Shown here: positions 1-64,000 of the stretch, in pieces | How positions within the stretch are numbered: the first letter of the stretch is position 1 | Layout of the letters: the number at the start of each line of letters is the position of its first letter | From: Chitinophaga filiformis | GTDB lineage: Bacteria > Bacteroidota > Bacteroidia > Chitinophagales > Chitinophagaceae | NCBI RefSeq assembly: GCF_023100805.1 | Contig: NZ_CP095855.1 | Location: 1,240,001 to 1,304,000, forward strand | Direction of reading: 5' to 3' | Length of the DNA stretch: 64,000 nucleotides | Position numbers and translations under genes: made by a program | Notes under the pieces: generated by a model | What the model saw: the letters and a program-made list of their open reading frames with translations, nothing else | What the model was told of the DNA's origin: nothing | Database searches by the model: none

Positions 1-1496
1 ATGTCTGCAATGTTCATCAGTATTTCCTGTTCGTTCTGCAGGTCCTGCATCAGTTTCTGAACAGCGCCGCCGGCTACCAGCAGAATAGCTTTCTTGAAGT
101 TAGCGATCGCTTTTTTCTCGGCGCTGAAAGGCGTTTCATCTTCATTGCCGAAATCAGGAATGCTCATCAGCTCTTTCATGACATTCATAGCAGGCGTCAT
201 GAGGTCCAGGCGGCCTTTCATGGCGCGCTTTAATGTCATATCCAGGGCCAGCAGGCGGTTGATCTCATTGGTGCCTTCGAATATACGGTTGATGCGGCTG
301 TCGCGGTAGGACTTGGAGATGACATATTCATCGCTGAAGCCATTGCCGCCATGTATCTGCACGCCTTCATCCACAGCAAAGTCCAGTGCTTCAGAGCCGT
401 TCACCTTTAGGATGGCGCATTCTACGGCATATTCCTCAGCAGCGCCCAGCAGGGCTTCTGCAAATGGTTTGCCGGCTGCTACCAGTTCTTTTTCCTTTTC
501 GTCAATGAGCTGGGCGGTGCGGTAGAGGGCTGATTCACATACCCAGTTCCGGATCACCATTTCACCCAGTTTATGTTTAATAGCGCCGAAATTGGCGATA
601 GGCTGCTTGAATTGCTCGCGGGTATTGGCGTACTGCACAGTGATAGTGGTAACCTGCTTGGCTGCTCCAATAGCGGCTGCACAGAGTTTCAGACGGCCAA
701 TGTTGAGGATGTTGAAGGCAATGAGGTGGCCCTTGCCGATCTCGCCCAGCACATTTTCTGCCGGCACTTTAGCATCCTGGAAATAGATCTGCCGGGTGGA
801 AGACCCTTTAATGCCCATTTTATGTTCTTCCGCTCCCAGCGTGAAGCCCGGAGTGTCTTTGTCTACGATGAATGCCGTGAAATGCTCGCCGTCAATTTTG
901 GCGAACACGGTAAATACATCTGCGAAACCAGAATTGGTGATCCAGCATTTCTGCCCGTTCAGGAGGTAGAACTTACCGTCGTCCGACAGTTTTGCAGTGG
1001 TTTTAGCGCTCAGCGCGTCTGAACCGGAGTTGGGCTCCGTCAGGGCATAGGCGCCTTTCATTGCTCCGCTGGCAAGGGAAGGTATATATTTCTGTTTCTG
1101 CGCTTCTGTACCGAAGTACAGGATAGGTAAGGAACCGATACCGGTATGCGCGGCCATGGCAACAGAGAAAGAGTGGCCGGCACCCAGGGCTTCATTGATC
1201 AGTGTAGCGGTAACAAAATCTTTTCCGAGCCCGCCGTATTCTTCCGGAAAAGCAGCGCCCAGCAGTCCCAGTTCACCTGCCTTGTCCAGCAGGGAGGGCA
1301 TCAGGCCTTCTTCCAGTTTATCAATACGGTCAAGCACCGGGGTCACTTCTTTGCTTACAAACTGCTCCGCCATTTCTCTGATCATACGTTGCTCTTCATT
1401 GAAATCTTCGGGTGTAAAGACTTCGTTGGCAGGGGTTTCTTTAACGAGGAATTCCACGCCTTTCAGTGCGTGTTTGTTATCAACTGTAGCGTCCAT
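1..1496 (-). CDS. acyl-CoA dehydrogenase family protein (C-terminus cut by window edge)
   Basis: Flavin-dependent alpha,beta-dehydrogenation of an acyl-CoA thioester, a beta-oxidation or amino-acid catabolism step in the cytoplasm. About 498 codons are visible, starting MDATVDNKHALKG at the ATG complementary to 1494-1496. The family signatures are clear: GAYALTEPNSGSDA and CWITNSGFADVF in the middle domain, GIKGSSTRQIYF, and IHGGNGFSDEY followed by YRDSRINRIFEGTNEINR in the C-terminal helical domain. The protein extends past this domain (ALDMTLKRAMKGRLDLM onwards), as in the roughly 600-residue Bacteroidota members, so the missing part is probably about 100 residues. It is divergent from the hydrolase at 1568 with only 71 bp between the starts. 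Substrate chain length cannot be read from the sequence. Confidence 0.95.
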   Translation of the reverse strand, partial: MDATVDNKHALKGVEFLVKETPANEVFTPEDFNEEQRMIREMAEQFVSKEVTPVLDRIDKLEEGLMPSLLDKAGELGLLGAAFPEEYGGLGKDFVTATLINEALGAGHSFSVAMAAHTGIGSLPILYFGTEAQKQKYIPSLASGAMKGAYALTEPNSGSDALSAKTTAKLSDDGKFYLLNGQKCWITNSGFADVFTVFAKIDGEHFTAFIVDKDTPGFTLGAEEHKMGIKGSSTRQIYFQDAKVPAENVLGEIGKGHLIAFNILNIGRLKLCAAAIGAAKQVTTITVQYANTREQFKQPIANFGAIKHKLGEMVIRNWVCESALYRTAQLIDEKEKELVAAGKPFAEALLGAAEEYAVECAILKVNGSEALDFAVDEGVQIHGGNGFSDEYVISKSYRDSRINRIFEGTNEINRLLALDMTLKRAMKGRLDLMTPAMNVMKELMSIPDFGNEDETPFSAEKKAIANFKKAILLVAGGAVQKLMQDLQNEQEILMNIAD

Positions 1497-1555
1497 CCTG
1501 AATTTTTTTGGTCCTATTGTAATTTACTTAGTTTAGGCCAAACGGCAAAAGTTGA

Positions 1556-1563
1556 TACATTTG
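1556..1563 (+). promoter_or_regulatory. -7 box TACATTTG of the 1568 gene
   Basis: Exact match to the Bacteroidota sigma-A -7 consensus TAnnTTTG, with a TTTAG at 1532-1536 in the -33 position (19-bp spacer). The box ends only 4 bp before the ATG at 1568, so the transcript would start at or within a few bases of the start codon (leaderless or nearly so). Confidence 0.6.
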
Positions 1564-1567
1564 TGCC

Positions 1568-2371
1568 ATGTCTTCCTTTTTTTTCCCATATCGGAAAAGC
1601 CGTTTCCATACGATCAGTGATGGAACAGGGGAGGAATTGCTTATCTGCCTGCATGGCTTTGGTGAAAATGCCGGCAGCTTTGACCGTCTGCATTACACAC
1701 TGGGACAGCACTTTACTATTGTAGCGCTGGATATGCCCCTGCATGGACAGACGGACTGGAAGGAAGAACGGGCATTTGAAATGGACGATCTGAAAGCAGT
1801 AATACTACTCATTCTGGAGCATTATGGTTTTTCCACTTTCTCCCTGATGGGTTACAGTATGGGGGGACGGGTAGCTTTATGTATTGTGCAGCTGCTGGCG
1901 GAAAAGGTGGACCGTTTATACCTGCTGGCGCCGGATGGACTGAAAGATAATTCCTGGCATATGTTTGCCACCCAGACGCGCACGGGCAATAAACTGTTCA
2001 AATACTGCACTTATCATCCGCAATTGTTCTTCGGGCTGTTGCATACCTGGCGGGGACTGCGTTTTATCAGCAGAGGCCTGCACAAGTTCACTTTCAACAG
2101 CATGAACACGCTGGAGAAACGGGAACGGGTGTATTTCGTGTGGACCTGTATGGGTAAGATGATGCCGGATAGAAAACTATGTAAAGAGCTGCTGAAGAAA
2201 TATAAGATCCGGACGCTGCTGCTGTTCGGCAAATATGACCGCGTAATACCTCCTGTGCTGGGCGTGCGCTTTATGGATGGCAGTTTCCCATGTGAAATGC
2301 TGGTAATGGAAAAGGGACATCACCTGATCGGTGAAGATGCGGCGGAAGCCATAAAAAATCATAGTTTTTAA
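1568..2371 (+). CDS. alpha/beta-fold hydrolase
   Basis: 267-residue alpha/beta hydrolase. The oxyanion-loop motif LHGFGENAGSF lies near residues 28-38, the nucleophile elbow GYSMGG near 95-100, and the C-terminal KGHHLIGEDA carries the likely catalytic histidine; the acid is probably the Asp in GKYDRVIPP. No signal peptide, so cytoplasmic. The substrate is not identifiable; ester, thioester or lactone hydrolases all share this core. There is no other in-frame start near the N-terminus, and the conserved fold begins within 15 residues, which supports this ATG even though the promoter box is almost adjacent. The next gene follows after 57 bp on the same strand. Confidence 0.85.
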   Translation: MSSFFFPYRKSRFHTISDGTGEELLICLHGFGENAGSFDRLHYTLGQHFTIVALDMPLHGQTDWKEERAFEMDDLKAVILLILEHYGFSTFSLMGYSMGGRVALCIVQLLAEKVDRLYLLAPDGLKDNSWHMFATQTRTGNKLFKYCTYHPQLFFGLLHTWRGLRFISRGLHKFTFNSMNTLEKRERVYFVWTCMGKMMPDRKLCKELLKKYKIRTLLLFGKYDRVIPPVLGVRFMDGSFPCEMLVMEKGHHLIGEDAAEAIKNHSF

Positions 2372-2428
2372 AGTAACAACAACATACAATCATCTGCAGA
2401 TAGTGATCTGCAGCCTATCGTCTCAGCT

Positions 2429-3571
2429 ATGTATATCATTCTATCGATCCTGTTCGGCTTAGGTCTTGTTTACGGTTATTTAATGTTTCGCTATGGACAG
2501 GGATGGAAAGGTTTGCCGGCTTTCAGGCCTGTAAAGCCGGTAAGCGGTCAAACGAAGGTAACAGTGATCATTCCCGCCAGGGATGAGGAATCAAATCTGC
2601 CGCCCCTTCTACAGGCATTAAAGGCGCAGACGTATCCCGCTCATTTGTTCGAGGTGATTGTGATCGACGATTTTTCTACGGATGCTACGGCTGCTATTGT
2701 AAGGAACTTTCCTGCATCCAACGTACAGTTGTTACAGCTGAGCCAACACCTGAGTGCAGAACAGCGGCTGAATTCCTACAAAAAGAAGGCAATAGAGATG
2801 GCGGTGGAACGCGCTACCGGCGATATCATTATGACCACAGATGCTGATTGTGTAATGGGCCCGGAATGGATCACGCGGATGGTGCAATTCTATGAAACCT
2901 ATCAGCCAAAGTTCATTGCTGCACCGGTTAGTTTTTACCAGGAGCATAACTTCTTTAAAGTGCTGCAGTCGCTGGATTTTATGACAATGCAGGGCATCAC
3001 AGGGGCACTGGCAGCACTGGAATCGGGCACTATGTGCAATGGCGCCAACCTGGCTTACGAACGCAAAGTGTTTTATGAGGTAGGTGGTTTTAAAGGAATA
3101 GATAACATTGCTTCGGGCGACGATATGCTGCTGATGTTTAAGATCTACCGGGCTTACCCGGCAGGTGTATTGTATATGAAAAGTGAGGAGGCGATAGTAC
3201 GTACCTTACCGGTAGATACATTTAAGGCATTTATGCATCAGCGTATACGCTGGTCGTCCAAAGCAGATAAGTATGACGACAAGCGGCTGACCTGGGTATT
3301 GGCCCTCGTATATTTCTGGAATGCAGGGATGCTGCTGGCCGGGATAGCAGCCCTGTTCCTGCCGGCATGGCGTATGTGGGTCCTCGGATTGCTGCTCTAT
3401 AAGATCCTGGTGGAGTTTTATTTCCTGATACCTGTAGCGCGTTTCTTTGGTAAAACAGCTTTATTATCAAGGTTTATTCCCGGACAGTTCTTTCATATTC
3501 CTTACATTGTAGTGGCAGGTTGGTTAGGTAAGTTTGGCTCTTACCAGTGGAAGGGACGAAAAGTTAAATAA
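2429..3571 (+). CDS. membrane glycosyltransferase, GT2 family
   Basis: 380-residue inverting GT-A glycosyltransferase anchored in the inner membrane. An N-terminal membrane helix (residues 2-18) precedes the catalytic domain with VTVIIPARDEESNLPPLL, the nucleotide-binding VIDDFSTD, the metal-binding TTDADC and the acceptor motif QRIRW, followed by two or three C-terminal membrane segments (about 285-365). This layout is that of processive or lipid-linked polysaccharide GT2 enzymes. It ends 2 bp before the ABC permease, so the two are co-transcribed. Donor and acceptor sugars cannot be deduced. Confidence 0.88.
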   Translation: MYIILSILFGLGLVYGYLMFRYGQGWKGLPAFRPVKPVSGQTKVTVIIPARDEESNLPPLLQALKAQTYPAHLFEVIVIDDFSTDATAAIVRNFPASNVQLLQLSQHLSAEQRLNSYKKKAIEMAVERATGDIIMTTDADCVMGPEWITRMVQFYETYQPKFIAAPVSFYQEHNFFKVLQSLDFMTMQGITGALAALESGTMCNGANLAYERKVFYEVGGFKGIDNIASGDDMLLMFKIYRAYPAGVLYMKSEEAIVRTLPVDTFKAFMHQRIRWSSKADKYDDKRLTWVLALVYFWNAGMLLAGIAALFLPAWRMWVLGLLLYKILVEFYFLIPVARFFGKTALLSRFIPGQFFHIPYIVVAGWLGKFGSYQWKGRKVK

Positions 3572-3573
3572 GC

Positions 3574-4722
3574 ATGATGGCAGACAGCAACAGCAGAACC
3601 TCATTTGGCGGTAATGCCTGGAAAAGGTTACGGCGTAATACGGGCGCTGTAGCGGGCATGTTGTTGATCGTTTTGGCAGTGATCGTTAGTATACTGGCCT
3701 ATGTACTGGCGCCCGACGGCACTCCTTATGCCAACAGGATGATGCTGGAGACCAGCGGGCAAAAGCCGGGGTTCCGTATGCATGTACTGGCGCTGCAGCA
3801 GGACCGGCAGATAGGCCAGGTTGGTTTTTTCTCCCGTTTGATGAATGGCCAGCCTGATACAGTAAGCTATATCCCTGTCCGTAATTGGCATTTTTCCGGC
3901 AATGACATCATTATAGCGAGATACCTGGATGAAGAAGAAACGGTGACGGAGCGGTATAGCCTTGGACGCGTATTATTTGCAAAGGAAGTGCCTCCCGGCG
4001 GCAGGTTGAAACAATGGCAACAGGAGATTGCCGCTAACAGGATCAAAGAACGCATTTACTGGCTGGGAACAGATAAATTCGGGAGGGACATTCTGAGCCG
4101 CCTGCTGGTAGGCACAAGAGTGAGTCTGAGTGTAGGCTGTATAGCGGTGATCATTTCCCTGACCATTGGCATCCTGCTGGGAGCAGTAGCGGGTTATTTC
4201 CGGGGAGTGACGGATGATGTGGTGATGTGGCTGGTGAATGTGATCTGGTCTGTACCTACCTTGCTGCTGGTATTTGCCATTACGTTAGCGCTGGGCAAGG
4301 GTTTCTGGCAGGTATTCATAGCTGTGGGACTGACCATGTGGGTGAATGTGGCCAGGATCATCCGGGGGCAGGTGCTGGCATTGCGGGAACTGCCTTTTAT
4401 AGAAGCTACGCGGGCCCTGGGCTTTGGTCATACGCGCACGATAGTAAAACATATACTGCCCAACATCCTTGGCCCGGTAATGGTGGTAGCCGCAGGTAAC
4501 TTTGCCACCGCTATAGTTGTAGAAGCCGGCCTCAGTTTCCTGGGGGTGGGGGTGCAACCACCGCAGCCTTCCTGGGGCCTGATGATCAAGGAGAACTATA
4601 ACTTTATTATCACCCACAATCCTATGTTAGCGTTAATTCCGGGTCTGGCCATTATGGTGATGGTATTGGCCTTTAACCTGTTAGGGAACGGGCTGCGGGA
4701 CGCCATGGACGTGCGGCAGTAA
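3574..4722 (+). CDS. ABC transporter permease, DppC/OppC type
   Basis: 382-residue inner-membrane permease of the peptide/nickel class. The first membrane helix is at about residues 25-48. The family motif LGTDKFGRDILSRLLVGTRVSLSVG is at about 163-187, and the coupling loop (EAA-like) is EATRALGFGHTRTIVKHILPN near 278-298, with four more membrane helices. It is longer than typical DppC (about 300 aa) because of a roughly 110-residue extracytoplasmic stretch between helix 1 and the core. No ATPase, partner permease or binding-protein gene is adjacent, so the rest of the transporter must be encoded elsewhere. Two consecutive ATGs (3574, 3577) are possible starts. Confidence 0.88.
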   Translation: MMADSNSRTSFGGNAWKRLRRNTGAVAGMLLIVLAVIVSILAYVLAPDGTPYANRMMLETSGQKPGFRMHVLALQQDRQIGQVGFFSRLMNGQPDTVSYIPVRNWHFSGNDIIIARYLDEEETVTERYSLGRVLFAKEVPPGGRLKQWQQEIAANRIKERIYWLGTDKFGRDILSRLLVGTRVSLSVGCIAVIISLTIGILLGAVAGYFRGVTDDVVMWLVNVIWSVPTLLLVFAITLALGKGFWQVFIAVGLTMWVNVARIIRGQVLALRELPFIEATRALGFGHTRTIVKHILPNILGPVMVVAAGNFATAIVVEAGLSFLGVGVQPPQPSWGLMIKENYNFIITHNPMLALIPGLAIMVMVLAFNLLGNGLRDAMDVRQ

Positions 4723-4779
4723 ACACTTGGATCGCATTAAAAAAACGACTAATTTTACCCTTATCCATAATTCTTTACT

Positions 4780-5202
4780 ATGCCTTTGAAATCATATCTT
4801 TTTACAGCCTTAGCCCTTTTCGCCATCACATTTTCCGCCTGCAAGAAAAAAGGAGCCATTGAGCCTAAACCTGAAGAGGAAGGCCTGAAGGTAGCCCTGG
4901 AAAATGTTGCAGAAGGACAATATACCGCCGCTCCTGGAAGCAGTTATACTTTCCAGGTGAAGATCAATTCTGTTATGCCTGCAGCAGGTGTAAACATAAA
5001 GGTAGATGCTATTACTGATCCTGGTGGTATTGTTTTCCCCCAGAATCCTGTTGCACCCTCCAAAGACAGTGTTATTAATATTACCCTGGTGGGGCTGGAA
5101 AGGCTCCGTACGGTAAAGGTGACGGTTACCATTACTTCAGCCGGTAACGAGAATAATAAGATTACGAAGACATTCTGGATTACGAATAAATCGGACGGAT
5201 GA
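4780..5202 (+). CDS. small lipoprotein of unknown function
   Basis: 140-residue exported protein. The N-terminus is a lipoprotein signal ending in the lipobox-like FSAC near residue 20, followed by a KKKGAIEPKPEEEG linker. The remainder alternates short hydrophobic and polar runs typical of an all-beta, immunoglobulin-like fold. A near-consensus -7 box TAATTTTA lies at 4750-4757 and a strong terminator follows the stop, so it is probably a single-gene transcript. I do not recognise a characterised family. Confidence 0.7.
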   Translation: MPLKSYLFTALALFAITFSACKKKGAIEPKPEEEGLKVALENVAEGQYTAAPGSSYTFQVKINSVMPAAGVNIKVDAITDPGGIVFPQNPVAPSKDSVINITLVGLERLRTVKVTVTITSAGNENNKITKTFWITNKSDG

Positions 5203-5247
5203 GGCTAAAATAGTATCACTTCAGATGCTGCCCGTTCATATAATTTC

Positions 5248-5285
5248 AAGCCAGATCCTTACTGATAAAGGATCTGGCTTTTTTT
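5248..5285 (+). terminator. rho-independent terminator
   Basis: Perfect 13-bp stem (5248-5260 with 5268-5280), 7-nt loop, followed by a T run to 5285. It closes the lipoprotein gene. Confidence 0.9.
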
Positions 5286-5352
5286 ATGGACTTCATCCTC
5301 CTCAATTCTTATTTCTCCATAGCTTTGCACCTGCAGAATAAGCAGCCAAACT

Positions 5353-6447
5353 ATGCGTATAGGAGTGAATGCCTCCTGTGTATTGCAGGATACGCCTGCG
5401 GATACAGGTAACATCATCAGGGATCTACTGTCAGGATTATGCCAGTCACACCCGGAGCACCATTTCGTTTTCTTCTTTGATCAGACACCGCCGGCAACCT
5501 TACAATGGCCGGAGAATGTAAGAACAGTGGTAGTACCTGCTACGGGCTTCCGTAACTGGCAGCAGTACCTGTGGCTGGAATGGAAACTGGTGAGCGCCAT
5601 TAAGAAGCAGCAGCTGGATCTTTTTCTGGGTATGGACGGGCAAATACCTTTACGCAGCAAGGTGCCTGCTCACCTGGTGATTGGTGATGCGGGCTTTTTG
5701 CATGGCCTGGCTGGCATCCCGGTTTCGAGGCAGCGCCTGCTGAAAAAGAATCTGACCAGGTATATCGCTCAGGCAAAAAAAGTGATTGTGTTGTCGCATA
5801 CCCTGGAGCAGGACATATTACAGTATGCACCTGATGCAGCCGCAAAACTCCAGGTGTTGCTGCCGGCTGTTGACAATAGTTATAAACCCTTGCAATGGGA
5901 GGACAGGGAGGAAGTGAAAAGCACCTATGCCGGCAGTGTCGAGTATTTCGTGGCCGTAGGCAACATCCACCCGAAAAATAACCTGATGCCGCTGCTCAAG
6001 GCATTCTCCGCTTTAAAGCGCAGGTTGCACTCCAATATGAAATTGTTGCTGGTAGGCTCAGAGACGCCTGCCGGTGCAGAAATTACGGGCTCTTTACCCT
6101 CCTATAAATACAGGAATGACGTGGTGCTGATACCAGATGCCGATCAGGCCACACTGGCGGGGATAGTAGCAGGAGCTTATGCGCTGCTGTATACAACCCG
6201 TTTTGCAGGCGTTGCCATGCCGGTATATGCAGCCATGCAGTGCGATGTACCGGTTATTGCCCTGGAGGGCGCTGCAGCAAGGGAAGCGGGGGGAGATGCG
6301 GTATTGTATGCTGATCCGGAGAGCCTGGAGGACCTGGCAGATAAAATGTGTCTGTTGTATAAAGATGAGGAACTGAGAAGCCGGCTGCTGGGTAAGATAA
6401 GGAAAGCGGGCCCGGGCGGGGCATTTGACACACTGATTATAGATTAG
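5353..6447 (+). CDS. glycosyltransferase, GT1/GT4 family (GT-B fold)
   Basis: 364-residue cytoplasmic GT-B glycosyltransferase. The N-terminal half starts MRIGVNASCVLQDTPADTGN and contains HLVIGDAGFLHG. The C-terminal Rossmann domain begins at YFVAVGNIHPKNNLMPLLKAF (about 195-215) and carries TRFAGVAMPVYAAMQCDVPVI and GDAVLYADPESLEDLADKM, the nucleotide-sugar-binding region of GT4-like enzymes. The usual E-x7-E acceptor motif is degenerate. It lies alone between a terminator and the gldC promoter. The acceptor is unknown; cell-surface glycan or glycolipid synthesis is the likely role. Confidence 0.83.
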   Translation: MRIGVNASCVLQDTPADTGNIIRDLLSGLCQSHPEHHFVFFFDQTPPATLQWPENVRTVVVPATGFRNWQQYLWLEWKLVSAIKKQQLDLFLGMDGQIPLRSKVPAHLVIGDAGFLHGLAGIPVSRQRLLKKNLTRYIAQAKKVIVLSHTLEQDILQYAPDAAAKLQVLLPAVDNSYKPLQWEDREEVKSTYAGSVEYFVAVGNIHPKNNLMPLLKAFSALKRRLHSNMKLLLVGSETPAGAEITGSLPSYKYRNDVVLIPDADQATLAGIVAGAYALLYTTRFAGVAMPVYAAMQCDVPVIALEGAAAREAGGDAVLYADPESLEDLADKMCLLYKDEELRSRLLGKIRKAGPGGAFDTLIID

Positions 6448-6458
6448 CCAATTAATAC

Positions 6459-6466
6459 TAAATTTG
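6459..6466 (+). promoter_or_regulatory. -7 box TAAATTTG for gldC
   Basis: Exact TAnnTTTG match 31 bp upstream of the ATG at 6498, placed just after the preceding stop codon; no good -33 element is visible at standard spacing. Confidence 0.55.
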
Positions 6467-6497
6467 CGGTTCTTAAAATTTGGGAACAAACAATATC

Positions 6498-6845
6498 ATG
6501 GGAAAGACATCTACCATACAAATTCAGGTGGGACTGGACAATGACAGGATACCTGAAAAGATAGAATGGAGGGCAACTGACAGCTCTGAAGCAGACCGTT
6601 TCCAGCAGGCAAAGGCCATGCTGATCGCCTTTTGGGATGGTGGTGACAAAACCGCCCTGCGCATAGACTTATGGACGAAACAAATGATGGTGGATGAAAT
6701 GGCCGATTTCTTTTTCCAGACATTAATGACCATGGCTGATACTTATCAGCGTGCTACGCCATATAAGGACCAGGCGGATGATCTCCGTGCTTTTGCCAAG
6801 GATTTCTACAAGAAATTCGAAGAAAAGCAGAAACAGGAACAATAG
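6498..6845 (+). CDS. gldC: gliding motility protein GldC
   Basis: 115-residue cytoplasmic protein that I recognise as GldC from MGKTSTIQIQVGLDNDRIPE, then WRATDSS, KAMLIAFWDGGDKTALRIDLWTK and the helical MVDEMADFFFQTL. GldC is a small accessory component of Bacteroidota gliding motility with no known enzymatic activity; it accompanies the GldKLMN/type 9 machinery encoded elsewhere. I chose the ATG at 6498 over an in-frame TTG at 6480 because the family begins here and the promoter box is only 31 bp upstream. It is followed by the YqeY-like gene after 24 bp, suggesting co-transcription. Confidence 0.9.
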   Translation: MGKTSTIQIQVGLDNDRIPEKIEWRATDSSEADRFQQAKAMLIAFWDGGDKTALRIDLWTKQMMVDEMADFFFQTLMTMADTYQRATPYKDQADDLRAFAKDFYKKFEEKQKQEQ

Positions 6846-6869
6846 GCCATAACCTTAAAACATCCACAT

Positions 6870-7322
6870 ATGTCATTAGAATTAAATGTTAACGCCGCAA
6901 TCAAGGCTGCAATGCTGGCAAAGAATGAAGCCGAACTGCGTGCCCTGCGCGCAATCAAGGCTGCAGTATTGCTGGCCAAGACAGCAGAAGGTGGTGGAGC
7001 AGAACTGACCGGCGACGATGAGATAAAACTCCTCCAGAAGCTGGCAAAACAAAGGAAAGACTCCCTGGAGATATTCCGTCAGCAGAACCGTGAAGACCTC
7101 GCTGTAAAAGAAGAAGAGGAACTGGTGGTGATCGAAAAATACCTGCCGAAACAGATGGATGAGGCAGAATTGAGAGCTGCTATAACTGAAATCATTGCTG
7201 CAACAGGCGCCAGCTCACCTGCCGATATGGGTAAGGTAATGGGTGTAGCCACCAAACAACTGGCCGGCAAGGCCGATGGTAAGGCTATTTCCGGACTGGT
7301 AAAAGAGCTGTTGGCTAAATAA
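6870..7322 (+). CDS. yqeY: GatB/YqeY domain-containing protein
   Basis: 150-residue all-helical protein of the YqeY family, related to the tail domain of the GatB subunit of tRNA-dependent amidotransferase. Key segments are LRALRAIKAAVLLAKTAE, DDEIKLLQKLAKQRKDSLEIF, VIEKYLPKQMDEAELRAAI and the C-terminal DMGKVMGVATKQLAGKADGKAISGLVKELL. Length and end match free-standing bacterial YqeY. The molecular role is not established; tRNA-related binding is inferred from the GatB tail. Co-oriented with gldC (24 bp) and the CvpA-like gene (73 bp). Confidence 0.92.
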   Translation: MSLELNVNAAIKAAMLAKNEAELRALRAIKAAVLLAKTAEGGGAELTGDDEIKLLQKLAKQRKDSLEIFRQQNREDLAVKEEEELVVIEKYLPKQMDEAELRAAITEIIAATGASSPADMGKVMGVATKQLAGKADGKAISGLVKELLAK

Positions 7323-7326
7323 TCTG

Positions 7327-7377
7327 ATACCGGATGACTGACCAGATCCTGCATCTGCCGGCTATCCGGTATTTCCC
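7327..7377 (+). other. weak hairpin between yqeY and the CvpA-like gene
   Basis: A 9-bp stem (7327-7335 with 7364-7372) encloses a second 5-bp stem and is followed by a mixed T/C tract. It could be a weak terminator or an mRNA-processing structure; no clear promoter follows before 7396. Confidence 0.35.
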
Positions 7378-7395
7378 TTTTATCCTATTGAAATC

Positions 7396-7938
7396 ATGGG
7401 CATAGATATAGTTTTCGCCATCCTGATGGTATTAGCCATATATAAAGGATATAGCCGGGGGCTTATCGTAGCCGTTTTTTCCTTTATTGCAGTCACCCTT
7501 GGACTCGCCGCCGCGTTGAAACTATCCACAGTGACTGCCCTGTACGCACAGGAGCATTGGGGCATCCATACCCGTTGGTTACCGGTATTAAGCTTTATTG
7601 CACTTTTTGTAGGAGTGGTATTTGCCGTCAGGTTCGGGGCTACCCTTATCCAGAAGATGGTGGAAGCAGCAATGTTGGGCTGGTTAAACAAATTAGGTGG
7701 AATTATATTATATAGTGCTATCTTTATCATTGTATACAGCATCCTTTTATGGATCGCCAATCAACTGTACTGGTTAAGTCCGGAGCTCAAGATGCAGTCG
7801 GTAGTCTATCCCTACATAGAACCTCTGGGGCCGGCAGTTATGAATTTGTGGGGCAAAATTGTTCCTGTCTTTAAAAATATGTTTGAAAATCTACAGTCAT
7901 TTTTTGACAACGCAGCGAAAGAAATACAATCTACTTAG
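7396..7938 (+). CDS. CvpA family membrane protein
   Basis: 180-residue inner-membrane protein with four predicted helices, beginning MGIDIVFAILMVLAIYKGYSRGLIVAV, the hallmark CvpA start (short hydrophobic segment, then a G-x-x-x-G-x-hydrophobic turn). Later helices are near residues 33-50, 62-83 and 104-124, ending in a polar amphipathic tail. CvpA proteins are required for colicin V production in E. coli and linked to envelope homeostasis in other species; the biochemical activity is unknown. It sits between yqeY and an alpha/beta hydrolase on the same strand. Confidence 0.85.
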   Translation: MGIDIVFAILMVLAIYKGYSRGLIVAVFSFIAVTLGLAAALKLSTVTALYAQEHWGIHTRWLPVLSFIALFVGVVFAVRFGATLIQKMVEAAMLGWLNKLGGIILYSAIFIIVYSILLWIANQLYWLSPELKMQSVVYPYIEPLGPAVMNLWGKIVPVFKNMFENLQSFFDNAAKEIQST

Positions 7939-8009
7939 CTCGCTTCAAAGATTATTTGAATTAATAAAAAGAATTATTTTAGCGCAAAATTGACTTTCAA
8001 GCTTTGGCA

Positions 8010-8777
8010 ATGGTTTACGAAATTAAAACACAGGGAAAGTTTAAATTTATTGAGGAAGGTGAGGGGGAGCCATTAGTACTGTTGCATGGGCTATTCGGTG
8101 CGATGAGCAACTTCGGTGGTTTGATAGATTATTTCCGCCACTATAACAAAGTGGTGGTTCCACTTTTACCTCTGTTTGATCTGAATATACTGGATACGTC
8201 TGTGGCAGGGCTGGCAAAATACGTGCACAGGTTTATCGAAGCAATGGGATACACCAATGTGCACCTGCTGGGTAACTCCCTGGGAGGACACGTGGGACTT
8301 GTATACCTGCTGAAGCATCCCGAAGCACCTGTTAAATCATTGATACTCACAGGTAGTTCAGGCTTGTTTGAAAATGGAATGGGGGAAACCTATCCTAAGC
8401 GTGGCGATTACGAATACATCCGTAAGAAAACAGAACTGACCTTCTACGATCCGGCAATGGCTACCAAAGAGCTGGTAGATGAAGTGTTTGATATTACCAC
8501 TAACCGCCTTAAGGTGATCAAGATCATCACCCTGGCGAAATCTGCAATCCGGCACAACCTGGGTGAAGAACTGCGTGATATCAAGATACCTACTCTCCTT
8601 GTATGGGGACTGAACGATACTGTTACGCCACCAATGGTTGGCGAAGAGTTCAAAAAGCTCATACCAAATTCAGAACTGCATTTCATCGACAAATGCGGCC
8701 ATGCACCAATGATGGAGCGGCCGGAAGAGTTCAACAAGATCCTGCATCCGTTTCTTGATAAATTGAAAAAACAGTAA
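8010..8777 (+). CDS. alpha/beta-fold hydrolase
   Basis: 255-residue cytoplasmic hydrolase. It shows LLHGLFGAMSNFGG (oxyanion loop, about 27-40), the nucleophile elbow GNSLGGHVGL (about 88-97), VWGLNDTVTPP (likely catalytic Asp) and KCGHAPMMERPEEFN (catalytic His). Start: the ATG at 8010 (MVYEIKTQGKFKF) is preferred over a TTG two codons upstream. The cap region (LKVIKIITLAKSAIRHNL) is helical, as in haloalkane dehalogenase or MhpC-like proteins, but the substrate cannot be read. Followed by a hairpin terminator. Confidence 0.87.
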   Translation: MVYEIKTQGKFKFIEEGEGEPLVLLHGLFGAMSNFGGLIDYFRHYNKVVVPLLPLFDLNILDTSVAGLAKYVHRFIEAMGYTNVHLLGNSLGGHVGLVYLLKHPEAPVKSLILTGSSGLFENGMGETYPKRGDYEYIRKKTELTFYDPAMATKELVDEVFDITTNRLKVIKIITLAKSAIRHNLGEELRDIKIPTLLVWGLNDTVTPPMVGEEFKKLIPNSELHFIDKCGHAPMMERPEEFNKILHPFLDKLKKQ

Positions 8778-8825
8778 CAGCGCAGAAGAACGATAATACT
8801 AAACCTTGGCGAATAAAGATTTTAG

Positions 8826-8863
8826 AGAGGCTGTTTCTGCAATGGAGACAGCCTCTTTCTATT
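8826..8863 (+). terminator. hairpin terminator after the hydrolase
   Basis: 9-bp stem (8826-8834 with 8848-8856) followed by a short T-rich stretch; the tail is weak, so efficiency is uncertain. Confidence 0.6.
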
Positions 8864-9018
8864 GAAAGAAAAAAGATTCCCGGTCTCTCATGTAACAAAC
8901 CCGAACAAACCGGCGTTTCGTATATATAAACAGTGTACCCGCTTATCACAAATCTTTCGCGTAAAGGTACTGTTCGCGATTCTTTTCTTATTATTGTATC
9001 ATAATAGCGTAATACACA

Positions 9019-9681
9019 ATGCTGGCAAGAGATCTGATATCAACGGTTGTTCCTATTCTGCATCCACTGGATCCGGGATCTAGGGCACTGCGCCTGATGA
9101 ATGAATATCATCTTACGCAACTGCCGCTGGTATTGGAAAACAAATACCTGGCGCTGGTTGAGGAAGATGATATACTTGACCTGGAAGATCAGGAAATAGC
9201 GCTGGAGAATATGGAATACAACGGCCCTAAACCGGCTATTGCAGAGAATGCGCATTTCTTTGACGCAATACGTCTCTTCCATGAAATGAAACTTGCCGTA
9301 TTGCCGGTGATCAGCCAGGAAAAAGAATATATCGGTGTTGTTACGAAAGACAGCCTGCTGTCCGCTCTTGCGCAATACAACGGTGTAAAGGAACATGGAG
9401 GTATATTGGTGCTGGATCTTGATCCGCGTGACTATAGCCTCAGTGAAATAGCCCGTATCGCAGAATCAAATGACGTAACACTGCTGAGCGTAAATACAAT
9501 GACCAACCCTGTGTCCGGCAGATTTGAAGTGCTGCTGAAGACGAACAGACAGGAATTGCAGGGATTGGTGGCTACTTTTGAACGTTTCAATTATATTATT
9601 AAATATACTATTACTGAAGAGCAGGAGGAAGATCTGCTGAAAAAGAATTACGACCTGTTGATGAATTATATCAGTATGTAA
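9019..9681 (+). CDS. CBS domain pair protein
   Basis: 220-residue soluble protein. Two CBS motifs occupy about residues 1-120 (MLARDLISTVVPILHPLDPGSRALRLM... and AIAENAHFFDAIRLFHEMKLAVLPVISQEKEYIGVVTKDSLL); such pairs bind adenine nucleotides. The C-terminal 80 residues (GGILVLDLDPRDYSLSEIARIAESNDVTLLSV) look like an ACT-type regulatory domain. No catalytic domain is attached, so it is probably a ligand sensor. It is flanked by two terminators, so it is transcribed alone. The partner is unknown. Confidence 0.82.
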   Translation: MLARDLISTVVPILHPLDPGSRALRLMNEYHLTQLPLVLENKYLALVEEDDILDLEDQEIALENMEYNGPKPAIAENAHFFDAIRLFHEMKLAVLPVISQEKEYIGVVTKDSLLSALAQYNGVKEHGGILVLDLDPRDYSLSEIARIAESNDVTLLSVNTMTNPVSGRFEVLLKTNRQELQGLVATFERFNYIIKYTITEEQEEDLLKKNYDLLMNYISM

Positions 9682-9703
9682 TAATTGACCAGGTTAGATG
9701 AGA

Positions 9704-9736
9704 AAGCGAAACACATAGCATGTGTTTCGCTTTTTT
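9704..9736 (+). terminator. rho-independent terminator
   Basis: Perfect 12-bp stem (9704-9715 with 9721-9732), 5-nt loop and a T run to 9736, 22 bp after the CBS gene. Confidence 0.9.
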
Positions 9737-9840
9737 ATTGGTATATATAGACGTCGGCATTTCCTTGTAAATATCCATTGGTATGGAACGCACATAAATT
9801 GCCCGGATATGCATTTGAAATATCCCGGGTTGTATTCGAC

Positions 9841-9891
9841 GTCCCCGGGTTGCACCCCGCGCTACAAACACGGGGACTCCTGACGGAGTCC
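9841..9891. repeat. GC-rich palindromic intergenic element
   Basis: Two overlapping stems: GTCCCCG at 9841-9847 pairs with 9871-9877, and GGACTCC at 9874-9880 pairs with GGAGTCC at 9885-9891. The stems share bases, so they are alternative folds. The short phrase CCCGGGTTG occurs twice just before and inside it. It is much more GC-rich than its surroundings and looks like a dispersed REP-like element, but copy number cannot be judged from one copy. The rest of the 9682-10023 gap contains a near-consensus -7 box (TACCTTTA, about 9974) and no gene I can support. Confidence 0.55.
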
Positions 9892-10023
9892 TATTGTGTT
9901 ATGTTAATGGCGTTTTTTATAAACACGCGTATGGGCGCTAATGATAATCGTCCCGATTTTGTGCTGTCATATATTACCTTTACATTAACTCCCTGTAACC
10001 GACAACTGTTTCTGCTGTTCTCA

Positions 10024-11442
10024 ATGAAGCTTATCCGATATTGTTTAATATTTGCCGTCATTACGCTTAGCACAACGCTCTCCTGTATAGGGCAGGAGCC
10101 GGTGACGGTCACTAAATCGCTCGACAGCGCTTACCTGGTGATCCGCCAGGTGACGGTGCAGGGAAATAAGAGAACCCGTACAAATGTGATCCTGCGCGAA
10201 TTCGGGCTGGTGCCGGGAGATACGATCCGCCTCAGGAATTTGTCCACAGAGCTGGAGTTCAGACGGAAACAGCTGATCAATACCTCACTTTTTCTGAGTG
10301 TAAGTGTAAATGTGATGAACTGGCAGGCTGATTATGCGGATATTATGATCACTGTCTCGGAACGATGGTATACGTTTCCAATTCCTATTTTCAGGCTGGC
10401 AGACAGGAATTTCAACCAGTGGTGGGTAGAACAGCGGCGTAGCCTGAACAGGGTGAACCTGGGCGTCCGCCTGTTCCAGGACAACCTGACCGGCCGCAAC
10501 GACGAGGTCAGGGCGGAATTCCAGCTGGGGTACACCCAGCGGGTGGCCCTGAACTATGATCTGCCCTATATTGACAAGGCTTTCAGGCATGGCGTAGGGC
10601 TGGTATTCTCCTATAGCCGTAATCGTGAAATCAATGATAGTACGACGGAGAATAAACAGCACTTTTTCCGGCAGGATAAATTTCTGAGGCAGGTATATAC
10701 CGCCGGTTTTAGCTACAGTTACCGGAAGGCGATCAATACCCGGCACCAGGTGTTCCTGACCTTCAATGCAGAAAAAGTAGGCGATTCCGTTGCGATCCTG
10801 AATCCGGCTTACCTCGGGAGCGGACGTACGCGGGTAAGATACCTCAACCTGATGTACAGATTGAGCTATACAAAGGCCGACAGCTGGACCTATCCATTGA
10901 AAGGAGTGTTGTTGCAGGCAGAAGCCGAAAAAATGGGCATAGGGCCGCTGGATGATCTAGACCATGTGAGATTGCGGTTGAGGATAGCGCGTTACTGGCA
11001 TCTTTTCTACAAAACATACGGCTCGCTGGGCCTGCGTACACAGGCTAAACTGCCTGTCGATCAGCCCTACCTGGACCAGAAAGCAATGGGATACCAGGAA
11101 GATTATCTCCGGGGGCTGGAATATTTTGTGGTGGATGGTACCAGCTTTTTTATTGTCAGGTCTGCGATGAAAAGAGAGGTCATGAATTTTAAGGTACATC
11201 TGCCCCTGGCCCCTGCCAAATTCAGTTCCGTACCTTTCCGTGTGATGCTGAAGGTGTATTCGGATGCCGGTTATTCTTACAGCAGGCAATACGGGCATGG
11301 CATGCTGAACAACCGGTTTTTATATACCGGGGGAGTGGGGATGGATATTGTTTCTTTTTACGATTCCTGTCTGCGTGTAGAGTACAGTATAAACCAGTTA
11401 GGGCAAAAAGGGCTATTTTTACACACTAAACTGGACATGTAA
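10024..11442 (+). CDS. outer-membrane protein with POTRA domain and BamA/TamA-like barrel
   Basis: 472-residue protein. The start at 10024 gives a classical signal peptide (MKLIRYCLIFAVITLSTTLSC); the frame is open far upstream but would translate a palindromic repeat with no signal. A POTRA-like repeat follows (VIRQVTVQGNKRTRTNVILREFGLVPGDTIRLRNL), then a beta-rich C-terminal region (ELGYTQRVALNYDLPYIDKAFRHGVGLVFSYSRN) resembling the Omp85 barrel. It is shorter than BamA (913 aa, encoded at 14334), has only one POTRA-like unit, and could be a patatin-less Omp85 or TamA-like translocation protein. It precedes nadK by 35 bp. Confidence 0.78.
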   Translation: MKLIRYCLIFAVITLSTTLSCIGQEPVTVTKSLDSAYLVIRQVTVQGNKRTRTNVILREFGLVPGDTIRLRNLSTELEFRRKQLINTSLFLSVSVNVMNWQADYADIMITVSERWYTFPIPIFRLADRNFNQWWVEQRRSLNRVNLGVRLFQDNLTGRNDEVRAEFQLGYTQRVALNYDLPYIDKAFRHGVGLVFSYSRNREINDSTTENKQHFFRQDKFLRQVYTAGFSYSYRKAINTRHQVFLTFNAEKVGDSVAILNPAYLGSGRTRVRYLNLMYRLSYTKADSWTYPLKGVLLQAEAEKMGIGPLDDLDHVRLRLRIARYWHLFYKTYGSLGLRTQAKLPVDQPYLDQKAMGYQEDYLRGLEYFVVDGTSFFIVRSAMKREVMNFKVHLPLAPAKFSSVPFRVMLKVYSDAGYSYSRQYGHGMLNNRFLYTGGVGMDIVSFYDSCLRVEYSINQLGQKGLFLHTKLDM

Positions 11443-11477
11443 TAGCTGCTTTAGCTGCAGCGATATTAAGAACGATT

Positions 11478-12365
11478 ATGCAAATTGCTATTTACAGCCG
11501 AGGATTTGTACCAGAAGACCTGCCCATCATCCAGTTGTTGCTGGACGAGTTAGCGCGGGAGGAAATGGAGCCCGTCATTTATCAACCTTTCTGCGAAGCG
11601 CTGCAACCACACATCCGGTACAGCAAATCACCTGCTACATTTTGTTGTGCAGACGACCTGCACGGACAGGCAGACATTCTCGTAAGTCTGGGAGGGGATG
11701 GTACCCTGCTGGATACCGTATGTTATGTACGCGATACGAATGTACCGGTACTGGGTATCAATTTCGGAAGGCTGGGATTTCTGGCCAGCATAGGAAAGGA
11801 CGCGATCAATGCCGTAGTACAGGCATTGAAACAACGTACCTATGTGGTGGATAAACGCGCATTGCTGCACCTGGACTCGAATGTAGGGCTTTTCGGAGAG
11901 GTGCCTTATGCGCTCAACGACTTTACCATTCACAAAAAGGATACCTCCAACATGGTGAAGATCCATACCTACCTGAATGGGGAGTTCCTGAACACTTACT
12001 GGGCTGACGGCCTGATAGTAGCTACGCCTACCGGCTCCACGGGGTACTCCCTCAGTTGCGGCGGACCGGTGGTATTCCCGGACGCCGGCAGTTTTGTGAT
12101 CACGCCGGTAGCGCCCCACAACCTCAATGTAAGGCCGATCATTGTGCCTGACAATCATGTGATCTCATTCGAAGTGGAAGGCCGTAGCGACCAGTTCCTG
12201 TGTACCCTGGATTCCAGGATGGAGACGATTGATAATACTGTACAGCTGGCAATTAAGAAAGAAGCTTTCACAATCAGCCTGTTACGTCTGGACGACAGCA
12301 ATTTTCTGCATACTTTGAGGAATAAGTTATTATGGGGGATCGATACGAGGAATAGATTAAAATAA
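11478..12365 (+). CDS. nadK: NAD kinase
   Basis: 295-residue ATP:NAD phosphotransferase producing NADP in the cytoplasm. The diagnostic GGDGT motif is at residues 72-76 (LVSLGGDGTLLD), with GINFGRLGFLA, NDFTIHKKDTSNMVKIHTY and DGLIVATPTGSTGYSLSCGGP all intact. Length and end are standard. It sits between the POTRA protein and the DUF6089 barrel gene, part of a conserved Bacteroidota neighbourhood leading into uppS and bamA. Confidence 0.97.
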   Translation: MQIAIYSRGFVPEDLPIIQLLLDELAREEMEPVIYQPFCEALQPHIRYSKSPATFCCADDLHGQADILVSLGGDGTLLDTVCYVRDTNVPVLGINFGRLGFLASIGKDAINAVVQALKQRTYVVDKRALLHLDSNVGLFGEVPYALNDFTIHKKDTSNMVKIHTYLNGEFLNTYWADGLIVATPTGSTGYSLSCGGPVVFPDAGSFVITPVAPHNLNVRPIIVPDNHVISFEVEGRSDQFLCTLDSRMETIDNTVQLAIKKEAFTISLLRLDDSNFLHTLRNKLLWGIDTRNRLK

Positions 12366-12412
12366 ACATATTTACTCAGTTTATTGTTAATTAGCACATT
12401 AAGTTTTTTCAT

Positions 12413-12420
12413 TACATTTG
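12413..12420 (+). promoter_or_regulatory. -7 box TACATTTG upstream of the DUF6089 gene
   Basis: Exact TAnnTTTG match 75 bp before the ATG at 12495; no well-spaced -33 element. Confidence 0.45.
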
Positions 12421-12494
12421 TTTGATTTATTTAATACCAAAAGCAGGGATAATCGCGTTTAAGGAATTATCGTCGCGTTAAGCAGTACCGATCT

Positions 12495-13361
12495 ATGGGC
12501 AAACCTTACCTTTTTTTCAAGTGTTTCTTAAAGTCCGGCCTCGTAGCAGTGATATCCCTGTTCCTGACGCCCGCCTTTGCGCAGAATGAGCTGACATACA
12601 CCGGGGAACTGGGTTTTTCAGTAGGCGCGGCTCATTATTTTGGGGATCTCAATACGAGAGGCGCACTTAATGCTCCGAAGCCTTCTATTGGGATTTACTA
12701 CCGGAAGTACATGAACGACTATGTGGGCGTGAGGGTCCATGGCCGTTTCATGCAGCTGGGGTATTCCGATATTTACAACAACAATGATTTTCAGCGAAGG
12801 AGGAACCTGAGTTTTAATACCAACCTGTTCGAGCTGGGAGTACAGGGTGACTTCAACTTTTTCCGGTTTGAACCCGGCTCTCAATATTACCGTTTTACGC
12901 CTTACTTCACTGGCGGAGGGTCTCTCTTCTACTTTAACCCTTACGCTTATCTGAATGGTCAGAAATACCGCCTGCAACCCCTGCGTACAGAAGGACAGGG
13001 AAGCGCTATGTACCCGGACAGAAAACCTTACAGCCTGGTCTCTTATGCATTTACGCTGGGAGGCGGTTTTAAGTATAATCTGTCCCGCAAGGTGAACCTT
13101 GGCCTGGAAGTCCTGTACCGCTTTACACAGACAGACTACCTGGATGATGTAAGCACTACCTATGCGGGGTCCGCTGTCTTTCCGCCTGATGCTCAGGGAC
13201 ATAGCACCGTGGCTTACCTGTTGCAGGACCGTTCTTATGCCACTGGCGACCGTATCGGGGTAGCCGGCAGGCAGCGGGGCAACAGCCGGGATAAGGACCA
13301 GTTTGTTACCGCAGAATTGACTCTTGCCATTTTATTTACCTCTTACAGATGTAAATTCTAG
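12495..13361 (+). CDS. DUF6089 family outer-membrane beta-barrel protein
   Basis: 288-residue exported protein with a signal peptide (residues 1-29, ending TPAFA-QNE). The body shows alternating beta strands: TGELGFSVGAAHYFGDLNT, SIGIYYRKYMNDYVGVRVHG, YRFTPYFTGGGSLFYFNPYA and FTLGGGFKYNLSRKVNLGLEVLYRFTQTDYLDDV. The AHYFGDLN phrase and the position just before uppS/bamA match the DUF6089 family. It ends in an aromatic-containing strand (TLAILFTSYRCKF). Function unknown; an envelope role is inferred from the neighbours. Confidence 0.82.
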   Translation: MGKPYLFFKCFLKSGLVAVISLFLTPAFAQNELTYTGELGFSVGAAHYFGDLNTRGALNAPKPSIGIYYRKYMNDYVGVRVHGRFMQLGYSDIYNNNDFQRRRNLSFNTNLFELGVQGDFNFFRFEPGSQYYRFTPYFTGGGSLFYFNPYAYLNGQKYRLQPLRTEGQGSAMYPDRKPYSLVSYAFTLGGGFKYNLSRKVNLGLEVLYRFTQTDYLDDVSTTYAGSAVFPPDAQGHSTVAYLLQDRSYATGDRIGVAGRQRGNSRDKDQFVTAELTLAILFTSYRCKF

Positions 13362-13534
13362 TTTCGCAGTCATGGACAGCCTGTTTGCAGTTCAATAAGG
13401 GCAATTTGCCTATTTTGTGAATTTTCTATAACAGGTTTTTGGCGTCAAACTGCGATCAGTAAAGGATTTCGCTGTTAAAACTACGTTAAAACCCCCCATC
13501 CCCCTTTGCCGGGAAAGGCATAATTCTATTTTTG

Positions 13535-13542
13535 TATCTTTG
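13535..13542 (+). promoter_or_regulatory. -7 box TATCTTTG for uppS-bamA
   Basis: Exact TAnnTTTG, 49 bp before the uppS ATG; TTTG at 13505-13508 is a possible but distant -33 element. Confidence 0.6.
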
Positions 13543-13591
13543 CAAACTTTACTAAAAATCTGTATCGATATATAATCCGCCGGAGATACTC

Positions 13592-14353
13592 ATGAGTTTG
13601 AAGGACAAATTAGACTTGCAACGGTTACCACGACATATTGCCATCATTATGGATGGAAATGGCCGGTGGGCAAAAGAGCGTGGCCAGGACAGACTTTTCG
13701 GACACCATGAGGGGGTCGAAAGTGTCCGTAATATTACCGAGGCCTGTGCTGAATTAGGTATCGGGTATCTTACCTTATATGCTTTTTCTACAGAAAACTG
13801 GGACCGGCCCGTTTACGAAGTGAACGGGATCATGGAATTGCTCGTAAATACCATTCGCCGTGAGGTAGCTACCCTCATGAAGAATAATATCAGGCTGCAT
13901 GTGATCGGGGACATGAACATGCTGCCGGGCAACTGTAAAACGGAGATGGAGGAGGCGATGACCATGACAGCCCAGAATACCGGGCTGAATCTTGTTATGG
14001 CGCTCAGTTACAGTGCCCGCTGGGAAATAGTGAATGCGGCAAAGAATATTGCCCAGGATGTAAAAGACGGCAAACTTGCACCGGAGGCAGTAACCCCTGA
14101 AATGTGGCAGCGATATCTGTGCACTGCCGCACTGCCGGATCCGGAATTAATGATCAGGACCAGCGGAGAATGCAGGATCAGTAATTTCTTATTATATCAG
14201 CTGGCCTATGCGGAACTCTATTTCACGGACACGCGTTGGCCGGATTTCCGCAAAGAACATCTTTACGAAGCCATCCTAAATTTTCAGAACAGAGAAAGGC
14301 GCTTTGGCAAAACAAGCGAACAAATACAGCAGAATGAAGAAATTATTTCCTAA
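13592..14353 (+). CDS. uppS: isoprenyl transferase (undecaprenyl diphosphate synthase)
   Basis: 253-residue cis-prenyltransferase that extends farnesyl diphosphate with isopentenyl diphosphate to make the C55 lipid carrier for peptidoglycan and surface glycans. Motifs in order: HIAIIMDGNGRWAKERG (catalytic Asp21), GHHEGVESVRNI, LYAFSTENWDRP, and the C-terminal RTSGECRISNFLLYQLAYAELYFTDT. The usual His, Tyr or Met after RTSGE is Cys here and the usual Trp in NFLLWQ is Tyr; both are conservative family variation. The last 20 bases overlap the bamA start, so the two are translationally linked. Confidence 0.96.
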   Translation: MSLKDKLDLQRLPRHIAIIMDGNGRWAKERGQDRLFGHHEGVESVRNITEACAELGIGYLTLYAFSTENWDRPVYEVNGIMELLVNTIRREVATLMKNNIRLHVIGDMNMLPGNCKTEMEEAMTMTAQNTGLNLVMALSYSARWEIVNAAKNIAQDVKDGKLAPEAVTPEMWQRYLCTAALPDPELMIRTSGECRISNFLLYQLAYAELYFTDTRWPDFRKEHLYEAILNFQNRERRFGKTSEQIQQNEEIIS

Positions 14354-17075
14354 GAGCCTACTGGCCATAGTATTATGTTGCAGTGCCGGCATTCGTGTGT
14401 CCGCTCAGAACAAGGACACCGTTGCTCCTGCTCCTGACCAGCTACCGGCGGCGGGATTAAGTTTACCACTGGGAAATTCGCAACCACAGCCATATGAAAT
14501 TGCTGATATCACCATCACTGGTACCCAATACCTGGATAAATCGTTGCTGGTGTCCCTGTCTGGCCTGAACGTGGGTGACAAGATCGTTTATCCCGGCGGT
14601 GACCAGTTTGCAAAAGCTATACAGGCTCTCTGGGGCCAGCGTTTGTTTGCTAACGTAGCCATTTATGTTACTAAAATAGAAGACGGAAAGATCTGGCTGG
14701 AAATAGACCTGCAGGAACGTCCCCGTCTGAATAACTTCGTCTTCAGAGGCGTTAAGAAATCTGAAACAGAAGAACTGATCAAAAAAGCTGCGCTGCGTAA
14801 AGGTTCTGTTGTAACTGAAAGTATGAAGCAGAACGCCATCGGCATAATTTCCAAACATTACGCTGATAAAGGTTTCCGCAATGCTGTAGTGACTATCAAC
14901 GAGAGAGTGGATACCGCTCAGGTGAATGCTGCCGACCTGGTGATAACCGTGGTGAAAGGCGGTAAAGCGAAAGTGAACGATATCTTCATCATAGGCAATA
15001 ACAATATCGCCGATTCAAAAGTGAAGAAGAAGATGAAAGGTACGAAGGAACGTACCCGCTTCACGCTTTACCCAGATTCCGAGCCGGTATGGAGTGACTC
15101 AGCCGAGCTGCAGGAAAATTACTGGAAGACCTTTGGTTTCCTTTACCCGTCCCGCACACTCGATCAGTTAGATCCTTATTTCCGCTTTAAACTGTTCTCT
15201 TCTGCGAAATTCAATGAAGGAAAGTATACAGAAGATAAAGAGAAAGTAATTGCTTATTATAATACACAGGGTTACCGCGACGCGGTGATGGTAAGAGATA
15301 CTACCTACACTTCCCGTAATGGTGGTGTGAACGTAAGCATGGAGATCAATGAGGGTAAAAAATATTACTTCGGTAATATTACCTGGAAAGGAAACTCCCG
15401 CTACAATGACTCCCTGCTGACGCGTGTACTGGGTATCAAGAAAGGAGATGTTTACAACCAGGAGATGCTGTCTAAACGTCTGTTGTCTTCCGAAGGCGGC
15501 GACATCGGCGGTATGTATATGGACTATGGTTACCTCTTCTTCCGTGCTGACCCTGTGGAGATCGGTATCCATGGCGATACCATCGACTACGAGATCAGAA
15601 TTTCCGAAGGTCCGCAGGCAACTATCAAAGAAGTCCGCATCGCCGGTAACGAAAAGACCAATGAACACGTGATCCGTCGTGAGCTGCGTACCCTGCCAGG
15701 TGAGAAATTCAGTCGTACAGACCTGATCCGTTCCAACAGGGAGATCGCGAACCTCGGTTTCTTCAACCCTGAGAAGATCGGTATGGATCCTGTACCGAAT
15801 ATCCAGGATGGTACCGTGGATATCAACTATACCGTTGAAGAAAAAGCAAACGACCAGCTGGAACTCTCTGCCGGCTGGGGTGGTTATATCGGTCTGACCG
15901 GTACACTGGGTGTAACGTTCAACAACTTCTCCCTGCGTAACATCTTCAGAAAAGAAACATGGGATCCGTTACCAAGTGGTGATGGTCAGAAATTATCTGT
16001 TCGTGTGTCTTCCAACGGTAAGGCATATCGCTCTTATAACTTCTCCTTCACAGAACCATGGCTGGGCGGTAAAAAGCGTAACCAGTTCTCTGTGAGCTTC
16101 TACAGCAGCTACCAGAACCCGAATGCTTACTCTGCATATATATATGGTAGTACGCTTTCCAACAGCGCTTACTTTAAAGTATTGGGTGGATCCGTGTCCC
16201 TCGGTAAACAGCTGAAATGGCCGGATGACTATTTCACCCTGATCTACTCGCTGAACTATCAACAGTACAAACTGAAGAACTATAACTACTTCAATATCCC
16301 AGGTTTCAACAGTGGTACTTCCAACAACATCAACATTAAGCTGACACTGGCGCGTTCATCTGTGAACCAGCAGATCTATCCGAGCAGTGGTTCCAACTTT
16401 ATGTTGTCCGGACAGTTCACACCTCCTTACTCTGTGTTCAATCCTTCAAGGGATTACAAACTGGAGGCTATCAGCGAACAGTTTAACTTCATCGAGTACC
16501 AGAAATACCGCTTCAACGCAGAATGGTATGTACCATTGACCAGACCGAAAGGAAGCGACAACAAGGTGTTTGTAATGAAGGTAGCAGCTAAATTCGGTTA
16601 TATCGGCCGCTACAACAGCCGTACAACATTATCACCATTCGGCCGTTTTGAGCTGGGTGGCGATGGTCTGAGCAACTTCGCTATCTACGACCGTGATATC
16701 ATCTCCCAGAGAGGTTATCCGGTATATTATACATCCGATCCAAAGCAGAACCAGGAAAGCGGCCAGCCAACAGGTTACGAAGGCTTCACTGTTTTCAACA
16801 AGTATGTTATGGAGTTACGTTATCCTTTCAGCCTGAACCCAAGTTCTACCATTTTCGGTCTGGCGTTCATCGAAGCAGCTAACGGTTACAGGGATGTAAA
16901 AGACTACAATCCGTTCAGATTGCGCCGTTCTGCGGGTCTGGGTATGCGTTTCTACCTGCCAATGTTTGGTCTGCTTGGATTTGACTATGGTATTGGTTTC
17001 GACCGTATCAGGCCGGGCAGTGGTATGAAGGATGCTGCGAAGTTCACTTTCATGCTGGGCTTCGAACCGGAATAA
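14334..17075 (+). CDS. bamA: outer-membrane protein assembly factor BamA
   Basis: 913-residue Omp85 protein, the central subunit of the beta-barrel assembly machine. Start 14334 (MKKLFPKSLLAIVLCCSAG) supplies a signal peptide cut after RVSAQ. Successive POTRA repeats occupy about residues 50-480 (YEIADITITGTQYLDKSLL, VKGGKAKVNDIFIIGNNNI, ATIKEVRIAGNEKTNEHVI). The barrel follows, with ELSAGWGGYIGLTGTLGVTF, SYNFSFTEPWLGGKKRNQFSVSFYSS (the FTEPW-type segment) and a C-terminal GLLGFDYGIGFDRI ... FTFMLGFEPE. It is longer than E. coli BamA (810 aa), as is usual in Bacteroidota. It overlaps uppS and is followed by two ompH genes. Confidence 0.96.
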   Translation: MKKLFPKSLLAIVLCCSAGIRVSAQNKDTVAPAPDQLPAAGLSLPLGNSQPQPYEIADITITGTQYLDKSLLVSLSGLNVGDKIVYPGGDQFAKAIQALWGQRLFANVAIYVTKIEDGKIWLEIDLQERPRLNNFVFRGVKKSETEELIKKAALRKGSVVTESMKQNAIGIISKHYADKGFRNAVVTINERVDTAQVNAADLVITVVKGGKAKVNDIFIIGNNNIADSKVKKKMKGTKERTRFTLYPDSEPVWSDSAELQENYWKTFGFLYPSRTLDQLDPYFRFKLFSSAKFNEGKYTEDKEKVIAYYNTQGYRDAVMVRDTTYTSRNGGVNVSMEINEGKKYYFGNITWKGNSRYNDSLLTRVLGIKKGDVYNQEMLSKRLLSSEGGDIGGMYMDYGYLFFRADPVEIGIHGDTIDYEIRISEGPQATIKEVRIAGNEKTNEHVIRRELRTLPGEKFSRTDLIRSNREIANLGFFNPEKIGMDPVPNIQDGTVDINYTVEEKANDQLELSAGWGGYIGLTGTLGVTFNNFSLRNIFRKETWDPLPSGDGQKLSVRVSSNGKAYRSYNFSFTEPWLGGKKRNQFSVSFYSSYQNPNAYSAYIYGSTLSNSAYFKVLGGSVSLGKQLKWPDDYFTLIYSLNYQQYKLKNYNYFNIPGFNSGTSNNINIKLTLARSSVNQQIYPSSGSNFMLSGQFTPPYSVFNPSRDYKLEAISEQFNFIEYQKYRFNAEWYVPLTRPKGSDNKVFVMKVAAKFGYIGRYNSRTTLSPFGRFELGGDGLSNFAIYDRDIISQRGYPVYYTSDPKQNQESGQPTGYEGFTVFNKYVMELRYPFSLNPSSTIFGLAFIEAANGYRDVKDYNPFRLRRSAGLGMRFYLPMFGLLGFDYGIGFDRIRPGSGMKDAAKFTFMLGFEPE

Positions 17076-17271
17076 TAGATGCCTGCTCAGCCGGCATTAC
17101 TGCAACGTGTTGAATGACTGATTGGTAGTCAATACCTAAGAAGAGGATGAAAAGTGTTAAGATATGGACATAAAGTAGTAGGTGGGGATGGTGTTTGAAT
17201 AAATTTTAAATTATATATTGCAAATTCGAACATTGGTTCCAAATTGGCAGGTATTTTGAAAACGAGACATT

Positions 17272-17802
17272 ATGAAAAAAATATCCCTCATTGCCGCCGT
17301 TCTGTTTTGTAGTACAATCACGGCTTTTGCACAGCGTTACTGTGTCATAGATACGAAATACATTCTGGACAATGTACCTGACTACAAGGAAGCCCAGACC
17401 AAACTGGATGCAGTAGCAGAACAATGGCAGAAAGAAATAGATGCCAAGTTCCTGGAAGTAGATAAGATGTACAAGTCTTACCAGGCGGAACAGGTGATGC
17501 TGACAGAAGAGCTGAAGCATAAACGCGAAGAAGAAATAGTAGCCAAGGAAAAAGAGGCGAAGGACCTGCAGAAGAAACGGTTCGGATATGAAGGAGATCT
17601 TTTCAAGAAGAGAGAGGAACTTGTAAAACCGATTCAGGATAAGGTCTACAATGCGGTACAAAAGCTGGCTGCACAGAGAATGTATGATTTCGTACTGGAT
17701 AAATCGGGAGGTATTACGGTGATCTTCTCTGACCCTAAACTGGATAAGAGCGATGACATTTTACGTTCCCTCGGAATAAAGAAGGGCACAGCGGGCGAGT
17801 AA
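17272..17802 (+). CDS. OmpH/Skp family periplasmic chaperone
   Basis: 176-residue secreted protein: signal peptide MKKISLIAAVLFCSTITAFA, then YCVIDTKYILDNVPDYKEAQ, a long charged coiled coil (about 45-120, rich in K, E and Q) and a closing strand region KLAAQRMYDFVLDKSGGITVIFSDP. This is the Skp tentacle topology, which binds unfolded outer-membrane proteins in the periplasm and delivers them to BamA, encoded just upstream. First of a tandem paralogous pair. The C-terminus has an extra polar tail compared with the second copy. Confidence 0.93.
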   Translation: MKKISLIAAVLFCSTITAFAQRYCVIDTKYILDNVPDYKEAQTKLDAVAEQWQKEIDAKFLEVDKMYKSYQAEQVMLTEELKHKREEEIVAKEKEAKDLQKKRFGYEGDLFKKREELVKPIQDKVYNAVQKLAAQRMYDFVLDKSGGITVIFSDPKLDKSDDILRSLGIKKGTAGE

Positions 17803-17866
17803 ATCTTTTAAACCATTTTATAACCTTAGTTTTAGTATTAAAAGTTTTTTAAACACAGACAACATC

Positions 17867-18376
17867 ATGAAGAAGTATGTAATTATTGCTTTCGTGGCAG
17901 TTTCAGGATTGTTCAGCGTAAATGCAATGGCTCAGTCCAAGGTTGGACATATTAACGCACAAGCGCTGATAGAGGCTATGCCGGAAGCGCAGACTGCACA
18001 GAAAACACTGCAGCAGTTTGCTGAGGAACTGGATAAAGATGGTAAAGGGCTGATTGAAGAATACCAGAAGAAACTGACTGAATTCGATAAAAGTGCAGCA
18101 ACAATGACTGATAACATGAAGGAGATCAAAACAAAAGAGATCCAGACTGCTCAGAAGAACATCCAGGACTACCAGGAATCTGCACAGCAGAAGATCGAAG
18201 CAAAACGTGCTGAGATCCTGAAGCCGATCTACGACAAAGCGCGTAAGGCAATCGAAGATGTAGCTAAAGAAAAAGGTTATGGCTACGTACTGGACAGCTC
18301 AGCAGGCGTATTGCTGGTATCACCGGCAAGCGATGACCTGGCGCCGGCTGTTAAGACCAAACTGGGTATCAAATAA
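17867..18376 (+). CDS. OmpH/Skp family periplasmic chaperone
   Basis: 169-residue paralogue of the preceding gene: signal peptide MKKYVIIAFVAVSGLFSVNAMA, VGHINAQALIEAMPEAQTAQKTLQQF, a coiled coil of alternating K, E and Q (about 40-120) and the conserved end IYDKARKAIEDVAKEKGYGYVLDSSAGVLLV. Role as for Skp, holding outer-membrane proteins in the periplasm. It lies 64 bp after the first copy and ends the unit with a strong terminator. Confidence 0.94.
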   Translation: MKKYVIIAFVAVSGLFSVNAMAQSKVGHINAQALIEAMPEAQTAQKTLQQFAEELDKDGKGLIEEYQKKLTEFDKSAATMTDNMKEIKTKEIQTAQKNIQDYQESAQQKIEAKRAEILKPIYDKARKAIEDVAKEKGYGYVLDSSAGVLLVSPASDDLAPAVKTKLGIK

Positions 18377-18408
18377 TTGAATTATACCAAGGTATTAACT
18401 TTAACAGA

Positions 18409-18440
18409 TCTGCCCCGGTGCATCCGGGGCAGATTTTTTT
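18409..18440 (+). terminator. rho-independent terminator of the bamA-ompH unit
   Basis: 10-bp GC-rich stem (18409-18418 with 18424-18433), 5-nt loop, then seven Ts. Confidence 0.93.
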
Positions 18441-18471
18441 AGAAAACACTTTACTATTTGATATTTTTCCC

Positions 18472-18479
18472 TACCTTTG
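18472..18479 (+). promoter_or_regulatory. -7 box TACCTTTG for rpmH
   Basis: Exact TAnnTTTG 77 bp before the rpmH ATG; the TTTG at 18457-18460 is too close to be its -33 box. Confidence 0.6.
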
Positions 18480-18555
18480 CCTTCCGTTTTAAAAAACAGG
18501 ATTCCGCAATCCGGGATAGTGTTTAGTATAGTACAGGTAAAAACAAAATATTAAA

Positions 18556-18711
18556 ATGAAACGTACTTTTCAACCGCATAACAGACGCAGAAAGAGCGTT
18601 CATGGCTTCAGAAAGAGAATGGAAACTGCTAACGGCCGTAAAGTATTAGCTTCCCGCAGAGCTAAGGGACGTAAGAAATTAACTGTTTCTGACGAGCGGA
18701 AGCTGAAATAA
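18556..18711 (+). CDS. rpmH: 50S ribosomal protein L34
   Basis: 51-residue protein, [20 protein letters not shown] then [20 protein letters not shown] and [11 protein letters not shown]; an unmistakable L34, located at the base of domain III of 23S rRNA. Arg and Lys make up close to half of it. It precedes rnpA and yidD, the near-universal order in bacteria. It is about seven residues longer than E. coli L34 at the C-terminus, as in other Bacteroidota. Confidence 0.98.
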
Positions 18712-18818
18712 GAAAGAGAGCCACTGCATAACTGCATAGCATTTGTGCTCGCAGTGTTTAAGGCTGGTTCTTGATAGAACAGAATGTATCGCTATTGGGA
18801 TGATAAATCAGACTTGCC

Positions 18819-19208
18819 ATAAAAACTTATTCTTTTAACAAGGAAGAAAGGTTAAAAAGCAGAAAACTCATTGAAACGCTTTTTCGGGAAGGAAAAGCGT
18901 TTTCTGTTTTTCCCTACCGGGTAATTTATATGCCGGTAGATCAGCCCTTGAATAAATACCCCGTACAGGCCGGTTTTAGTGCCTCTACCAGGCGTTTCCC
19001 CCATGCGGTGGACCGTAATCGTGTGAAACGTCTTACACGCGAATGCTGGCGCCTGCAAAAGCAGGGATTATACGATGTACTACAGCAACACTCCAAACAG
19101 CTGGCCCTCTTCTTCATCTATACCGATAAGAAAATAGCTCCCTATGCTACCCTGCACCACAAAATTTCGGTAATTTTAAAGAAACTGGAAAAAGAGGTAG
19201 TGGAATAA
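18819..19208 (+). CDS. rnpA: ribonuclease P protein component with a non-standard start
   Basis: Protein subunit of RNase P, which supports the catalytic RNA in tRNA 5' processing. The RNR box is intact ([18 protein letters not shown]). The conserved N-terminus is also present in frame, [20 protein letters not shown] then [11 protein letters not shown], but from the stop at 18804 to the ATG at 18930 there is no ATG, GTG or TTG. Starting at 18930 would delete about 37 conserved residues. I place the start at the ATA at 18819 ([13 protein letters not shown]), where family members normally begin; AUA, the AUC at 18807, a +1 shift from the ATG at 18800, or a sequencing error are the options. It overlaps yidD by one base. 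Confidence 0.75.
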
Positions 19209-19435
19209 TGAGAGTCTTTCAATATTTAGGTTACCCGTTTATATGGCTTATCAGGATCTATCAATGGGGTATTTCCCCGCTGCTGGGCGCTAAATGCCGC
19301 TATACCCCCACCTGCTCACAATATGGTGTGGAAGCCCTGCAGAAATATGGGCTCATCAAAGGGGGCTACCTGACCATTAAACGGATCTTGTCCTGCCATC
19401 CCTGGGGCGGACACGGACACGATCCCGTACCCTGA
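19208..19435 (+). CDS. yidD: membrane protein insertion efficiency factor YidD
   Basis: 75-residue membrane-associated protein: an amphipathic N-terminus ([21 protein letters not shown]), then the invariant [19 protein letters not shown] and [13 protein letters not shown] with conserved cysteines. YidD assists insertion of inner-membrane proteins with YidC; rpmH-rnpA-yidD is its typical location. Its ATG shares a base with the rnpA stop, indicating translational coupling. Confidence 0.97.
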
Positions 19436-19660
19436 GTGAACGGGGAGGATAAACTACCTATAGTGGCCAGCCCGAAAAGGGCGCCATGGGCAATAGATAG
19501 CGAAGGCAGGCATTACCGCCAGGAAAAGTTCCCCATAGCCGCTGCGACACCAGGAAGACGCTTCATTTATTAGGATAGATCCCAATGTTTAACAGTTTAT
19601 GTGTAATAGATTAAGTAAATTTCACACCGGAAGAATATTCTCACTCTAACTGAATGACCT

Positions 19661-21331
19661 ATGCGTGCATTTTTTCGCAGAAAAAGAAGAATAGTGCTGG
19701 TATTGGTGCTGCTGGTGGCTGGCAGTATGAGTATCATGGCTTATTATAACGAGAAGGACAAATACTTCGAAATAGCCAAGAACCTCGACATTTTTGCCGC
19801 CTTTTTCCGGGAGCTGAATACCTACTATGTGGATGACCTGCCCCCCGAAAAACTCATGTATAAGGGCATTGACGCTATGTTGGAAGAAACAGATCCTTAT
19901 ACTGATTTTGTTCCGGAAGAGAACCTGGATGAGCTGAAATTTATGGCCACCGGTAAATACGGAGGCGTAGGGGTGTCTGTCAACACCGATAGTGAACGTA
20001 CCGTCATCACCGACGTGTATGAAGGCAGCCCGATGGATAAAGCCGGCGTAAAGCCGGGAGATATCATCCTGTCCCTGGACGGTAAACCGACCAAAGGCAT
20101 GGACCAGGAAGAGATCAGCCGTATACTGAAAGGCGCCCCCGGTTCCACCCTGGCAATGGTGACCAAACATCCCGTTACAGGCGCTGAAAGCAATAAAAAG
20201 ATCATCAGGGAGGAAATAAATGTAAGGGCTGTAAGCTTTTCCGGTATTACAGGTAGTGATATCGGTTATATCCGGATGACCCAGTTCACAGAGAATAGCG
20301 GGCAACTGGTGCAGAGCGCTTTTGAGGAGCTAAAGAAACAATATCCTGCCATGAAAGGGCTGATCCTCGACCTGAGAGGCAATCCCGGTGGTCTGCTGGA
20401 CGAAGCCGTATCTGTAGCCAATATTTTCGTGGATAAAAATAAACTGATCGTCAGTACCAAAGGAAAAGTAAAAAGCTGGGACAGAGAGTATAAAACAGAA
20501 GAACCTGCTGTGGATGCACACATCCCGCTGGTGGTACTGACTAACCGCTCTTCTGCATCGGCGTCAGAGATCGTGGCAGGCGCCATCCAGGACCTTGACA
20601 GAGGCGTTATTATCGGTCAGCGTTCATTTGGTAAGGGATTGGTGCAGACTACCCGTCCGCTGCCTTATAATGCAAAACTGAAGGTAACTACTGCCAAATA
20701 CTATACGCCCAGCGGCCGTTGCATACAGGCTATCGATTACTCGCACCGGAACAGTGAGGGGGAAGTGGAATCGATGCCGGACTCACTTCGCCGTTCATTT
20801 ACTACCATATCCGGCCGTAAGGTGAAAGACGGAGGCGGTATTGAACCGGATGATGCCGTAGAGCCGACCATGCTCAGCCAGGTAGCCATCACATTACTGC
20901 GCAAACAATACATTTTCGACTACGCTACCCAATATTATTATAGTCACCCGAAAGTATCGCCGGCCACTAACTTTGCGCTCAGCGAGGATGACTTTGCAGA
21001 CTTTCTTAAATACCTCGATGGCCGGAACTATAGCTATAAAACACGTAGCGAAGAGGCACTGGAAAGCTTCCAGGCCACTGCCAGGAAAGAGAAGTATTAT
21101 GATGCCGTAGCAAAGGAATTTGAGGCCCTGCAGGTAAAAATGAAACATGATAAGAAACAGGACCTGCTCAAAAATAAACAAGAGGTTAAACGCCTGCTGG
21201 AAGAGGAGATCGTGAACCGGTATTACATGCAGCGCGGACGTATAGAAAAATCATTGTCCAGCGATAATGAAGTAAATGAAGCCATTGCCGTATTGCACGC
21301 ACCTGAACGTTACCAGCAATTGCTGAAATAA
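19661..21331 (+). CDS. S41 family C-terminal processing peptidase
   Basis: 556-residue periplasmic serine protease of the tail-specific (CtpA/Prc) family. An N-terminal hydrophobic anchor (about residues 8-24) precedes a helical segment, a PDZ domain (about 85-170: GVSVNTDSERTVITDVYEGSPMDKAGVKPGDIILSLDG) and the S41 core. Catalytic residues are visible: the Ser in NRSSASASEIVAGAI and the Lys in RSFGKGLVQTTR; LDLRGNPGGLL is also conserved. The helical C-terminus is longer than in CtpA. It cleaves or trims envelope proteins at their C-termini; its specific substrates are unknown. Followed by a terminator. Confidence 0.95.
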   Translation: MRAFFRRKRRIVLVLVLLVAGSMSIMAYYNEKDKYFEIAKNLDIFAAFFRELNTYYVDDLPPEKLMYKGIDAMLEETDPYTDFVPEENLDELKFMATGKYGGVGVSVNTDSERTVITDVYEGSPMDKAGVKPGDIILSLDGKPTKGMDQEEISRILKGAPGSTLAMVTKHPVTGAESNKKIIREEINVRAVSFSGITGSDIGYIRMTQFTENSGQLVQSAFEELKKQYPAMKGLILDLRGNPGGLLDEAVSVANIFVDKNKLIVSTKGKVKSWDREYKTEEPAVDAHIPLVVLTNRSSASASEIVAGAIQDLDRGVIIGQRSFGKGLVQTTRPLPYNAKLKVTTAKYYTPSGRCIQAIDYSHRNSEGEVESMPDSLRRSFTTISGRKVKDGGGIEPDDAVEPTMLSQVAITLLRKQYIFDYATQYYYSHPKVSPATNFALSEDDFADFLKYLDGRNYSYKTRSEEALESFQATARKEKYYDAVAKEFEALQVKMKHDKKQDLLKNKQEVKRLLEEEIVNRYYMQRGRIEKSLSSDNEVNEAIAVLHAPERYQQLLK

Positions 21332-21357
21332 TATTATCTTTTTAAATTAATATAGTA

Positions 21358-21406
21358 GTCTATAGACAGGAACGCCATGTACCTGTCTGTAGACGTTTCG
21401 TTTTTT
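21358..21406 (+). terminator. rho-independent terminator after the S41 protease
   Basis: 13-bp stem with one G-U pair (21358-21370 with 21382-21394), 11-nt loop, then a T-rich tail to 21406. Confidence 0.8.
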
Positions 21407-21509
21407 CCACGGATATATACTACAGAAGAGCCATTATTTTTTAATCGAATGATAACATAACAAGCAGGTCATTATCAATAATTTTATGCCTTCCCGTCAA
21501 GAATGTTAG

Positions 21510-22166
21510 ATGTATGAAAGCCAATATATAGATCCTGCTTTGTGGGAAGCTTGCAAAGCCGGAGATAAAGGGGCCTATGCGGATATCTATAAACTGTACT
21601 ATCCCCGTTTATATAACTACGGATGCAAGTTGACAGAGAATGTTGTCCTCATCGAAGACAGCATACAGGAGATCTTTGTGCTTTTCTGGATGAACCGTGA
21701 GCGAATGGCTGCTGTCAGGGAATTCAGAAGTTACCTGTTTGTTTCTTTCCGTCACTGCCTGTTGAGATTATTATCTCAACGTAAACAGGAAGATCTGCTG
21801 AATGAGGAACAATATCCTTTCGCACTTGAAATATCTACAGAGCAACAACAACTCGCAAGAGAAGAACAACACGAACAGCTCCAGGCATTGAAGAATGCTA
21901 TGGAGCGGCTTACCCCACGGCAAAGAGAAGCGATATTCTTCCGCTTTTATGAAAACATGGAATATGAAGAGATTGCAGGCATCCTGCAGATCTCGGTAAA
22001 AGCTACTTATAAACTAATGGCCCGCGCCATTGATGTATTACGCGATGCTTATCATGCAATGCCGCTGGTACCGGCTGTGATGACACTGGCTACGCTTGCG
22101 GTCGCTTTAGGCAGTCTGCAGTTATCGATCGCTATACTTGGAACGCCGCCAGTACCCAATATTTAA
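21510..22166 (+). CDS. ECF RNA polymerase sigma factor, FecI-like
   Basis: 218-residue ECF sigma factor. Region 2 lies at about residues 18-80 (GDKGAYADIYKLYYPRLYNYGCKL ... EIFVLFWMNRERMAAVREFRSYLF) and region 4 at about 122-180 (LTPRQREAIFFRFYENMEYEEIAGILQISVKATYKLMARAIDVLR). A hydrophobic C-terminal segment (VPAVMTLATLAVALGSLQLSIAILG) beyond region 4 is unusual and may bind membrane. Together with the FecR protein 75 bp downstream and the STN-bearing SusC, it forms a trans-envelope signalling cascade that should drive the 23.3-31.6 kb genes when substrate binds. Confidence 0.94.
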   Translation: MYESQYIDPALWEACKAGDKGAYADIYKLYYPRLYNYGCKLTENVVLIEDSIQEIFVLFWMNRERMAAVREFRSYLFVSFRHCLLRLLSQRKQEDLLNEEQYPFALEISTEQQQLAREEQHEQLQALKNAMERLTPRQREAIFFRFYENMEYEEIAGILQISVKATYKLMARAIDVLRDAYHAMPLVPAVMTLATLAVALGSLQLSIAILGTPPVPNI

Positions 22167-22241
22167 CTTTTTTTAAAAAAAGTGTGCTCTCCCTGGGGTA
22201 AAATCTCTATCCCCCTGCTCCTGTAATTGTAACAGGCAAAA

Positions 22242-23288
22242 ATGGAGCATCCTACAGACTACACACTTTTTACAACAGAAGATTTTATTAAAGACACAGC
22301 CTTCCGGCAGTGGGTAAAATATCCTGATGCAGTAAATGATGCATGGTGGCAGGCATGGCTACAGGCACACCCGCATAAGCTGCAGCAGGTGGAGGAAGCG
22401 CGTGCTTTCATCAACAATCTGCAATTCAAAGCGCACATTCCTGATCAGCGTGCAATAACAGCGTCACTGTCGCGTAACCTGTTGTTGATAGAAGCTGCAG
22501 AGGGGCAAATTGTCCCCCAGGTAAAAACAGGTGCTGTGAGAAAGCTGTTGTGGTGGGCAGCTGTGGCTGCTGTTATGGTCGGTATCGTAGTGGCAGGTAA
22601 GTATTTCGTACCGGGTGCTACCAAAATGACAGTAGTAAAAGGATACGCAGCAGGCGTAAGAAGGGTATGGCTGCCCGACAGTTCATTGGTCAGACTGAAT
22701 GCCGGCGCCGAACTCTCATACCCTGCTGAATGGAAACCCGGGACCAACCGTGAGATCTGGTTGAAGGGGGAAGCCTTTTTTGACATTAAGCCCTCAGCCA
22801 CAGGTATGCGTGCCGCAAATGAATTCGTTGTGCATAGTAATAACCTGCTTATTGATGTATTGGGTACATCTTTCAATGTAAGAGAAGGTGCTGCTGCCAC
22901 AACGGTGACCTTAAATACCGGTAAGATCAAACTCCGTTTCAAAGAGCTGCCGGAAACACCACTCATTCTCAACCCCGGCGATTTTGTACAATACCGGGCC
23001 GCCAGCAATAAGATCATCAGAAAGAAGGTAAACCCATCACTATATGCCGTCTGGAAAGAGGAAAGACAACACCTCGAGAAAGTGAGCCTGCAGGATATAG
23101 GTCATTACATTGAAGATACCTATAACTATCATGTGAAGATCAGCAGCGCCCGGCTCGCTAAACAGCAGGTATCGGGCAGCCTGAGCGTGAAAGACGAAGT
23201 CTCTCTGCTGGAAACGTTATCATTTGCACTAAACCTGAAAATAGAGAAGAAGGGCGATACACTTTTCATACAATCCAGTAACCAATAA
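22242..23288 (+). CDS. FecR family anti-sigma factor
   Basis: 348-residue inner-membrane regulator. The cytoplasmic N-terminal region (about 1-100) should bind the sigma factor; a single membrane helix (LLWWAAVAAVMVGIVVAGKYF) follows. The periplasmic FecR domain has VVKGYAAGVRRVWLPDSSLVRLNAGAELSYP and REIWLKGEAFFDIK, then a DUF4974-like C-terminus (LEKVSLQDIGHYIEDTYNYHVKI ... LKIEKKGDTLFIQ). It relays the signal from the STN domain of the SusC protein, which starts 12 bp downstream. Confidence 0.95.
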   Translation: MEHPTDYTLFTTEDFIKDTAFRQWVKYPDAVNDAWWQAWLQAHPHKLQQVEEARAFINNLQFKAHIPDQRAITASLSRNLLLIEAAEGQIVPQVKTGAVRKLLWWAAVAAVMVGIVVAGKYFVPGATKMTVVKGYAAGVRRVWLPDSSLVRLNAGAELSYPAEWKPGTNREIWLKGEAFFDIKPSATGMRAANEFVVHSNNLLIDVLGTSFNVREGAAATTVTLNTGKIKLRFKELPETPLILNPGDFVQYRAASNKIIRKKVNPSLYAVWKEERQHLEKVSLQDIGHYIEDTYNYHVKISSARLAKQQVSGSLSVKDEVSLLETLSFALNLKIEKKGDTLFIQSSNQ

Positions 23289-23299
23289 AATAATCAGAA

Positions 23300-26200
23300 A
23301 TGCTCACAAATCTACCTCTCAGGACCCTGAGCAGCTGTGCCTTATTCTGTGTGTGCCTGATAGCAGGACCTGCCGATGCACAGGACTTCGCGGTATTTAG
23401 CCAGCGGGCTGATAACATCAGCGGCTATACGTCCGGGCAGCGCCAAATGCAGACACTGAGACAGATATTGCAGGACATTGAGAAGACGCATGGCGTCAGC
23501 TTTCTCTGCAGATCAGAATTATTGGAGATGAAGATTAATAAGGGCAGGGAAACTTTCCGCGAGAAATCTTTCGCACGCATCCTGCTATCATTGATCAAAC
23601 CTTATGGCTTGGAAATGAAGCAGATCACGCCACGGCAGTTTGCTATTTCCAGCGATGAACAGCCGGGGAATACAAAGGCGCCAAATGCAGACGCATCCAA
23701 TGTCGCCATGCAGCTTAATAGTGTATGGAGCGGCAGTGACGCTATCAATAACATGCACTGGAAGCGCATACAGGTAATGCGTGTGAGCGGTACCGTAAAA
23801 GGCGCCGGCGGTGTTCCTTTACCCGGTGTAAGTGTAGCTGTAAAAGGAAAAGGCAATGGTACCGTTACAGATGTGAACGGACATTTTGAGATCAGTGTTC
23901 CGGGCAATGACGCAGTGCTGGTATTCTCTTATGTGGGTTATTTTCAAAAAGAGGTGATCGTTGACGGAGAACAATCCGTGGATGTGGTATTGAACGAAGA
24001 TACCCGCCAGTTGAACCAGGTGGTGGTAGTGGGATTCGGTACACAGAAGAAGGTAAATCTGACCGGTGCGGTAAGCATGATAGGAGAGAAGGACCTGGCC
24101 GGCAGACCGCTAACGTCCATGTCTACCGCCTTACAGGGCCTGATGCCGGGATTGACGGTGGTCAGTAACACGGGCTTTCCCGGCGATCCAAAATCGACCA
24201 TCAGGGTACGTGGTGTAGGTACAACCAACAATGCGAATCCTTTTATCCTGATAGACGGTGTACCGGGTGATATCAACTTCCTGAACCCTGCAGATATTGA
24301 AAGCGTATCTGTACTGAAAGATGCGGCTTCTGCCTCTATCTACGGTTCACGTGCCGCCAACGGTGTGATACTTGTGACCACTAAAAAAGGCAAACTTAAC
24401 CAGGCGCCAACTGTGAGTTACAATGGCTACTATGGTTTACAACGACCATATGCCATACCTAAGATGATAGGTGCTGCAGAATATATGTCAATGCTTAACG
24501 AAGCGCAACGTAATGTCGGTTTGCCGGAGACTTATACTGAGGCTGATATTCAGAAAGCAAAGGATGGCACTGATCCGGATTATTTTGCCAATACTAACTG
24601 GCCTGAAGCATTGATCAAAGACCATGCACCCTTGCAGGATCATAACATCAGCCTTAATGGAGGCGCGCAGCATATGTCTTATTACCTTTCTTATGGAAGA
24701 CAGGACCAGAAAGGATTGGTGGTAGGCGATCAATATAAGTTCCTGCGTAACAATGTCCGTGCAAGAGTGGATGCTTATTCCTTATTTGATATTCTCGACA
24801 TTGATGCTAATATCGGTTATATAGATCGTACACAGAACCAGCCGGCCGGTGGCACGGACTATAATTCCGGGCCAGTCTATAGCGCGCTGACCATGTCTCC
24901 ACTGAATCCTGTGAAATTCAAAAATGGTACCTGGGGCTATGGTGGCGGTTCCAGTAATCCGGTGGCGATGGCCACGGATGGCGGGTTTAACAATTTCAAA
25001 TCGCAGGAGCTGACTGGAAATATTTCCGGTAAACTACACCTGCTTCCACACCTCGATGTTACAGGGCAATACGGTACAAATATCATCAATCAGAAACGCA
25101 GTACATTCAACCGCAAGCTGGATTATTATTACCCCGACAGCGGTGAGTTCTGGTATACCAACTCCACCAGCAACAGCCTGGAGATGAGAGATTATACCAG
25201 CCGTATGAACAATCTTTCCCTGTTGATCAATTATAACTTCAGTATTCATCAGCATCATGTGAAAGTATTGGGAGGTTATCAACAGGAGACTTTCCGTTAC
25301 GAATCTTTTTATGCAAGCAAACAGAACTTTGTGAGCGACGATGTACCGGTCTTTAATCTCGGATCCGACAATCCTAACGCTACAGGCGATGCATATCAAT
25401 ATGCTTTACGTTCCTGGTTTGGCCGTGTGAATTATGACTATAAAGAAAAGTACCTGCTGGAATTCAACTTCCGTTATGATGGCTCTTCCCGTTATGCAGC
25501 CGGCAGGCGTTACGGCGCCTTCCCTTCAGCTTCAGCAGGCTGGCGTTTTACACAGGAGGAGTTTCTGAAAGGAAACAAATGGCTGAATGAAGGCAAGCTG
25601 AGACTCTCTTACGGTAATCTCGGTAACCAGTATGGTGCAGATGGTACTGCTTATTCAGAATGGTATCCGTACCAGGAAGTATTGACAGGTGTATCTACCA
25701 TGCCTATTGGTAATACGCAGACCCGTGGATTAGCGCAGACAAACCTGGCCAATCCGTTCTTAAAATGGGAAAAAGTGAATATGTTCAACGTAGGTGTTGA
25801 CCTGGCTTTCCTGAACAACCGTCTCGCTGTTACCGCCGACTGGTTCAACAAGCGTACTATGGACATACAGCTGAAAGTACCACAGCCGGATGTATTAGGC
25901 CTTGAAGTACCCGATCAGAATGCTGGTAACGTATCCAATAAAGGATGGGAACTGAGTGTATCCTGGAATGATCATGTGAAAGATTTTACGTACGGTCTTG
26001 TTGCACAGCTATCTGATGTAAGGAACAAACTGGAAAACCTGGGAGGAGCGCCACCCGTACTGGACGACAGGATCCGCCAGGTGGGTTATCCTATCGATGC
26101 TTTCTATGGATACAGAACAGATGGACTGGCACAGGAATCTGATTTTACAAAAGATGCGGTGACCGGAGCGCTCACGCCCAAATTCGCCATATTCGATGCA

Positions 26201-26782
26201 GACAGGGGGAAGGTAGGACCTGGTGATATCAGGTACAGGGATCTGAACGGCGACAATAAGATCACGGCAGATAAAGACCGTGAAGTGATCGGTAATGCGT
26301 TCCCGCGGTATACCTACTCACTGAGAGGTAACCTGGGCTGGAAGAATATAGATTTCTCCTTCTTCCTGCAGGGCGTAGGCAAGGGGAACGGCTATGTAGC
26401 GGGGATAGGCATGCATACTTTCCAGGCATATGGCTCTTATCCGCAGGAAGTGCATAGGGACCACTGGACGCCTGAAAACACAGCTGCCTGGTATCCTCGC
26501 TTTACTTTCCTGGATACCCGCAACAGCGGGCGTCTGTCTGACTACTGGTTACAAAATGCGGCCTACCTGCGCCTGAAGAATATCCAGCTCGGCTATACAT
26601 TTCCAGCACAATGGTTCAGTAAAGCAAGAATACAGCGGATCAGGGCTTATGTATCGGCAGACAATCTGCTGACGAAGACTAAATTCTTTTATGCCTATGA
26701 TCCTGAAACCATCTCTACCAATGGTGGTGAATATCCACAGGTGAAATCTGTGGTGTTTGGTTTAAACGTCAACTTCAAATAA
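23300..26782 (+). CDS. SusC/RagA-type TonB-dependent outer-membrane transporter with STN domain
   Basis: 1160-residue outer-membrane importer. In order: signal peptide (1-28), STN domain (about 48-112, LRQILQDIEKTHGVSFLCRSELL), carboxypeptidase-like CNA repeat (VSGTVKGAGGVPLPGVSVAVKG), plug (VVVVGFGTQKKVNLTGAVSMI ... SIYGSRAANGVILVTTKKG) and a 22-stranded barrel. The DUF4480-like step IRVRGVGTTNNANPFILIDG is canonical SusC. The STN domain interacts with FecR-type proteins, fitting the upstream genes. It forms a lid-barrel complex with the SusD protein encoded 8 bp downstream. The substrate is unknown; a small glycoside is inferred from the downstream enzymes. Confidence 0.96.
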   Translation: MLTNLPLRTLSSCALFCVCLIAGPADAQDFAVFSQRADNISGYTSGQRQMQTLRQILQDIEKTHGVSFLCRSELLEMKINKGRETFREKSFARILLSLIKPYGLEMKQITPRQFAISSDEQPGNTKAPNADASNVAMQLNSVWSGSDAINNMHWKRIQVMRVSGTVKGAGGVPLPGVSVAVKGKGNGTVTDVNGHFEISVPGNDAVLVFSYVGYFQKEVIVDGEQSVDVVLNEDTRQLNQVVVVGFGTQKKVNLTGAVSMIGEKDLAGRPLTSMSTALQGLMPGLTVVSNTGFPGDPKSTIRVRGVGTTNNANPFILIDGVPGDINFLNPADIESVSVLKDAASASIYGSRAANGVILVTTKKGKLNQAPTVSYNGYYGLQRPYAIPKMIGAAEYMSMLNEAQRNVGLPETYTEADIQKAKDGTDPDYFANTNWPEALIKDHAPLQDHNISLNGGAQHMSYYLSYGRQDQKGLVVGDQYKFLRNNVRARVDAYSLFDILDIDANIGYIDRTQNQPAGGTDYNSGPVYSALTMSPLNPVKFKNGTWGYGGGSSNPVAMATDGGFNNFKSQELTGNISGKLHLLPHLDVTGQYGTNIINQKRSTFNRKLDYYYPDSGEFWYTNSTSNSLEMRDYTSRMNNLSLLINYNFSIHQHHVKVLGGYQQETFRYESFYASKQNFVSDDVPVFNLGSDNPNATGDAYQYALRSWFGRVNYDYKEKYLLEFNFRYDGSSRYAAGRRYGAFPSASAGWRFTQEEFLKGNKWLNEGKLRLSYGNLGNQYGADGTAYSEWYPYQEVLTGVSTMPIGNTQTRGLAQTNLANPFLKWEKVNMFNVGVDLAFLNNRLAVTADWFNKRTMDIQLKVPQPDVLGLEVPDQNAGNVSNKGWELSVSWNDHVKDFTYGLVAQLSDVRNKLENLGGAPPVLDDRIRQVGYPIDAFYGYRTDGLAQESDFTKDAVTGALTPKFAIFDADRGKVGPGDIRYRDLNGDNKITADKDREVIGNAFPRYTYSLRGNLGWKNIDFSFFLQGVGKGNGYVAGIGMHTFQAYGSYPQEVHRDHWTPENTAAWYPRFTFLDTRNSGRLSDYWLQNAAYLRLKNIQLGYTFPAQWFSKARIQRIRAYVSADNLLTKTKFFYAYDPETISTNGGEYPQVKSVVFGLNVNFK

Positions 26783-26790
26783 AAAAAGCC

Positions 26791-28467
26791 ATGCGTCGTA
26801 AACATATTTTATACGGTATCCTGATAATAGTGACAGGCTGCGTTGCAGGCTGTTCGAAAGATTTCCTGGATCGCCCGGCACTCGATGCCATTACCAGCGG
26901 GCAGTTCTGGAAAACGGAAGCGCAATTGAAACTTGCAGTGAACGGTTGTTACGATTATCTGAAAGGAAAGAATGTGGTCGATATGGAGAATATGGGAGAC
27001 AACACGATTTATCCTCCTCTGAGTGACTACCTGAATATCTCCACTGGTAATTTTGACTTTACGCTGGGCACGCTCAATTCAGAATGGGTGAATCAGTATA
27101 AGGGCATCCGCCGTTGTAATCACTTCCTTGAAAATTATCAGAAGGCACAGGGTGTTAAGGAAAGCACCCTTAAGCAATACGCAGGGGAAGTACGTTTCCT
27201 GAGGGCCTTCCTCTACAGCTATCTCAGTTTCTTTTTTGGAGACATACCGCTGGTAACAAACACCCTGAGCATTGGTGATGAACAGGTCTACGGCCCGCGT
27301 ACACCAAGGGCAGAAGTGGTAGATTTCATATTGCAACAGCTGGACTCTGCCGCAGCAGAACTGCCGGCTACATATGGAGCTGCCGATGCAGGACGTATTA
27401 CAAAAGGTGCGGCATTGGGCTGGAAGTCGAGGGTAGCATTGTTCTATGGCAAATATGACGTAGCTGAAGCAGCAGCCAGAGCGGTGATGGACCTGAATGT
27501 GTATAAACTGTACACTAATGGCAACCCCGCTACGAGTTACAATGAACTGTTCACACACAAGGGGAAGCTGGCCGCAGGGGCTAATAAGGAAACGATGCTG
27601 GCTCGTTTATACCTCATCGATATCTCCATGCATAATATGAGCCGTGAAGCGCAGGTGCCCGATCAGACATCCCGCTTCAATCCTACGAGATCGCTTGTGG
27701 ATGCTTATCTCTGTGCAGACGGTATGCCTGTTGAAAAATCTCCTTTGTATAATGAAAGCGCACAGACTGCATATGGTGATGTATTCCGGAACAGGGACCC
27801 GAGGATGACGCAAACCATCCTGGCGCCCGGCGCCACCTGGGGAGGAAAGGATGATGGTGATGCAGATGCAAGTCCTTCAGATATTTACAATCTTCCGAAA
27901 TTCAATTCAGACAAGAAAGGTTGTGTAACCGCAACAGGCTATTATTTTACCAAGTATGTACAGGTATCTGCAGTAGGTACTTACAATAAAGATCCTAATG
28001 ATATCCACATTATGCGTTACGCAGAAGTGCTGCTGAACTATGCAGAAGCCAGGGAAATGCAGGGGAAGCTGACGCAGGAAGACCTGGACATCAGTATCAA
28101 CCTGCTGAGAGACCGTGTCGGTATGCATCATATGATCATCTCCGAACTGGCTGCCTGGGGAATGGACCTGCGTGAAGAAATTCGCCGTGAGAGACGTGTG
28201 GAGCTGGCACTGGAAGGGCAAAGGTACTTCGACCTGCTGCGCTGGAAAAAGGGAGACCTGCTGGCACAGGATGTGAAAGGTATGAAGAAGGACTTTGTAC
28301 CCGATTACATGAAGCCTTATGTAGCCAGCGTACCGGTGGATGCCAGGGGATATATGATCATCAATACCAATCGTCGTTTTGCTGATCCTAAGAATTATCT
28401 CTGGCCCGTACCATTGACGCAATGGCAACGTAATCCCGCGCTGGGGCAGAATCCGGGATGGGAGTAA
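26791..28467 (+). CDS. SusD/RagB-type nutrient-binding lipoprotein
   Basis: 558-residue surface lipoprotein. A lipobox (GCVAGCSKDFLD) lies near residues 16-27, followed by the SusD start PALDAITSGQFWKTEAQLKLAVNGCYDYL, helical TPR-like repeats (AGEVRFLRAFLYSYLSFFFGDIPLV) and the C-terminal RYAEVLLNYAEAREMQGKL ... IRRERRVELALEGQRYFDLLRWKKGD with the usual LWPVPLTQWQRNPALGQNPGWE end. It captures ligand for the SusC channel. The two genes are 8 bp apart. Confidence 0.97.
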   Translation: MRRKHILYGILIIVTGCVAGCSKDFLDRPALDAITSGQFWKTEAQLKLAVNGCYDYLKGKNVVDMENMGDNTIYPPLSDYLNISTGNFDFTLGTLNSEWVNQYKGIRRCNHFLENYQKAQGVKESTLKQYAGEVRFLRAFLYSYLSFFFGDIPLVTNTLSIGDEQVYGPRTPRAEVVDFILQQLDSAAAELPATYGAADAGRITKGAALGWKSRVALFYGKYDVAEAAARAVMDLNVYKLYTNGNPATSYNELFTHKGKLAAGANKETMLARLYLIDISMHNMSREAQVPDQTSRFNPTRSLVDAYLCADGMPVEKSPLYNESAQTAYGDVFRNRDPRMTQTILAPGATWGGKDDGDADASPSDIYNLPKFNSDKKGCVTATGYYFTKYVQVSAVGTYNKDPNDIHIMRYAEVLLNYAEAREMQGKLTQEDLDISINLLRDRVGMHHMIISELAAWGMDLREEIRRERRVELALEGQRYFDLLRWKKGDLLAQDVKGMKKDFVPDYMKPYVASVPVDARGYMIINTNRRFADPKNYLWPVPLTQWQRNPALGQNPGWE

Positions 28468-28487
28468 TGACAAATATGATTTAAATA

Positions 28488-29294
28488 ATGAAGCGTTTAT
28501 TAGTTACAATGACTGCGTTCATGCTTGCGGCATGCGGCGGAAAGCAGAAACTGACAAAGCATACAGGGAAACAACCGGATACACTGAAGGTATTAAGTTA
28601 CAATATCCATCATGCCAATCCACCTTCCCGCCCGGGATTGATAGACCTGGATGCCATAGCGCGTGTGATCAATGAGCAACAACCTGATTTTGTTGCCTTG
28701 CAGGAAGTAGATGTGTATACCGGGCGTTCAGGTAAGGATGTACACGAAGCAGACGTGCTCGCTGCAAAAACGGGTATGCGCGCTTTCTTCGCGAAGGCCA
28801 TTCCCTACGATGGCGGGGAGTATGGCATCGCTGTACTATCCCGCTACCCGTTGAAGGAAACACATGTATACGCTTTGCCATCCGTTCCGGGTGTAGAAGC
28901 AGAACCACGCGCATTATGTACTGTTACCGTCACATTAGCTGACGGCAGGCAGCTGATGATGGCCAGCACTCATCTCGATGTGACAAAGAGCGACAGTAAC
29001 AGGATATTGCAAACGAGGGAGATCTCACACATACTGGGGCAGGCAGCAATGCCGGTGATCCTGGCGGGAGATATGAATGCAAAAGAAGAGAGTAAGGCGA
29101 TCAGTATACTTGACAGCACCTTTACCCGTACCTGCAAAACGTGTCCCTTCACGATACCAGTGGAAGCACCCAGGAGTGCTATTGATTTTATCATGTATAA
29201 ACCTGCATCGGCATTTCGGGTAGTACAGCACAAGGTGATCCCTGAGCGTTATGCATCTGACCATTTGCCCGTACTGGCCACGCTGATATTTTAA
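28488..29294 (+). CDS. endonuclease/exonuclease/phosphatase family lipoprotein
   Basis: 268-residue exported hydrolase. A lipobox (FMLAACGG) puts it in the envelope. The EEP fold is evident: LKVLSYNIHHANPPSRPG, DFVALQEVDVYT (metal-binding Glu), GIAVLSRYPLKE, STHLDVTKSDSN, ILAGDMNAKEES (GDxN motif) and ERYASDHLPVLATL (catalytic His). In uptake loci such proteins are more likely phosphodiesterases than nucleases. It follows susD by 20 bp and is closed by a terminator. Confidence 0.88.
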   Translation: MKRLLVTMTAFMLAACGGKQKLTKHTGKQPDTLKVLSYNIHHANPPSRPGLIDLDAIARVINEQQPDFVALQEVDVYTGRSGKDVHEADVLAAKTGMRAFFAKAIPYDGGEYGIAVLSRYPLKETHVYALPSVPGVEAEPRALCTVTVTLADGRQLMMASTHLDVTKSDSNRILQTREISHILGQAAMPVILAGDMNAKEESKAISILDSTFTRTCKTCPFTIPVEAPRSAIDFIMYKPASAFRVVQHKVIPERYASDHLPVLATLIF

Positions 29295-29297
29295 GAG

Positions 29298-29329
29298 AAA
29301 AGCGGGAAAATTATGATTTCCCGCTTTTT
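29298..29329 (+). terminator. rho-independent terminator after the EEP gene
   Basis: 12-bp stem (29298-29309 with 29317-29328), 7-nt loop, T-rich end. It separates the sigma-susD-EEP block from the oxidoreductase pair. Confidence 0.85.
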
Positions 29330-29382
29330 AATTATAAATTATACTCCTCTTACACAGCAACACACGTTATTGTAAAACAAAA

Positions 29383-30780
29383 ATGAAGAACATGCCTGAA
29401 AATTCTAACAACAACTCGCGCCGGGGGTTTATCACCAAATTGGCCAAGAGTGTAGTAGGCGCATCTTTGTTGCCCAACATCATCACCGCTGCAGACAGGC
29501 AGCGTAATATTCAGTCACTGTACCGTACCAACGAAAAGTACAGCGCCAACGATCAGATACAGATCGCGCTGATTGGTGCGGGCGGTATGGGCACAGCAGA
29601 TACGAATACGGCTATCACCGTACCAGGCGTTAAACTCATTGCAGCCTGCGATCTGTACGATGGCCGGCTGGCAGATGCGAAGAAGAAATGGGGCAATGAT
29701 ATTGCTACCACGCGCGATTACCGCGAGATCCTGGAACGCAAGGATGTGGATGCGGTGATCATTGCTACGCCCGACTTCTGGCATAAGGACATCTCTGTGG
29801 CCGCAATGAATAAAGGCAAGTCTGTTTATTGTGAGAAGCCCATGGTGCACGACATCACTGAAGGCCCTGCTGTTGTGGAAGCACAGCAGAAGAACGGCAA
29901 GGTAGTATACCAGGTGGGAAGTCAGGGCATGAGCTCATTGGGAAATGAAAAAGCAAAGCAACTGTTAAAGGAAGGAGCCATTGGCAAGCTCAATTATGCA
30001 GAAGGCTTCTGGGCCCGTATGTCGCCATTTGGCGCCTGGCAATATCCTATCCCGGCAGATGCCTCACCGAAAACCGTTGACTGGACCACCTACCTGGAAC
30101 ATGCTCCCAAACGGGATTTTGACCCTTTACGCTTCTTCCGCTGGCGTAATTACAGAGACTATGGCACAGGCGTGTCCGGCGACCTGTTTGTACACCTGTT
30201 TTCCAGCCTTCACTTTGTAACCGGCTCTATCGGTCCTGAGAAAGTAATGGCCACCGGAGGCTTACGTTACTGGAAAGACGGACGTGAAGTACCCGATATC
30301 ATGCTGGGGATGTTTGACTATCCTGAAACGGAAGTGCATCCCGCATTTAATCTTTCACTACGCGTGAATTTCGTAGATGGTACCGGTGGTACTAACTATC
30401 TGCGTATGGTGGGCAGTGAAGGCTCTATGACAGTGGAATGGGATAAGGTGACATTATACCGTAACAGGAGCAATGTAGATGCATCTGATCCATTAACACA
30501 GGGTAAGAAGGATGCAGACCCGGGCAAACAGTATGTCTACCACCGCAAGGATATGTTGCCTCCTGAAAAGATGGAGTATACAGCAGAAGAGGGCTATAAA
30601 GGCGCACACTTCGATCATTTTTACAACCTGTTCAATGCTATGCGTACAGGCGGTAAAGTCAGTGAAGACGCCTTGTTTGGCTACCGTGCAGCAGCGCCTG
30701 CATTATTGTGCAACGACAGTTATTTCCAGAACCGTATTATTCAATGGGATCCCAAGGCCCTTAAATTGATAAACAAATAA
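29383..30780 (+). CDS. Gfo/Idh/MocA family oxidoreductase, Tat-exported
   Basis: 465-residue NAD(P)-dependent sugar dehydrogenase. The N-terminus has a twin-arginine signal (NNSRRGFITKLAKSVVGASLLP), so the folded, cofactor-loaded enzyme is exported to the periplasm. The Rossmann motif is ALIGAGGMGTAD, followed by VDAVIIATPDFWHKDISVAAMNKGKSVYCEKPMVHD with the characteristic EKP. The C-terminal half matches the Bacteroidota group that oxidises or reduces glycosides. It is 10 bp upstream of the DUF1080 gene, a pairing seen in 3-keto-glycoside metabolism. An ATG three codons downstream (29392) is an alternative start. Confidence 0.92.
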   Translation: MKNMPENSNNNSRRGFITKLAKSVVGASLLPNIITAADRQRNIQSLYRTNEKYSANDQIQIALIGAGGMGTADTNTAITVPGVKLIAACDLYDGRLADAKKKWGNDIATTRDYREILERKDVDAVIIATPDFWHKDISVAAMNKGKSVYCEKPMVHDITEGPAVVEAQQKNGKVVYQVGSQGMSSLGNEKAKQLLKEGAIGKLNYAEGFWARMSPFGAWQYPIPADASPKTVDWTTYLEHAPKRDFDPLRFFRWRNYRDYGTGVSGDLFVHLFSSLHFVTGSIGPEKVMATGGLRYWKDGREVPDIMLGMFDYPETEVHPAFNLSLRVNFVDGTGGTNYLRMVGSEGSMTVEWDKVTLYRNRSNVDASDPLTQGKKDADPGKQYVYHRKDMLPPEKMEYTAEEGYKGAHFDHFYNLFNAMRTGGKVSEDALFGYRAAAPALLCNDSYFQNRIIQWDPKALKLINK

Positions 30781-30790
30781 AAAAGCAATC

Positions 30791-31585
30791 ATGATGAAGA
30801 AATTATTTGTTCCCGCATTGTCAGTGATGACTATCAGTGTAATGGCATGTAATAATGGAAGCAGCACTGCCAGCAAAGATTCCACGGCTGTATCCGCAGA
30901 TAGCAACACACAGGCGACTGCAGCACCTGTAACAGATTCTGCGCAGAATGTATTGTCAGATGCAGAAAAGTCTGAAGGCTGGGTACTCCTTTTTAATGGC
31001 CAGAACCTGGACGGATGGCATATCTATAAAGGGAAACCATCCAACAGCTGGGTAGCGGAAAATGGAGAATTGCATTGCCTGGGTAGTGAGAAAGATAAGA
31101 GTGATAAACGTGCAGACCTGACAACGAATGATACATTTGAAAACTTCGAGTTCCAGACTGACTGGAAATTAGCTCCGAAAGGTAATAGCGGTATCATTTA
31201 TCTGGCTTCTGAAGATGAGGATGCAGCTTATCTGAGTGGTCCTGAATATCAGTTGATAGATGATGACAACTTCCCTGAAAAACTGGAAGATTGGCAGAAG
31301 ACCGGTGCCAACTATGCGATGGGCGCACCATTGGTAAAGGCGGCGAAACCAATAGGTGAATGGAATCATACACGTATTGTTGTGAACAAGGGACATGTAG
31401 AGCATTGGCTGAATGGTCAGAAAACCGCAGACTACCAGATCGGTTCTCCTGAATGGAAGAAAGCGAAAGCAGAAGGAAAGTGGAAAGATGCAAAGAAATA
31501 TGGGGAAACAAAGAAAGGCCATATTGATCTGCAGGATCACGGCAGCGAAGTGTGGTTCAAAAATGTAAAGATCAAGCAGCTGTAA
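30791..31585 (+). CDS. DUF1080 (3-keto-disaccharide hydrolase) domain lipoprotein
   Basis: 264-residue exported protein with lipobox VMACNN (about residue 20) and a long Ser/Thr/Ala linker. The DUF1080 jelly roll begins at EGWVLLFNGQNLDGWHIYKGKP and includes FEFQTDWKLAPKGNSGIIYL, EYQLIDDDNFPE, EWNHTRIVVNKGHVEHWLNGQ and the C-terminal KGHIDLQDHGSEVWFKNVKIKQL. Family members cleave 3-keto glycosides; this domain, named precisely, is the basis for the inference. With the oxidoreductase it would oxidise C3 of a glycoside and then cleave it. Confidence 0.9.
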   Translation: MMKKLFVPALSVMTISVMACNNGSSTASKDSTAVSADSNTQATAAPVTDSAQNVLSDAEKSEGWVLLFNGQNLDGWHIYKGKPSNSWVAENGELHCLGSEKDKSDKRADLTTNDTFENFEFQTDWKLAPKGNSGIIYLASEDEDAAYLSGPEYQLIDDDNFPEKLEDWQKTGANYAMGAPLVKAAKPIGEWNHTRIVVNKGHVEHWLNGQKTADYQIGSPEWKKAKAEGKWKDAKKYGETKKGHIDLQDHGSEVWFKNVKIKQL

Positions 31586-31627
31586 TCGTAAAGGTATTGA
31601 AGGTTACTTATGTAAGTAGTCTATGCG

Positions 31628-31668
31628 AAGAGGCCGTATCATAAGCATGATACGGCCTCTTTAATTTT
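31628..31668 (+). terminator. terminator between the DUF1080 gene and sodB
   Basis: Perfect 15-bp stem (31628-31642 with 31647-31661), 4-nt loop and a T-rich tail on the plus strand; it sits between two convergent genes and probably stops the plus-strand transcript. Confidence 0.85.
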
Positions 31669-31684
31669 ATAGTAAGCTGTTGAA

Positions 31685-32290
31685 TTAGATAGCAGCTTCG
31701 TAGTTTTTAGCAACTGCATCCCAGTTTACAACATTCCAGAAAGCTTTCAGGTATTCCGGACGACGGTTCTGATACTTCAGGTAGTAAGCATGTTCCCAAA
31801 CGTCGATACCCAGTACAGGTGTACCTTTTACTTCAGCAACATCCATCAGCGGATTGTCCTGGTTAGGAGTAGAAGTGATTTCCAGTTTGCCATCCTTAAC
31901 GATCAGCCAGGCCCAGCCTGAACCGAAACGGGTAGCACCTGCATTCGCAAACTTTTCCTGGAATTCAGCGAAAGAGCCAAAAGTGCTCTTAATAGCATCA
32001 GCCAGTTTACCTGTAGGTTCACCACCAGCATTAGGGCCGATCACTTTCCAGAAGAAGCTGTGGTTCCAGTGACCACCACCATTGTTTCTTACAGCAGGGC
32101 TTATTTTACCTGCGCTCGCTACCAGTTCTTCCAGGGATTTATTTTCATTTTCAGTACCGGCAATTGCTTTGTTCAGGTTGTCTACATAAGCCTGATGATG
32201 CTTACCGTGGTGAATTTCCATTGTCAGTTTATCGATATGCGGTTCCAGTGCGTCGTGTGCGTACGGTAAGCTCGGAAGTGTGAATGCCAT
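31685..32290 (-). CDS. sodB: superoxide dismutase (Fe/Mn type)
   Basis: 201-residue cytoplasmic enzyme that dismutates superoxide. [20 protein letters not shown] and [17 protein letters not shown] (first metal His), then [12 protein letters not shown] (second His), [10 protein letters not shown] and [21 protein letters not shown] (Asp and third His of the metal site) are all intact. Iron versus manganese use cannot be decided with confidence. The promoter lies at 32340-32371 on the minus strand, giving a leader of about 43 nt. Confidence 0.96.
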
Positions 32291-32339
32291 AACTTAATGT
32301 TTTATTGCGTTAATGAATATGTACCTCAAAAAGAGTTTC

Positions 32340-32371
32340 CAAATTTACTGCCTAATATCAGAAATAGCAAA
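32340..32371 (-). promoter_or_regulatory. sodB promoter
   Basis: On the minus strand TTTG (complement of 32368-32371) is separated by 20 bp from TAAATTTG (complement of 32340-32347), matching the Bacteroidota consensus TTTG-N17-23-TAnnTTTG in both boxes. The rest of the 32348-32631 gap holds no supportable gene. Confidence 0.75.
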
Positions 32372-32631
32372 ACGTGTCATTTTACGTCTGTTGCAGATAT
32401 CATGGACGAACTAGGTAGTTCCGCCCAATTCGCATACCAATTGTGTTGGATATATGCTTTTTTATTTTATATTTACGTTAAGCGTTGTAACAAGTTTTCA
32501 TATTACATTCCTGTTCGTATAAACGTGAAAGTTACAATACTATACAAATCCTGCGCTGATGCATAGGAGGTGGGATTTTACGCCATTCTCGACCTATTGG
32601 TTTCAGCTATTGTTTGTATAAAACTTAATGT

Positions 32632-33336
32632 ATGTTGACAGATTCGGACATGGGCCATGACTATTCCCTCAACGCCTTACAGAAGGAGAATGAACTATTA
32701 AAGACACGGATCCAATCGCTGGAAGGTCTTTTAAACAATGTACCAGCCATGCTTTATACGCACCAGAACAGTACAAAGACGATCAACTGGTGTAACCGCT
32801 ATATGGAAGATGTAACAGGATATACCATGGCGGAGATGAACAGCATGGGATTGGATTTCTTTAAGGATATTATGCATCCGGATGATTTTGAACTGGCTGT
32901 GATAGCCCAACAGTCGTTCAAAGAGAATAAAAATGTTTTCGGGGGAGTATTAAGATTTCGTAGACGGGGTACCGACAACTGGTGCTGGCTGGCAGGGATT
33001 GCTATTCCATATACCCGCGATGAACAGGGAAATGTGCAGGAGGTGATCTGTGCTTTTGTGGATATGACCATGGCCATGGATACAAATGACCAGCTGACCG
33101 AGGCCATGCTGGACGTTATGCGGCGTAAGCACGAAGACCTGATCAGTAAACTGACGCCCCGGGAGAAAGAGATCCTGAAACTGAGCGTTAAAGGATTGAA
33201 TAATAAAGAGATAGCTGCGACACTGAACCTGAGCCGGTATACCATCGAAACCCACCGGAAGAATATAAGGATCAAGCTGAAGGTGCGTAACACTACTGAA
33301 CTGATAGCCCTGGCAAGAAAGGTTGGTTATCAGTAA
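32632..33336 (+). CDS. PAS domain LuxR-type transcriptional regulator
   Basis: 234-residue DNA-binding regulator. A short coiled coil (about 8-25) is followed by a PAS fold (about 32-150: NNVPAMLYTHQNSTKTINWCNRYMEDVTGYT ... DNWCWLAGIAIPYTRDEQGNVQEVICAFVDMT) and a LuxR/GerE helix-turn-helix (about 172-230: LTPREKEILKLSVKGLNNKEIAATLNLSRYTIETHRKNIRIKL). No receiver domain, so the PAS domain itself probably senses ligand or redox state. The 341-bp upstream gap contains only weak promoter-like sequence. A perfect palindrome 34 bp after its stop is a candidate operator. Confidence 0.93.
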   Translation: MLTDSDMGHDYSLNALQKENELLKTRIQSLEGLLNNVPAMLYTHQNSTKTINWCNRYMEDVTGYTMAEMNSMGLDFFKDIMHPDDFELAVIAQQSFKENKNVFGGVLRFRRRGTDNWCWLAGIAIPYTRDEQGNVQEVICAFVDMTMAMDTNDQLTEAMLDVMRRKHEDLISKLTPREKEILKLSVKGLNNKEIAATLNLSRYTIETHRKNIRIKLKVRNTTELIALARKVGYQ

Positions 33337-33369
33337 TTTATATAATATTATCAGGAAAAGGCAGTACAA

Positions 33370-33391
33370 AAATACCCAAGCTTGGGTATTT
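33370..33391. promoter_or_regulatory. perfect 22-bp palindrome, candidate operator
   Basis: Each half reads AAATACCCAAG (33370-33380) and is exactly mirrored to 33391, with no loop. It overlaps the TTTG at 33389-33392, which is followed at 19 bp by TAATTTAG (33412-33419, one mismatch to TAnnTTTG), so the dyad covers a likely -33 element of the 33478 gene. A loopless dyad suits a homodimeric regulator. Confidence 0.6.
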
Positions 33392-33477
33392 GAAGCCAAA
33401 ACAAACTCGACTAATTTAGTGGCATTAACCGAAACAGATTTAAAACGTTAGAAAGACATTCTGAAACCCCTATTGCC

Positions 33478-33687
33478 ATGATTACAAAGGAAAATGCGTT
33501 GAGTATACTGCAGCTTGACGGTTCAGCAACAGCGGAGGAGATCACTGCAAGATATGAGACGTTGAAATTTCAATATAAAAAGATTAAAGACGAGACGGGA
33601 GATCTTAAAACCCGCCTGGCTTATCAACTGAAGCAGATTGAACTCGACGATGTTTACATTTATTTCAGAAGACAACAAAGGATATAA
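33478..33687 (+). CDS. small protein of unknown function, J-domain-like helical start
   Basis: 69-residue protein, MITKENALSILQLDGSATAEEITARYETLKFQYKKIKDETGDLKTRLAYQLKQIELDDVYIYFRRQQ in outline. The first half resembles helices I-II of a J domain (SILQLDGSATAEEITARYETLKFQY) but the HPD tripeptide is missing (KIKDE instead), so it would not stimulate Hsp70. Possibly a degenerate or J-like protein; no function is assigned. It follows a promoter overlapped by a 22-bp palindrome. Confidence 0.6.
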   Translation: MITKENALSILQLDGSATAEEITARYETLKFQYKKIKDETGDLKTRLAYQLKQIELDDVYIYFRRQQRI

Positions 33688-33833
33688 ATAAAGCGATTTG
33701 TTCTTCATTCGTTGTGTTTTTGACCCGGCTTTCGTCCGTTGTTTGTATCTTCTGTAAATATTAACTTTCTCATCTAAAGTCATTTCCATATTGTCGTCTT
33801 TTATCATACATTTATACCCATAAACTCCAATAT

Positions 33834-34766
33834 ATGGGTACTGTATACATTATCGTTGCCGTATTGGTTGTACTGATCATCTTTTCAAGCTTCGTGACAG
33901 TACAGCAGGGTACAATCGGCGTCACCACAATTTTCGGAAAATACAACAGAGTGTTATTCCCCGGACTGAATTTCAAGGTTCCCCTGATTGAGAAAGTCTT
34001 CAAGCGTATCTCTATCCAGAACCGTTCTGTAGAACTGGAATTCCAGGCTATTACCATTGACCAGGCGAATGTTTATTTTAAGGCCATGCTGCTGTATTCC
34101 GTATGGAACCAGGATGAAGAGACGATTAAGAACGTAGCCTTTAAATTCCTGGATGAGCGCAGCTTTATGCAGGCGCTGATCCGTACCATTGAAGGGTCGA
34201 TCCGTGGTTTTGTTGCGACTAAGCGCCAGTCTGAAGTACTCGGACTGCGTCGTGATATTACCGAGCACGTAAAGGAGCAGATTGATAAAACCCTGGAAGA
34301 CTGGGGATATCATTTGCAGGACCTGCAGATGAACGACATTACCTTCGATGATGCCATCATGAAATCCATGGCTCAGGTAGTGGCTTCGAACAACCTGAAG
34401 GCGGCTGCAGAAAACGAAGGGCAGGCATTGCTGATCACCAAGACGAAGGCTGCGGAAGCGGATGGTAACGCTATCAAGATCGCTGCGGAAGCAGAACGCC
34501 AGGCAGCTCAGTTACGCGGTATGGGTGTGGCCCTGTTCCGTGAAGAAGTGGCTAAAGGTATGACCATGGCGGCCAAGGAAATGCAACAGGCTAACCTGGA
34601 TACTTCGGTGATCCTCTTCTCTATGTGGACAGAGGCAATCAAGCACTTTGCAGAAAACTCCAAGGGCAATGTGATCTTCCTGGACGGTTCATCTGAAGGT
34701 ATGGATCATACCATGCAGCAGATGATGGCTATGAATAAACTGATGGAGAACAAAAGCCAGCGATGA
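33834..34766 (+). CDS. SPFH/band 7 domain membrane protein
   Basis: 310-residue stomatin/prohibitin-class protein. An N-terminal membrane helix (MGTVYIIVAVLVVLIIFSSFV) is followed by the band-7 domain (VQQGTIGVTTIFGKYNRVLFPGLNFKVPLIEKVFKR ... LQDLQMNDITFDDAIMKSMAQVVASNNLKAAAENEGQA) and an alanine-rich coiled coil (about 195-240). Such proteins oligomerise into membrane microdomain scaffolds. Family start codon context: an 8-bp hairpin (33815-33822 with 33833-33840) includes the ATG, though if the TACATTTA at 33807-33814 is the -7 box the 5' arm would be mostly untranscribed. It ends 18 bp before a terminator shared with tadA. Confidence 0.88.
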   Translation: MGTVYIIVAVLVVLIIFSSFVTVQQGTIGVTTIFGKYNRVLFPGLNFKVPLIEKVFKRISIQNRSVELEFQAITIDQANVYFKAMLLYSVWNQDEETIKNVAFKFLDERSFMQALIRTIEGSIRGFVATKRQSEVLGLRRDITEHVKEQIDKTLEDWGYHLQDLQMNDITFDDAIMKSMAQVVASNNLKAAAENEGQALLITKTKAAEADGNAIKIAAEAERQAAQLRGMGVALFREEVAKGMTMAAKEMQQANLDTSVILFSMWTEAIKHFAENSKGNVIFLDGSSEGMDHTMQQMMAMNKLMENKSQR

Positions 34767-34784
34767 GCTGCTGATATATAATGT

Positions 34785-34826
34785 AAACCGGCGTTGTCTT
34801 CAGGAGGCAACGCCGGTTTTATTTTA
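34785..34826 (+). terminator. terminator between the band-7 gene and tadA
   Basis: Perfect 12-bp stem (34785-34796 with 34808-34819), 11-nt loop, T-rich plus-strand tail running to the tadA stop. Confidence 0.88.
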
Positions 34827-35264
34827 TAATCTTCTTTGTTCGAAAAAGGTCTTGACAAGCTGGAGGCTTTCTTCCTCACAGGGGCCTTGTTCCACTTTTG
34901 TTTTAGGATGGAAGGGAGAGGTGTCGCCGGCCACCTTGCGGTAGCTGTGCTTATCATCTTTTGCCGCATATACGATCCTTCCGATCTTGCTCCAGTAAAG
35001 CGCACCTGCACACATCAGGCAGGGCTCCAGTGTAACATATAATGTGGCTTCCATCAGGTATTTGCTACCCAGGTAATTGAACGCAGATGTCAGCGCGATC
35101 ATTTCTGCATGTGCCGTACAGTCGTTCAGTCTTTCCACCTGGTTATAACCCTTTCCTATTATTTTATCGCTCATCACTACAATAGCGCCAACAGGAACTT
35201 CTCCGTCGTCAAAGGCTTTCCTGGCTTCCCGGAGCGCCTGCTGCATATAATATTTATCGTCCAT
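34824..35264 (-). CDS. tadA: tRNA-specific adenosine deaminase
   Basis: 146-residue zinc deaminase that converts A34 to inosine in tRNA-Arg(ACG). The zinc/catalytic motif is HAE at residues 52-54 (TAHAEMIALTSA), with PCLMC (Cys82 and Cys85). The start MDDKYYMQQALREARKAFDDGEVPVGAIVV is typical of TadA. It ends the ligA-tadA minus-strand pair (8-bp gap), so it may depend on ligA transcription. Guanine or cytosine deaminases share the fold, but length and sequence favour TadA. Confidence 0.9.
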   Translation of the reverse strand: MDDKYYMQQALREARKAFDDGEVPVGAIVVMSDKIIGKGYNQVERLNDCTAHAEMIALTSAFNYLGSKYLMEATLYVTLEPCLMCAGALYWSKIGRIVYAAKDDKHSYRKVAGDTSPFHPKTKVEQGPCEEESLQLVKTFFEQRRL

Positions 35265-35272
35265 ATTCCTGT

Positions 35273-37405
<2,133 letters not shown>

Positions 37406-37697
37406 CTATCAGAACGTAAAATACAAATACTTTGAAAGTTATGGGAGAAAAATGATTAAAATCCTTTGTGGTGGCTTGTTTTAATGAAATGGCGCACTTC
37501 TCATGGCTATTTTTTTTTAGAAAAAGATGTTAAAAAAGTTTTTTATTAACAAAAATTTAATTAAGATTGTGTAACGAAACGAAAGTATCTGAAAGGACCA
37601 AAATTTAAATCGGAATTTCTGAGGTAGCAAGTGCCAATTTGAAAACCCGCTACACTGAAATCCAAAAGAACGAAGAAATGTAGATTTTGACCGTATT

Positions 37698-37865
37698 GCT
37701 TTTATAGTATTTCCATGTTACGTTAAAATTGCTTTTATAAATTTCCATGTTAGCGCTTTTATAATTCTACGTTAATGCTTTTATGTAATTCCATGTTAGA
37801 ATATTAGCCTTTATAAGTTCCACGTTTTATAGATTCCACGTAAAATATTATCTAATTCCACGTCA
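37698..37865. repeat. degenerate tandem repeat, about seven units
   Basis: TTCC-type cores occur at 37711, 37743, 37765, 37789, 37818, 37834 and 37856 (TTCCATGTTA changing to TTCTACGTTA, TTCCACGTTT, TTCCACGTAA). Most are preceded by GCTTTTATA or a near copy (37698, 37731, 37755, 37777). Spacing is 16-32 bp. No open reading frame explains it. A hairpin terminator follows at 37907. Confidence 0.7.
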
Positions 37866-37906
37866 ATGAAATCTCGCAGTGTGCAATAAACCAGTGAGAT
37901 TTTCTT

Positions 37907-37940
37907 CCCCTGCATAAATTATTTATGCAGGGGCATTTTA
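37907..37940 (+). terminator. hairpin terminator with no gene upstream on this strand
   Basis: Nearly loopless palindrome: 37907-37919 mirrors 37921-37933 (13 bases each side), then a T-rich tail CATTTTATTTT on the plus strand. No plus-strand gene lies before it for more than 2 kb, so it probably ends an RNA from the repeat region. Confidence 0.65.
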
Positions 37941-38150
37941 TTTTAGGCCGGTTGTCACGAATGTTAAAAGTACAAGGCCTGCCCGGGCAAAACTGATTTC
38001 TCTTTTCTTCTTCACATTGCGTCATTGAATGCCGAACAATAGCCAGTGTCCCGCACGCAACCGAAAATATATCGATCAAAAAAATATCAGGAAGGCTTCG
38101 CTTTGAGCTTGCACCTGTAACGTTTCCTGTACAGGATGGTCGGCGGTATG

Positions 38151-38183
38151 TTCGATTGAGATTCGTTTGAGATTCGTTTGAGA
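38151..38183. repeat. 11-bp tandem repeat, three copies
   Basis: Units at 38151-38161, 38162-38172 and 38173-38183; the last two are identical (TTCGTTTGAGA) and the first differs at one base. They abut the left arm of the large inverted repeat. Confidence 0.85.
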
Positions 38184-38249
38184 TGGCTTAATCTTACGTT
38201 GATCTTCCGTTTAAAAGGTAAGATCAACGTAAGATTAAGCCATCTCAAA
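38177..38249. repeat. perfect 30-bp inverted repeat
   Basis: The 30 bases at 38177-38206 are exactly complementary to 38220-38249 with a 13-base spacer (38207-38219). The arm begins TTTGAGATGGCTTAATC. If transcribed, this would form an extremely stable hairpin, but it is not followed by a T run. A second 11-bp triplet (units starting 38247, 38258, 38269) follows the right arm. Confidence 0.9.
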
Positions 38250-38390
38250 GCCTATCCAAAGCTTTCTCAAAGCTTTATCAATACCCGGAGCCGGGGTAAC
38301 CAAAACCAGGATTTATCTGGTATTGCTCCTACCGGATCTCAAATGAACGTCAAACGAATCGGGGCACACTATTTCCATTCCCACGTTTTG

Positions 38391-38427
38391 GCGTCCTGCG
38401 GACATGATTTTGCGTCCTGTGGACAGG
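38391..38427. repeat. 16-bp direct repeat pair
   Basis: GCGTCCTGCGGACATG (38391-38406) and GCGTCCTGTGGACAGG (38412-38427) differ at two bases. They complete a repeat-dense block in the 37397-38639 gap, which otherwise shows only AT-rich sequence (37397-37690) and no supportable gene. Confidence 0.7.
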
Positions 38428-38639
38428 GCCCGGAATGACGGGAATAATTGCGCTAATATTGTGTCAGCAAACATCATCAATGGAGCTGCACTAAAGCAGG
38501 ATAGGGCGGCTCCTGCAATATAGAAGTCTGGCGTTGAGGTAAAGTGTAGTCTGATATAGGGTATAAAGCAGCCCGTACAAGTATGACCAATGTACGGGCG
38601 CTATTCTGGTATAACAGGGGAAATTCCCGCAATAAATGC

Positions 38640-41600
38640 TTACATGTTCCTCCTGTACTGGCCGCCAACTTCATACAGTGCATGCGTGATCTGTCCCAGG
38701 GAGCAGTGTTTCACCGTTTCCATCAGGGCCTCGAACAGGTTCCCGTTATTGACCGCCACTTCCTGCAATTGCCGGAGGGCCGCCGCACTGCGATGCTGGT
38801 GTCTTTTATGGAAAGCCGCCAGGGTACTGATCTGGAACTCTTTTTCCTCCTGTGTGGAGCGGATCACTTCACCGGGGATGACAGTGGGAGAGCCTTTTTT
38901 ATTCAGGAAGGTGTTCACGCCCACAATAGGGTATTCACCGGTATGTTTCAGCATCTCGTAATGGAGACTTTCTTCCTGGATCTTGTTCCGCTGGTACATT
39001 CTCTCCATGGCGCCCAATACGCCGCCCCTTTCTGTGAGCCGGTTGAACTCGGCCAGTACGGCTTCCTCTACCAGGTCGGTCAGGTCCTCTATGAAAAAGG
39101 AACCTTGTACCGGGTTCTCATTTTTAGCGGTGCCCAGTTCCCGGTTGATGATCAGCTGAATGGCCATGGCCCTGCGTACGCTTTCTTCTGTGGGCGTTGT
39201 GATGGCCTCATCGTAGGCATTTGTATGTAGTGAATTACAATTATCGTAAATGGCGTAAAGTGCCTGGAGCGTAGTCCGGATATCGTTGAAATCAATTTCC
39301 TGGGCATGGAGACTGCGCCCTGAGGTCTGAATGTGATATTTCAGTTTCTGGGAACGGTCATTGCCTTTGTATTTGTACTTAATAGCCTTGGCCCATATAC
39401 GTCTTGCCACGCGGCCAATAACTGCATATTCCGGGTCCATGCCATTACTGAAGAAGAAGGAAAGGTTAGGGGCGAAATCATCTATATGCATCCCACGGCT
39501 CAGGTAATATTCCACATAGGTAAAACCGTTAGCCAGTGTAAAGGCAAGTTGTGTAATAGGATTGGCGCCTGCTTCGGCAATGTGGTAACCGGAGATGCTG
39601 ACAGAATAGAAGTTGCGTACTTTTTGGGTGATGAAATACTCCTGTACGTCTCCCATTAATTTCAGCGCAAATTCCGTAGAGAAGATGCAGGTATTCTGCG
39701 CCTGGTCTTCCTTCAGAATATCTGCCTGTACGGTCCCCCTGGCGGTACTGAGCGCATGTGCCTTTATCTTTTCATAGACATCGCGTTCCAGTACCTCATC
39801 GCCGGAGATGCCCAGCAACTGCAGGCCAAGGCCTGTGTTGCCTGCCGGAAGCTCTCCATTGTAATGTGGCAGCGGATGGTCTTTGAATTTCTCTTTGATG
39901 ATGGCGTTCACCTTGTCTGTCAGCCCATGTTGCGCAATATATTTTTCACATTGCTGATCGATGGCGGCATTCATGAAGAAGGCCAGTAATATTGGAGCAG
40001 GACCGTTGATGGTCATGGATACGGAGGTCTTGGGATCACAGAGATCGAAACCGCTGTACAGTTTTTTAGCATCATCTACTGTAGCGATGCTCACGCCGGA
40101 GTTGCCTACTTTGCCATAGATGTCTGGCCGGTGGGCAGGATCTTCGCCATAAAGCGTCACACTGTCAAAGGCGGTGCTGAGGCGTTTGGCCGGCTGGTCT
40201 ACTGATACGTAGTGAAAGCGTTTGTTGGTACGCTCAGGGCCGCCTTCACCGGCGAACATACGGGTGGGATCTTCACCCTCGCGTTTCAGCGGGAATACGC
40301 CGGCTGCATAGGGGAACTCTCCCGGTACATTTTCGGTCAGCTGCCAGCGCAGGATGTCTCCCCAGTCCTTATAGCGGGGAAGGCTGATCTTAGGAATGGA
40401 GGACTGTGACAGGCTCTCACTATAGAGAGGCTGTTTGATGACTTTATCCCTTACCTGGTATTCATAAAATTCGGCGCTGTACTGTTGCTGTAGTTTTGGC
40501 CAGTTGTCGATCAGCTGCTGGCATTCGGGGTGCAGTTGTGTACGCAACTGGTCAGCGATGTCTGCCAGGGCCGGCCGTTGCGATTCATTTAACAGGGCTG
40601 CGGCTCCCTGCAGCTGGTATAAACGGGAGGCGATACCACATTGTTCCTCCACCCAATTGCCATATTCAGCAATGGTTTCGCTGATCTCCGCCAGGTACCG
40701 GGTGCGGGCCGGCGGAATGATCTGGGATTTGGTGGTGGTAGCGTCAGGTGTTTCATGGGTAATGTCGCCAAAGCGGATGCTGGTCTTTTCCCCGATGACG
40801 GTCAGCAGTTTTTCAAACAGCTGGTTAATGCCATGGTCATTGAACTGGGAGGCGATAGTACCGATGACGGGCAGCTGGTCGTCGGCCGCTGTCCATAGTC
40901 CGTGGTTACGTTTGTATTGTTTGCGCACATCATGCAGGGCATCCAGTGCGCCGGCTTTATCGAATTTATTAATAGCGATGACATCGGCATAGTCCAGCAT
41001 ATTGATCTTTTCCAGCTGGGAGGCAGCACCATATTCCGGTGTCATGACGTAGAGTGAAACATCGCAATGATCGGTAATAGCAGTATCGCTCTGGCCAATA
41101 CCGGAAGTTTCGAGAATGATGAGGTCAAAGCCCGCAGTTTTACAGATATCGATCGCTTCCTGTACATGTGCGCTGACGGCCTTATCGCTCTCCCGGGTGG
41201 CAAGCGAGCGCATATATGCCCGGGGATGGTGAATGGCATTCATCCGGATACGATCTCCCAGTAATGCGCCGCCGGTCTTCTTTTTGGAGGGGTCTACAGA
41301 GATGACAGCAATCGTCTTCCTGTCAAAATAGTGCAGGAACCGGCGTACAATTTCATCCGTTACGCTGCTTTTACCTGCCCCGCCTGTACCGGTGATGCCC
41401 AATACTACGCTCTTGCCTTCTTTGGCAGGGGGGAGAGGGGCATCCAGCCGATCATTCTCGGCAACAGTAATAGCCTGTGCGATCAGCTTATCACTGCGGG
41501 AGGGCAGTTCATGCAAATGTCCGTTCAGACCAGTGGTGGTAGGAAAATCACACTGGCGGATCACATCTTCTATCATGCCTTCCAGGCCCATGTGGCGACC

Positions 41601-41966
41601 ATCGTCGGGCGAATAGAGGCGGGTGATGCCATAACGGTGTAATTCTTCGATCTCAGAAGGAAGGATGGTACCTCCACCTCCGCCGAATATCTTAATATGA
41701 CCACAACCCTTCTCGCGGAGGAGGTCATACATGTACTTGAAAAATTCAAGATGGCCACCCTGATAAGAGGTGATGGCTATGCCCTGGGCATCTTCCTGGA
41801 TGGCGCAGTCCACAATCTCCGCTGCCGAACGGTTATGTCCCAGGTGGATCACTTCCGCACCTTTTGTCTGCATAATGCGCCGCATAATGTTAATAGCTGC
41901 ATCATGGCCATCAAAAAGGGAAGCCGCCGTAACGATACGGATCTTATGAGATGAATTGTCAGTCAT
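38640..41966 (-). CDS. icmF: fused isobutyryl-CoA mutase (B12-binding, G-protein chaperone and mutase domains)
   Basis: 1108-residue adenosylcobalamin-dependent mutase of the IcmF type, interconverting isobutyryl-CoA and n-butyryl-CoA (or a close acyl homologue). An N-terminal cobalamin-binding domain (about 10-135) has FDGHDAAIN with lower-ligand His21 and [10 protein letters not shown] MeaB-like G-protein domain (about 170-410) has the P-loop [16 protein letters not shown] and NKFDKAG. The mutase TIM barrel occupies the C-terminal part ([31 protein letters not shown]-like [40 protein letters not shown]). The domain order separates it from methylmalonyl-CoA mutase, whose B12 domain is C-terminal. 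Complete in one frame. Confidence 0.92.
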
Positions 41967-42141
41967 ATTGTTCTGGTGTTTGTACGTATTATGGCAACGT
42001 GGAGCCGATTAAGTCCGTAATTTACGAAAATCGTAACTGTGGAATATTCACACATTTTTTTATTTTACACCCTATTATTCACGTTTATGAGTTGCATTTC
42101 GTAGAAACAAAGGCAATCGTAATAGAAAATCTATATCAGAA

Positions 42142-43575
42142 ATGGTGGCAAGACGAGATTTTATCAGGAACAGCAGTTTGCTGGCAGGCGCTGTGGCGCT
42201 GGGTTTTCCTAAATCGGTACTGAGTATGGCAACAGGGTATGTGTCCCAGCGACCGCCGCTGGCGCAACGTAAATTTACCAGCCAGGCCGTAGAAAAAACA
42301 ATCGCTGCAATTAAGAAGGAGATCGCAGATCCGAAACTGGCCTGGATGTTCGAAAACTGTTTCCCAAACACACTGGACACTACCGTACAGTTCAAAGTGG
42401 AAAACGGCCGTCCGGATACCTTCGTGCTGACCGGCGACATCCACGCGATGTGGCTGCGCGACTCCACTGCACAGGTATGGCCTTACCTGTCACTGATAAA
42501 GGAAGATGATAAACTGAAACAACTGATTGCCGGGGTGGTGAACAGGCAGACGAAATGTATCCTGATCGATCCGTATGCGAATGCCTTCAATGAAGGCCCT
42601 ACCGGTAGTGAATGGGATTCCGACCTGACAGAAATGAAGCCGGAGCTGCATGAGCGCAAATGGGAAATAGATTCCCTGTGTTATACTGTGCGCCTGGCTT
42701 ATAACTACTGGAAAGAAAGTGGCGATGCCAGCGTGCTGGACGACAATTATAAAAAAGCGGCTAAGCTGATCGTTAAAACATTTAAGGAGCAGCAGCGTAA
42801 GGAAGGTAAAGGCCCTTACAAGTTCCAGCGTAAGACGCCGATCCAGTCCGACACTGTTCCAAACGGAGGATATGGCGCACCTATGCAGCCTGTAGGACTG
42901 ATCGTGTCCATTTTCCGTCCGTCCGATGATGCGACCGTATTCCCTTTCCTGATCCCCTCCAATATGTTTGCTGTGGTATCACTGCGCCAGCTGAGTGAGA
43001 TCAGCGAGGTGGTGTTCAAAGACGCTGCCTTTGCAAAAGAGTGCCGCGACCTGGCAGAGGAAGTGGACAGGGCGATCAAGGCATACGCTATCGTAGAGCA
43101 TCCGCAGCTGGGGCATATGTATCCGCTGGAAGTGGATGGTTATGGTAACCGCCTGTTCCTGGACGATACGAATGTACCAAGCCTGTTGTCTATTCCTTAC
43201 CTGGGCTATACCACGGCAGACGATCCGTTGTACCAGAATTCCCGTCACTTTGTGTGGAGCACTTTCCATTGCTGGTTCTACAAAGGTAAATATGGTGATG
43301 GCGTGGGTAGCCCGCATACCGGACCTGATTATATCTGGCCAATGAGTATCATTATGAAAGCGTTGACCAGCAGCAATCCTGAGGAAATTGCAGAATGTCT
43401 GAAAACACTGCGTAACACGGATGGTGAGACTGGCTTTATCCATGAGTCCTACCATAAAGACGATCCGACCAAATACACCCGTAAATGGTTTGCATGGGCC
43501 AATACCCTGTTTGGTGAACTGCTGATGAAAGTGAGCAAGGAGCATCCGGAACTCCTGAAAAGGCAATATGCTTAA
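42142..43575 (+). CDS. GH125 family exo-alpha-mannosidase, Tat-exported
   Basis: 477-residue metal-independent glycosidase (GH125, formerly DUF1237), acting on alpha-1,6-linked mannose. The N-terminus is a Tat signal ([23 protein letters not shown]). Family hallmarks include [99 protein letters not shown] and [17 protein letters not shown]. Periplasmic location implies processing of imported mannosides or host-glycan fragments. It is divergent from icmF (175 bp). Confidence 0.94.
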
Positions 43576-43605
43576 TTGATTGTATTTCTATAATATCTTG
43601 TAGTG

Positions 43606-43642
43606 CTCATCCTTCGTATCCATGCGAAGGATGAGTATTTTT
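43606..43642 (+). terminator. rho-independent terminator after the GH125 gene
   Basis: 11-bp stem (43606-43616 with 43625-43635), 8-nt loop, T-rich tail. Confidence 0.85.
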
Positions 43643-43672
43643 AGGACCGTTTTAACCTTAATGCAATAACCC

Positions 43673-45454
43673 ATGTCCCCTATAGCTAATTACGAACAGC
43701 AGATCAACGATTATAAATCAGCAATATCAGCCGTGCAGCAGCGATTGAGTTTGCTGGGCTGGATAAGATTGCTGTGTTTTGCAGGGGTCTTATTTTGCGG
43801 ATATGCATTCTTTCGCAATAATTTTGACTACACCTGGTTGCTGGCCGGATTGCTTCCGCTGGCTGCATTCATCGTTGTGCTGGTGCGTTATCTATCGCAA
43901 CAGGACAAGCTTACCCTGCTTAAAACACTGCTCTCGCTGAACGAAAAAGAATGGCGGCTGGCGGCTACGGGACAATCGGGTTTTGATAATGGAAGCAGGT
44001 TCGCGGATGAGCAACATCCCTATACAGGCGACCTTGATGTATTCGGACCAGCCTCTCTTTATGCACATATGAACCGTACAGGTACGCTGATAGGAGCTAA
44101 AGCCCTGGCGGAGACGCTGAAACAACCCCTGACGGATGCGGTGCAGATCAGGCAGCAACAGGAAGTAGTTCGGGAGCTTGCTCCGCGCTTTAAATTCCGT
44201 CAGTTGTTCTCGGCGCATGCCATTCTCACAGATGAGCAACCGGATGATATAGCGGGCTTGTATAAATGGTTAGCTATGCCATTGGAGTTTGCCGACAGGA
44301 AATGGGTGAACATTACACGCTGGTTAATGCCATTATTGTTATTGGGTGGAGCGGTATATTATTTTATAACGGGTCAGTATTACCTGTTTATATTGTTTCT
44401 CTGTCTGAACTGGGGGATATTGGGGATGCTGATAAAGAAGATAAATGGGCAGCACCAGCTGATCTCCAATAAGGAAAAGATATTCGGCAAGCTGGCCTGG
44501 CTGCTGCATCTGATCAGCATGGAAAAGGTTGAAAGCGCCTCTTTGCTGAAAGCGCAGCATGAACAAGCCCTGGCCGCAAGAACCGCTTTGCGGCAGCTGG
44601 CGAGGATCTGTAACGCCCTGGATCAGCGTTTGAACCTGCTGGTGGGAATGGGCTTGAACTCATTTATATTATATGATCTGCATTGTATGATAGCCCTTGA
44701 AAGGTGGAAGTCACGCTATAATGAGGACTTGCCTGGCTGGCTGGATGTGATCGGAAAAATGGAGGTCTGGAACAGTATGGCCACGTTTGCCTATAATCAC
44801 CCCGACTATATTTTCCCATTGATTAATGAAGAGGGTACCCGGCTGGTAGCTGCAGGAGTTGGGCATCCGCTGATACCGGCGGAAGAATGCGTGCGTAATG
44901 ATATCGGTATCGGCTCGCCGCAACAGTTCCTGATCATTACCGGGTCTAATATGAGTGGCAAGAGCACCTTTCTGCGCAGTGTAGGCAGTAACCTGTTGCT
45001 GGGCTTACGTGGTATGCCGGTGTGTGCAGACAGTTTCACCTGCAGCCCGATGCAAATCATGACCTCCATGCGTATCAAGGATTCCATCGCTAAACATACA
45101 TCTTATTTCCAGGCGGAGTTATTGCGCCTGCAGCAGATCGTGGAAGTGCTGAAGAGCGGTGAAGCGGTGTTTATCCTGCTGGACGAAATATTGAAAGGCA
45201 CTAACTCCGAAGATAAGCTGGCGGGGTCCCGGCGGCTGATAGAACATTTCCTGCAGTACCACTGCCTGGGAATGATCGCCACGCATGACCTGGAACTGGG
45301 GCACATGGAGGAAACGTATCCACAGCGTATCCGTAACTATTGTTTTGAAAGTACGATCAAGGATGATCAGCTCTTCTTCGATTACCGCATCCGTGAAGGT
45401 GTTGCGCGTAATAAGAATGCGACGTTCCTCATGCAAAAGATGGAAATAATATGA
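43673..45454 (+). CDS. membrane-anchored MutS-family ATPase
   Basis: 593-residue protein with the MutS ATPase domain but not the mismatch-recognition domains. Two N-terminal membrane helices (about 32-70, LLCFAGVLFCGYAF ... LLAGLLPLAAFIVVLV) and two more in the middle (about 210-260) are separated by MutS domain III-like helices. The ATPase has Walker A TGSNMSGKSTFLRSVGSN (about 423-440), Walker B VFILLDEILKGTNSEDK and the HDLELG switch. Such DNA-repair-like yet membrane-bound proteins are common in Bacteroidota; function is unknown. It should not be annotated as MutS proper. Confidence 0.88.
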   Translation: MSPIANYEQQINDYKSAISAVQQRLSLLGWIRLLCFAGVLFCGYAFFRNNFDYTWLLAGLLPLAAFIVVLVRYLSQQDKLTLLKTLLSLNEKEWRLAATGQSGFDNGSRFADEQHPYTGDLDVFGPASLYAHMNRTGTLIGAKALAETLKQPLTDAVQIRQQQEVVRELAPRFKFRQLFSAHAILTDEQPDDIAGLYKWLAMPLEFADRKWVNITRWLMPLLLLGGAVYYFITGQYYLFILFLCLNWGILGMLIKKINGQHQLISNKEKIFGKLAWLLHLISMEKVESASLLKAQHEQALAARTALRQLARICNALDQRLNLLVGMGLNSFILYDLHCMIALERWKSRYNEDLPGWLDVIGKMEVWNSMATFAYNHPDYIFPLINEEGTRLVAAGVGHPLIPAEECVRNDIGIGSPQQFLIITGSNMSGKSTFLRSVGSNLLLGLRGMPVCADSFTCSPMQIMTSMRIKDSIAKHTSYFQAELLRLQQIVEVLKSGEAVFILLDEILKGTNSEDKLAGSRRLIEHFLQYHCLGMIATHDLELGHMEETYPQRIRNYCFESTIKDDQLFFDYRIREGVARNKNATFLMQKMEII

Positions 45455-45464
45455 TTTGGTAAAT

Positions 45465-45502
45465 AGCTAATTAATTTAGTATTTTTACTAAAAATATTAG
45501 CT
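45465..45502. promoter_or_regulatory. interrupted 38-bp dyad upstream of the radical SAM gene
   Basis: Outer arms AGCTAAT (45465-45471) and ATTAGCT (45496-45502) enclose an inner 7-bp stem (45475-45481 with 45486-45492) and a 4-base loop. It ends 2 bp before the ATG at 45505, so it could be a regulator site or an mRNA hairpin blocking initiation. Confidence 0.55.
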
Positions 45503-45504
45503 GT

Positions 45505-46587
45505 ATGACCTTGCCATTTCAGGAGGGGATTCCTGAAAATCCCTATTACAAAGGACGTGGAGCCCAGTTAAATCCAAAGAACAAGTATCTCCGGAATGAG
45601 TATGCGCAGGAGCATGTAGAAGGTATCGATGAATGGTGGCAGGCAGATGTGCCCACCCAGATACTGGAAGAGCATGCAAAAACGCTGGTCAATAAAGTGG
45701 ACAGCCCGGATGTGGGCATGTGGTATTCCATGAATCCTTACCAGGGCTGTGAACATGGCTGTATCTATTGCTATGCACGTAATGCCCATCAGTTCTGGGG
45801 TATGAGCGCCGGACTTGATTTTGAGCGGAAGATCGTGGTGAAGCGGAACGCCCCGGAATTGTTGAAGAAATTCCTTGATAATAAGAACTGGGTCCCCAAA
45901 CCTATTTCTCTTTCCGGCAATACGGACTGTTACCAGCCGCTGGAAAGAAAGATGTTCCTGACCCGCCAACTGCTGGCCATCGCGCTGGATTATAAACAAC
46001 CTATCGGTATTATCACCAAGAACTCGCTGGTGCTGAGGGATAAATATATTCTGCAGCAAATGGCCCAAAATAACCTGGTATGTGTATACGTATCCATCAC
46101 GACCATGCAGGAGGACCTGCGGCAGAAGATGGAGCCCCGTACTACCACAGCAGCGCAGCGTCTGAAGATCGTAAAAGAGTTGAGCGATCTGGGTATTCCC
46201 GTGGGGGTGATGACTGCGCCGATGATACCCGGACTGAACGATCATGAGATGCCGGCTTTATTGGAGGCAGCCGCAGCAAATGGTGCGAAGTTTGCAGGGT
46301 ATACGGTCGTTCGGCTGAACGATGCCGTGAAGATCATCTTCAACGACTGGTTGTATAAGAATTTTCCGGATAGGGCTGACAAGGTATGGCATCAGATAGA
46401 GAGTATGCATGGTGGCCAGGTGAATGACAGTGATTTCGGCAGGCGGATGAGAGGAGAGGGGAATATAGCCGATATGATCCGCCAGCAGTTTAAGGTGCAT
46501 ACGAAAAGACTGGGAATTAACCAGGAGCGCTTCGAATTTAACACCTCGCTGTTTGAGCGCCCGCAGGTGCAATTGAAATTGTTTTGA
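45505..46587 (+). CDS. PA0069-family radical SAM protein (SPL-like)
   Basis: 360-residue radical S-adenosylmethionine enzyme related to spore photoproduct lyase. The cluster motif is CEHGCIYC (Cys82, Cys86, Cys89) inside SMNPYQGCEHGCIYCYARN. Additional family segments: PISLSGNTDCYQPLERK, PIGIITKNSLVLRD, SITTMQEDLRQKMEPRTTTAAQRL, GVMTAPMIPGLNDHE and the C-terminal FGRRMRGEGNIADMIRQQF. The biological substrate is unknown. A strong dyad sits immediately in front of the start. Confidence 0.92.
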   Translation: MTLPFQEGIPENPYYKGRGAQLNPKNKYLRNEYAQEHVEGIDEWWQADVPTQILEEHAKTLVNKVDSPDVGMWYSMNPYQGCEHGCIYCYARNAHQFWGMSAGLDFERKIVVKRNAPELLKKFLDNKNWVPKPISLSGNTDCYQPLERKMFLTRQLLAIALDYKQPIGIITKNSLVLRDKYILQQMAQNNLVCVYVSITTMQEDLRQKMEPRTTTAAQRLKIVKELSDLGIPVGVMTAPMIPGLNDHEMPALLEAAAANGAKFAGYTVVRLNDAVKIIFNDWLYKNFPDRADKVWHQIESMHGGQVNDSDFGRRMRGEGNIADMIRQQFKVHTKRLGINQERFEFNTSLFERPQVQLKLF

Positions 46588-47199
46588 GATGTGATAAAGA
46601 ACGTGGAGAGGATGAGGGGCCTGAAATGCGGATTGACAATAGTAGATAATATAAGTATCTGTTTGTCATATGAGTAAAATAGGATAATACTGAAAATGCA
46701 TCAGCAGTTGGAATCAATTGGAGCAGCGATGCTGTGTGAAGGGGAGGATATATAGGATGGATATTGAAAATCAGCGGGAATGCCAGCAGTTGTACGGCTA
46801 AGGAGGGTAGGGAGTATTAATACTGTATCTGTTGATAGGCGGAAGTTTGTGGACAGCTATCTGGTAAGTGATGTTAGAAATATTATATAGTGAGAAAGTA
46901 TTGAAGGTCAACCGTAATATAAACGGCGTATGGGGACTGAGACCAGGGGATATTAATACCGAGATGTATTGATAGCCATAATGCGAATAGACGTTGGGCA
47001 ACCAGGAGAAAGAAATTAGTTTATTGCAACACAGGGTATATTATGATGAGGATCAGTTTTTAACGGTAGGAGCCAGGGGTGGGTGTTCATGGAAATCAGG
47101 AACATACTGATATAAGGGTATACCTGCCAGTTAACAAAAAATTGATGTGGATATAGAAAAGTTTTATAGTTAAAATGCGGAAATAAAAAAAATAAAAAA
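46588..47199. other. non-coding region with degenerate internal repeats
   Basis: About 610 bp without a gene. Related segments occur near 46743 (ATATATAGGATGGATATTGA), 46814 (GTATTAATACTGTATCTGTTGATAG in outline) and 46948 (ATATTAATACCGAGATG then TATTGATAG), spaced by roughly 70 and 134 bp. Minus-strand frames across it are short and repeat-derived. No promoter or terminator of high quality. It may be decayed sequence. Confidence 0.35.
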
Positions 47200-47207
47200 T
47201 ACCTTTG
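47200..47207 (+). promoter_or_regulatory. -7 box TACCTTTG of the first micro-ORF
   Basis: Exact TAnnTTTG in a very A-rich context, 17 bp before the ATG at 47225; no clear -33 element. Confidence 0.6.
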
Positions 47208-47224
47208 TGTTAGCAATAAAAAAA

Positions 47225-47317
47225 ATGAAACGCAATCCAGAATATACTATTTCGGCGATGTCCTGTAAGCAAAAGCAGGCCAGAAGTAGGTTGCGGGTAT
47301 GTTGCACCAATTGTTAA
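47225..47317 (+). CDS. 30-residue peptide with Cys-rich C-terminus (micro-ORF 1)
   Basis: ATG to TAA, 30 codons, ending RSRLRVCCTNC with cysteines at 26, 27 and 30 plus Cys14 (AMSCKQKQ). An exact -7 box precedes it and a 12-bp-stem terminator follows 28 bp after the stop, so it fills its own transcript. It aligns without gaps with micro-ORF 2 at M1, K17, R20, S21, R24 and C26. It may be a leader peptide or a stand-alone small protein. Not recognised. Confidence 0.55.
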   Translation: MKRNPEYTISAMSCKQKQARSRLRVCCTNC

Positions 47318-47345
47318 CGAATTTCAAGTTATCAAATGATATAAC

Positions 47346-47380
47346 AAAGGTCCCGCAGAGATTGCGGGACCTTTTGCTTT
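47346..47380 (+). terminator. terminator of micro-ORF 1
   Basis: Perfect 12-bp stem (47346-47357 with 47363-47374), 5-nt loop, T-rich tail. Confidence 0.9.
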
Positions 47381-47429
47381 AGAAGAATCTAAACGATGAT
47401 TGAGCAAGACAACTGTGGGATAACTGTAA

Positions 47430-47573
47430 GGTATATATATCGTCCGGTAAAGCCGGCGGTGATTGTACGAAAGGATGGCTTCGCCTTAAGGAAGCCTAAT
47501 GGGTATGGTATGTAGCCAACATAGAACTTATGTATATGCTACCCGGCCCATTTGATGGAGCCGGGTTTTTTTA
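47430..47573 (+). ncRNA. candidate structured RNA with terminator
   Basis: Several small stems (CCGG-type pair near 47453-47466; GGCTTC 47477-47482 with GAAGCC 47491-47496) lead into a terminator whose 7-bp stem is 47541-47547 with 47560-47566 and a T run to 47573. No good promoter box is visible and no known RNA family is recognised. An 18-codon frame (about 47501-47554) ends inside the terminator loop. Confidence 0.4.
47541..47573 (+). terminator. rho-independent terminator upstream of the DinB-like gene
   Basis: Stem ACCCGGC (47541-47547) with GCCGGGT (47560-47566), extended inward by three pairs past a bulged A, then seven Ts. Confidence 0.88.
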
Positions 47574-47656
47574 TAAATATTCAATAAATACTGTTATGTG
47601 CCAGAGCCGTACAGAAAGTGGAGCTGGTCAGGTGCATAACCCCAAACCGACAGATC

Positions 47657-48286
47657 ATGAGAAACGTAATTCAATCAGTAAGAGAGGCTTTGCTTACCAA
47701 CTTCAGGGAGTTAGACACCTGGTTCGAAAAAGATTTCGACCTGCTACACTTTAAACCGGATACTAACCAGTGGAATATCCGGGAGGTGCTGGAGCATATC
47801 AGCCTGACCAACTATTTTCTGTTGCTTATTATTAATAAGAGCACGCGGAGAGCGCTGGAACGTAAACGCGCCACCAATGCGATTATCTTACCGGCAGATT
47901 ATCAGGACAAGTTCGATAAGATCGATGTGATCGGCAGCCGTTCATTTGGCTGGATCAGGCCTGAACATCTTGAGCCAAGCGGCCTGCAGGACATGAGAGA
48001 CATCAGGGTATTGCTCAAGCAACAGTTTGCACAATGTATGTATAATCTTAGTTTGCTGAAGAACGGCGAAGGTATGCTGGTGCTGACCAACATGTCTGTG
48101 AACCATTTAGGTAAACTGGATATCTATCAATATATCTATTTCCTTACCAAGCACATTGAGCGGCACATCCGCCAGATGCAGCGTTTGGCAAAGCAATATG
48201 AAGGAGCAGCAGCGGAAGATGATGCGGTTATAAATAATACGGTGAGTGCTCCTGATGAAGAAGCAGAAAGCATGTTATTGATATAA
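47657..48286 (+). CDS. DinB-like four-helix protein
   Basis: 209-residue protein resembling the DinB/YfiT superfamily: MRNVIQSVREALLTNFRELDTWFE, then FDLLHFKPDTNQWNIREVLEHISLTNYFLLLIINKS, where WNIREVLEHI supplies the first metal-ligand histidine, and a late YFLTKHIERHIRQMQRL with further histidines. Members of the family bind divalent metals and often act in thiol-dependent transfers. I chose the ATG at 47657 over one at 47618, because the fold begins here and the upstream codons overlap the region after the terminator. The C-terminal 30 residues are acidic and unstructured. Function uncertain. Confidence 0.72.
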   Translation: MRNVIQSVREALLTNFRELDTWFEKDFDLLHFKPDTNQWNIREVLEHISLTNYFLLLIINKSTRRALERKRATNAIILPADYQDKFDKIDVIGSRSFGWIRPEHLEPSGLQDMRDIRVLLKQQFAQCMYNLSLLKNGEGMLVLTNMSVNHLGKLDIYQYIYFLTKHIERHIRQMQRLAKQYEGAAAEDDAVINNTVSAPDEEAESMLLI

Positions 48287-48425
48287 TAGGTCGACCTCTC
48301 ATCGTCTGTTGTTTTGTGGCACCCTTCTTAGTAAAGTAAATGCCGGTGGCTGAGTGCCGCCGGTATTTTTATTGTGTCAGATAGAAAGTGTGATAAAAAT
48401 CTTTAAATAAAAAAGTGCAAAAAAA

Positions 48426-48457
48426 TTGTTAAAGTTCCAATATTCGATATATATTTG
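48426..48457 (+). promoter_or_regulatory. promoter of micro-ORF 2
   Basis: TTG at 48426-48428 and TATATTTG at 48450-48457, 21-bp spacer: both elements of the Bacteroidota promoter are present. It is 31 bp before the micro-ORF ATG. Confidence 0.7.
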
Positions 48458-48488
48458 CACTATCATTAACGAATAAACTATTTAGAAC

Positions 48489-48581
48489 ATGCTCAATACA
48501 CAAATTCACATGAACACAACGCCAGCATCCTTTGAGAAGGGTGGTCGCAGCGGGTTCCGGGCATGTTATAAGTTTAAATGA
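48489..48581 (+). CDS. 30-residue peptide (micro-ORF 2), related to micro-ORF 1
   Basis: ATG to TGA, 30 codons, with the C-terminal half GGRSGFRACYKFK. R20, S21, R24 and C26 sit at the same positions as in micro-ORF 1, and total length is identical. A two-element promoter lies 31 bp upstream and a strong terminator starts 21 bp after the stop. The AAA ATPase gene begins 430 bp downstream but has its own promoter box, so this is not an obvious attenuator for it. Confidence 0.55.
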   Translation: MLNTQIHMNTTPASFEKGGRSGFRACYKFK

Positions 48582-48602
48582 GAATAACTTATTAGCATAT
48601 AT

Positions 48603-48636
48603 AAAGCCCCGGGACCAAGGCCCCGGGGCTTTTTCT
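48603..48636 (+). terminator. terminator of micro-ORF 2
   Basis: 11-bp very GC-rich stem (48603-48613 with 48622-48632), 8-nt loop, T-rich tail. Confidence 0.93.
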
Positions 48637-48777
48637 TTTCAGTTAAACTGAATGAAAGGCAAACGGATAAAACAACATACTAACCAGGGCCAGTCTGCGG
48701 ATTGGAGCATAGTGCTGACAAAAACAGCATTAATCAGACCAGGTATGCGACGACGTAGTATATACGTTGACGTTATT

Positions 48778-48810
48778 AACCCGGTCTGTGCAAACTGACC
48801 GGGTTTTTTT
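48778..48810 (+). terminator. third stacked terminator in the gap
   Basis: 9-bp stem (48778-48786 with 48797-48805), 10-nt loop and eight Ts. A 17-codon frame (48745-48798) ends within the 3' arm; no upstream promoter box is evident. A further 10-bp hairpin without a T run lies at 48850-48873. Confidence 0.88.
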
Positions 48811-48985
48811 ATGATATTTTGGATTGAGTAGGTACAATTAGTTAACGTAAAGCGGGGTATTCTTACCCCGCTTAAATTGAACCTTCGCCAGTCATCAACA
48901 TATTGGTTTCGTCTTAATTTGCATTAACCCCACGTTGTCATTGCCGGACGCCAGGAGCGCGTTCCGGTATATGATAACCAACATG

Positions 48986-48993
48986 TACATTTG
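48986..48993 (+). promoter_or_regulatory. -7 box TACATTTG of the AAA ATPase gene
   Basis: Exact TAnnTTTG 18 bp before the ATG at 49012. It overlaps an in-frame TTG (48991), ruling that codon out as the start because transcription must begin downstream of it. Confidence 0.6.
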
Positions 48994-49011
48994 CATACTT
49001 ATTTGAAAAGC

Positions 49012-50073
49012 ATGGAGAACATTTTACAGCAGCGGGTGATTGGAGGAGATAATATTTTCGGGAACGGATTAATGGAAAGCAGCTCTTTATACTATTATTA
49101 TTTTAATGCTTTACCTAACGTTAGTTTTATTTATTCAATAAATGGAGAAAAGGCGCTGGAGGCATTCAGAAAAGCATTCGCAGACCGTATTTTAAAAGTT
49201 TATCTCAGAGAGGAGATCGGTGATAAAGACAGGGAATATAAACACGATCTTGCCCTCGTCGTCATGAATAATGAGAGCGTGATCGAAATTGGTGATGATT
49301 ATTGTGAGATCCTGCATAATGGAACATCTCAGGAATTTATCACAGAAATAACGACGCTGGTACGTAAGTACCGCACCCGGGAGAAGCGCAGGAAATATGA
49401 GATCAATCTTATTACAATGGGAGAGCGGGGGCTGAAGCTGAAAGCAATGGAGTTTAAAAAGACGAAGCTCGATCTCTCTTTATTTTATGAAGATGATTTT
49501 AAGGAAATAGATGAGCTGATCTATAAACGGCTTAACACCAATGATGACAAAGGTATTGTACTCCTGCACGGATTGCCGGGCACTGGTAAGACCACATACC
49601 TGCGTTACCTGATCGGGAGGTTGAAGAAACGTGTAATGTTCCTGTCGCCCTCAGTGGCAAGGAATATCATGTCGCCGGATTTTATAGACCTGCTGATCAG
49701 TAATCCTAATACCATTTTGATCATTGAAGATGCTGAAAACATCATCATGGACAGGAAAACCACGGGCAATTCATCAGTGTCCAACCTGTTAAACCTGTCG
49801 GATGGTCTGCTGGCCGACTGTATCAATGTACAGATGGTCTGCACCTTCAATAGCGATCTTTCCCAGATAGACAGTGCCCTGATGCGTAAAGGCAGGTTGA
49901 TCGCCAAATATGAATTTGGTAAACTGTCAGTACATAAAGCACAGCAACTATCTGGCAAACAAGGGTTTAATACTGTTATTACCCGCCCTATGACCATCGC
50001 AGAGGTCATGAATCAAAATGAGCCTTCTTTTGAAAAGAAGGAAGTAACAATTGGTTTTCGCGCCCAATTCTAA
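49012..50073 (+). CDS. AAA family ATPase with a novel N-terminal domain
   Basis: 353-residue cytoplasmic protein. The N-terminal 170 residues (MENILQQRVIGGDNIFGNGLMESSSLYYYYFNALPNVSF...) are not a family I recognise. The ATPase core has Walker A HGLPGTGKTTYLRYLIG (G187-T194), Walker B NTILIIEDAENI, sensor-like MVCTFNSDLSQIDSALMRKGRLIAKYEF, which resembles BCS1-type AAA proteins (arginine-finger region DSALMRKGRL). Start 49012 is set by the promoter box at 48986-48993. It is transcribed alone and closed by a terminator. Function unknown; remodelling or quality control is the general role of the class. Confidence 0.82.
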   Translation: MENILQQRVIGGDNIFGNGLMESSSLYYYYFNALPNVSFIYSINGEKALEAFRKAFADRILKVYLREEIGDKDREYKHDLALVVMNNESVIEIGDDYCEILHNGTSQEFITEITTLVRKYRTREKRRKYEINLITMGERGLKLKAMEFKKTKLDLSLFYEDDFKEIDELIYKRLNTNDDKGIVLLHGLPGTGKTTYLRYLIGRLKKRVMFLSPSVARNIMSPDFIDLLISNPNTILIIEDAENIIMDRKTTGNSSVSNLLNLSDGLLADCINVQMVCTFNSDLSQIDSALMRKGRLIAKYEFGKLSVHKAQQLSGKQGFNTVITRPMTIAEVMNQNEPSFEKKEVTIGFRAQF

Positions 50074-50082
50074 CACCTGATA

Positions 50083-50130
50083 CCAATTGCAGACGTGTGA
50101 TTTATTTGCACGTTTGTAATTGGCTTTTTT
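50083..50130 (+). terminator. rho-independent terminator of the AAA ATPase gene
   Basis: 15-bp stem with two G-U pairs (50083-50097 with 50109-50123), then a T-rich tail. Confidence 0.88.
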
Positions 50131-50243
50131 ATTTGTCTACAAAAATGATGGACTAATATGTGAGAAAAATTGTAATATTGTTTTGATTTCGCTCCATTGG
50201 CCACCAAGCAATAGAGATTACCCGTAATTCGAAACTATATCAC

Positions 50244-51458
50244 GTGCATTTAAATCACATGGCTTGGGCCGTCCCGCTATTCCTTGGATTGATGGGAATA
50301 GAATACCTGGTGGCGCGGAAAACCGGGAAGAACTATTTCGGCTTCAGTAGTTCAGTCAGCAACATTAACATTGGTATCGCAGAGAGACTGCTGGATACCT
50401 TTACTGTAGGCATTTTCTATTTTATCTATGATTACCTGCAGCATCATTTTGGCGTGTTCAATATCAGGTCCGGTGTTTTGCTCTGGGTAGCATTGCTGAT
50501 CCTGACAGATTTTATCTGGTACTGGTATCATCGCCTGGCGCATGAAGTGAACCTGCTTTGGGCGGCTCATGTGGTGCATCATCAGAGTGAAGACTTCAAC
50601 TATACCGTATCAGCGCGTATCACTGTATTTCAGGCATTTTTCCGGATGTGCTTCTGGTCGGTACTGCCGGTGATAGGTTTCCCTGCAGCGATGATCATCA
50701 GCGTACAGCTGGTACATGGCATTTATCCGTTCTTTATCCATACCAGGACCATTGGCAGGCTGGGGATCCTTGAATACATCTTTGTAACACCTTCTCATCA
50801 CAGGGTGCATCATGCATCCAACGATAAATATCTCGATAAGAACTATGGAGATGTTTTCATCATATGGGACAAGCTGTTCGGTACATTTGCCGCGGAGGAA
50901 GAAGAACCTGAATATGGGTTGACAAAGCCACTGGACAGCCATAGCTTTCTCTGGCAACATTTTCATTTCATCCTGGAAATATTTTACACCTTAAAACAGA
51001 CCAAAGGCTTTCGTGCCCGCTGGAAAGTTGTGTTCGGCAGACCTGATCACATAAACCCGGACATCCGCCCGAAGCTGGAAGAGCGTTTCCTGTTTAGAAA
51101 TACTACTGTAGGGGCTTCAAGGAAATTGCAGCAATACGTAGTCTGGCAGATGGGAGCTATTCTGTTACTGTTATTCCTCTTCCTGTTGTTTGAAAACTAT
51201 GTGCCTGCTTTTGCACAGGTATGCGTTACCCTGGTCATTTTACTGACACTGGTGAACAGTGGCGCTATTATGGAGCAACGGCGCTGGGTATTTTACCTGG
51301 AATATGCCCGGCTGGTGATCACCTTTACGGCACTGTTCTACATATGGCCGCATCCGCTGTTATTGTTGCTTTTTGCCATTGTACAGCTGCCATTTTACCT
51401 CTATAGGTCCAGTATTGAAAAACGGTATCTGCAGCTGGTGTACGGAGGAAAGCGCTAA
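50244..51458 (+). CDS. sterol desaturase / fatty acid hydroxylase family membrane protein
   Basis: 404-residue integral membrane di-iron oxygenase. Clusters of histidines that bind the iron pair are visible: WYHRLAHEVNLLWAAHVVHHQSEDFN (HxxxH and HxxHH patterns) and FVTPSHHRVHHASND. Membrane helices lie at about 5-22, 45-65, 80-100, 130-155 and, in the C-terminal extension, about 298-400. The C-terminal extra helices are common in Bacteroidota members that act on membrane lipids or carotenoid-like substrates. Its stop overlaps the convergent ECF sigma gene by a few bases. Confidence 0.88.
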   Translation: MHLNHMAWAVPLFLGLMGIEYLVARKTGKNYFGFSSSVSNINIGIAERLLDTFTVGIFYFIYDYLQHHFGVFNIRSGVLLWVALLILTDFIWYWYHRLAHEVNLLWAAHVVHHQSEDFNYTVSARITVFQAFFRMCFWSVLPVIGFPAAMIISVQLVHGIYPFFIHTRTIGRLGILEYIFVTPSHHRVHHASNDKYLDKNYGDVFIIWDKLFGTFAAEEEEPEYGLTKPLDSHSFLWQHFHFILEIFYTLKQTKGFRARWKVVFGRPDHINPDIRPKLEERFLFRNTTVGASRKLQQYVVWQMGAILLLLFLFLLFENYVPAFAQVCVTLVILLTLVNSGAIMEQRRWVFYLEYARLVITFTALFYIWPHPLLLLLFAIVQLPFYLYRSSIEKRYLQLVYGGKR

Positions 51459-51943
51459 TGGCGGGACATCGTAGTACCTAACAGTTTGCGGGCCAGGTGA
51501 ATCCTGCTTTTGACAGTGCCCATAGGCTCATGTAACATTTCCGCGATCTCATGATATTTGAAGCCGTCGCAATACAAAAGAAGCGGCTTCTTAAAGGATA
51601 AAGGGAGCTTGTACAGGGTTCCCTTTATTTCTTTTGTACGCATCATGTTTTCTGCGTTCACGTCTGCCAGTGTATTATTGGTGATGTTTGGGGTCAGCTC
51701 TACGGAACTGGCGTATTTTGCAGACCTCCTGTAGTCGTTGATGAAGAGATTACGCATAATGGTATATAACCAGGCCCTGATATTACTCCCTTCGAGATAT
51801 TTGTCTTTGTTTTTCAGTGCTTTATACAGCGTTTCCTGGTAAAGGTCCTTTGCCGCCTCAGGGTCTTTGGTCAAAGCCATTGCTACAGGCTTAAGGAATT
51901 CGGCATTTTCTAATAATTGTGCGTGGAATGTCTCGAAGCTCAT
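51455..51943 (-). CDS. ECF RNA polymerase sigma factor
   Basis: 162-residue sigma-70 family member. Region 2 (about 12-75: LLENAEFLKPVAMALTKDPEAAKDLYQETLYKALKNKDKYLEGSNIRAWLYTIMRNLFINDYRR) and region 4 (about 105-158: LPLSFKKPLLLYCDGFKYHEIAEMLHEPMGTVKSRIHLARKLL) are complete. No anti-sigma gene is adjacent. The upstream 401-bp region carries the promoter of the exopolysaccharide unit in the opposite direction. Regulon unknown. Confidence 0.95.
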   Translation of the reverse strand: MSFETFHAQLLENAEFLKPVAMALTKDPEAAKDLYQETLYKALKNKDKYLEGSNIRAWLYTIMRNLFINDYRRSAKYASSVELTPNITNNTLADVNAENMMRTKEIKGTLYKLPLSFKKPLLLYCDGFKYHEIAEMLHEPMGTVKSRIHLARKLLGTTMSRH

Positions 51944-52097
51944 GGCCTTGGGGATGTTAGTTGTAGATTTGGGATTGATGTCTTTCGCTCAGGCGTCGGG
52001 GCCTGTTAATTTAAAATACAAACGTAGAAACAGCCGCGACTGGATTGAGCGGGCGGAAAAAAATAGCATATTCAGGTTATTGCGGGTCAATATGGCT

Positions 52098-52144
52098 GGT
52101 TTTCATTATGTTAATATTTATATGTTATTTTTAATAGCTTTGCA
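52098..52144 (+). promoter_or_regulatory. exopolysaccharide promoter element, copy A
   Basis: 47-bp AT-rich element ending in the -7 box TAGCTTTG (52135-52142). It is 44/47 identical to 54712-54758. Transcription starting near 52148 would give a roughly 195-nt leader before glf at 52345. No canonical TTTG -33 box is present, which fits activator-dependent control. Confidence 0.8.
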
Positions 52145-52344
52145 GCCGGATATTTTAGACTGTAGTTCATTAGTACCAGCAGATGACAATTTTTCAACCA
52201 GACCTATACCAGCGAAACTTAGTACAGTGTATTGATATTCAATGTAAGATGTAACGCTTAAACTACAGCCGGTTACACAATAAATTTCCATCGGGATAGA
52301 TAGTCCCTCTGTACGTTGCAGTAGCAGGACACAAAACTGAATGA

Positions 52345-53457
52345 ATGACTGAATTTGATGTTTTAATTGTGGGGAGTGGATTGTTCGGGGCGGTATTTGC
52401 GCACGAATGCAGGAAGGCCGGGAAAAAGGTGCTTGTGATAGACCGGCGTCTGCATAGTGGCGGTAATGTTTATTGCGAGGATGTCAATGGTATTAATGTA
52501 CATAAGTACGGTGCCCATATCTTCCACACCAATGATAGGCCCATCTGGGACTATGTCAATTCCTTCGTTGAGTTCAATAACTACGTGAATTCGCCATTAG
52601 CGGTGTATAAGGATGAGTTGTATAACCTGCCGTTCAATATGAACACCTTTCACCAGCTGTGGAAAGTGAAGACCCCACAGGAGGCGAAGTCCATCATTGA
52701 CAAGCAGGTGGCAGAGCTGAAAATCAACGAACCCCGGAACCTGGAAGAGCAGGCGCTTTCCCTGGTTGGAGTGGACATCTATGAGAAACTGATCAAAGGA
52801 TATACAGAAAAACAATGGGGGAGGAAAGCCAGTGAGTTGCCGGCATTTATTATTAAACGCCTGCCTTTAAGGTTTACTTATAATAATAATTACTTTAATG
52901 ATAAGTACCAGGGTATCCCTGTGGGAGGATATAATAAGCTGACACAAGGATTGCTGGAAGGTATAGAAGTAAGGTTGGGCATTGATTTCTTCTCTGCAAG
53001 GGAGGAACTGTCTGCCCTGGCAGAGACTGTAGTGTTCACAGGCCAGCTCGACGAGTTCTACCATTACCGGCATGGGATGTTGCAATACAGAAGCCTGCGT
53101 TTTGAACATGAGCAGCTTGCTACTGATAATTACCAGGGCAACGCGGTGGTCAATTATACAGAAAGGGATGTGCCATATACGAGGATCATTGAGCACAAAC
53201 ACTTCGAATTCGGCCAGCAATCGCACACTGTTATTACGAGGGAGTATCCACAGGAATGGAGCCGGGGACTGGAACCCTATTATCCTATCAATGATGATAC
53301 TAATGCCCGCGTCTATAAGCAGTACAAAGCGCTGGCAGACCAGGAAACCAATATCATATTTGGAGGCCGCCTGGCAGAGTACCGTTACTATGACATGCAC
53401 CAGGTGATAGGATCAGCGCTTTACCAGGTAAAGCAATACTTAAAAATATCTAAATAA
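52345..53457 (+). CDS. glf: UDP-galactopyranose mutase
   Basis: 370-residue flavoenzyme converting UDP-galactopyranose to UDP-galactofuranose for surface glycans. FAD-binding VGSGLFGAVFAHECRKAGKKVLVIDRR is at the N-terminus; family motifs follow: HSGGNVYCEDVNGINVHKYGAHIFHTND, YTEKQWGRKASELPAFIIKRLPLRFTYNNNYFNDKYQGIP, and the C-terminal GRLAEYRYYDMHQVI. Galactofuranose is therefore expected in the polymer. A nearby ATG at 52341 is out of frame. It heads the first exopolysaccharide unit. Confidence 0.96.
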   Translation: MTEFDVLIVGSGLFGAVFAHECRKAGKKVLVIDRRLHSGGNVYCEDVNGINVHKYGAHIFHTNDRPIWDYVNSFVEFNNYVNSPLAVYKDELYNLPFNMNTFHQLWKVKTPQEAKSIIDKQVAELKINEPRNLEEQALSLVGVDIYEKLIKGYTEKQWGRKASELPAFIIKRLPLRFTYNNNYFNDKYQGIPVGGYNKLTQGLLEGIEVRLGIDFFSAREELSALAETVVFTGQLDEFYHYRHGMLQYRSLRFEHEQLATDNYQGNAVVNYTERDVPYTRIIEHKHFEFGQQSHTVITREYPQEWSRGLEPYYPINDDTNARVYKQYKALADQETNIIFGGRLAEYRYYDMHQVIGSALYQVKQYLKISK

Positions 53458-53477
53458 CAGAAAGGGAAACGTCTGAC

Positions 53478-54467
53478 ATGATCCAGATCCATGAAAATAC
53501 CAGGATATATATAATGTGTCCTCCGCGGATAGCCTCCGGCGGGCCTGAATTGCTTCACCAGCTGGCCTATAAATTAGGGAAAAGAGGCTTTGACGTAGCG
53601 ATGTACTATTATCCTAATGATGTCGAGCAGCCTGTTAGTGAAAACTATCTTAAATACAATTGTAAGTATGTGACGGAGGTAGAAGACAGGGAAGAGAACC
53701 TGGTCATCATCCCTGAGTTGTACTTTTATTTTGCCGATCAGTTCAAAAACATACGGAAATGCGGCTGGTGGCTGAGTGTCGACAATCTGTTTAAAGCTAT
53801 TGAGGCGCCGGCGCATTACCGGATGATCCGGAAGCTGAAGATAAAATGGCTGCACCGTGCGGTGACGATCAATGGGAAAGTAAGGGGTAAATTCAATTAT
53901 CACCTTGCACAATCTGAATATGCCGTTGACTTTTTAAGACAATGGAAGATAGATGCGGTTTACCTGTCAGATTATCTGAATGCCGATTTCCTGAAGGCCT
54001 CCAGGGAGGTGGATGTAAGAGAAAAAAAGCCGCAGATCCTTTATAATCCGCTGAAAGGGTATCGGTTTACCAAAAAGATCATGGCCGCTATGCCGGAGGC
54101 CAGGTGGATACCTTTGCAGAAACTGACTCCAGCCCAGGTGGGTGAGCTCTTGAAAGAATCAATGGTCTACATCGACTTCGGTCACCATCCTGGCAAGGAC
54201 CGTTTCCCCAGGGAAGCAGCTATTTATAAGTGCTGTGTGATCACAGGAAAGAGAGGCGCAGCCGCCTACCAGGAAGATGTGCCTTTGCCGGAGCAGTATA
54301 AGATTGCCGACAGGAGGAGTAACATTCCGGCAATCGTGAAGCTGATCAAATCCTGCCTGGCAGACTATGACAAGCATATCGATAATTTTGCAGCTTATCG
54401 CGATTGGATCTACAAAGAGGAAGAGGCGTTTGAGAAGGATATCACACAGATCTTTGTGAAGGTGTAA
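53478..54467 (+). CDS. putative glycosyltransferase, GT-B-like
   Basis: 329-residue cytoplasmic protein starting IYIMCPPRIASGGPELLHQLAYKLGKRGFDVAMYYY, the N-terminal Rossmann layout of GT4-like enzymes. The second half has PQILYNPLKGYRFTKKIMAAMPEARWIPLQKLTPAQVGELLKESMVYIDFGHHPGKDRFPREAAIYKCCVITGKRG, where PREA near residue 245 is in the place of the E-x7-E region. The family is not firm; some annotation would call it hypothetical. It lies 20 bp after glf and is closed by a terminator, so the two form a short operon. Confidence 0.65.
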   Translation: MIQIHENTRIYIMCPPRIASGGPELLHQLAYKLGKRGFDVAMYYYPNDVEQPVSENYLKYNCKYVTEVEDREENLVIIPELYFYFADQFKNIRKCGWWLSVDNLFKAIEAPAHYRMIRKLKIKWLHRAVTINGKVRGKFNYHLAQSEYAVDFLRQWKIDAVYLSDYLNADFLKASREVDVREKKPQILYNPLKGYRFTKKIMAAMPEARWIPLQKLTPAQVGELLKESMVYIDFGHHPGKDRFPREAAIYKCCVITGKRGAAAYQEDVPLPEQYKIADRRSNIPAIVKLIKSCLADYDKHIDNFAAYRDWIYKEEEAFEKDITQIFVKV

Positions 54468-54518
54468 TTGGCTGTAAATTAATTAAATATCGTACCGTGG
54501 CACGGTTTCTGAATAAAG

Positions 54519-54547
54519 AAGGGGTCTTTAACAAGGATCCCTTTTTT
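54519..54547 (+). terminator. terminator of the glf unit
   Basis: 8-bp stem with one G-U pair (54519-54526 with 54536-54543), 9-nt loop, T run to 54547. Confidence 0.75.
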
Positions 54548-54711
54548 ATTGATACCGGCAGCTGGAGTCCTCCGGCTGTAACTGTTAAGACAAAAGTTCG
54601 TTACATATATATGTAAACGTTTGCTAATTGTTGATGATTGAATATAAGGTGATAACAGGCGCGTTTGCCAATTCGGAGCCATGTTACCCTTCATATGATA
54701 ATTATTTAATT

Positions 54712-54758
54712 GGTTTCCACTATGTTAATATTTATATGTTATTTTTAATAGATTTGCA
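54712..54758 (+). promoter_or_regulatory. exopolysaccharide promoter element, copy B
   Basis: Second copy of the 52098 element, ending in the -7 box TAGATTTG (54749-54756), about 90 bp before the Wza-like gene. Only three of 47 positions differ from copy A. Confidence 0.8.
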
Positions 54759-54846
54759 CCTGATTTTTCCGAAGAGGAAATTCCGGACAATTGAGGGGAA
54801 ATGGTTGATATTATATTAATCCGAATATTTGTTATCCAATAAATTC

Positions 54847-57342
54847 ATGTTGAAAAAAGTATTACTGCTGCAACTGTTATTGATGGCCTTTGGTTATTGT
54901 GTTCGTGCGCAGTCAGTTACGCAGTCGCAAATAAGCCAGATAAAGGTGGATAATCTCTCAGATGATCAGATCAGACAACTGGTAGCGAAGATGAAACAAA
55001 ATAATATCAGCTATTCCCAGATAGATGACTATGCAGCCCAAAGGGGGATTCCCAATGATGAAGTGGTGAAACTGAAGGCGCGCATCACGCAGTTAAATCT
55101 TGACAAGGAACTTTCTTCTTCCGGCAGTAGTGGTAATTTGTTCAGCCAGGACACATCCGGCAGGAAATATAGCGACCAGTCGGACACTATTTATTACTGG
55201 CGTGAAAAATACAAGCAGATAAAGGATAAGGAAGACTTTGAAAAAGAGCAACGTCGCAGGAGGATATTCGGTACAGAATTGTTTAGTAACCAGAACCTGA
55301 CATTCGAGCCTAACTTACGTATGGCAACCCCTCCCAATTATAAGATTGCAACGGACGATGAACTTGTGATTGACGTCTATGGCTACTCAGAAGTACAACA
55401 TACTTTAAAGGTAAGTCCTGAGGGATATATCAGGATCCCCTACCTGGGGCCGGTTTATGTGAACGGTCTTACGATGGAAGAGGCAAAAACGCGTATCACC
55501 AAACAGCTGAGTACTATTTATTCCGGTATCAGAACGGGTAATACATCTGTTCAGGTTTCCCTGGGAAATATACGTAGTATCAAGGTAACGCTCATAGGAG
55601 AAATTACCCGTCCGGGTACTTATACATTGCCCTCACTGGCCACTGTGGCGAATGCCCTCTATGTTTCCGGCGGGCCTAATGAAAATGGTTCTTTCAGAAG
55701 TATAGATGTGATCCGTAACGGGAAGGCAATTGCCACCTTTGATTTGTATGATTTCCTGCTGCACGGAGACCTTACGAACAACGTGGTATTGCAGGACCAG
55801 GACATCGTGAAGGTGAATCCTTATAAAATGAGGGTAGAGCTTTTGGGAGAGATTAAACGTCCGGCTATTTTCGAAACAAAAGAAACAGAGACCCTGCAGC
55901 AGGTGATTGACTTTGCAGGTGGATATACTGATAATTCTTTCCGGGATGTGATCCGGGCTTTACGTGTTACCAGCAAGGCCAGGGAGTTTGTGAACATACC
56001 GGCAGATTCGGTAGCGCTGTTCCGCCTGAAATCAGGTGACAGGTTCTATGTTGATTCAATAGTAAACCGCTATACTAACCGTGTAACTATTTCCGGTGCT
56101 GTGTTCCATCCGGGAGAATATGCGCTGGAGGATAAAATGACTGTCGGAGATCTCATCAAACGTGCCGACGGGATCCAGGAGGTGGCGGCAACTTCCCGTG
56201 GTGTGATACGCAGATTACAGGAAGATTTTACACCAGCCTTTATCAACTTTAATGTACTGGATGCCATAGCAGGAAGGAATAACCCGTCGTTACAGCGGGA
56301 AGACAGCGTAATAATATTTTCCAAGCTGGGCATCCGGGAACCATACCTGGTGAAGATTGAAGGAGAAGTTAATCAGCCGGGATATTTTAGCTACGGAGAC
56401 AGTATGCACCTGGAAGATCTTATCCTGATGGCAGGAGGTCTCAAGGATGCAGCAAGCCTGAAGCATGTGGAGATCTCCCGCCGTATCCGTACCGGGGGTA
56501 AGTATGATTCCACAGATGTGAGAATGGCCATCACTGAGCAGTTTGATATTAATGCAGACCTGTCTGGTAATCCGGCGGCAACAGCTTATGTGTTGCAGCC
56601 ATTTGATGAGGTAATGGTGCGCAGGTCGCCGTCTTATAGTCAGCAGGCCAATATACTGCTTGACGGAGAGGTAGTGTATCCCGGACTGTATGCCATCAAT
56701 ACGAAGAAAGAACGTATATCTGATGTTATCAAAAGAGCGGGTGGTCTGCGTCCGGAGGCATCAGCGGAAGGTGCTTTATTATTGCGCAGGACTTTCACCA
56801 ACGAGCAGGACAGTACTTTCCTGCTGAGCAAGCTGGAAGTGTTCAATAACAAAGTGAAGGATAGTATCGATGTGGCCAGGACCCGTGCAACAGTGGAGCG
56901 CAACCAGCAGCTGTTAGGTATACAGCTGGACGAGATACTGGAGCATCCGGGTTCCAAATATGACCTCTACCTGGAAGAGGGCGATGTAATCAGGATCCCA
57001 AAGAAACAGCAGACAGTACAATTATTTGGAGAAGTGTATTTCCCAAAGAAGGTACGGTTTGACAATGGCTTTTCCTTCAGAAGCTATGTACGTGGGGCCG
57101 GTGGGTTTACGTCCCAGGCATTAAAGAGAAGAAGTTATATAGTATATGCGAATGGTGAAGTGAAAAGCACAAGGAAGATGTTATTCTTTAACAGTTATCC
57201 GAAAGTGAAACCAGGAGCGGAAATATATGTACCTACCAAACCAGACAGAAAGGGATTGACAGCGGCTGCTACTGTAGGGTTGGCGAGTGCATTGGCGTCT
57301 TTCGCATTGATAGTGGTTACAATTATCAATTCAACAAAGTAG
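54847..57342 (+). CDS. polysaccharide export outer-membrane protein, Wza-like with SLBB repeats
   Basis: 831-residue exporter. A signal peptide (MLKKVLLLQLLLMAFGYCVRAQ) is chosen at the ATG 54847 over one 18 bp upstream. The poly_export domain (about 170-250: YKIATDDELVIDVYGYSEVQHTLKVSPEGYIRIPYLGPVYVNGLTMEEAKTRI) is followed by several SLBB repeats (VTLIGEITRPGTYTLPSLATVANALYVSGG; VELLGEIKRPAIFETKETETLQQVIDFAGG; and others to about 780), and a C-terminal membrane helix (ATVGLASALASFALIVVTII). It forms the outer-membrane channel for the polymer. It is longer than E. coli Wza (379 aa), as is usual in Bacteroidota, and is followed by a Wzz-like gene. Confidence 0.94.
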   Translation: MLKKVLLLQLLLMAFGYCVRAQSVTQSQISQIKVDNLSDDQIRQLVAKMKQNNISYSQIDDYAAQRGIPNDEVVKLKARITQLNLDKELSSSGSSGNLFSQDTSGRKYSDQSDTIYYWREKYKQIKDKEDFEKEQRRRRIFGTELFSNQNLTFEPNLRMATPPNYKIATDDELVIDVYGYSEVQHTLKVSPEGYIRIPYLGPVYVNGLTMEEAKTRITKQLSTIYSGIRTGNTSVQVSLGNIRSIKVTLIGEITRPGTYTLPSLATVANALYVSGGPNENGSFRSIDVIRNGKAIATFDLYDFLLHGDLTNNVVLQDQDIVKVNPYKMRVELLGEIKRPAIFETKETETLQQVIDFAGGYTDNSFRDVIRALRVTSKAREFVNIPADSVALFRLKSGDRFYVDSIVNRYTNRVTISGAVFHPGEYALEDKMTVGDLIKRADGIQEVAATSRGVIRRLQEDFTPAFINFNVLDAIAGRNNPSLQREDSVIIFSKLGIREPYLVKIEGEVNQPGYFSYGDSMHLEDLILMAGGLKDAASLKHVEISRRIRTGGKYDSTDVRMAITEQFDINADLSGNPAATAYVLQPFDEVMVRRSPSYSQQANILLDGEVVYPGLYAINTKKERISDVIKRAGGLRPEASAEGALLLRRTFTNEQDSTFLLSKLEVFNNKVKDSIDVARTRATVERNQQLLGIQLDEILEHPGSKYDLYLEEGDVIRIPKKQQTVQLFGEVYFPKKVRFDNGFSFRSYVRGAGGFTSQALKRRSYIVYANGEVKSTRKMLFFNSYPKVKPGAEIYVPTKPDRKGLTAAATVGLASALASFALIVVTIINSTK

Positions 57343-57392
57343 TGGATCAACGCATTCTGATAGGGATCATATATTCTTAACGAATTAATTGT

Positions 57393-58478
57393 ATGGAACA
57401 TTCAAAACAGGACGCTGTTAATAATAATGCTGAAATATCCCTGAGGGAGCTGTTGATAAAGTTGGGGGAATGGTGGCGGTTTCTGCTTAGTAAGTGGCTG
57501 ATCATATGTATATGTGGGATAGTGGGGGCCGGCTTGGGATTGACGCTGGCATTGATTAAAAAGAAAAGTTATGTAGCAGAGCTGACTTTCGTCATGGAAG
57601 ACAGCAAATCAAGCTCATTAAGCGCATATGCAGGTTTAGCCAGCCAATTCGGAATTGATCTGGGAGGTGGGAGTGGAGACATAGGTGTATTTTCCGGGGA
57701 AAATATGCAGGGGTTCCTTAAGACCAGGCTGATGGTGGAAAAGACATTGCTATCGCCGGTAACAGTGAATGGTAAGCAGATCTCCCTGGCGGATCTGTAT
57801 ATTGACTTTAACAAGCTGCAAAGTAATTGGAAGGACAAACCGATCGCCGGATTACATTTCCCTTACGGACTGGATCGCAAGCAATTTACCTTACAGCAGG
57901 ACAGCGTACTTAATACTATCCAGGAAAATATTGTCAAGTACAATCTTGAAGTGGCAAAACCAGATAAAGCATTAAGTTTTGTATCGGTAAAGGTTACATC
58001 AGGCCATGAGCTTTTCTCAAAAGTTTTTACCGAAACATTGGTAAACAAAGCGATCGACTTTTACGTAGATACGAAGACCAAGCGCTCAAAGGCCAATGTG
58101 GATAAACTACAGGCCACCGCCGATTCATTGGAAGTTTTGCTGAATAACAAGTCATACTCTCTGGCTGTTACACAGGACATGAATGTGAATCCTATCAGGC
58201 AGGTCTCTAATGTAGGTACACAGAAGCAGGCGCGGGAGAAACTGATGCTGGAAACCATGTATACAGAAGTGGTTAAAAACCTTGAGATAAGTAAAATGTC
58301 AATGGCCCAGGAAACGCCATTGATACAAATCGTTGATTCGCCTATTCTGCCTTTGAAGATAGAAAAGCTGGGTAAACTGAAAGCACTGCTGATAGGAGGA
58401 ATTCTGGCGGGCTTTTTATGTCTTGTGTGGTTGATCGGGCGAAGGATCTTGAGGGAAGTGATGCAGGAGGAAAACTAA
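57393..58478 (+). CDS. polysaccharide co-polymerase, Wzz/chain-length determinant family
   Basis: 361-residue inner-membrane protein with membrane helices at about 31-55 (SKWLIICICGIVGAGLGLTLALIK) and 328-348 (ALLIGGILAGFLCLVWLIG), enclosing a large periplasmic coiled coil. The Wzz start (FVMEDSKSSSLSAYAGLASQFG) is typical. It lacks the tyrosine-kinase domain of Wzc, so chain-length control without that module, or a separate kinase, is inferred. It lies between the exporter and pseB. Confidence 0.9.
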   Translation: MEHSKQDAVNNNAEISLRELLIKLGEWWRFLLSKWLIICICGIVGAGLGLTLALIKKKSYVAELTFVMEDSKSSSLSAYAGLASQFGIDLGGGSGDIGVFSGENMQGFLKTRLMVEKTLLSPVTVNGKQISLADLYIDFNKLQSNWKDKPIAGLHFPYGLDRKQFTLQQDSVLNTIQENIVKYNLEVAKPDKALSFVSVKVTSGHELFSKVFTETLVNKAIDFYVDTKTKRSKANVDKLQATADSLEVLLNNKSYSLAVTQDMNVNPIRQVSNVGTQKQAREKLMLETMYTEVVKNLEISKMSMAQETPLIQIVDSPILPLKIEKLGKLKALLIGGILAGFLCLVWLIGRRILREVMQEEN

Positions 58479-58500
58479 TAAGTAAATAATACCCATTTTC

Positions 58501-59517
58501 ATGTTGGACCTAAATAACAAAAGCATTTTCATTACAGGAGGTACAGGATCTTTCGGTAAAGCATTTACTAAGATCGTTCTTGAAAAATGGCCTAATGTAA
58601 AAAGGCTGGTGATCTTCTCAAGGGATGAGCAGAAACAATTCCAGATGGCACAGGAATACCCTGCTGCCAAATATCCCATGATCCGTTTCTTTATCGGAGA
58701 TGTCAGGGATTACGACAGGCTGAAAAGGGCTTTGAAGGGTATTGATTATGTGATTCATGCAGCCGCAATGAAACACGTACCTATTGCTGAATACAATCCT
58801 AGTGAGTGTATCAAGACCAACATCATGGGTGCTGAAAACATCATTAACGCTTGTCTTGAGTCTTCCGTTGAAAAGGTAGTAGCGCTTTCAACCGATAAAG
58901 CCGCCGCGCCTATCAACCTTTATGGAGCCACCAAACTGGCATCAGACAAATTGTTCATTGCAGCCAACAACATCAGGGGATATAATCCGATCACCTTCTC
59001 AGTAGTACGTTATGGTAACGTAATGGGATCTAACGGATCAGTAATTCCATTTTTCCTGAATAAAAGGAAGGAAGGTGTATTGCCGATCACAGATACGAGC
59101 ATGACAAGGTTCAATATTTCACTGGAAGATGGTGTAGCGATGGTGTTGCATGCATTGGAAACCGCGTGGGGAGGAGAACTTTTCGTACCAAAGATCCCTT
59201 CTTACAAAATCACTGATGTAGCTACAGCAATTGGCCCTGATTGTAAACACCAGGTTGTGGGTATCAGACCGGGAGAAAAGATCCATGAGGAAATGATCAC
59301 TACTTCAGATTCATTCTCCACTTATGATCTTGGTAAGTATTATGCAATACTTCCCCAGGTACCGAGATGGTCGCTTGATGAATTCATTGCAAAATTCAAT
59401 GCAAAGAAGGTTCCGGAAGGATTTAACTATAATTCCGGTCAGAACACTGAGTGGCTATCTGTTGAAGAGTTGAGGAAATTGATTAGGGAGCAGATAGACC
59501 CGACATTTTCAATTTAA
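58501..59517 (+). CDS. pseB: UDP-N-acetylglucosamine 4,6-dehydratase (inverting), PseB-like
   Basis: 338-residue short-chain dehydrogenase. The nucleotide-binding ITGGTGSFGKAF is at about residues 11-22, then AAAMKHVPIAEYNPSECIKTN (the MKHVP catalytic segment of PseB), VALSTDKAAAPINLYGATKLASDKLF (YxxxK active site) and the C-terminal RPGEKIHEEMITTSDS. PseB forms the 4-keto-6-deoxy intermediate that opens the pseudaminic-acid route. It is followed by an SDR, a NeuB-type synthase, an acetyltransferase and a cytidylyltransferase. Confidence 0.88.
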   Translation: MLDLNNKSIFITGGTGSFGKAFTKIVLEKWPNVKRLVIFSRDEQKQFQMAQEYPAAKYPMIRFFIGDVRDYDRLKRALKGIDYVIHAAAMKHVPIAEYNPSECIKTNIMGAENIINACLESSVEKVVALSTDKAAAPINLYGATKLASDKLFIAANNIRGYNPITFSVVRYGNVMGSNGSVIPFFLNKRKEGVLPITDTSMTRFNISLEDGVAMVLHALETAWGGELFVPKIPSYKITDVATAIGPDCKHQVVGIRPGEKIHEEMITTSDSFSTYDLGKYYAILPQVPRWSLDEFIAKFNAKKVPEGFNYNSGQNTEWLSVEELRKLIREQIDPTFSI

Positions 59518-59520
59518 CCT

Positions 59521-60429
59521 ATGCCCATAAAAGTTGTAATTGCCGGTGCAACCGGTATGCTTGGCCAACATTTATTTAGAGTTTTTTCCGGAAACCCGGT
59601 ATATGACGTCTATGCAATATCAAGAACGGGCGCTCATATACCGGCAGACAGGCATATTCAGCTGGATATGACTGACACTGCACAACTTAAAAAATCGATG
59701 CTGGCCCTTAAGCCGGAGATAGTAATATATGCTGCGGCGCAGGTGAATGTTGATCTTTGTGAAAAGGATAAGGACTATGCATATGCATTACATGTGACTG
59801 CCGCGAAGGTGCTCAGTGAGCTGCCTTCCGTGAAGTCATTTGTATATATATCTTCAGATGCTGTCTTTGATGGTCAGCGGGGCAACTATGTTGAAAAGGA
59901 CAGTTGTAATCCGCTGAACTATTATGCGACCACCAAAATGCTGGCGGAGCAGGAGCTGCTGAAGAGATCAACAGATATTTATGTAATTAGGGTCAACATC
60001 TACGGCTTCCACGCAACACCGGGAAATTCCCTGTTTGAATGGGCCTGGAATGCTTTTGATAAGGGAGAGAAAATAACTGGTTTCGACAACGTTTATTTCA
60101 ATCCATTATATGTTGGTACGCTGGCCCGGCTGGTACTTAAATTATTGGAGAAGAAGGTGAAGAAGGGGGTTTATCATTTTGGCACGTCCGATACATTGTC
60201 CAAGTATGATTTCCTGCTTAGCATAGCAAATGCGTTTAATTTTGACAGATCACTGTTACAGAAAACGGAGCTGGATCAGTCAAAGTTTAAGGCGCCAAGG
60301 CCTTTGAATACTACATTGTGTACAAATAAGATTGTGGCAGCAGGGATAAGGATGCCGGCTTTTGAAGAAGGCATGGCTGAATTGGTGAACGACTTCAAAA
60401 AAAAATTTGCAAATGAATACAACCTTTAA
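59521..60429 (+). CDS. RmlD-like SDR family NAD(P)-dependent oxidoreductase
   Basis: 302-residue nucleotide-sugar reductase. The Rossmann motif is VVIAGATGMLGQHLFRVF, then PEIVIYAAAQVNVDLCEKDKDYAYALHV, SFVYISSDAVFDGQRGNYVEKDSCNPLNYYATTKMLAEQELL with the YxxxK pair, as in dTDP-4-dehydrorhamnose reductase. In the nonulosonic-acid operon it probably reduces a 4-keto sugar intermediate. It overlaps the NeuB-like gene by 17 bp and follows pseB by 3 bp. Confidence 0.82.
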   Translation: MPIKVVIAGATGMLGQHLFRVFSGNPVYDVYAISRTGAHIPADRHIQLDMTDTAQLKKSMLALKPEIVIYAAAQVNVDLCEKDKDYAYALHVTAAKVLSELPSVKSFVYISSDAVFDGQRGNYVEKDSCNPLNYYATTKMLAEQELLKRSTDIYVIRVNIYGFHATPGNSLFEWAWNAFDKGEKITGFDNVYFNPLYVGTLARLVLKLLEKKVKKGVYHFGTSDTLSKYDFLLSIANAFNFDRSLLQKTELDQSKFKAPRPLNTTLCTNKIVAAGIRMPAFEEGMAELVNDFKKKFANEYNL

Positions 60430-61483
60430 GATAGGAAACAGGTGGATAGGGCAAGATCATGTCCCTTACTATATTGCTGACATTGGCGCTAACCATGATG
60501 GTAGCCTCGACAGGGCATTACGCCTGATAGAACTGGCTAAGGAAGCTGGTGCAGATGCTGCAAAATTCCAGAACTTCAAGGCTGCAAAGATTGTCAGCAA
60601 ACATGGTTTTGAGACATTGGGCGGCCAGTTGTCCCACCAGGCCAACTGGAAGAAAAGTGTGTATGAGATCTACGAAGATGCAAGCATCAGCCAGGACTGG
60701 ACTGCTATTCTGAAAGCAAAATGTGATGAAGTAGGTATCGAATATTTTACCAGCCCTTACGATAAAGAATCAGTTGATCATGTTGACGATTTTGTAAATG
60801 TATATAAGATAGGATCCGGTGATATCACATGGCTGGAGATGATCGAATATATTGCTAAAAAGGGCAAGCCGGTGCTGCTGGCAAGTGGTGCTGCTGATAT
60901 GAAAGATGTAGAGCGGGCAATGGATGTATTGTTGTCTGTTACAGATAAGGTTTGCCTGATGCAATGTAACACCAACTATACTGTTGATCCTGACAAGTAC
61001 AAGTTTGTTAATCTTAATGTATTGAACACATTCAGGGCAAAGTATCCTGGTGTTGTATTGGGATTATCCGATCACACTACAGGACATGCCACCGTTGCCG
61101 GTGCTATAGCGCTTGGTGCAAGAATGATAGAAAAGCATTTTACCGATGACAATGGCCGTGAAGGTCCTGATCACAAATTTGCCATGAATCCGCAATCGTG
61201 GGCAGAAATGGTAAAAGTGGGTAACGAGATCTTTTATGCAATGGGCGATGGTGTGAAAAGAATTGAAGAGAATGAAAAGCAGTCTATCGTTGTACAGCAG
61301 AGAAGCCTTAGAGCTGTAAGAGACATCCCTGCAGGAACAGTACTTACAAATGATGATCTTGAATCCCTGCGGCCGATGCCGGCTGGATCATTACCGCCGT
61401 ACAGGCTTCCGGAACTGATCGGTAAGAAGCTGGCGAAAGGTATCGTTAAGGGCGAACATATTACATTAGACCATATACAATAA
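60413..61483 (+). CDS. N-acetylneuraminate/pseudaminate synthase family protein (NeuB-like)
   Basis: 356-residue condensing enzyme that joins phosphoenolpyruvate to a hexose to make a nine-carbon sugar acid. The barrel has VPYYIADIGANHDGSLDRALRLIELAKEAGADAAKFQNFKA, YFTSPYDKESVDHVDDFVNVYKIGSGDITWLEMIEYIA and LGLSDHTTGHATVAGAIALGARMIEKHFTDD (SDHT signature). The antifreeze-like SAF domain is C-terminal (VQQRSLRAVRDIPAGTVLTNDDLESLRPMPAG). The start is ATG 60413, not the TTG at 60407. Sub-type (NeuB, PseI or LegI) cannot be fixed with certainty; context favours PseI-like. Confidence 0.88.
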   Translation: MNTTFKIGNRWIGQDHVPYYIADIGANHDGSLDRALRLIELAKEAGADAAKFQNFKAAKIVSKHGFETLGGQLSHQANWKKSVYEIYEDASISQDWTAILKAKCDEVGIEYFTSPYDKESVDHVDDFVNVYKIGSGDITWLEMIEYIAKKGKPVLLASGAADMKDVERAMDVLLSVTDKVCLMQCNTNYTVDPDKYKFVNLNVLNTFRAKYPGVVLGLSDHTTGHATVAGAIALGARMIEKHFTDDNGREGPDHKFAMNPQSWAEMVKVGNEIFYAMGDGVKRIEENEKQSIVVQQRSLRAVRDIPAGTVLTNDDLESLRPMPAGSLPPYRLPELIGKKLAKGIVKGEHITLDHIQ

Positions 61484-61486
61484 ACG

Positions 61487-62026
61487 ATGATAAAAGGTAA
61501 ACTGGTAGGTTTAAGGGCGCTTGAGAAACAGGATCTGGGCCTGTTGAGAGACTGGCGTAATCTGCCTCATTTCAGAAGGAATTTCAGAGAGTTCCGCGAG
61601 CTGGGAATGGCTAACCAGGAAATGTGGTTTAATAAGGTGGTGAGCAGCAGTAATGACTTCATGTTCCTTATAGAAAGGTTATCCGATGGGATGCCGCTGG
61701 GAGCAGGCGGTTTGTTGTACACCAACTGGATCATCCGATCAGCGGACTTTTCTTTCTACATAGGATATAACGAATCTTATATCGATAATGAAGGTTATGC
61801 GCTGGATGCGGCTTCCCTGCTGATCGATTACGGATTTAAAAATCTTAATCTGAACAAGATCTGGATGGAGTTGTATGAATTTGATAAAGCGAAGATCGAT
61901 TTCTTCACCAATGAATTTTCCTTCAAACAGGATGGCAAGCTGAGGCAGAATTGCTTTGAAGATGGGAAATATCATGACTCATTAATAATATCCCTGTTAA
62001 GTAGTGAGTATGCAGGAAGGAAATAA
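61487..62026 (+). CDS. GNAT acetyltransferase, PseH-like
   Basis: 179-residue N-acetyltransferase: GKLVGLRALEKQDLGLLRDWRNLPHFRRNFRE, FSFYIGYNESYIDNEGYALDAASLLIDYGFKNLNLNKIWMELYEFDKAKIDFFTNEF. The last motif matches GNAT proteins that acetylate amino sugars (RimJ/RimL-type). In this operon it probably acetylates the 4-amino precursor of the nonulosonic acid. It is 4 bp after the synthase gene and overlaps the cytidylyltransferase by 17 bp. Confidence 0.82.
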   Translation: MIKGKLVGLRALEKQDLGLLRDWRNLPHFRRNFREFRELGMANQEMWFNKVVSSSNDFMFLIERLSDGMPLGAGGLLYTNWIIRSADFSFYIGYNESYIDNEGYALDAASLLIDYGFKNLNLNKIWMELYEFDKAKIDFFTNEFSFKQDGKLRQNCFEDGKYHDSLIISLLSSEYAGRK

Positions 62027-62714
62027 ACTCGTTGCCATTATCACTGCCAGAGGAGGCAGTAAGCGGATACCGCGAAAGAACATCCTGCCGTTTCTCGGCA
62101 GGCCGATCATAAGTTACTCTATTCACGCTGCGCTTGAATCGCAATTATTTGCTGAGGTAATGGTCTCAACAGACGATGAAGAGATCGCCAGGATGGCAGA
62201 GGCAGAAGGCGCCATTGTCCCTTTTTTCAGAAGTAAGGAAAATGCAGACGATTTTTCAGGGACGGCGGATGTAATAGCGGAGGTGATAATGCGTTATAAA
62301 GAAAGAGGAATGACATTTGAAACAGGGTGCTGCATATATCCCACAGCACCTTTTGTCAATCCGGGGATTTTAAAAGAAGGTTATAAGAAATTGGTAGACG
62401 GGAAATTCGATGTAGTATTTCCCATGGTGAAATATAGTTATCCCATTCAACGATCCATACATAAAGTGGAGAACGGAAAGGTGGCCATGCTCTGGCCGGA
62501 AAATTACCATAAACGTTCACAGGACCTGGAGCCTGTATATCATGATGCCGGGCAGTTTTACTGGTTCAGAAGTGACTACATTTTATCGCACAAAAAATTG
62601 TTTGGAGATAACGTTGCCGGATTGGAGGTAGAGGAAAAAAGCGTACAGGATATTGATACATTGTCAGATTGGGAATTGGCTGAAATAAAATATCAATTAT
62701 TAAATAGAAAATAA
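62010..62714 (+). CDS. pseF: cytidylyltransferase for a nonulosonic acid, PseF-like
   Basis: 234-residue CMP-sugar synthase. N-terminal AIITARGGSKRIPRKNILPFLGRPIISYSIHAALESQLFAEVMVSTDDEEIARMAEAEGAIVPFFRS is the PseF/NeuA motif, with CCIYPTAPFVNPGILKEGY and PVYHDAGQFYWFRSDYIL. It activates the nine-carbon sugar to its CMP derivative. ATG 62010 is used; an upstream in-frame GTG (62004) is equally possible. It ends the nucleotide-sugar part of the operon. Confidence 0.85.
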   Translation: MQEGNKLVAIITARGGSKRIPRKNILPFLGRPIISYSIHAALESQLFAEVMVSTDDEEIARMAEAEGAIVPFFRSKENADDFSGTADVIAEVIMRYKERGMTFETGCCIYPTAPFVNPGILKEGYKKLVDGKFDVVFPMVKYSYPIQRSIHKVENGKVAMLWPENYHKRSQDLEPVYHDAGQFYWFRSDYILSHKKLFGDNVAGLEVEEKSVQDIDTLSDWELAEIKYQLLNRK

Positions 62715-62777
62715 TACCCGAATTTTAATAGAAAGTAATACTATCACTAGTTTTAGATTTTATTCAAAACTATATCT

Positions 62778-63788
62778 ATGCCTCTGAATCGTATGCACCT
62801 GCTAACAGTATTAATGTTAATAATACTCGGGTGCGGCAAAGACAAAAACAAGAAAGACAGCAGAATACTCTCGTACCAAAAGATCTGGTCGAACAGCACA
62901 TATAGTGCATTTACCGATCTTACCAAATATGGCGGCAGATGGTACTGCGTTTTCAGGGAAGGGAAAGCCCATGTTGGAGACGAAGGGAAAGTTAGATTAA
63001 TATCATCTGATGATGCCATAACGTGGAGCAGTGATACATTGTTACGGGTGCCAGGTTCTGACCTCCGTGATCCTAAACTGATTATCGGTTTTGATCATAA
63101 ACTGTATATCACCGTTGGAGCGTTAAGGCCTGGTAATGTAATTAATGTAGTGTATGCCTATAATGATACTACCGGACGATGGAAGGGACCAATCAACACA
63201 AACGTGGATAAGGATTGGTTATGGAGGGTACAGAAAAGAGGTAACACTGATATGTATACAATGGCATATGGTGTTGCCAGCAGGCAGCCAATGAAGACTA
63301 CTATTTCTTTATATGGCAGCAACCCTGACATCTTTCCAAGATTCAGACTTCTGAAAAAAGATGTGTCCAGCGATGGTTGCCCCACAGAATGCGCTATGTT
63401 ATTCACGCATACGAAAAAAATGGTGATCGTGGCGAGAAGAGATTGTGATAGTAAGACCAGTTGGTTAGGTTTGTCGGATACGCCATATAATGTAATAGAA
63501 TGGCACGACATGGGAAGGACGATCGAATCGCCCAATATTATTGAGGTGAAGAACCGGTTTTACCTTGCGGGACGGGCATATGACCCACCGTACTTCGGGC
63601 CGGTGACTGCCTTGTTTGATCTCGATATTGAGCATAAGAAAGTAACGAAACTGGAGAACCTGCCATCAGGCTGGGACACTGGTTATCCAGGTCTTTATTA
63701 TAATGATGGTAAACTGTGGATATCGTATTATGCCAAAGACGTTGATGAATCAAGATCGATTTTTTTATGCACTTACAAAACAGATTGA
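62778..63788 (+). CDS. sialidase-like beta-propeller lipoprotein
   Basis: 336-residue exported protein. A lipobox (ILGCGKDK) is at about residues 15-22. The rest is a six-bladed propeller with Asp-box-like segments (VRLISSDDAITWSSDTLL) and a FREGKAHVG strand, features of exo-sialidase folds. The full set of sialidase catalytic arginines is not visible to me, so activity is uncertain. It begins 63 bp after the CMP-sugar synthase and may cleave or bind the nonulosonic acid polymer. Confidence 0.68.
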   Translation: MPLNRMHLLTVLMLIILGCGKDKNKKDSRILSYQKIWSNSTYSAFTDLTKYGGRWYCVFREGKAHVGDEGKVRLISSDDAITWSSDTLLRVPGSDLRDPKLIIGFDHKLYITVGALRPGNVINVVYAYNDTTGRWKGPINTNVDKDWLWRVQKRGNTDMYTMAYGVASRQPMKTTISLYGSNPDIFPRFRLLKKDVSSDGCPTECAMLFTHTKKMVIVARRDCDSKTSWLGLSDTPYNVIEWHDMGRTIESPNIIEVKNRFYLAGRAYDPPYFGPVTALFDLDIEHKKVTKLENLPSGWDTGYPGLYYNDGKLWISYYAKDVDESRSIFLCTYKTD

Positions 63789-63791
63789 TAA

Positions 63792-64000
63792 ATGTCTGAG
63801 AGGAATGAGGCGTATTTATTAGCATATCTGTCGGAGACGGCAGATGGAGCGTTAAAGAGGCATATTGATCTTCTTAAGCTGGAATTAGACTGGCATATAT
63901 ACCATTATGGCGCCCATTTTAGCCGTCCTAAAGGAAGCATCGCAAAGTCAAAAACGCCTTTACGGAGCCGTTTGCTAAACTGGTATTCCGCAAACTATCA
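63792..64000 (+). CDS. partial gene, N-terminus only, cut by window end
   Basis: Starts ATG at 63792, 3 bp after the previous stop, and is open to the end (69 codons): MSERNEAYLLAYLSETADGA then LKRHIDLLKLELDWHIYHYG, then a positively charged AHFSRPKGSIAKSKTPLRSRL. A helical, charged N-terminus of an unidentified protein in the surface-glycan operon; possibly a glycosyltransferase or enzyme with an N-terminal helical extension. Confidence 0.55.
   Translation, partial: MSERNEAYLLAYLSETADGALKRHIDLLKLELDWHIYHYGAHFSRPKGSIAKSKTPLRSRLLNWYSANY

Follow-up and report, generated by a model that had tools for sequence, protein, structure and literature searches.

The question raised by the exopolysaccharide locus of Chitinophaga filiformis is why one short sequence should stand, nearly unchanged, in front of two units of surface-polymer genes, and what would read it. 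A preliminary description of the 64,000-nt stretch of DNA analysed here (the window) had reported a 47-bp duplication, beyond chance and set in unrelated flanks, whose copies end in TAGnTTTG, lack a TTTG at -33, and lead to glf in one case and to a Wza-like exporter in the other. All of this holds up. The duplication is real and one base longer (48 bp), 45 of the 48 bases being identical (94%, 3 mismatches). The flanks of the two copies, 100 bp on each side, share 26% and 23% identity, which is the level of unrelated DNA, and a 21-bp piece of the element, with as many as 3 mismatches allowed, matches the window at exactly two places and none of 100 shuffled versions of it. The terminal boxes are TAGCTTTG and TAGATTTG, the genes that follow are those named before (Table 1), and no TTTG can be read at -33 in either copy.

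Table 1. Positions of the two copies of the element and of neighbouring features, numbered from the first base of the window
Feature	Position	Strand	Remarks
ECF sigma factor gene	51455..51943	-	Adjoins copy 1 in divergent orientation; regulator candidate
Copy 1 of the element	52097..52144	+	Near-palindrome 52112-52127, T-run, -7 box 52135-52142
-7 box of copy 1, TAGCTTTG	52135..52142	+	Predicted transcription start about 52147
glf, UDP-galactopyranose mutase	52345..53457	+	First gene after copy 1 (ATG 52345); TIGR00031, E 7.8e-129
Glycosyltransferase-like gene after glf	53478..54467	+	Assigned by context only; neither Pfam nor NCBIfam gave a match
Possible intrinsic terminator in the gap between glf unit and copy 2	54519..54547	+	AAGGGGTC-loop of 9-GATCCCTT-TTTT, by eye
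Copy 2 of the element	54711..54758	+	Near-palindrome 54726-54741, -7 box 54749-54756
-7 box of copy 2, TAGATTTG	54749..54756	+	Predicted transcription start about 54761
wza-like polysaccharide exporter gene	54847..57342	+	Poly_export and SLBB domains; ATG 54847
wzc/Wzz-like chain-length protein gene	57393..58478	+	Follows wza in the export unit; Wzz matched weakly, under the Pfam cut-off

The possible terminator is missing from the list produced by the scan, for which the loop limit was 8. The transcription starts are predictions, with the spacing taken from the sigma-A motif TAnnTTTG of Flavobacterium psychrophilum, located at -12 to -5 in the motif description of PMC9723704; between the start predicted for copy 2 and the ATG of wza there would be a leader of about 85-86 nt.

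A wza match at E 1e-150 is present in 77 of the 79 genomes of the genus. Around these genes (in G114, around the element) 78 stretches were fetched, which with the window gives 79 loci, two from G050 and none from G006. Upstream of wza, at a distance of 99-133 bp, 77 of the 79 loci have a 32-bp core, TAACATTTATATGTTATTTTTAATAgATTTGC; a locus was counted when it matched TAACATTTATATGTTATTTTTAATAGATTTG at 23 or more of 31 positions, and the distance was measured from the position aligned with window base 54850, 3 bases inside wza. The two exceptions are G050, at its second wza copy, and G114, whose locus is damaged. In a search of the genomes themselves, a 27-base core with up to 3 mismatches was found in 64 of 79, mostly once per genome, and the reversed 27-base control in none of the 79. 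Conservation is confined to a narrow stretch: random pairs of loci share 90% identity across the 32-bp core, 42% in the 16 bp upstream of it and 52% in the 13 bp downstream, falling to 28-32% in blocks farther away. Promoters usually drift quickly. The exporter proteins themselves diverge to as little as 58% identity within the genus, while the element is retained almost letter for letter in 77 genomes, and this genus-wide conservation lends strong support to the earlier suggestion of a promoter linked to surface-polymer genes.

The upstream regions of other genes at the locus serve as a measure of how unusual this is. The best 32-mer within 250 bp upstream of wza averages 29.8 of 32 matches over 54 dissimilar loci, and the same measure gives means of 24.4-26.2 for four neighbouring genes (dissimilar loci: ECF 42, FA_hydroxylase 31, AAA 24, DinB 19). 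Loci were taken as dissimilar below 70% wza identity and with near-duplicates removed (54 of 59 kept for wza), and the first 12 loci in every set supplied the reference words; left out were wzc, whose upstream region lies inside wza (25.0 over 56 loci), and spl, for which there were too few loci. These means indicate that the neighbouring upstream regions also contain conserved blocks, although weaker ones. One of them, upstream of the fatty acid hydroxylase gene (FA_hydroxylase), has a partial two-fold symmetry (TTTTATTAGTCTACAAAAATAGTAGGATAATT in locus L081; mean 25.6 of 32 matches), and the window carries a similar sequence, TTTGTCTACAAAAATGATGG, at 50123-50154. This block may be the operator of another regulator. 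Elsewhere in the window, a 36-bp inverted repeat with arms that are 94% complementary and separated by one base (38177-38249) separates a ligA-like gene from a large, fused gene resembling a mutase (both named by eye), and short direct repeats lie just upstream of it.

The core is composed of several distinct parts. A -7 box, TAnnTTTG, is found in all 77 wza-side copies and varies only at nn (GA in 53, AA in 20, GC in 4), which is the pattern expected of a box read by sigma-A; the T-run likewise contains TTTT in 77 of 77. Bases 1-16 of the consensus core form a perfect 6+6 palindrome, TAACAT-TTAT-ATGTTA, or in general form the near-palindrome TAACAT-N4-ATGTTA, which spans about -35 to -20 when counted from the F. 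psychrophilum box spacing. All six pairs are kept in 37 of the 77 copies, five in 25 and fewer in 15, and one pair is broken (TAATAT) in both copies of the window. Covariation between the arms is weak, with a score of 0.128 against a shuffled mean of 0.112, a value reached by 16 of 500 shuffles; when the arm partners are slid by 1-3 columns the score is at most 0.059. The centre and the T-run are conserved as strongly as the arms, which is more than a plain N4 spacer would call for and counts against the reading proposed below. Sigma-A promoters of the Bacteroidota have a -33 box of TTTG or TTG, and at this place the consensus reads TAAC or TAAT. In addition to the core, some of the loci have a looser stretch resembling TGATTTTCA another 6-14 bases upstream, and positions 39-41 (about +4 to +6, past the predicted start) of an alignment of 73 of the 77 loci read TTT, with 83%, 96% and 100% conservation.

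The element is probably a dedicated sigma-A promoter of the Chitinophaga exopolysaccharide export locus, helped by a factor bound in its spacer and copied along with gene cassettes. The sequences themselves show the element, where it lies and which way it points, how far it is conserved, which genes adjoin it and that it is confined to the genus as far as searched. What we infer from them concerns its activity as a promoter, the start point, a bound factor, co-regulation and the sequence of events in the duplication, as follows. The sigma-A RNA polymerase would recognise the -7 box TAnnTTTG, and a sequence-specific factor, probably a dimer, would bind TAACAT-N4-ATGTTA at about -35 to -20, at the place of the -33 box, making the promoter usable. 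Transcription would then begin some 5 bases past the box and reach wza after a leader of about 85 nt. Where glycan cassettes came to lie next to wza by insertion (glf and one further gene in the case of the window), the promoter would have been duplicated, and cassette and export genes would thereby answer the same signal. The shared activator suggested in the preliminary description would have its place in the conserved near-palindrome that replaces the -33 box; no such factor was found, and this part of the earlier claim is kept as a suggestion. A strong sigma-A promoter that needs no specific factor, and whose conservation reflects its intrinsic strength and the shape of its DNA, would account for the A/T-rich core and the invariant TTTT, and could point to a search for a regulator that found none, but it leaves the near two-fold symmetry unexplained and does not sit well with the lesser conservation upstream of the four neighbouring genes. 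It is considered unlikely.

Another candidate reader of the element is the ECF sigma factor encoded beside the locus. One-target regulators are often divergent neighbours of their target. Of the 77 loci, 64 carry an oppositely oriented ECF gene on the upstream side in the fetched DNA; for 43 of those 64, no more than 670 bp separate the gene start from the wza-side core. Genomes with an ECF match at E <= 1e-25 number 78 of 79, the exception being G006, which is also without a wza match (E 1e-150) and a strong copy of the element. The ECF factor (or its paralogue) might then read the promoter directly, with TAAC as its -35 and the box as its -10. There are two ECF paralogues, one adjoining the locus and the other mostly about 60-100 kb away, and their distribution speaks against this reading. 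Eleven genomes are without the neighbouring paralogue, the single ECF match left to them being 60-80 kb from wza, yet their element is intact, with 26-31 of 31 matches; ten of the eleven were fetched for the tree and fall in the clade of the distant paralogue with a support of 100/100. In the window's own clade the neighbouring ECF gene is highly diverged (branch 1.54) and the core is little changed. By eye, no copy of the element is seen in the 90-bp stretches that precede the start codons of the ECF genes. Moreover, the F. psychrophilum motif assigned to ECF factors (SM6) has CGT in its -10 region, going by the motif description in PMC9723704, and here the consensus at that place is TTATTTTTAATAGATTTGC, without CGT, in a box that fits sigma-A. 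Direct reading by an ECF factor is judged distinctly unlikely. By its position the ECF factor would still be a fair candidate for the regulator, although its local form appears dispensable and the promoter un-ECF-like. In loci outside the window's clade (for example L107 and L112), the upstream ECF gene is directly preceded at its start codon by a conserved sequence of about TTTGTTTAAATTAGTTAAGGCAAAACTTAAAC, possibly the ECF gene's own control site.

To place all copies in the genus, a profile was built from 73 of the 77 loci, leaving out two near-duplicates (L075, L079) and two weak loci (L119, L127). It returned 96 strong copies (E <= 2.2e-5) in 77 of the 79 genomes; the Infernal searches used stricter filters, by which some weak matches were lost. 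Behind the strong copies there is a gap, from E 2.2e-5 to 0.0013. The match at 0.0013 (G113), which adjoins an ECF gene and has a cytidylyltransferase gene behind it, is probably real. Among the weaker matches a few also lie inside the locus (G100, G031), and the remaining ones look like noise. The two genomes without a strong copy are G056, which has a weak wza-side copy (0.0092), and G006 (0.286). The latter is the only genome of the set in which wza, ECF and strong element are missing together at these thresholds; this may reflect a joint loss of the three, or a failure to detect them in a fragmented assembly (530 contigs).

One strong copy is present in 60 of the 77 genomes and two or three in the other 17. 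All 96 are on the strand of wza and 95 lie within 17 kb of it, the remaining one (G009) being 44 kb off. Directly before wza are 75 copies, and 19 of the other 21 have glycan genes downstream: glf in nine cases (one with a shortened frame), nucleotide-sugar dehydrogenases in four (one split), nucleotidyltransferases and flippases in two each, and a DegT aminotransferase and a wzc-like gene in one each. The last two copies precede a wza-like relic, recognised by eye, and a wza at 0.6 kb. Pfam identifications of the downstream genes come from 10 representatives, including one that follows the weaker copy of G113; the gene called wzc-like has no Pfam match and was named by its similarity to wzc of the window. 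In many species the sole copy sits between the ECF gene and wza, and where genes have been inserted between these two, as glf and one more gene in the window, a copy is often found at both ends.

The positions of the extra copies, at the edges of gene insertions and in one case before a wza-like relic, could also be taken to mean that the element serves chiefly in recombination, as a junction of short homology where glycan cassettes are swapped. The copies of the window are closer to each other than are the corresponding pairs of G007, G048, G107 and G115, as if homogenised, and in the window's clade they may indeed have been homogenised recently. A junction would not explain why the single-copy genomes conserve the element as well, why every copy is oriented toward the gene it precedes, or why nn is free within an otherwise fixed -7 box, which fits a promoter, and as the main function of the element it is very improbable. 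These likelihoods overlap and do not add up to certainty: recombination of cassettes can hold together with the promoter reading, from which the factor-free alternative differs by one step.

Two cases of decay bear on function. In G103 the box of the glf-side copy has become TTTA and the glf frame is shortened, and the copy standing before the wza relic of G003 has a broken box. Judged from their sequences, these look like relaxed constraint following gene loss and would support a function of the element, as single cases. Changes to the box also occur beyond damaged genes, since the dehydrogenase-side copy of G003 likewise has TTTA and the gene behind it looks intact. About 12.3 kb upstream of wza in the G003 locus (L120), the decayed copy is followed by the wza-like N-terminal relic (by eye) and then by a nucleotidyltransferase-like gene, an arrangement that is perhaps the fossil of a rearrangement of the locus.

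The preliminary description had further proposed a regulon signature and a genome search for more copies. That search, with a 38-mer at up to 3 mismatches, returned only the two window copies from the entire C. filiformis genome (8.26 Mb, one contig), which goes halfway against the proposal and is outweighed by the conservation in related species. The signature is retained in a narrow sense, as one to three copies per genome near wza; in the source genome it extends to just two. A genome-wide regulon is ruled out by this two-copy genome together with the sharp gap after the 96 strong copies. As far as can be judged from sequence, the element is a one-locus promoter of unusual constancy, with no wider regulon in the source genome. 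The bare 16-bp near-palindrome, with up to 1 mismatch, gave 12 sites in 8 genomes and its reversed control 2; as nine of the 12 are the element itself, no self-regulated factor gene turned up in this search.

Outside the genus, none of 292 genomes of the order carries the core at up to 3 mismatches. Among 154 genomes of the family outside the genus the best profile match has an E-value of 0.0015 and none matches the full core; weak matches at E 0.0015-0.01 occur in 11 of them against a nominal 1-2, these E-values being rough. Of 40 loci fetched from other genera, 34 contained a piece of wza as an anchor (six were dropped), and no convincing site was found upstream of these wza homologues, the top scorer, a look-alike in G197 (-1.4), being no better than the reverse-strand control (-1.2). 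Viral contigs gave no match to the element. In a collection of 84,980 species, an exact 25-base pattern was found in 33 stretches, 31 of them labelled Chitinophaga; the other two, labelled as a [Flexibacter] strain and a Flavihumibacter MAG, apparently correspond to G111 and G116, which belong to the same genus according to the genome search. With no convincing copy outside, the element appears to be found only in Chitinophaga. No studies on the control of Chitinophaga exopolysaccharide were found in the open-licence PMC literature, nor, by title or beginning of abstract, any work on this promoter.

It is possible, though on balance doubtful, that the element belongs to a private system, in which one dedicated regulator reads a 32-bp sequence exclusive to the exopolysaccharide locus of the genus, and in which cassettes enter together with a copy of the promoter; the locus would then expand module by module, each tagged with the promoter and all under one control. 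The element provides a handle, as bait DNA or in a reporter, for finding the exopolysaccharide switch of Chitinophaga, and it marks, by sequence alone, the genes of the exopolysaccharide locus and the points at which cassettes have been inserted.

Several known systems can be compared. The enterobacterial JUMPstart/ops is a short conserved element located just upstream of many polysaccharide clusters, where it acts in elongation through RfaH. The Chitinophaga element resembles it as a short conserved sequence upstream of polysaccharide genes and common to otherwise different loci, but differs in being A/T-rich, in having a -7 box within it and in being found in one genus only. An elongation signal of this type, with no role in initiation, would have to be read by a specialised NusG relative (RfaH/UpxY-like). 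Its similar place just upstream of polysaccharide genes would suit such a signal, and 70 of 79 genomes do have at least two NusG-family matches, but the nine that have a single match, and hence no specialised paralogue, still carry a strong element; the -7 box inside the element is perfect, and the region matches no Rfam family. This explanation is highly improbable.

In Bacteroides fragilis, conserved invertible promoter regions precede several capsule loci, and a TAnnTTTG promoter is mentioned in the same account (PMC3090145, in its part on these promoters). The likeness is that of conserved promoters at polysaccharide loci in Bacteroidota; the Chitinophaga element differs from what is described there in being mostly a single copy per genome (60 of 77), with none of 96 copies inverted relative to the locus. 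A phase-variable promoter is ruled out by the lack of any inverted copy among the 96, and no inverted repeats of at least 28 bp surround the copies of the window. With the ECF-assigned promoters, as their motifs are given for SM6 (PMC9723704) and SigP (PMC4800418), the element shares AAC near -33 and an adjacent ECF gene but not the CGT in the -10 region, the comparison with the SigP motif being an informal one. With the sigma-A promoters of the Bacteroidota, by the motif in PMC9723704, the element agrees in the -7 box TAnnTTTG in 77 of 77 copies, and it differs from them in that the TTTG at -33 is replaced by a near-palindrome and a T-run of together about 23 bp.
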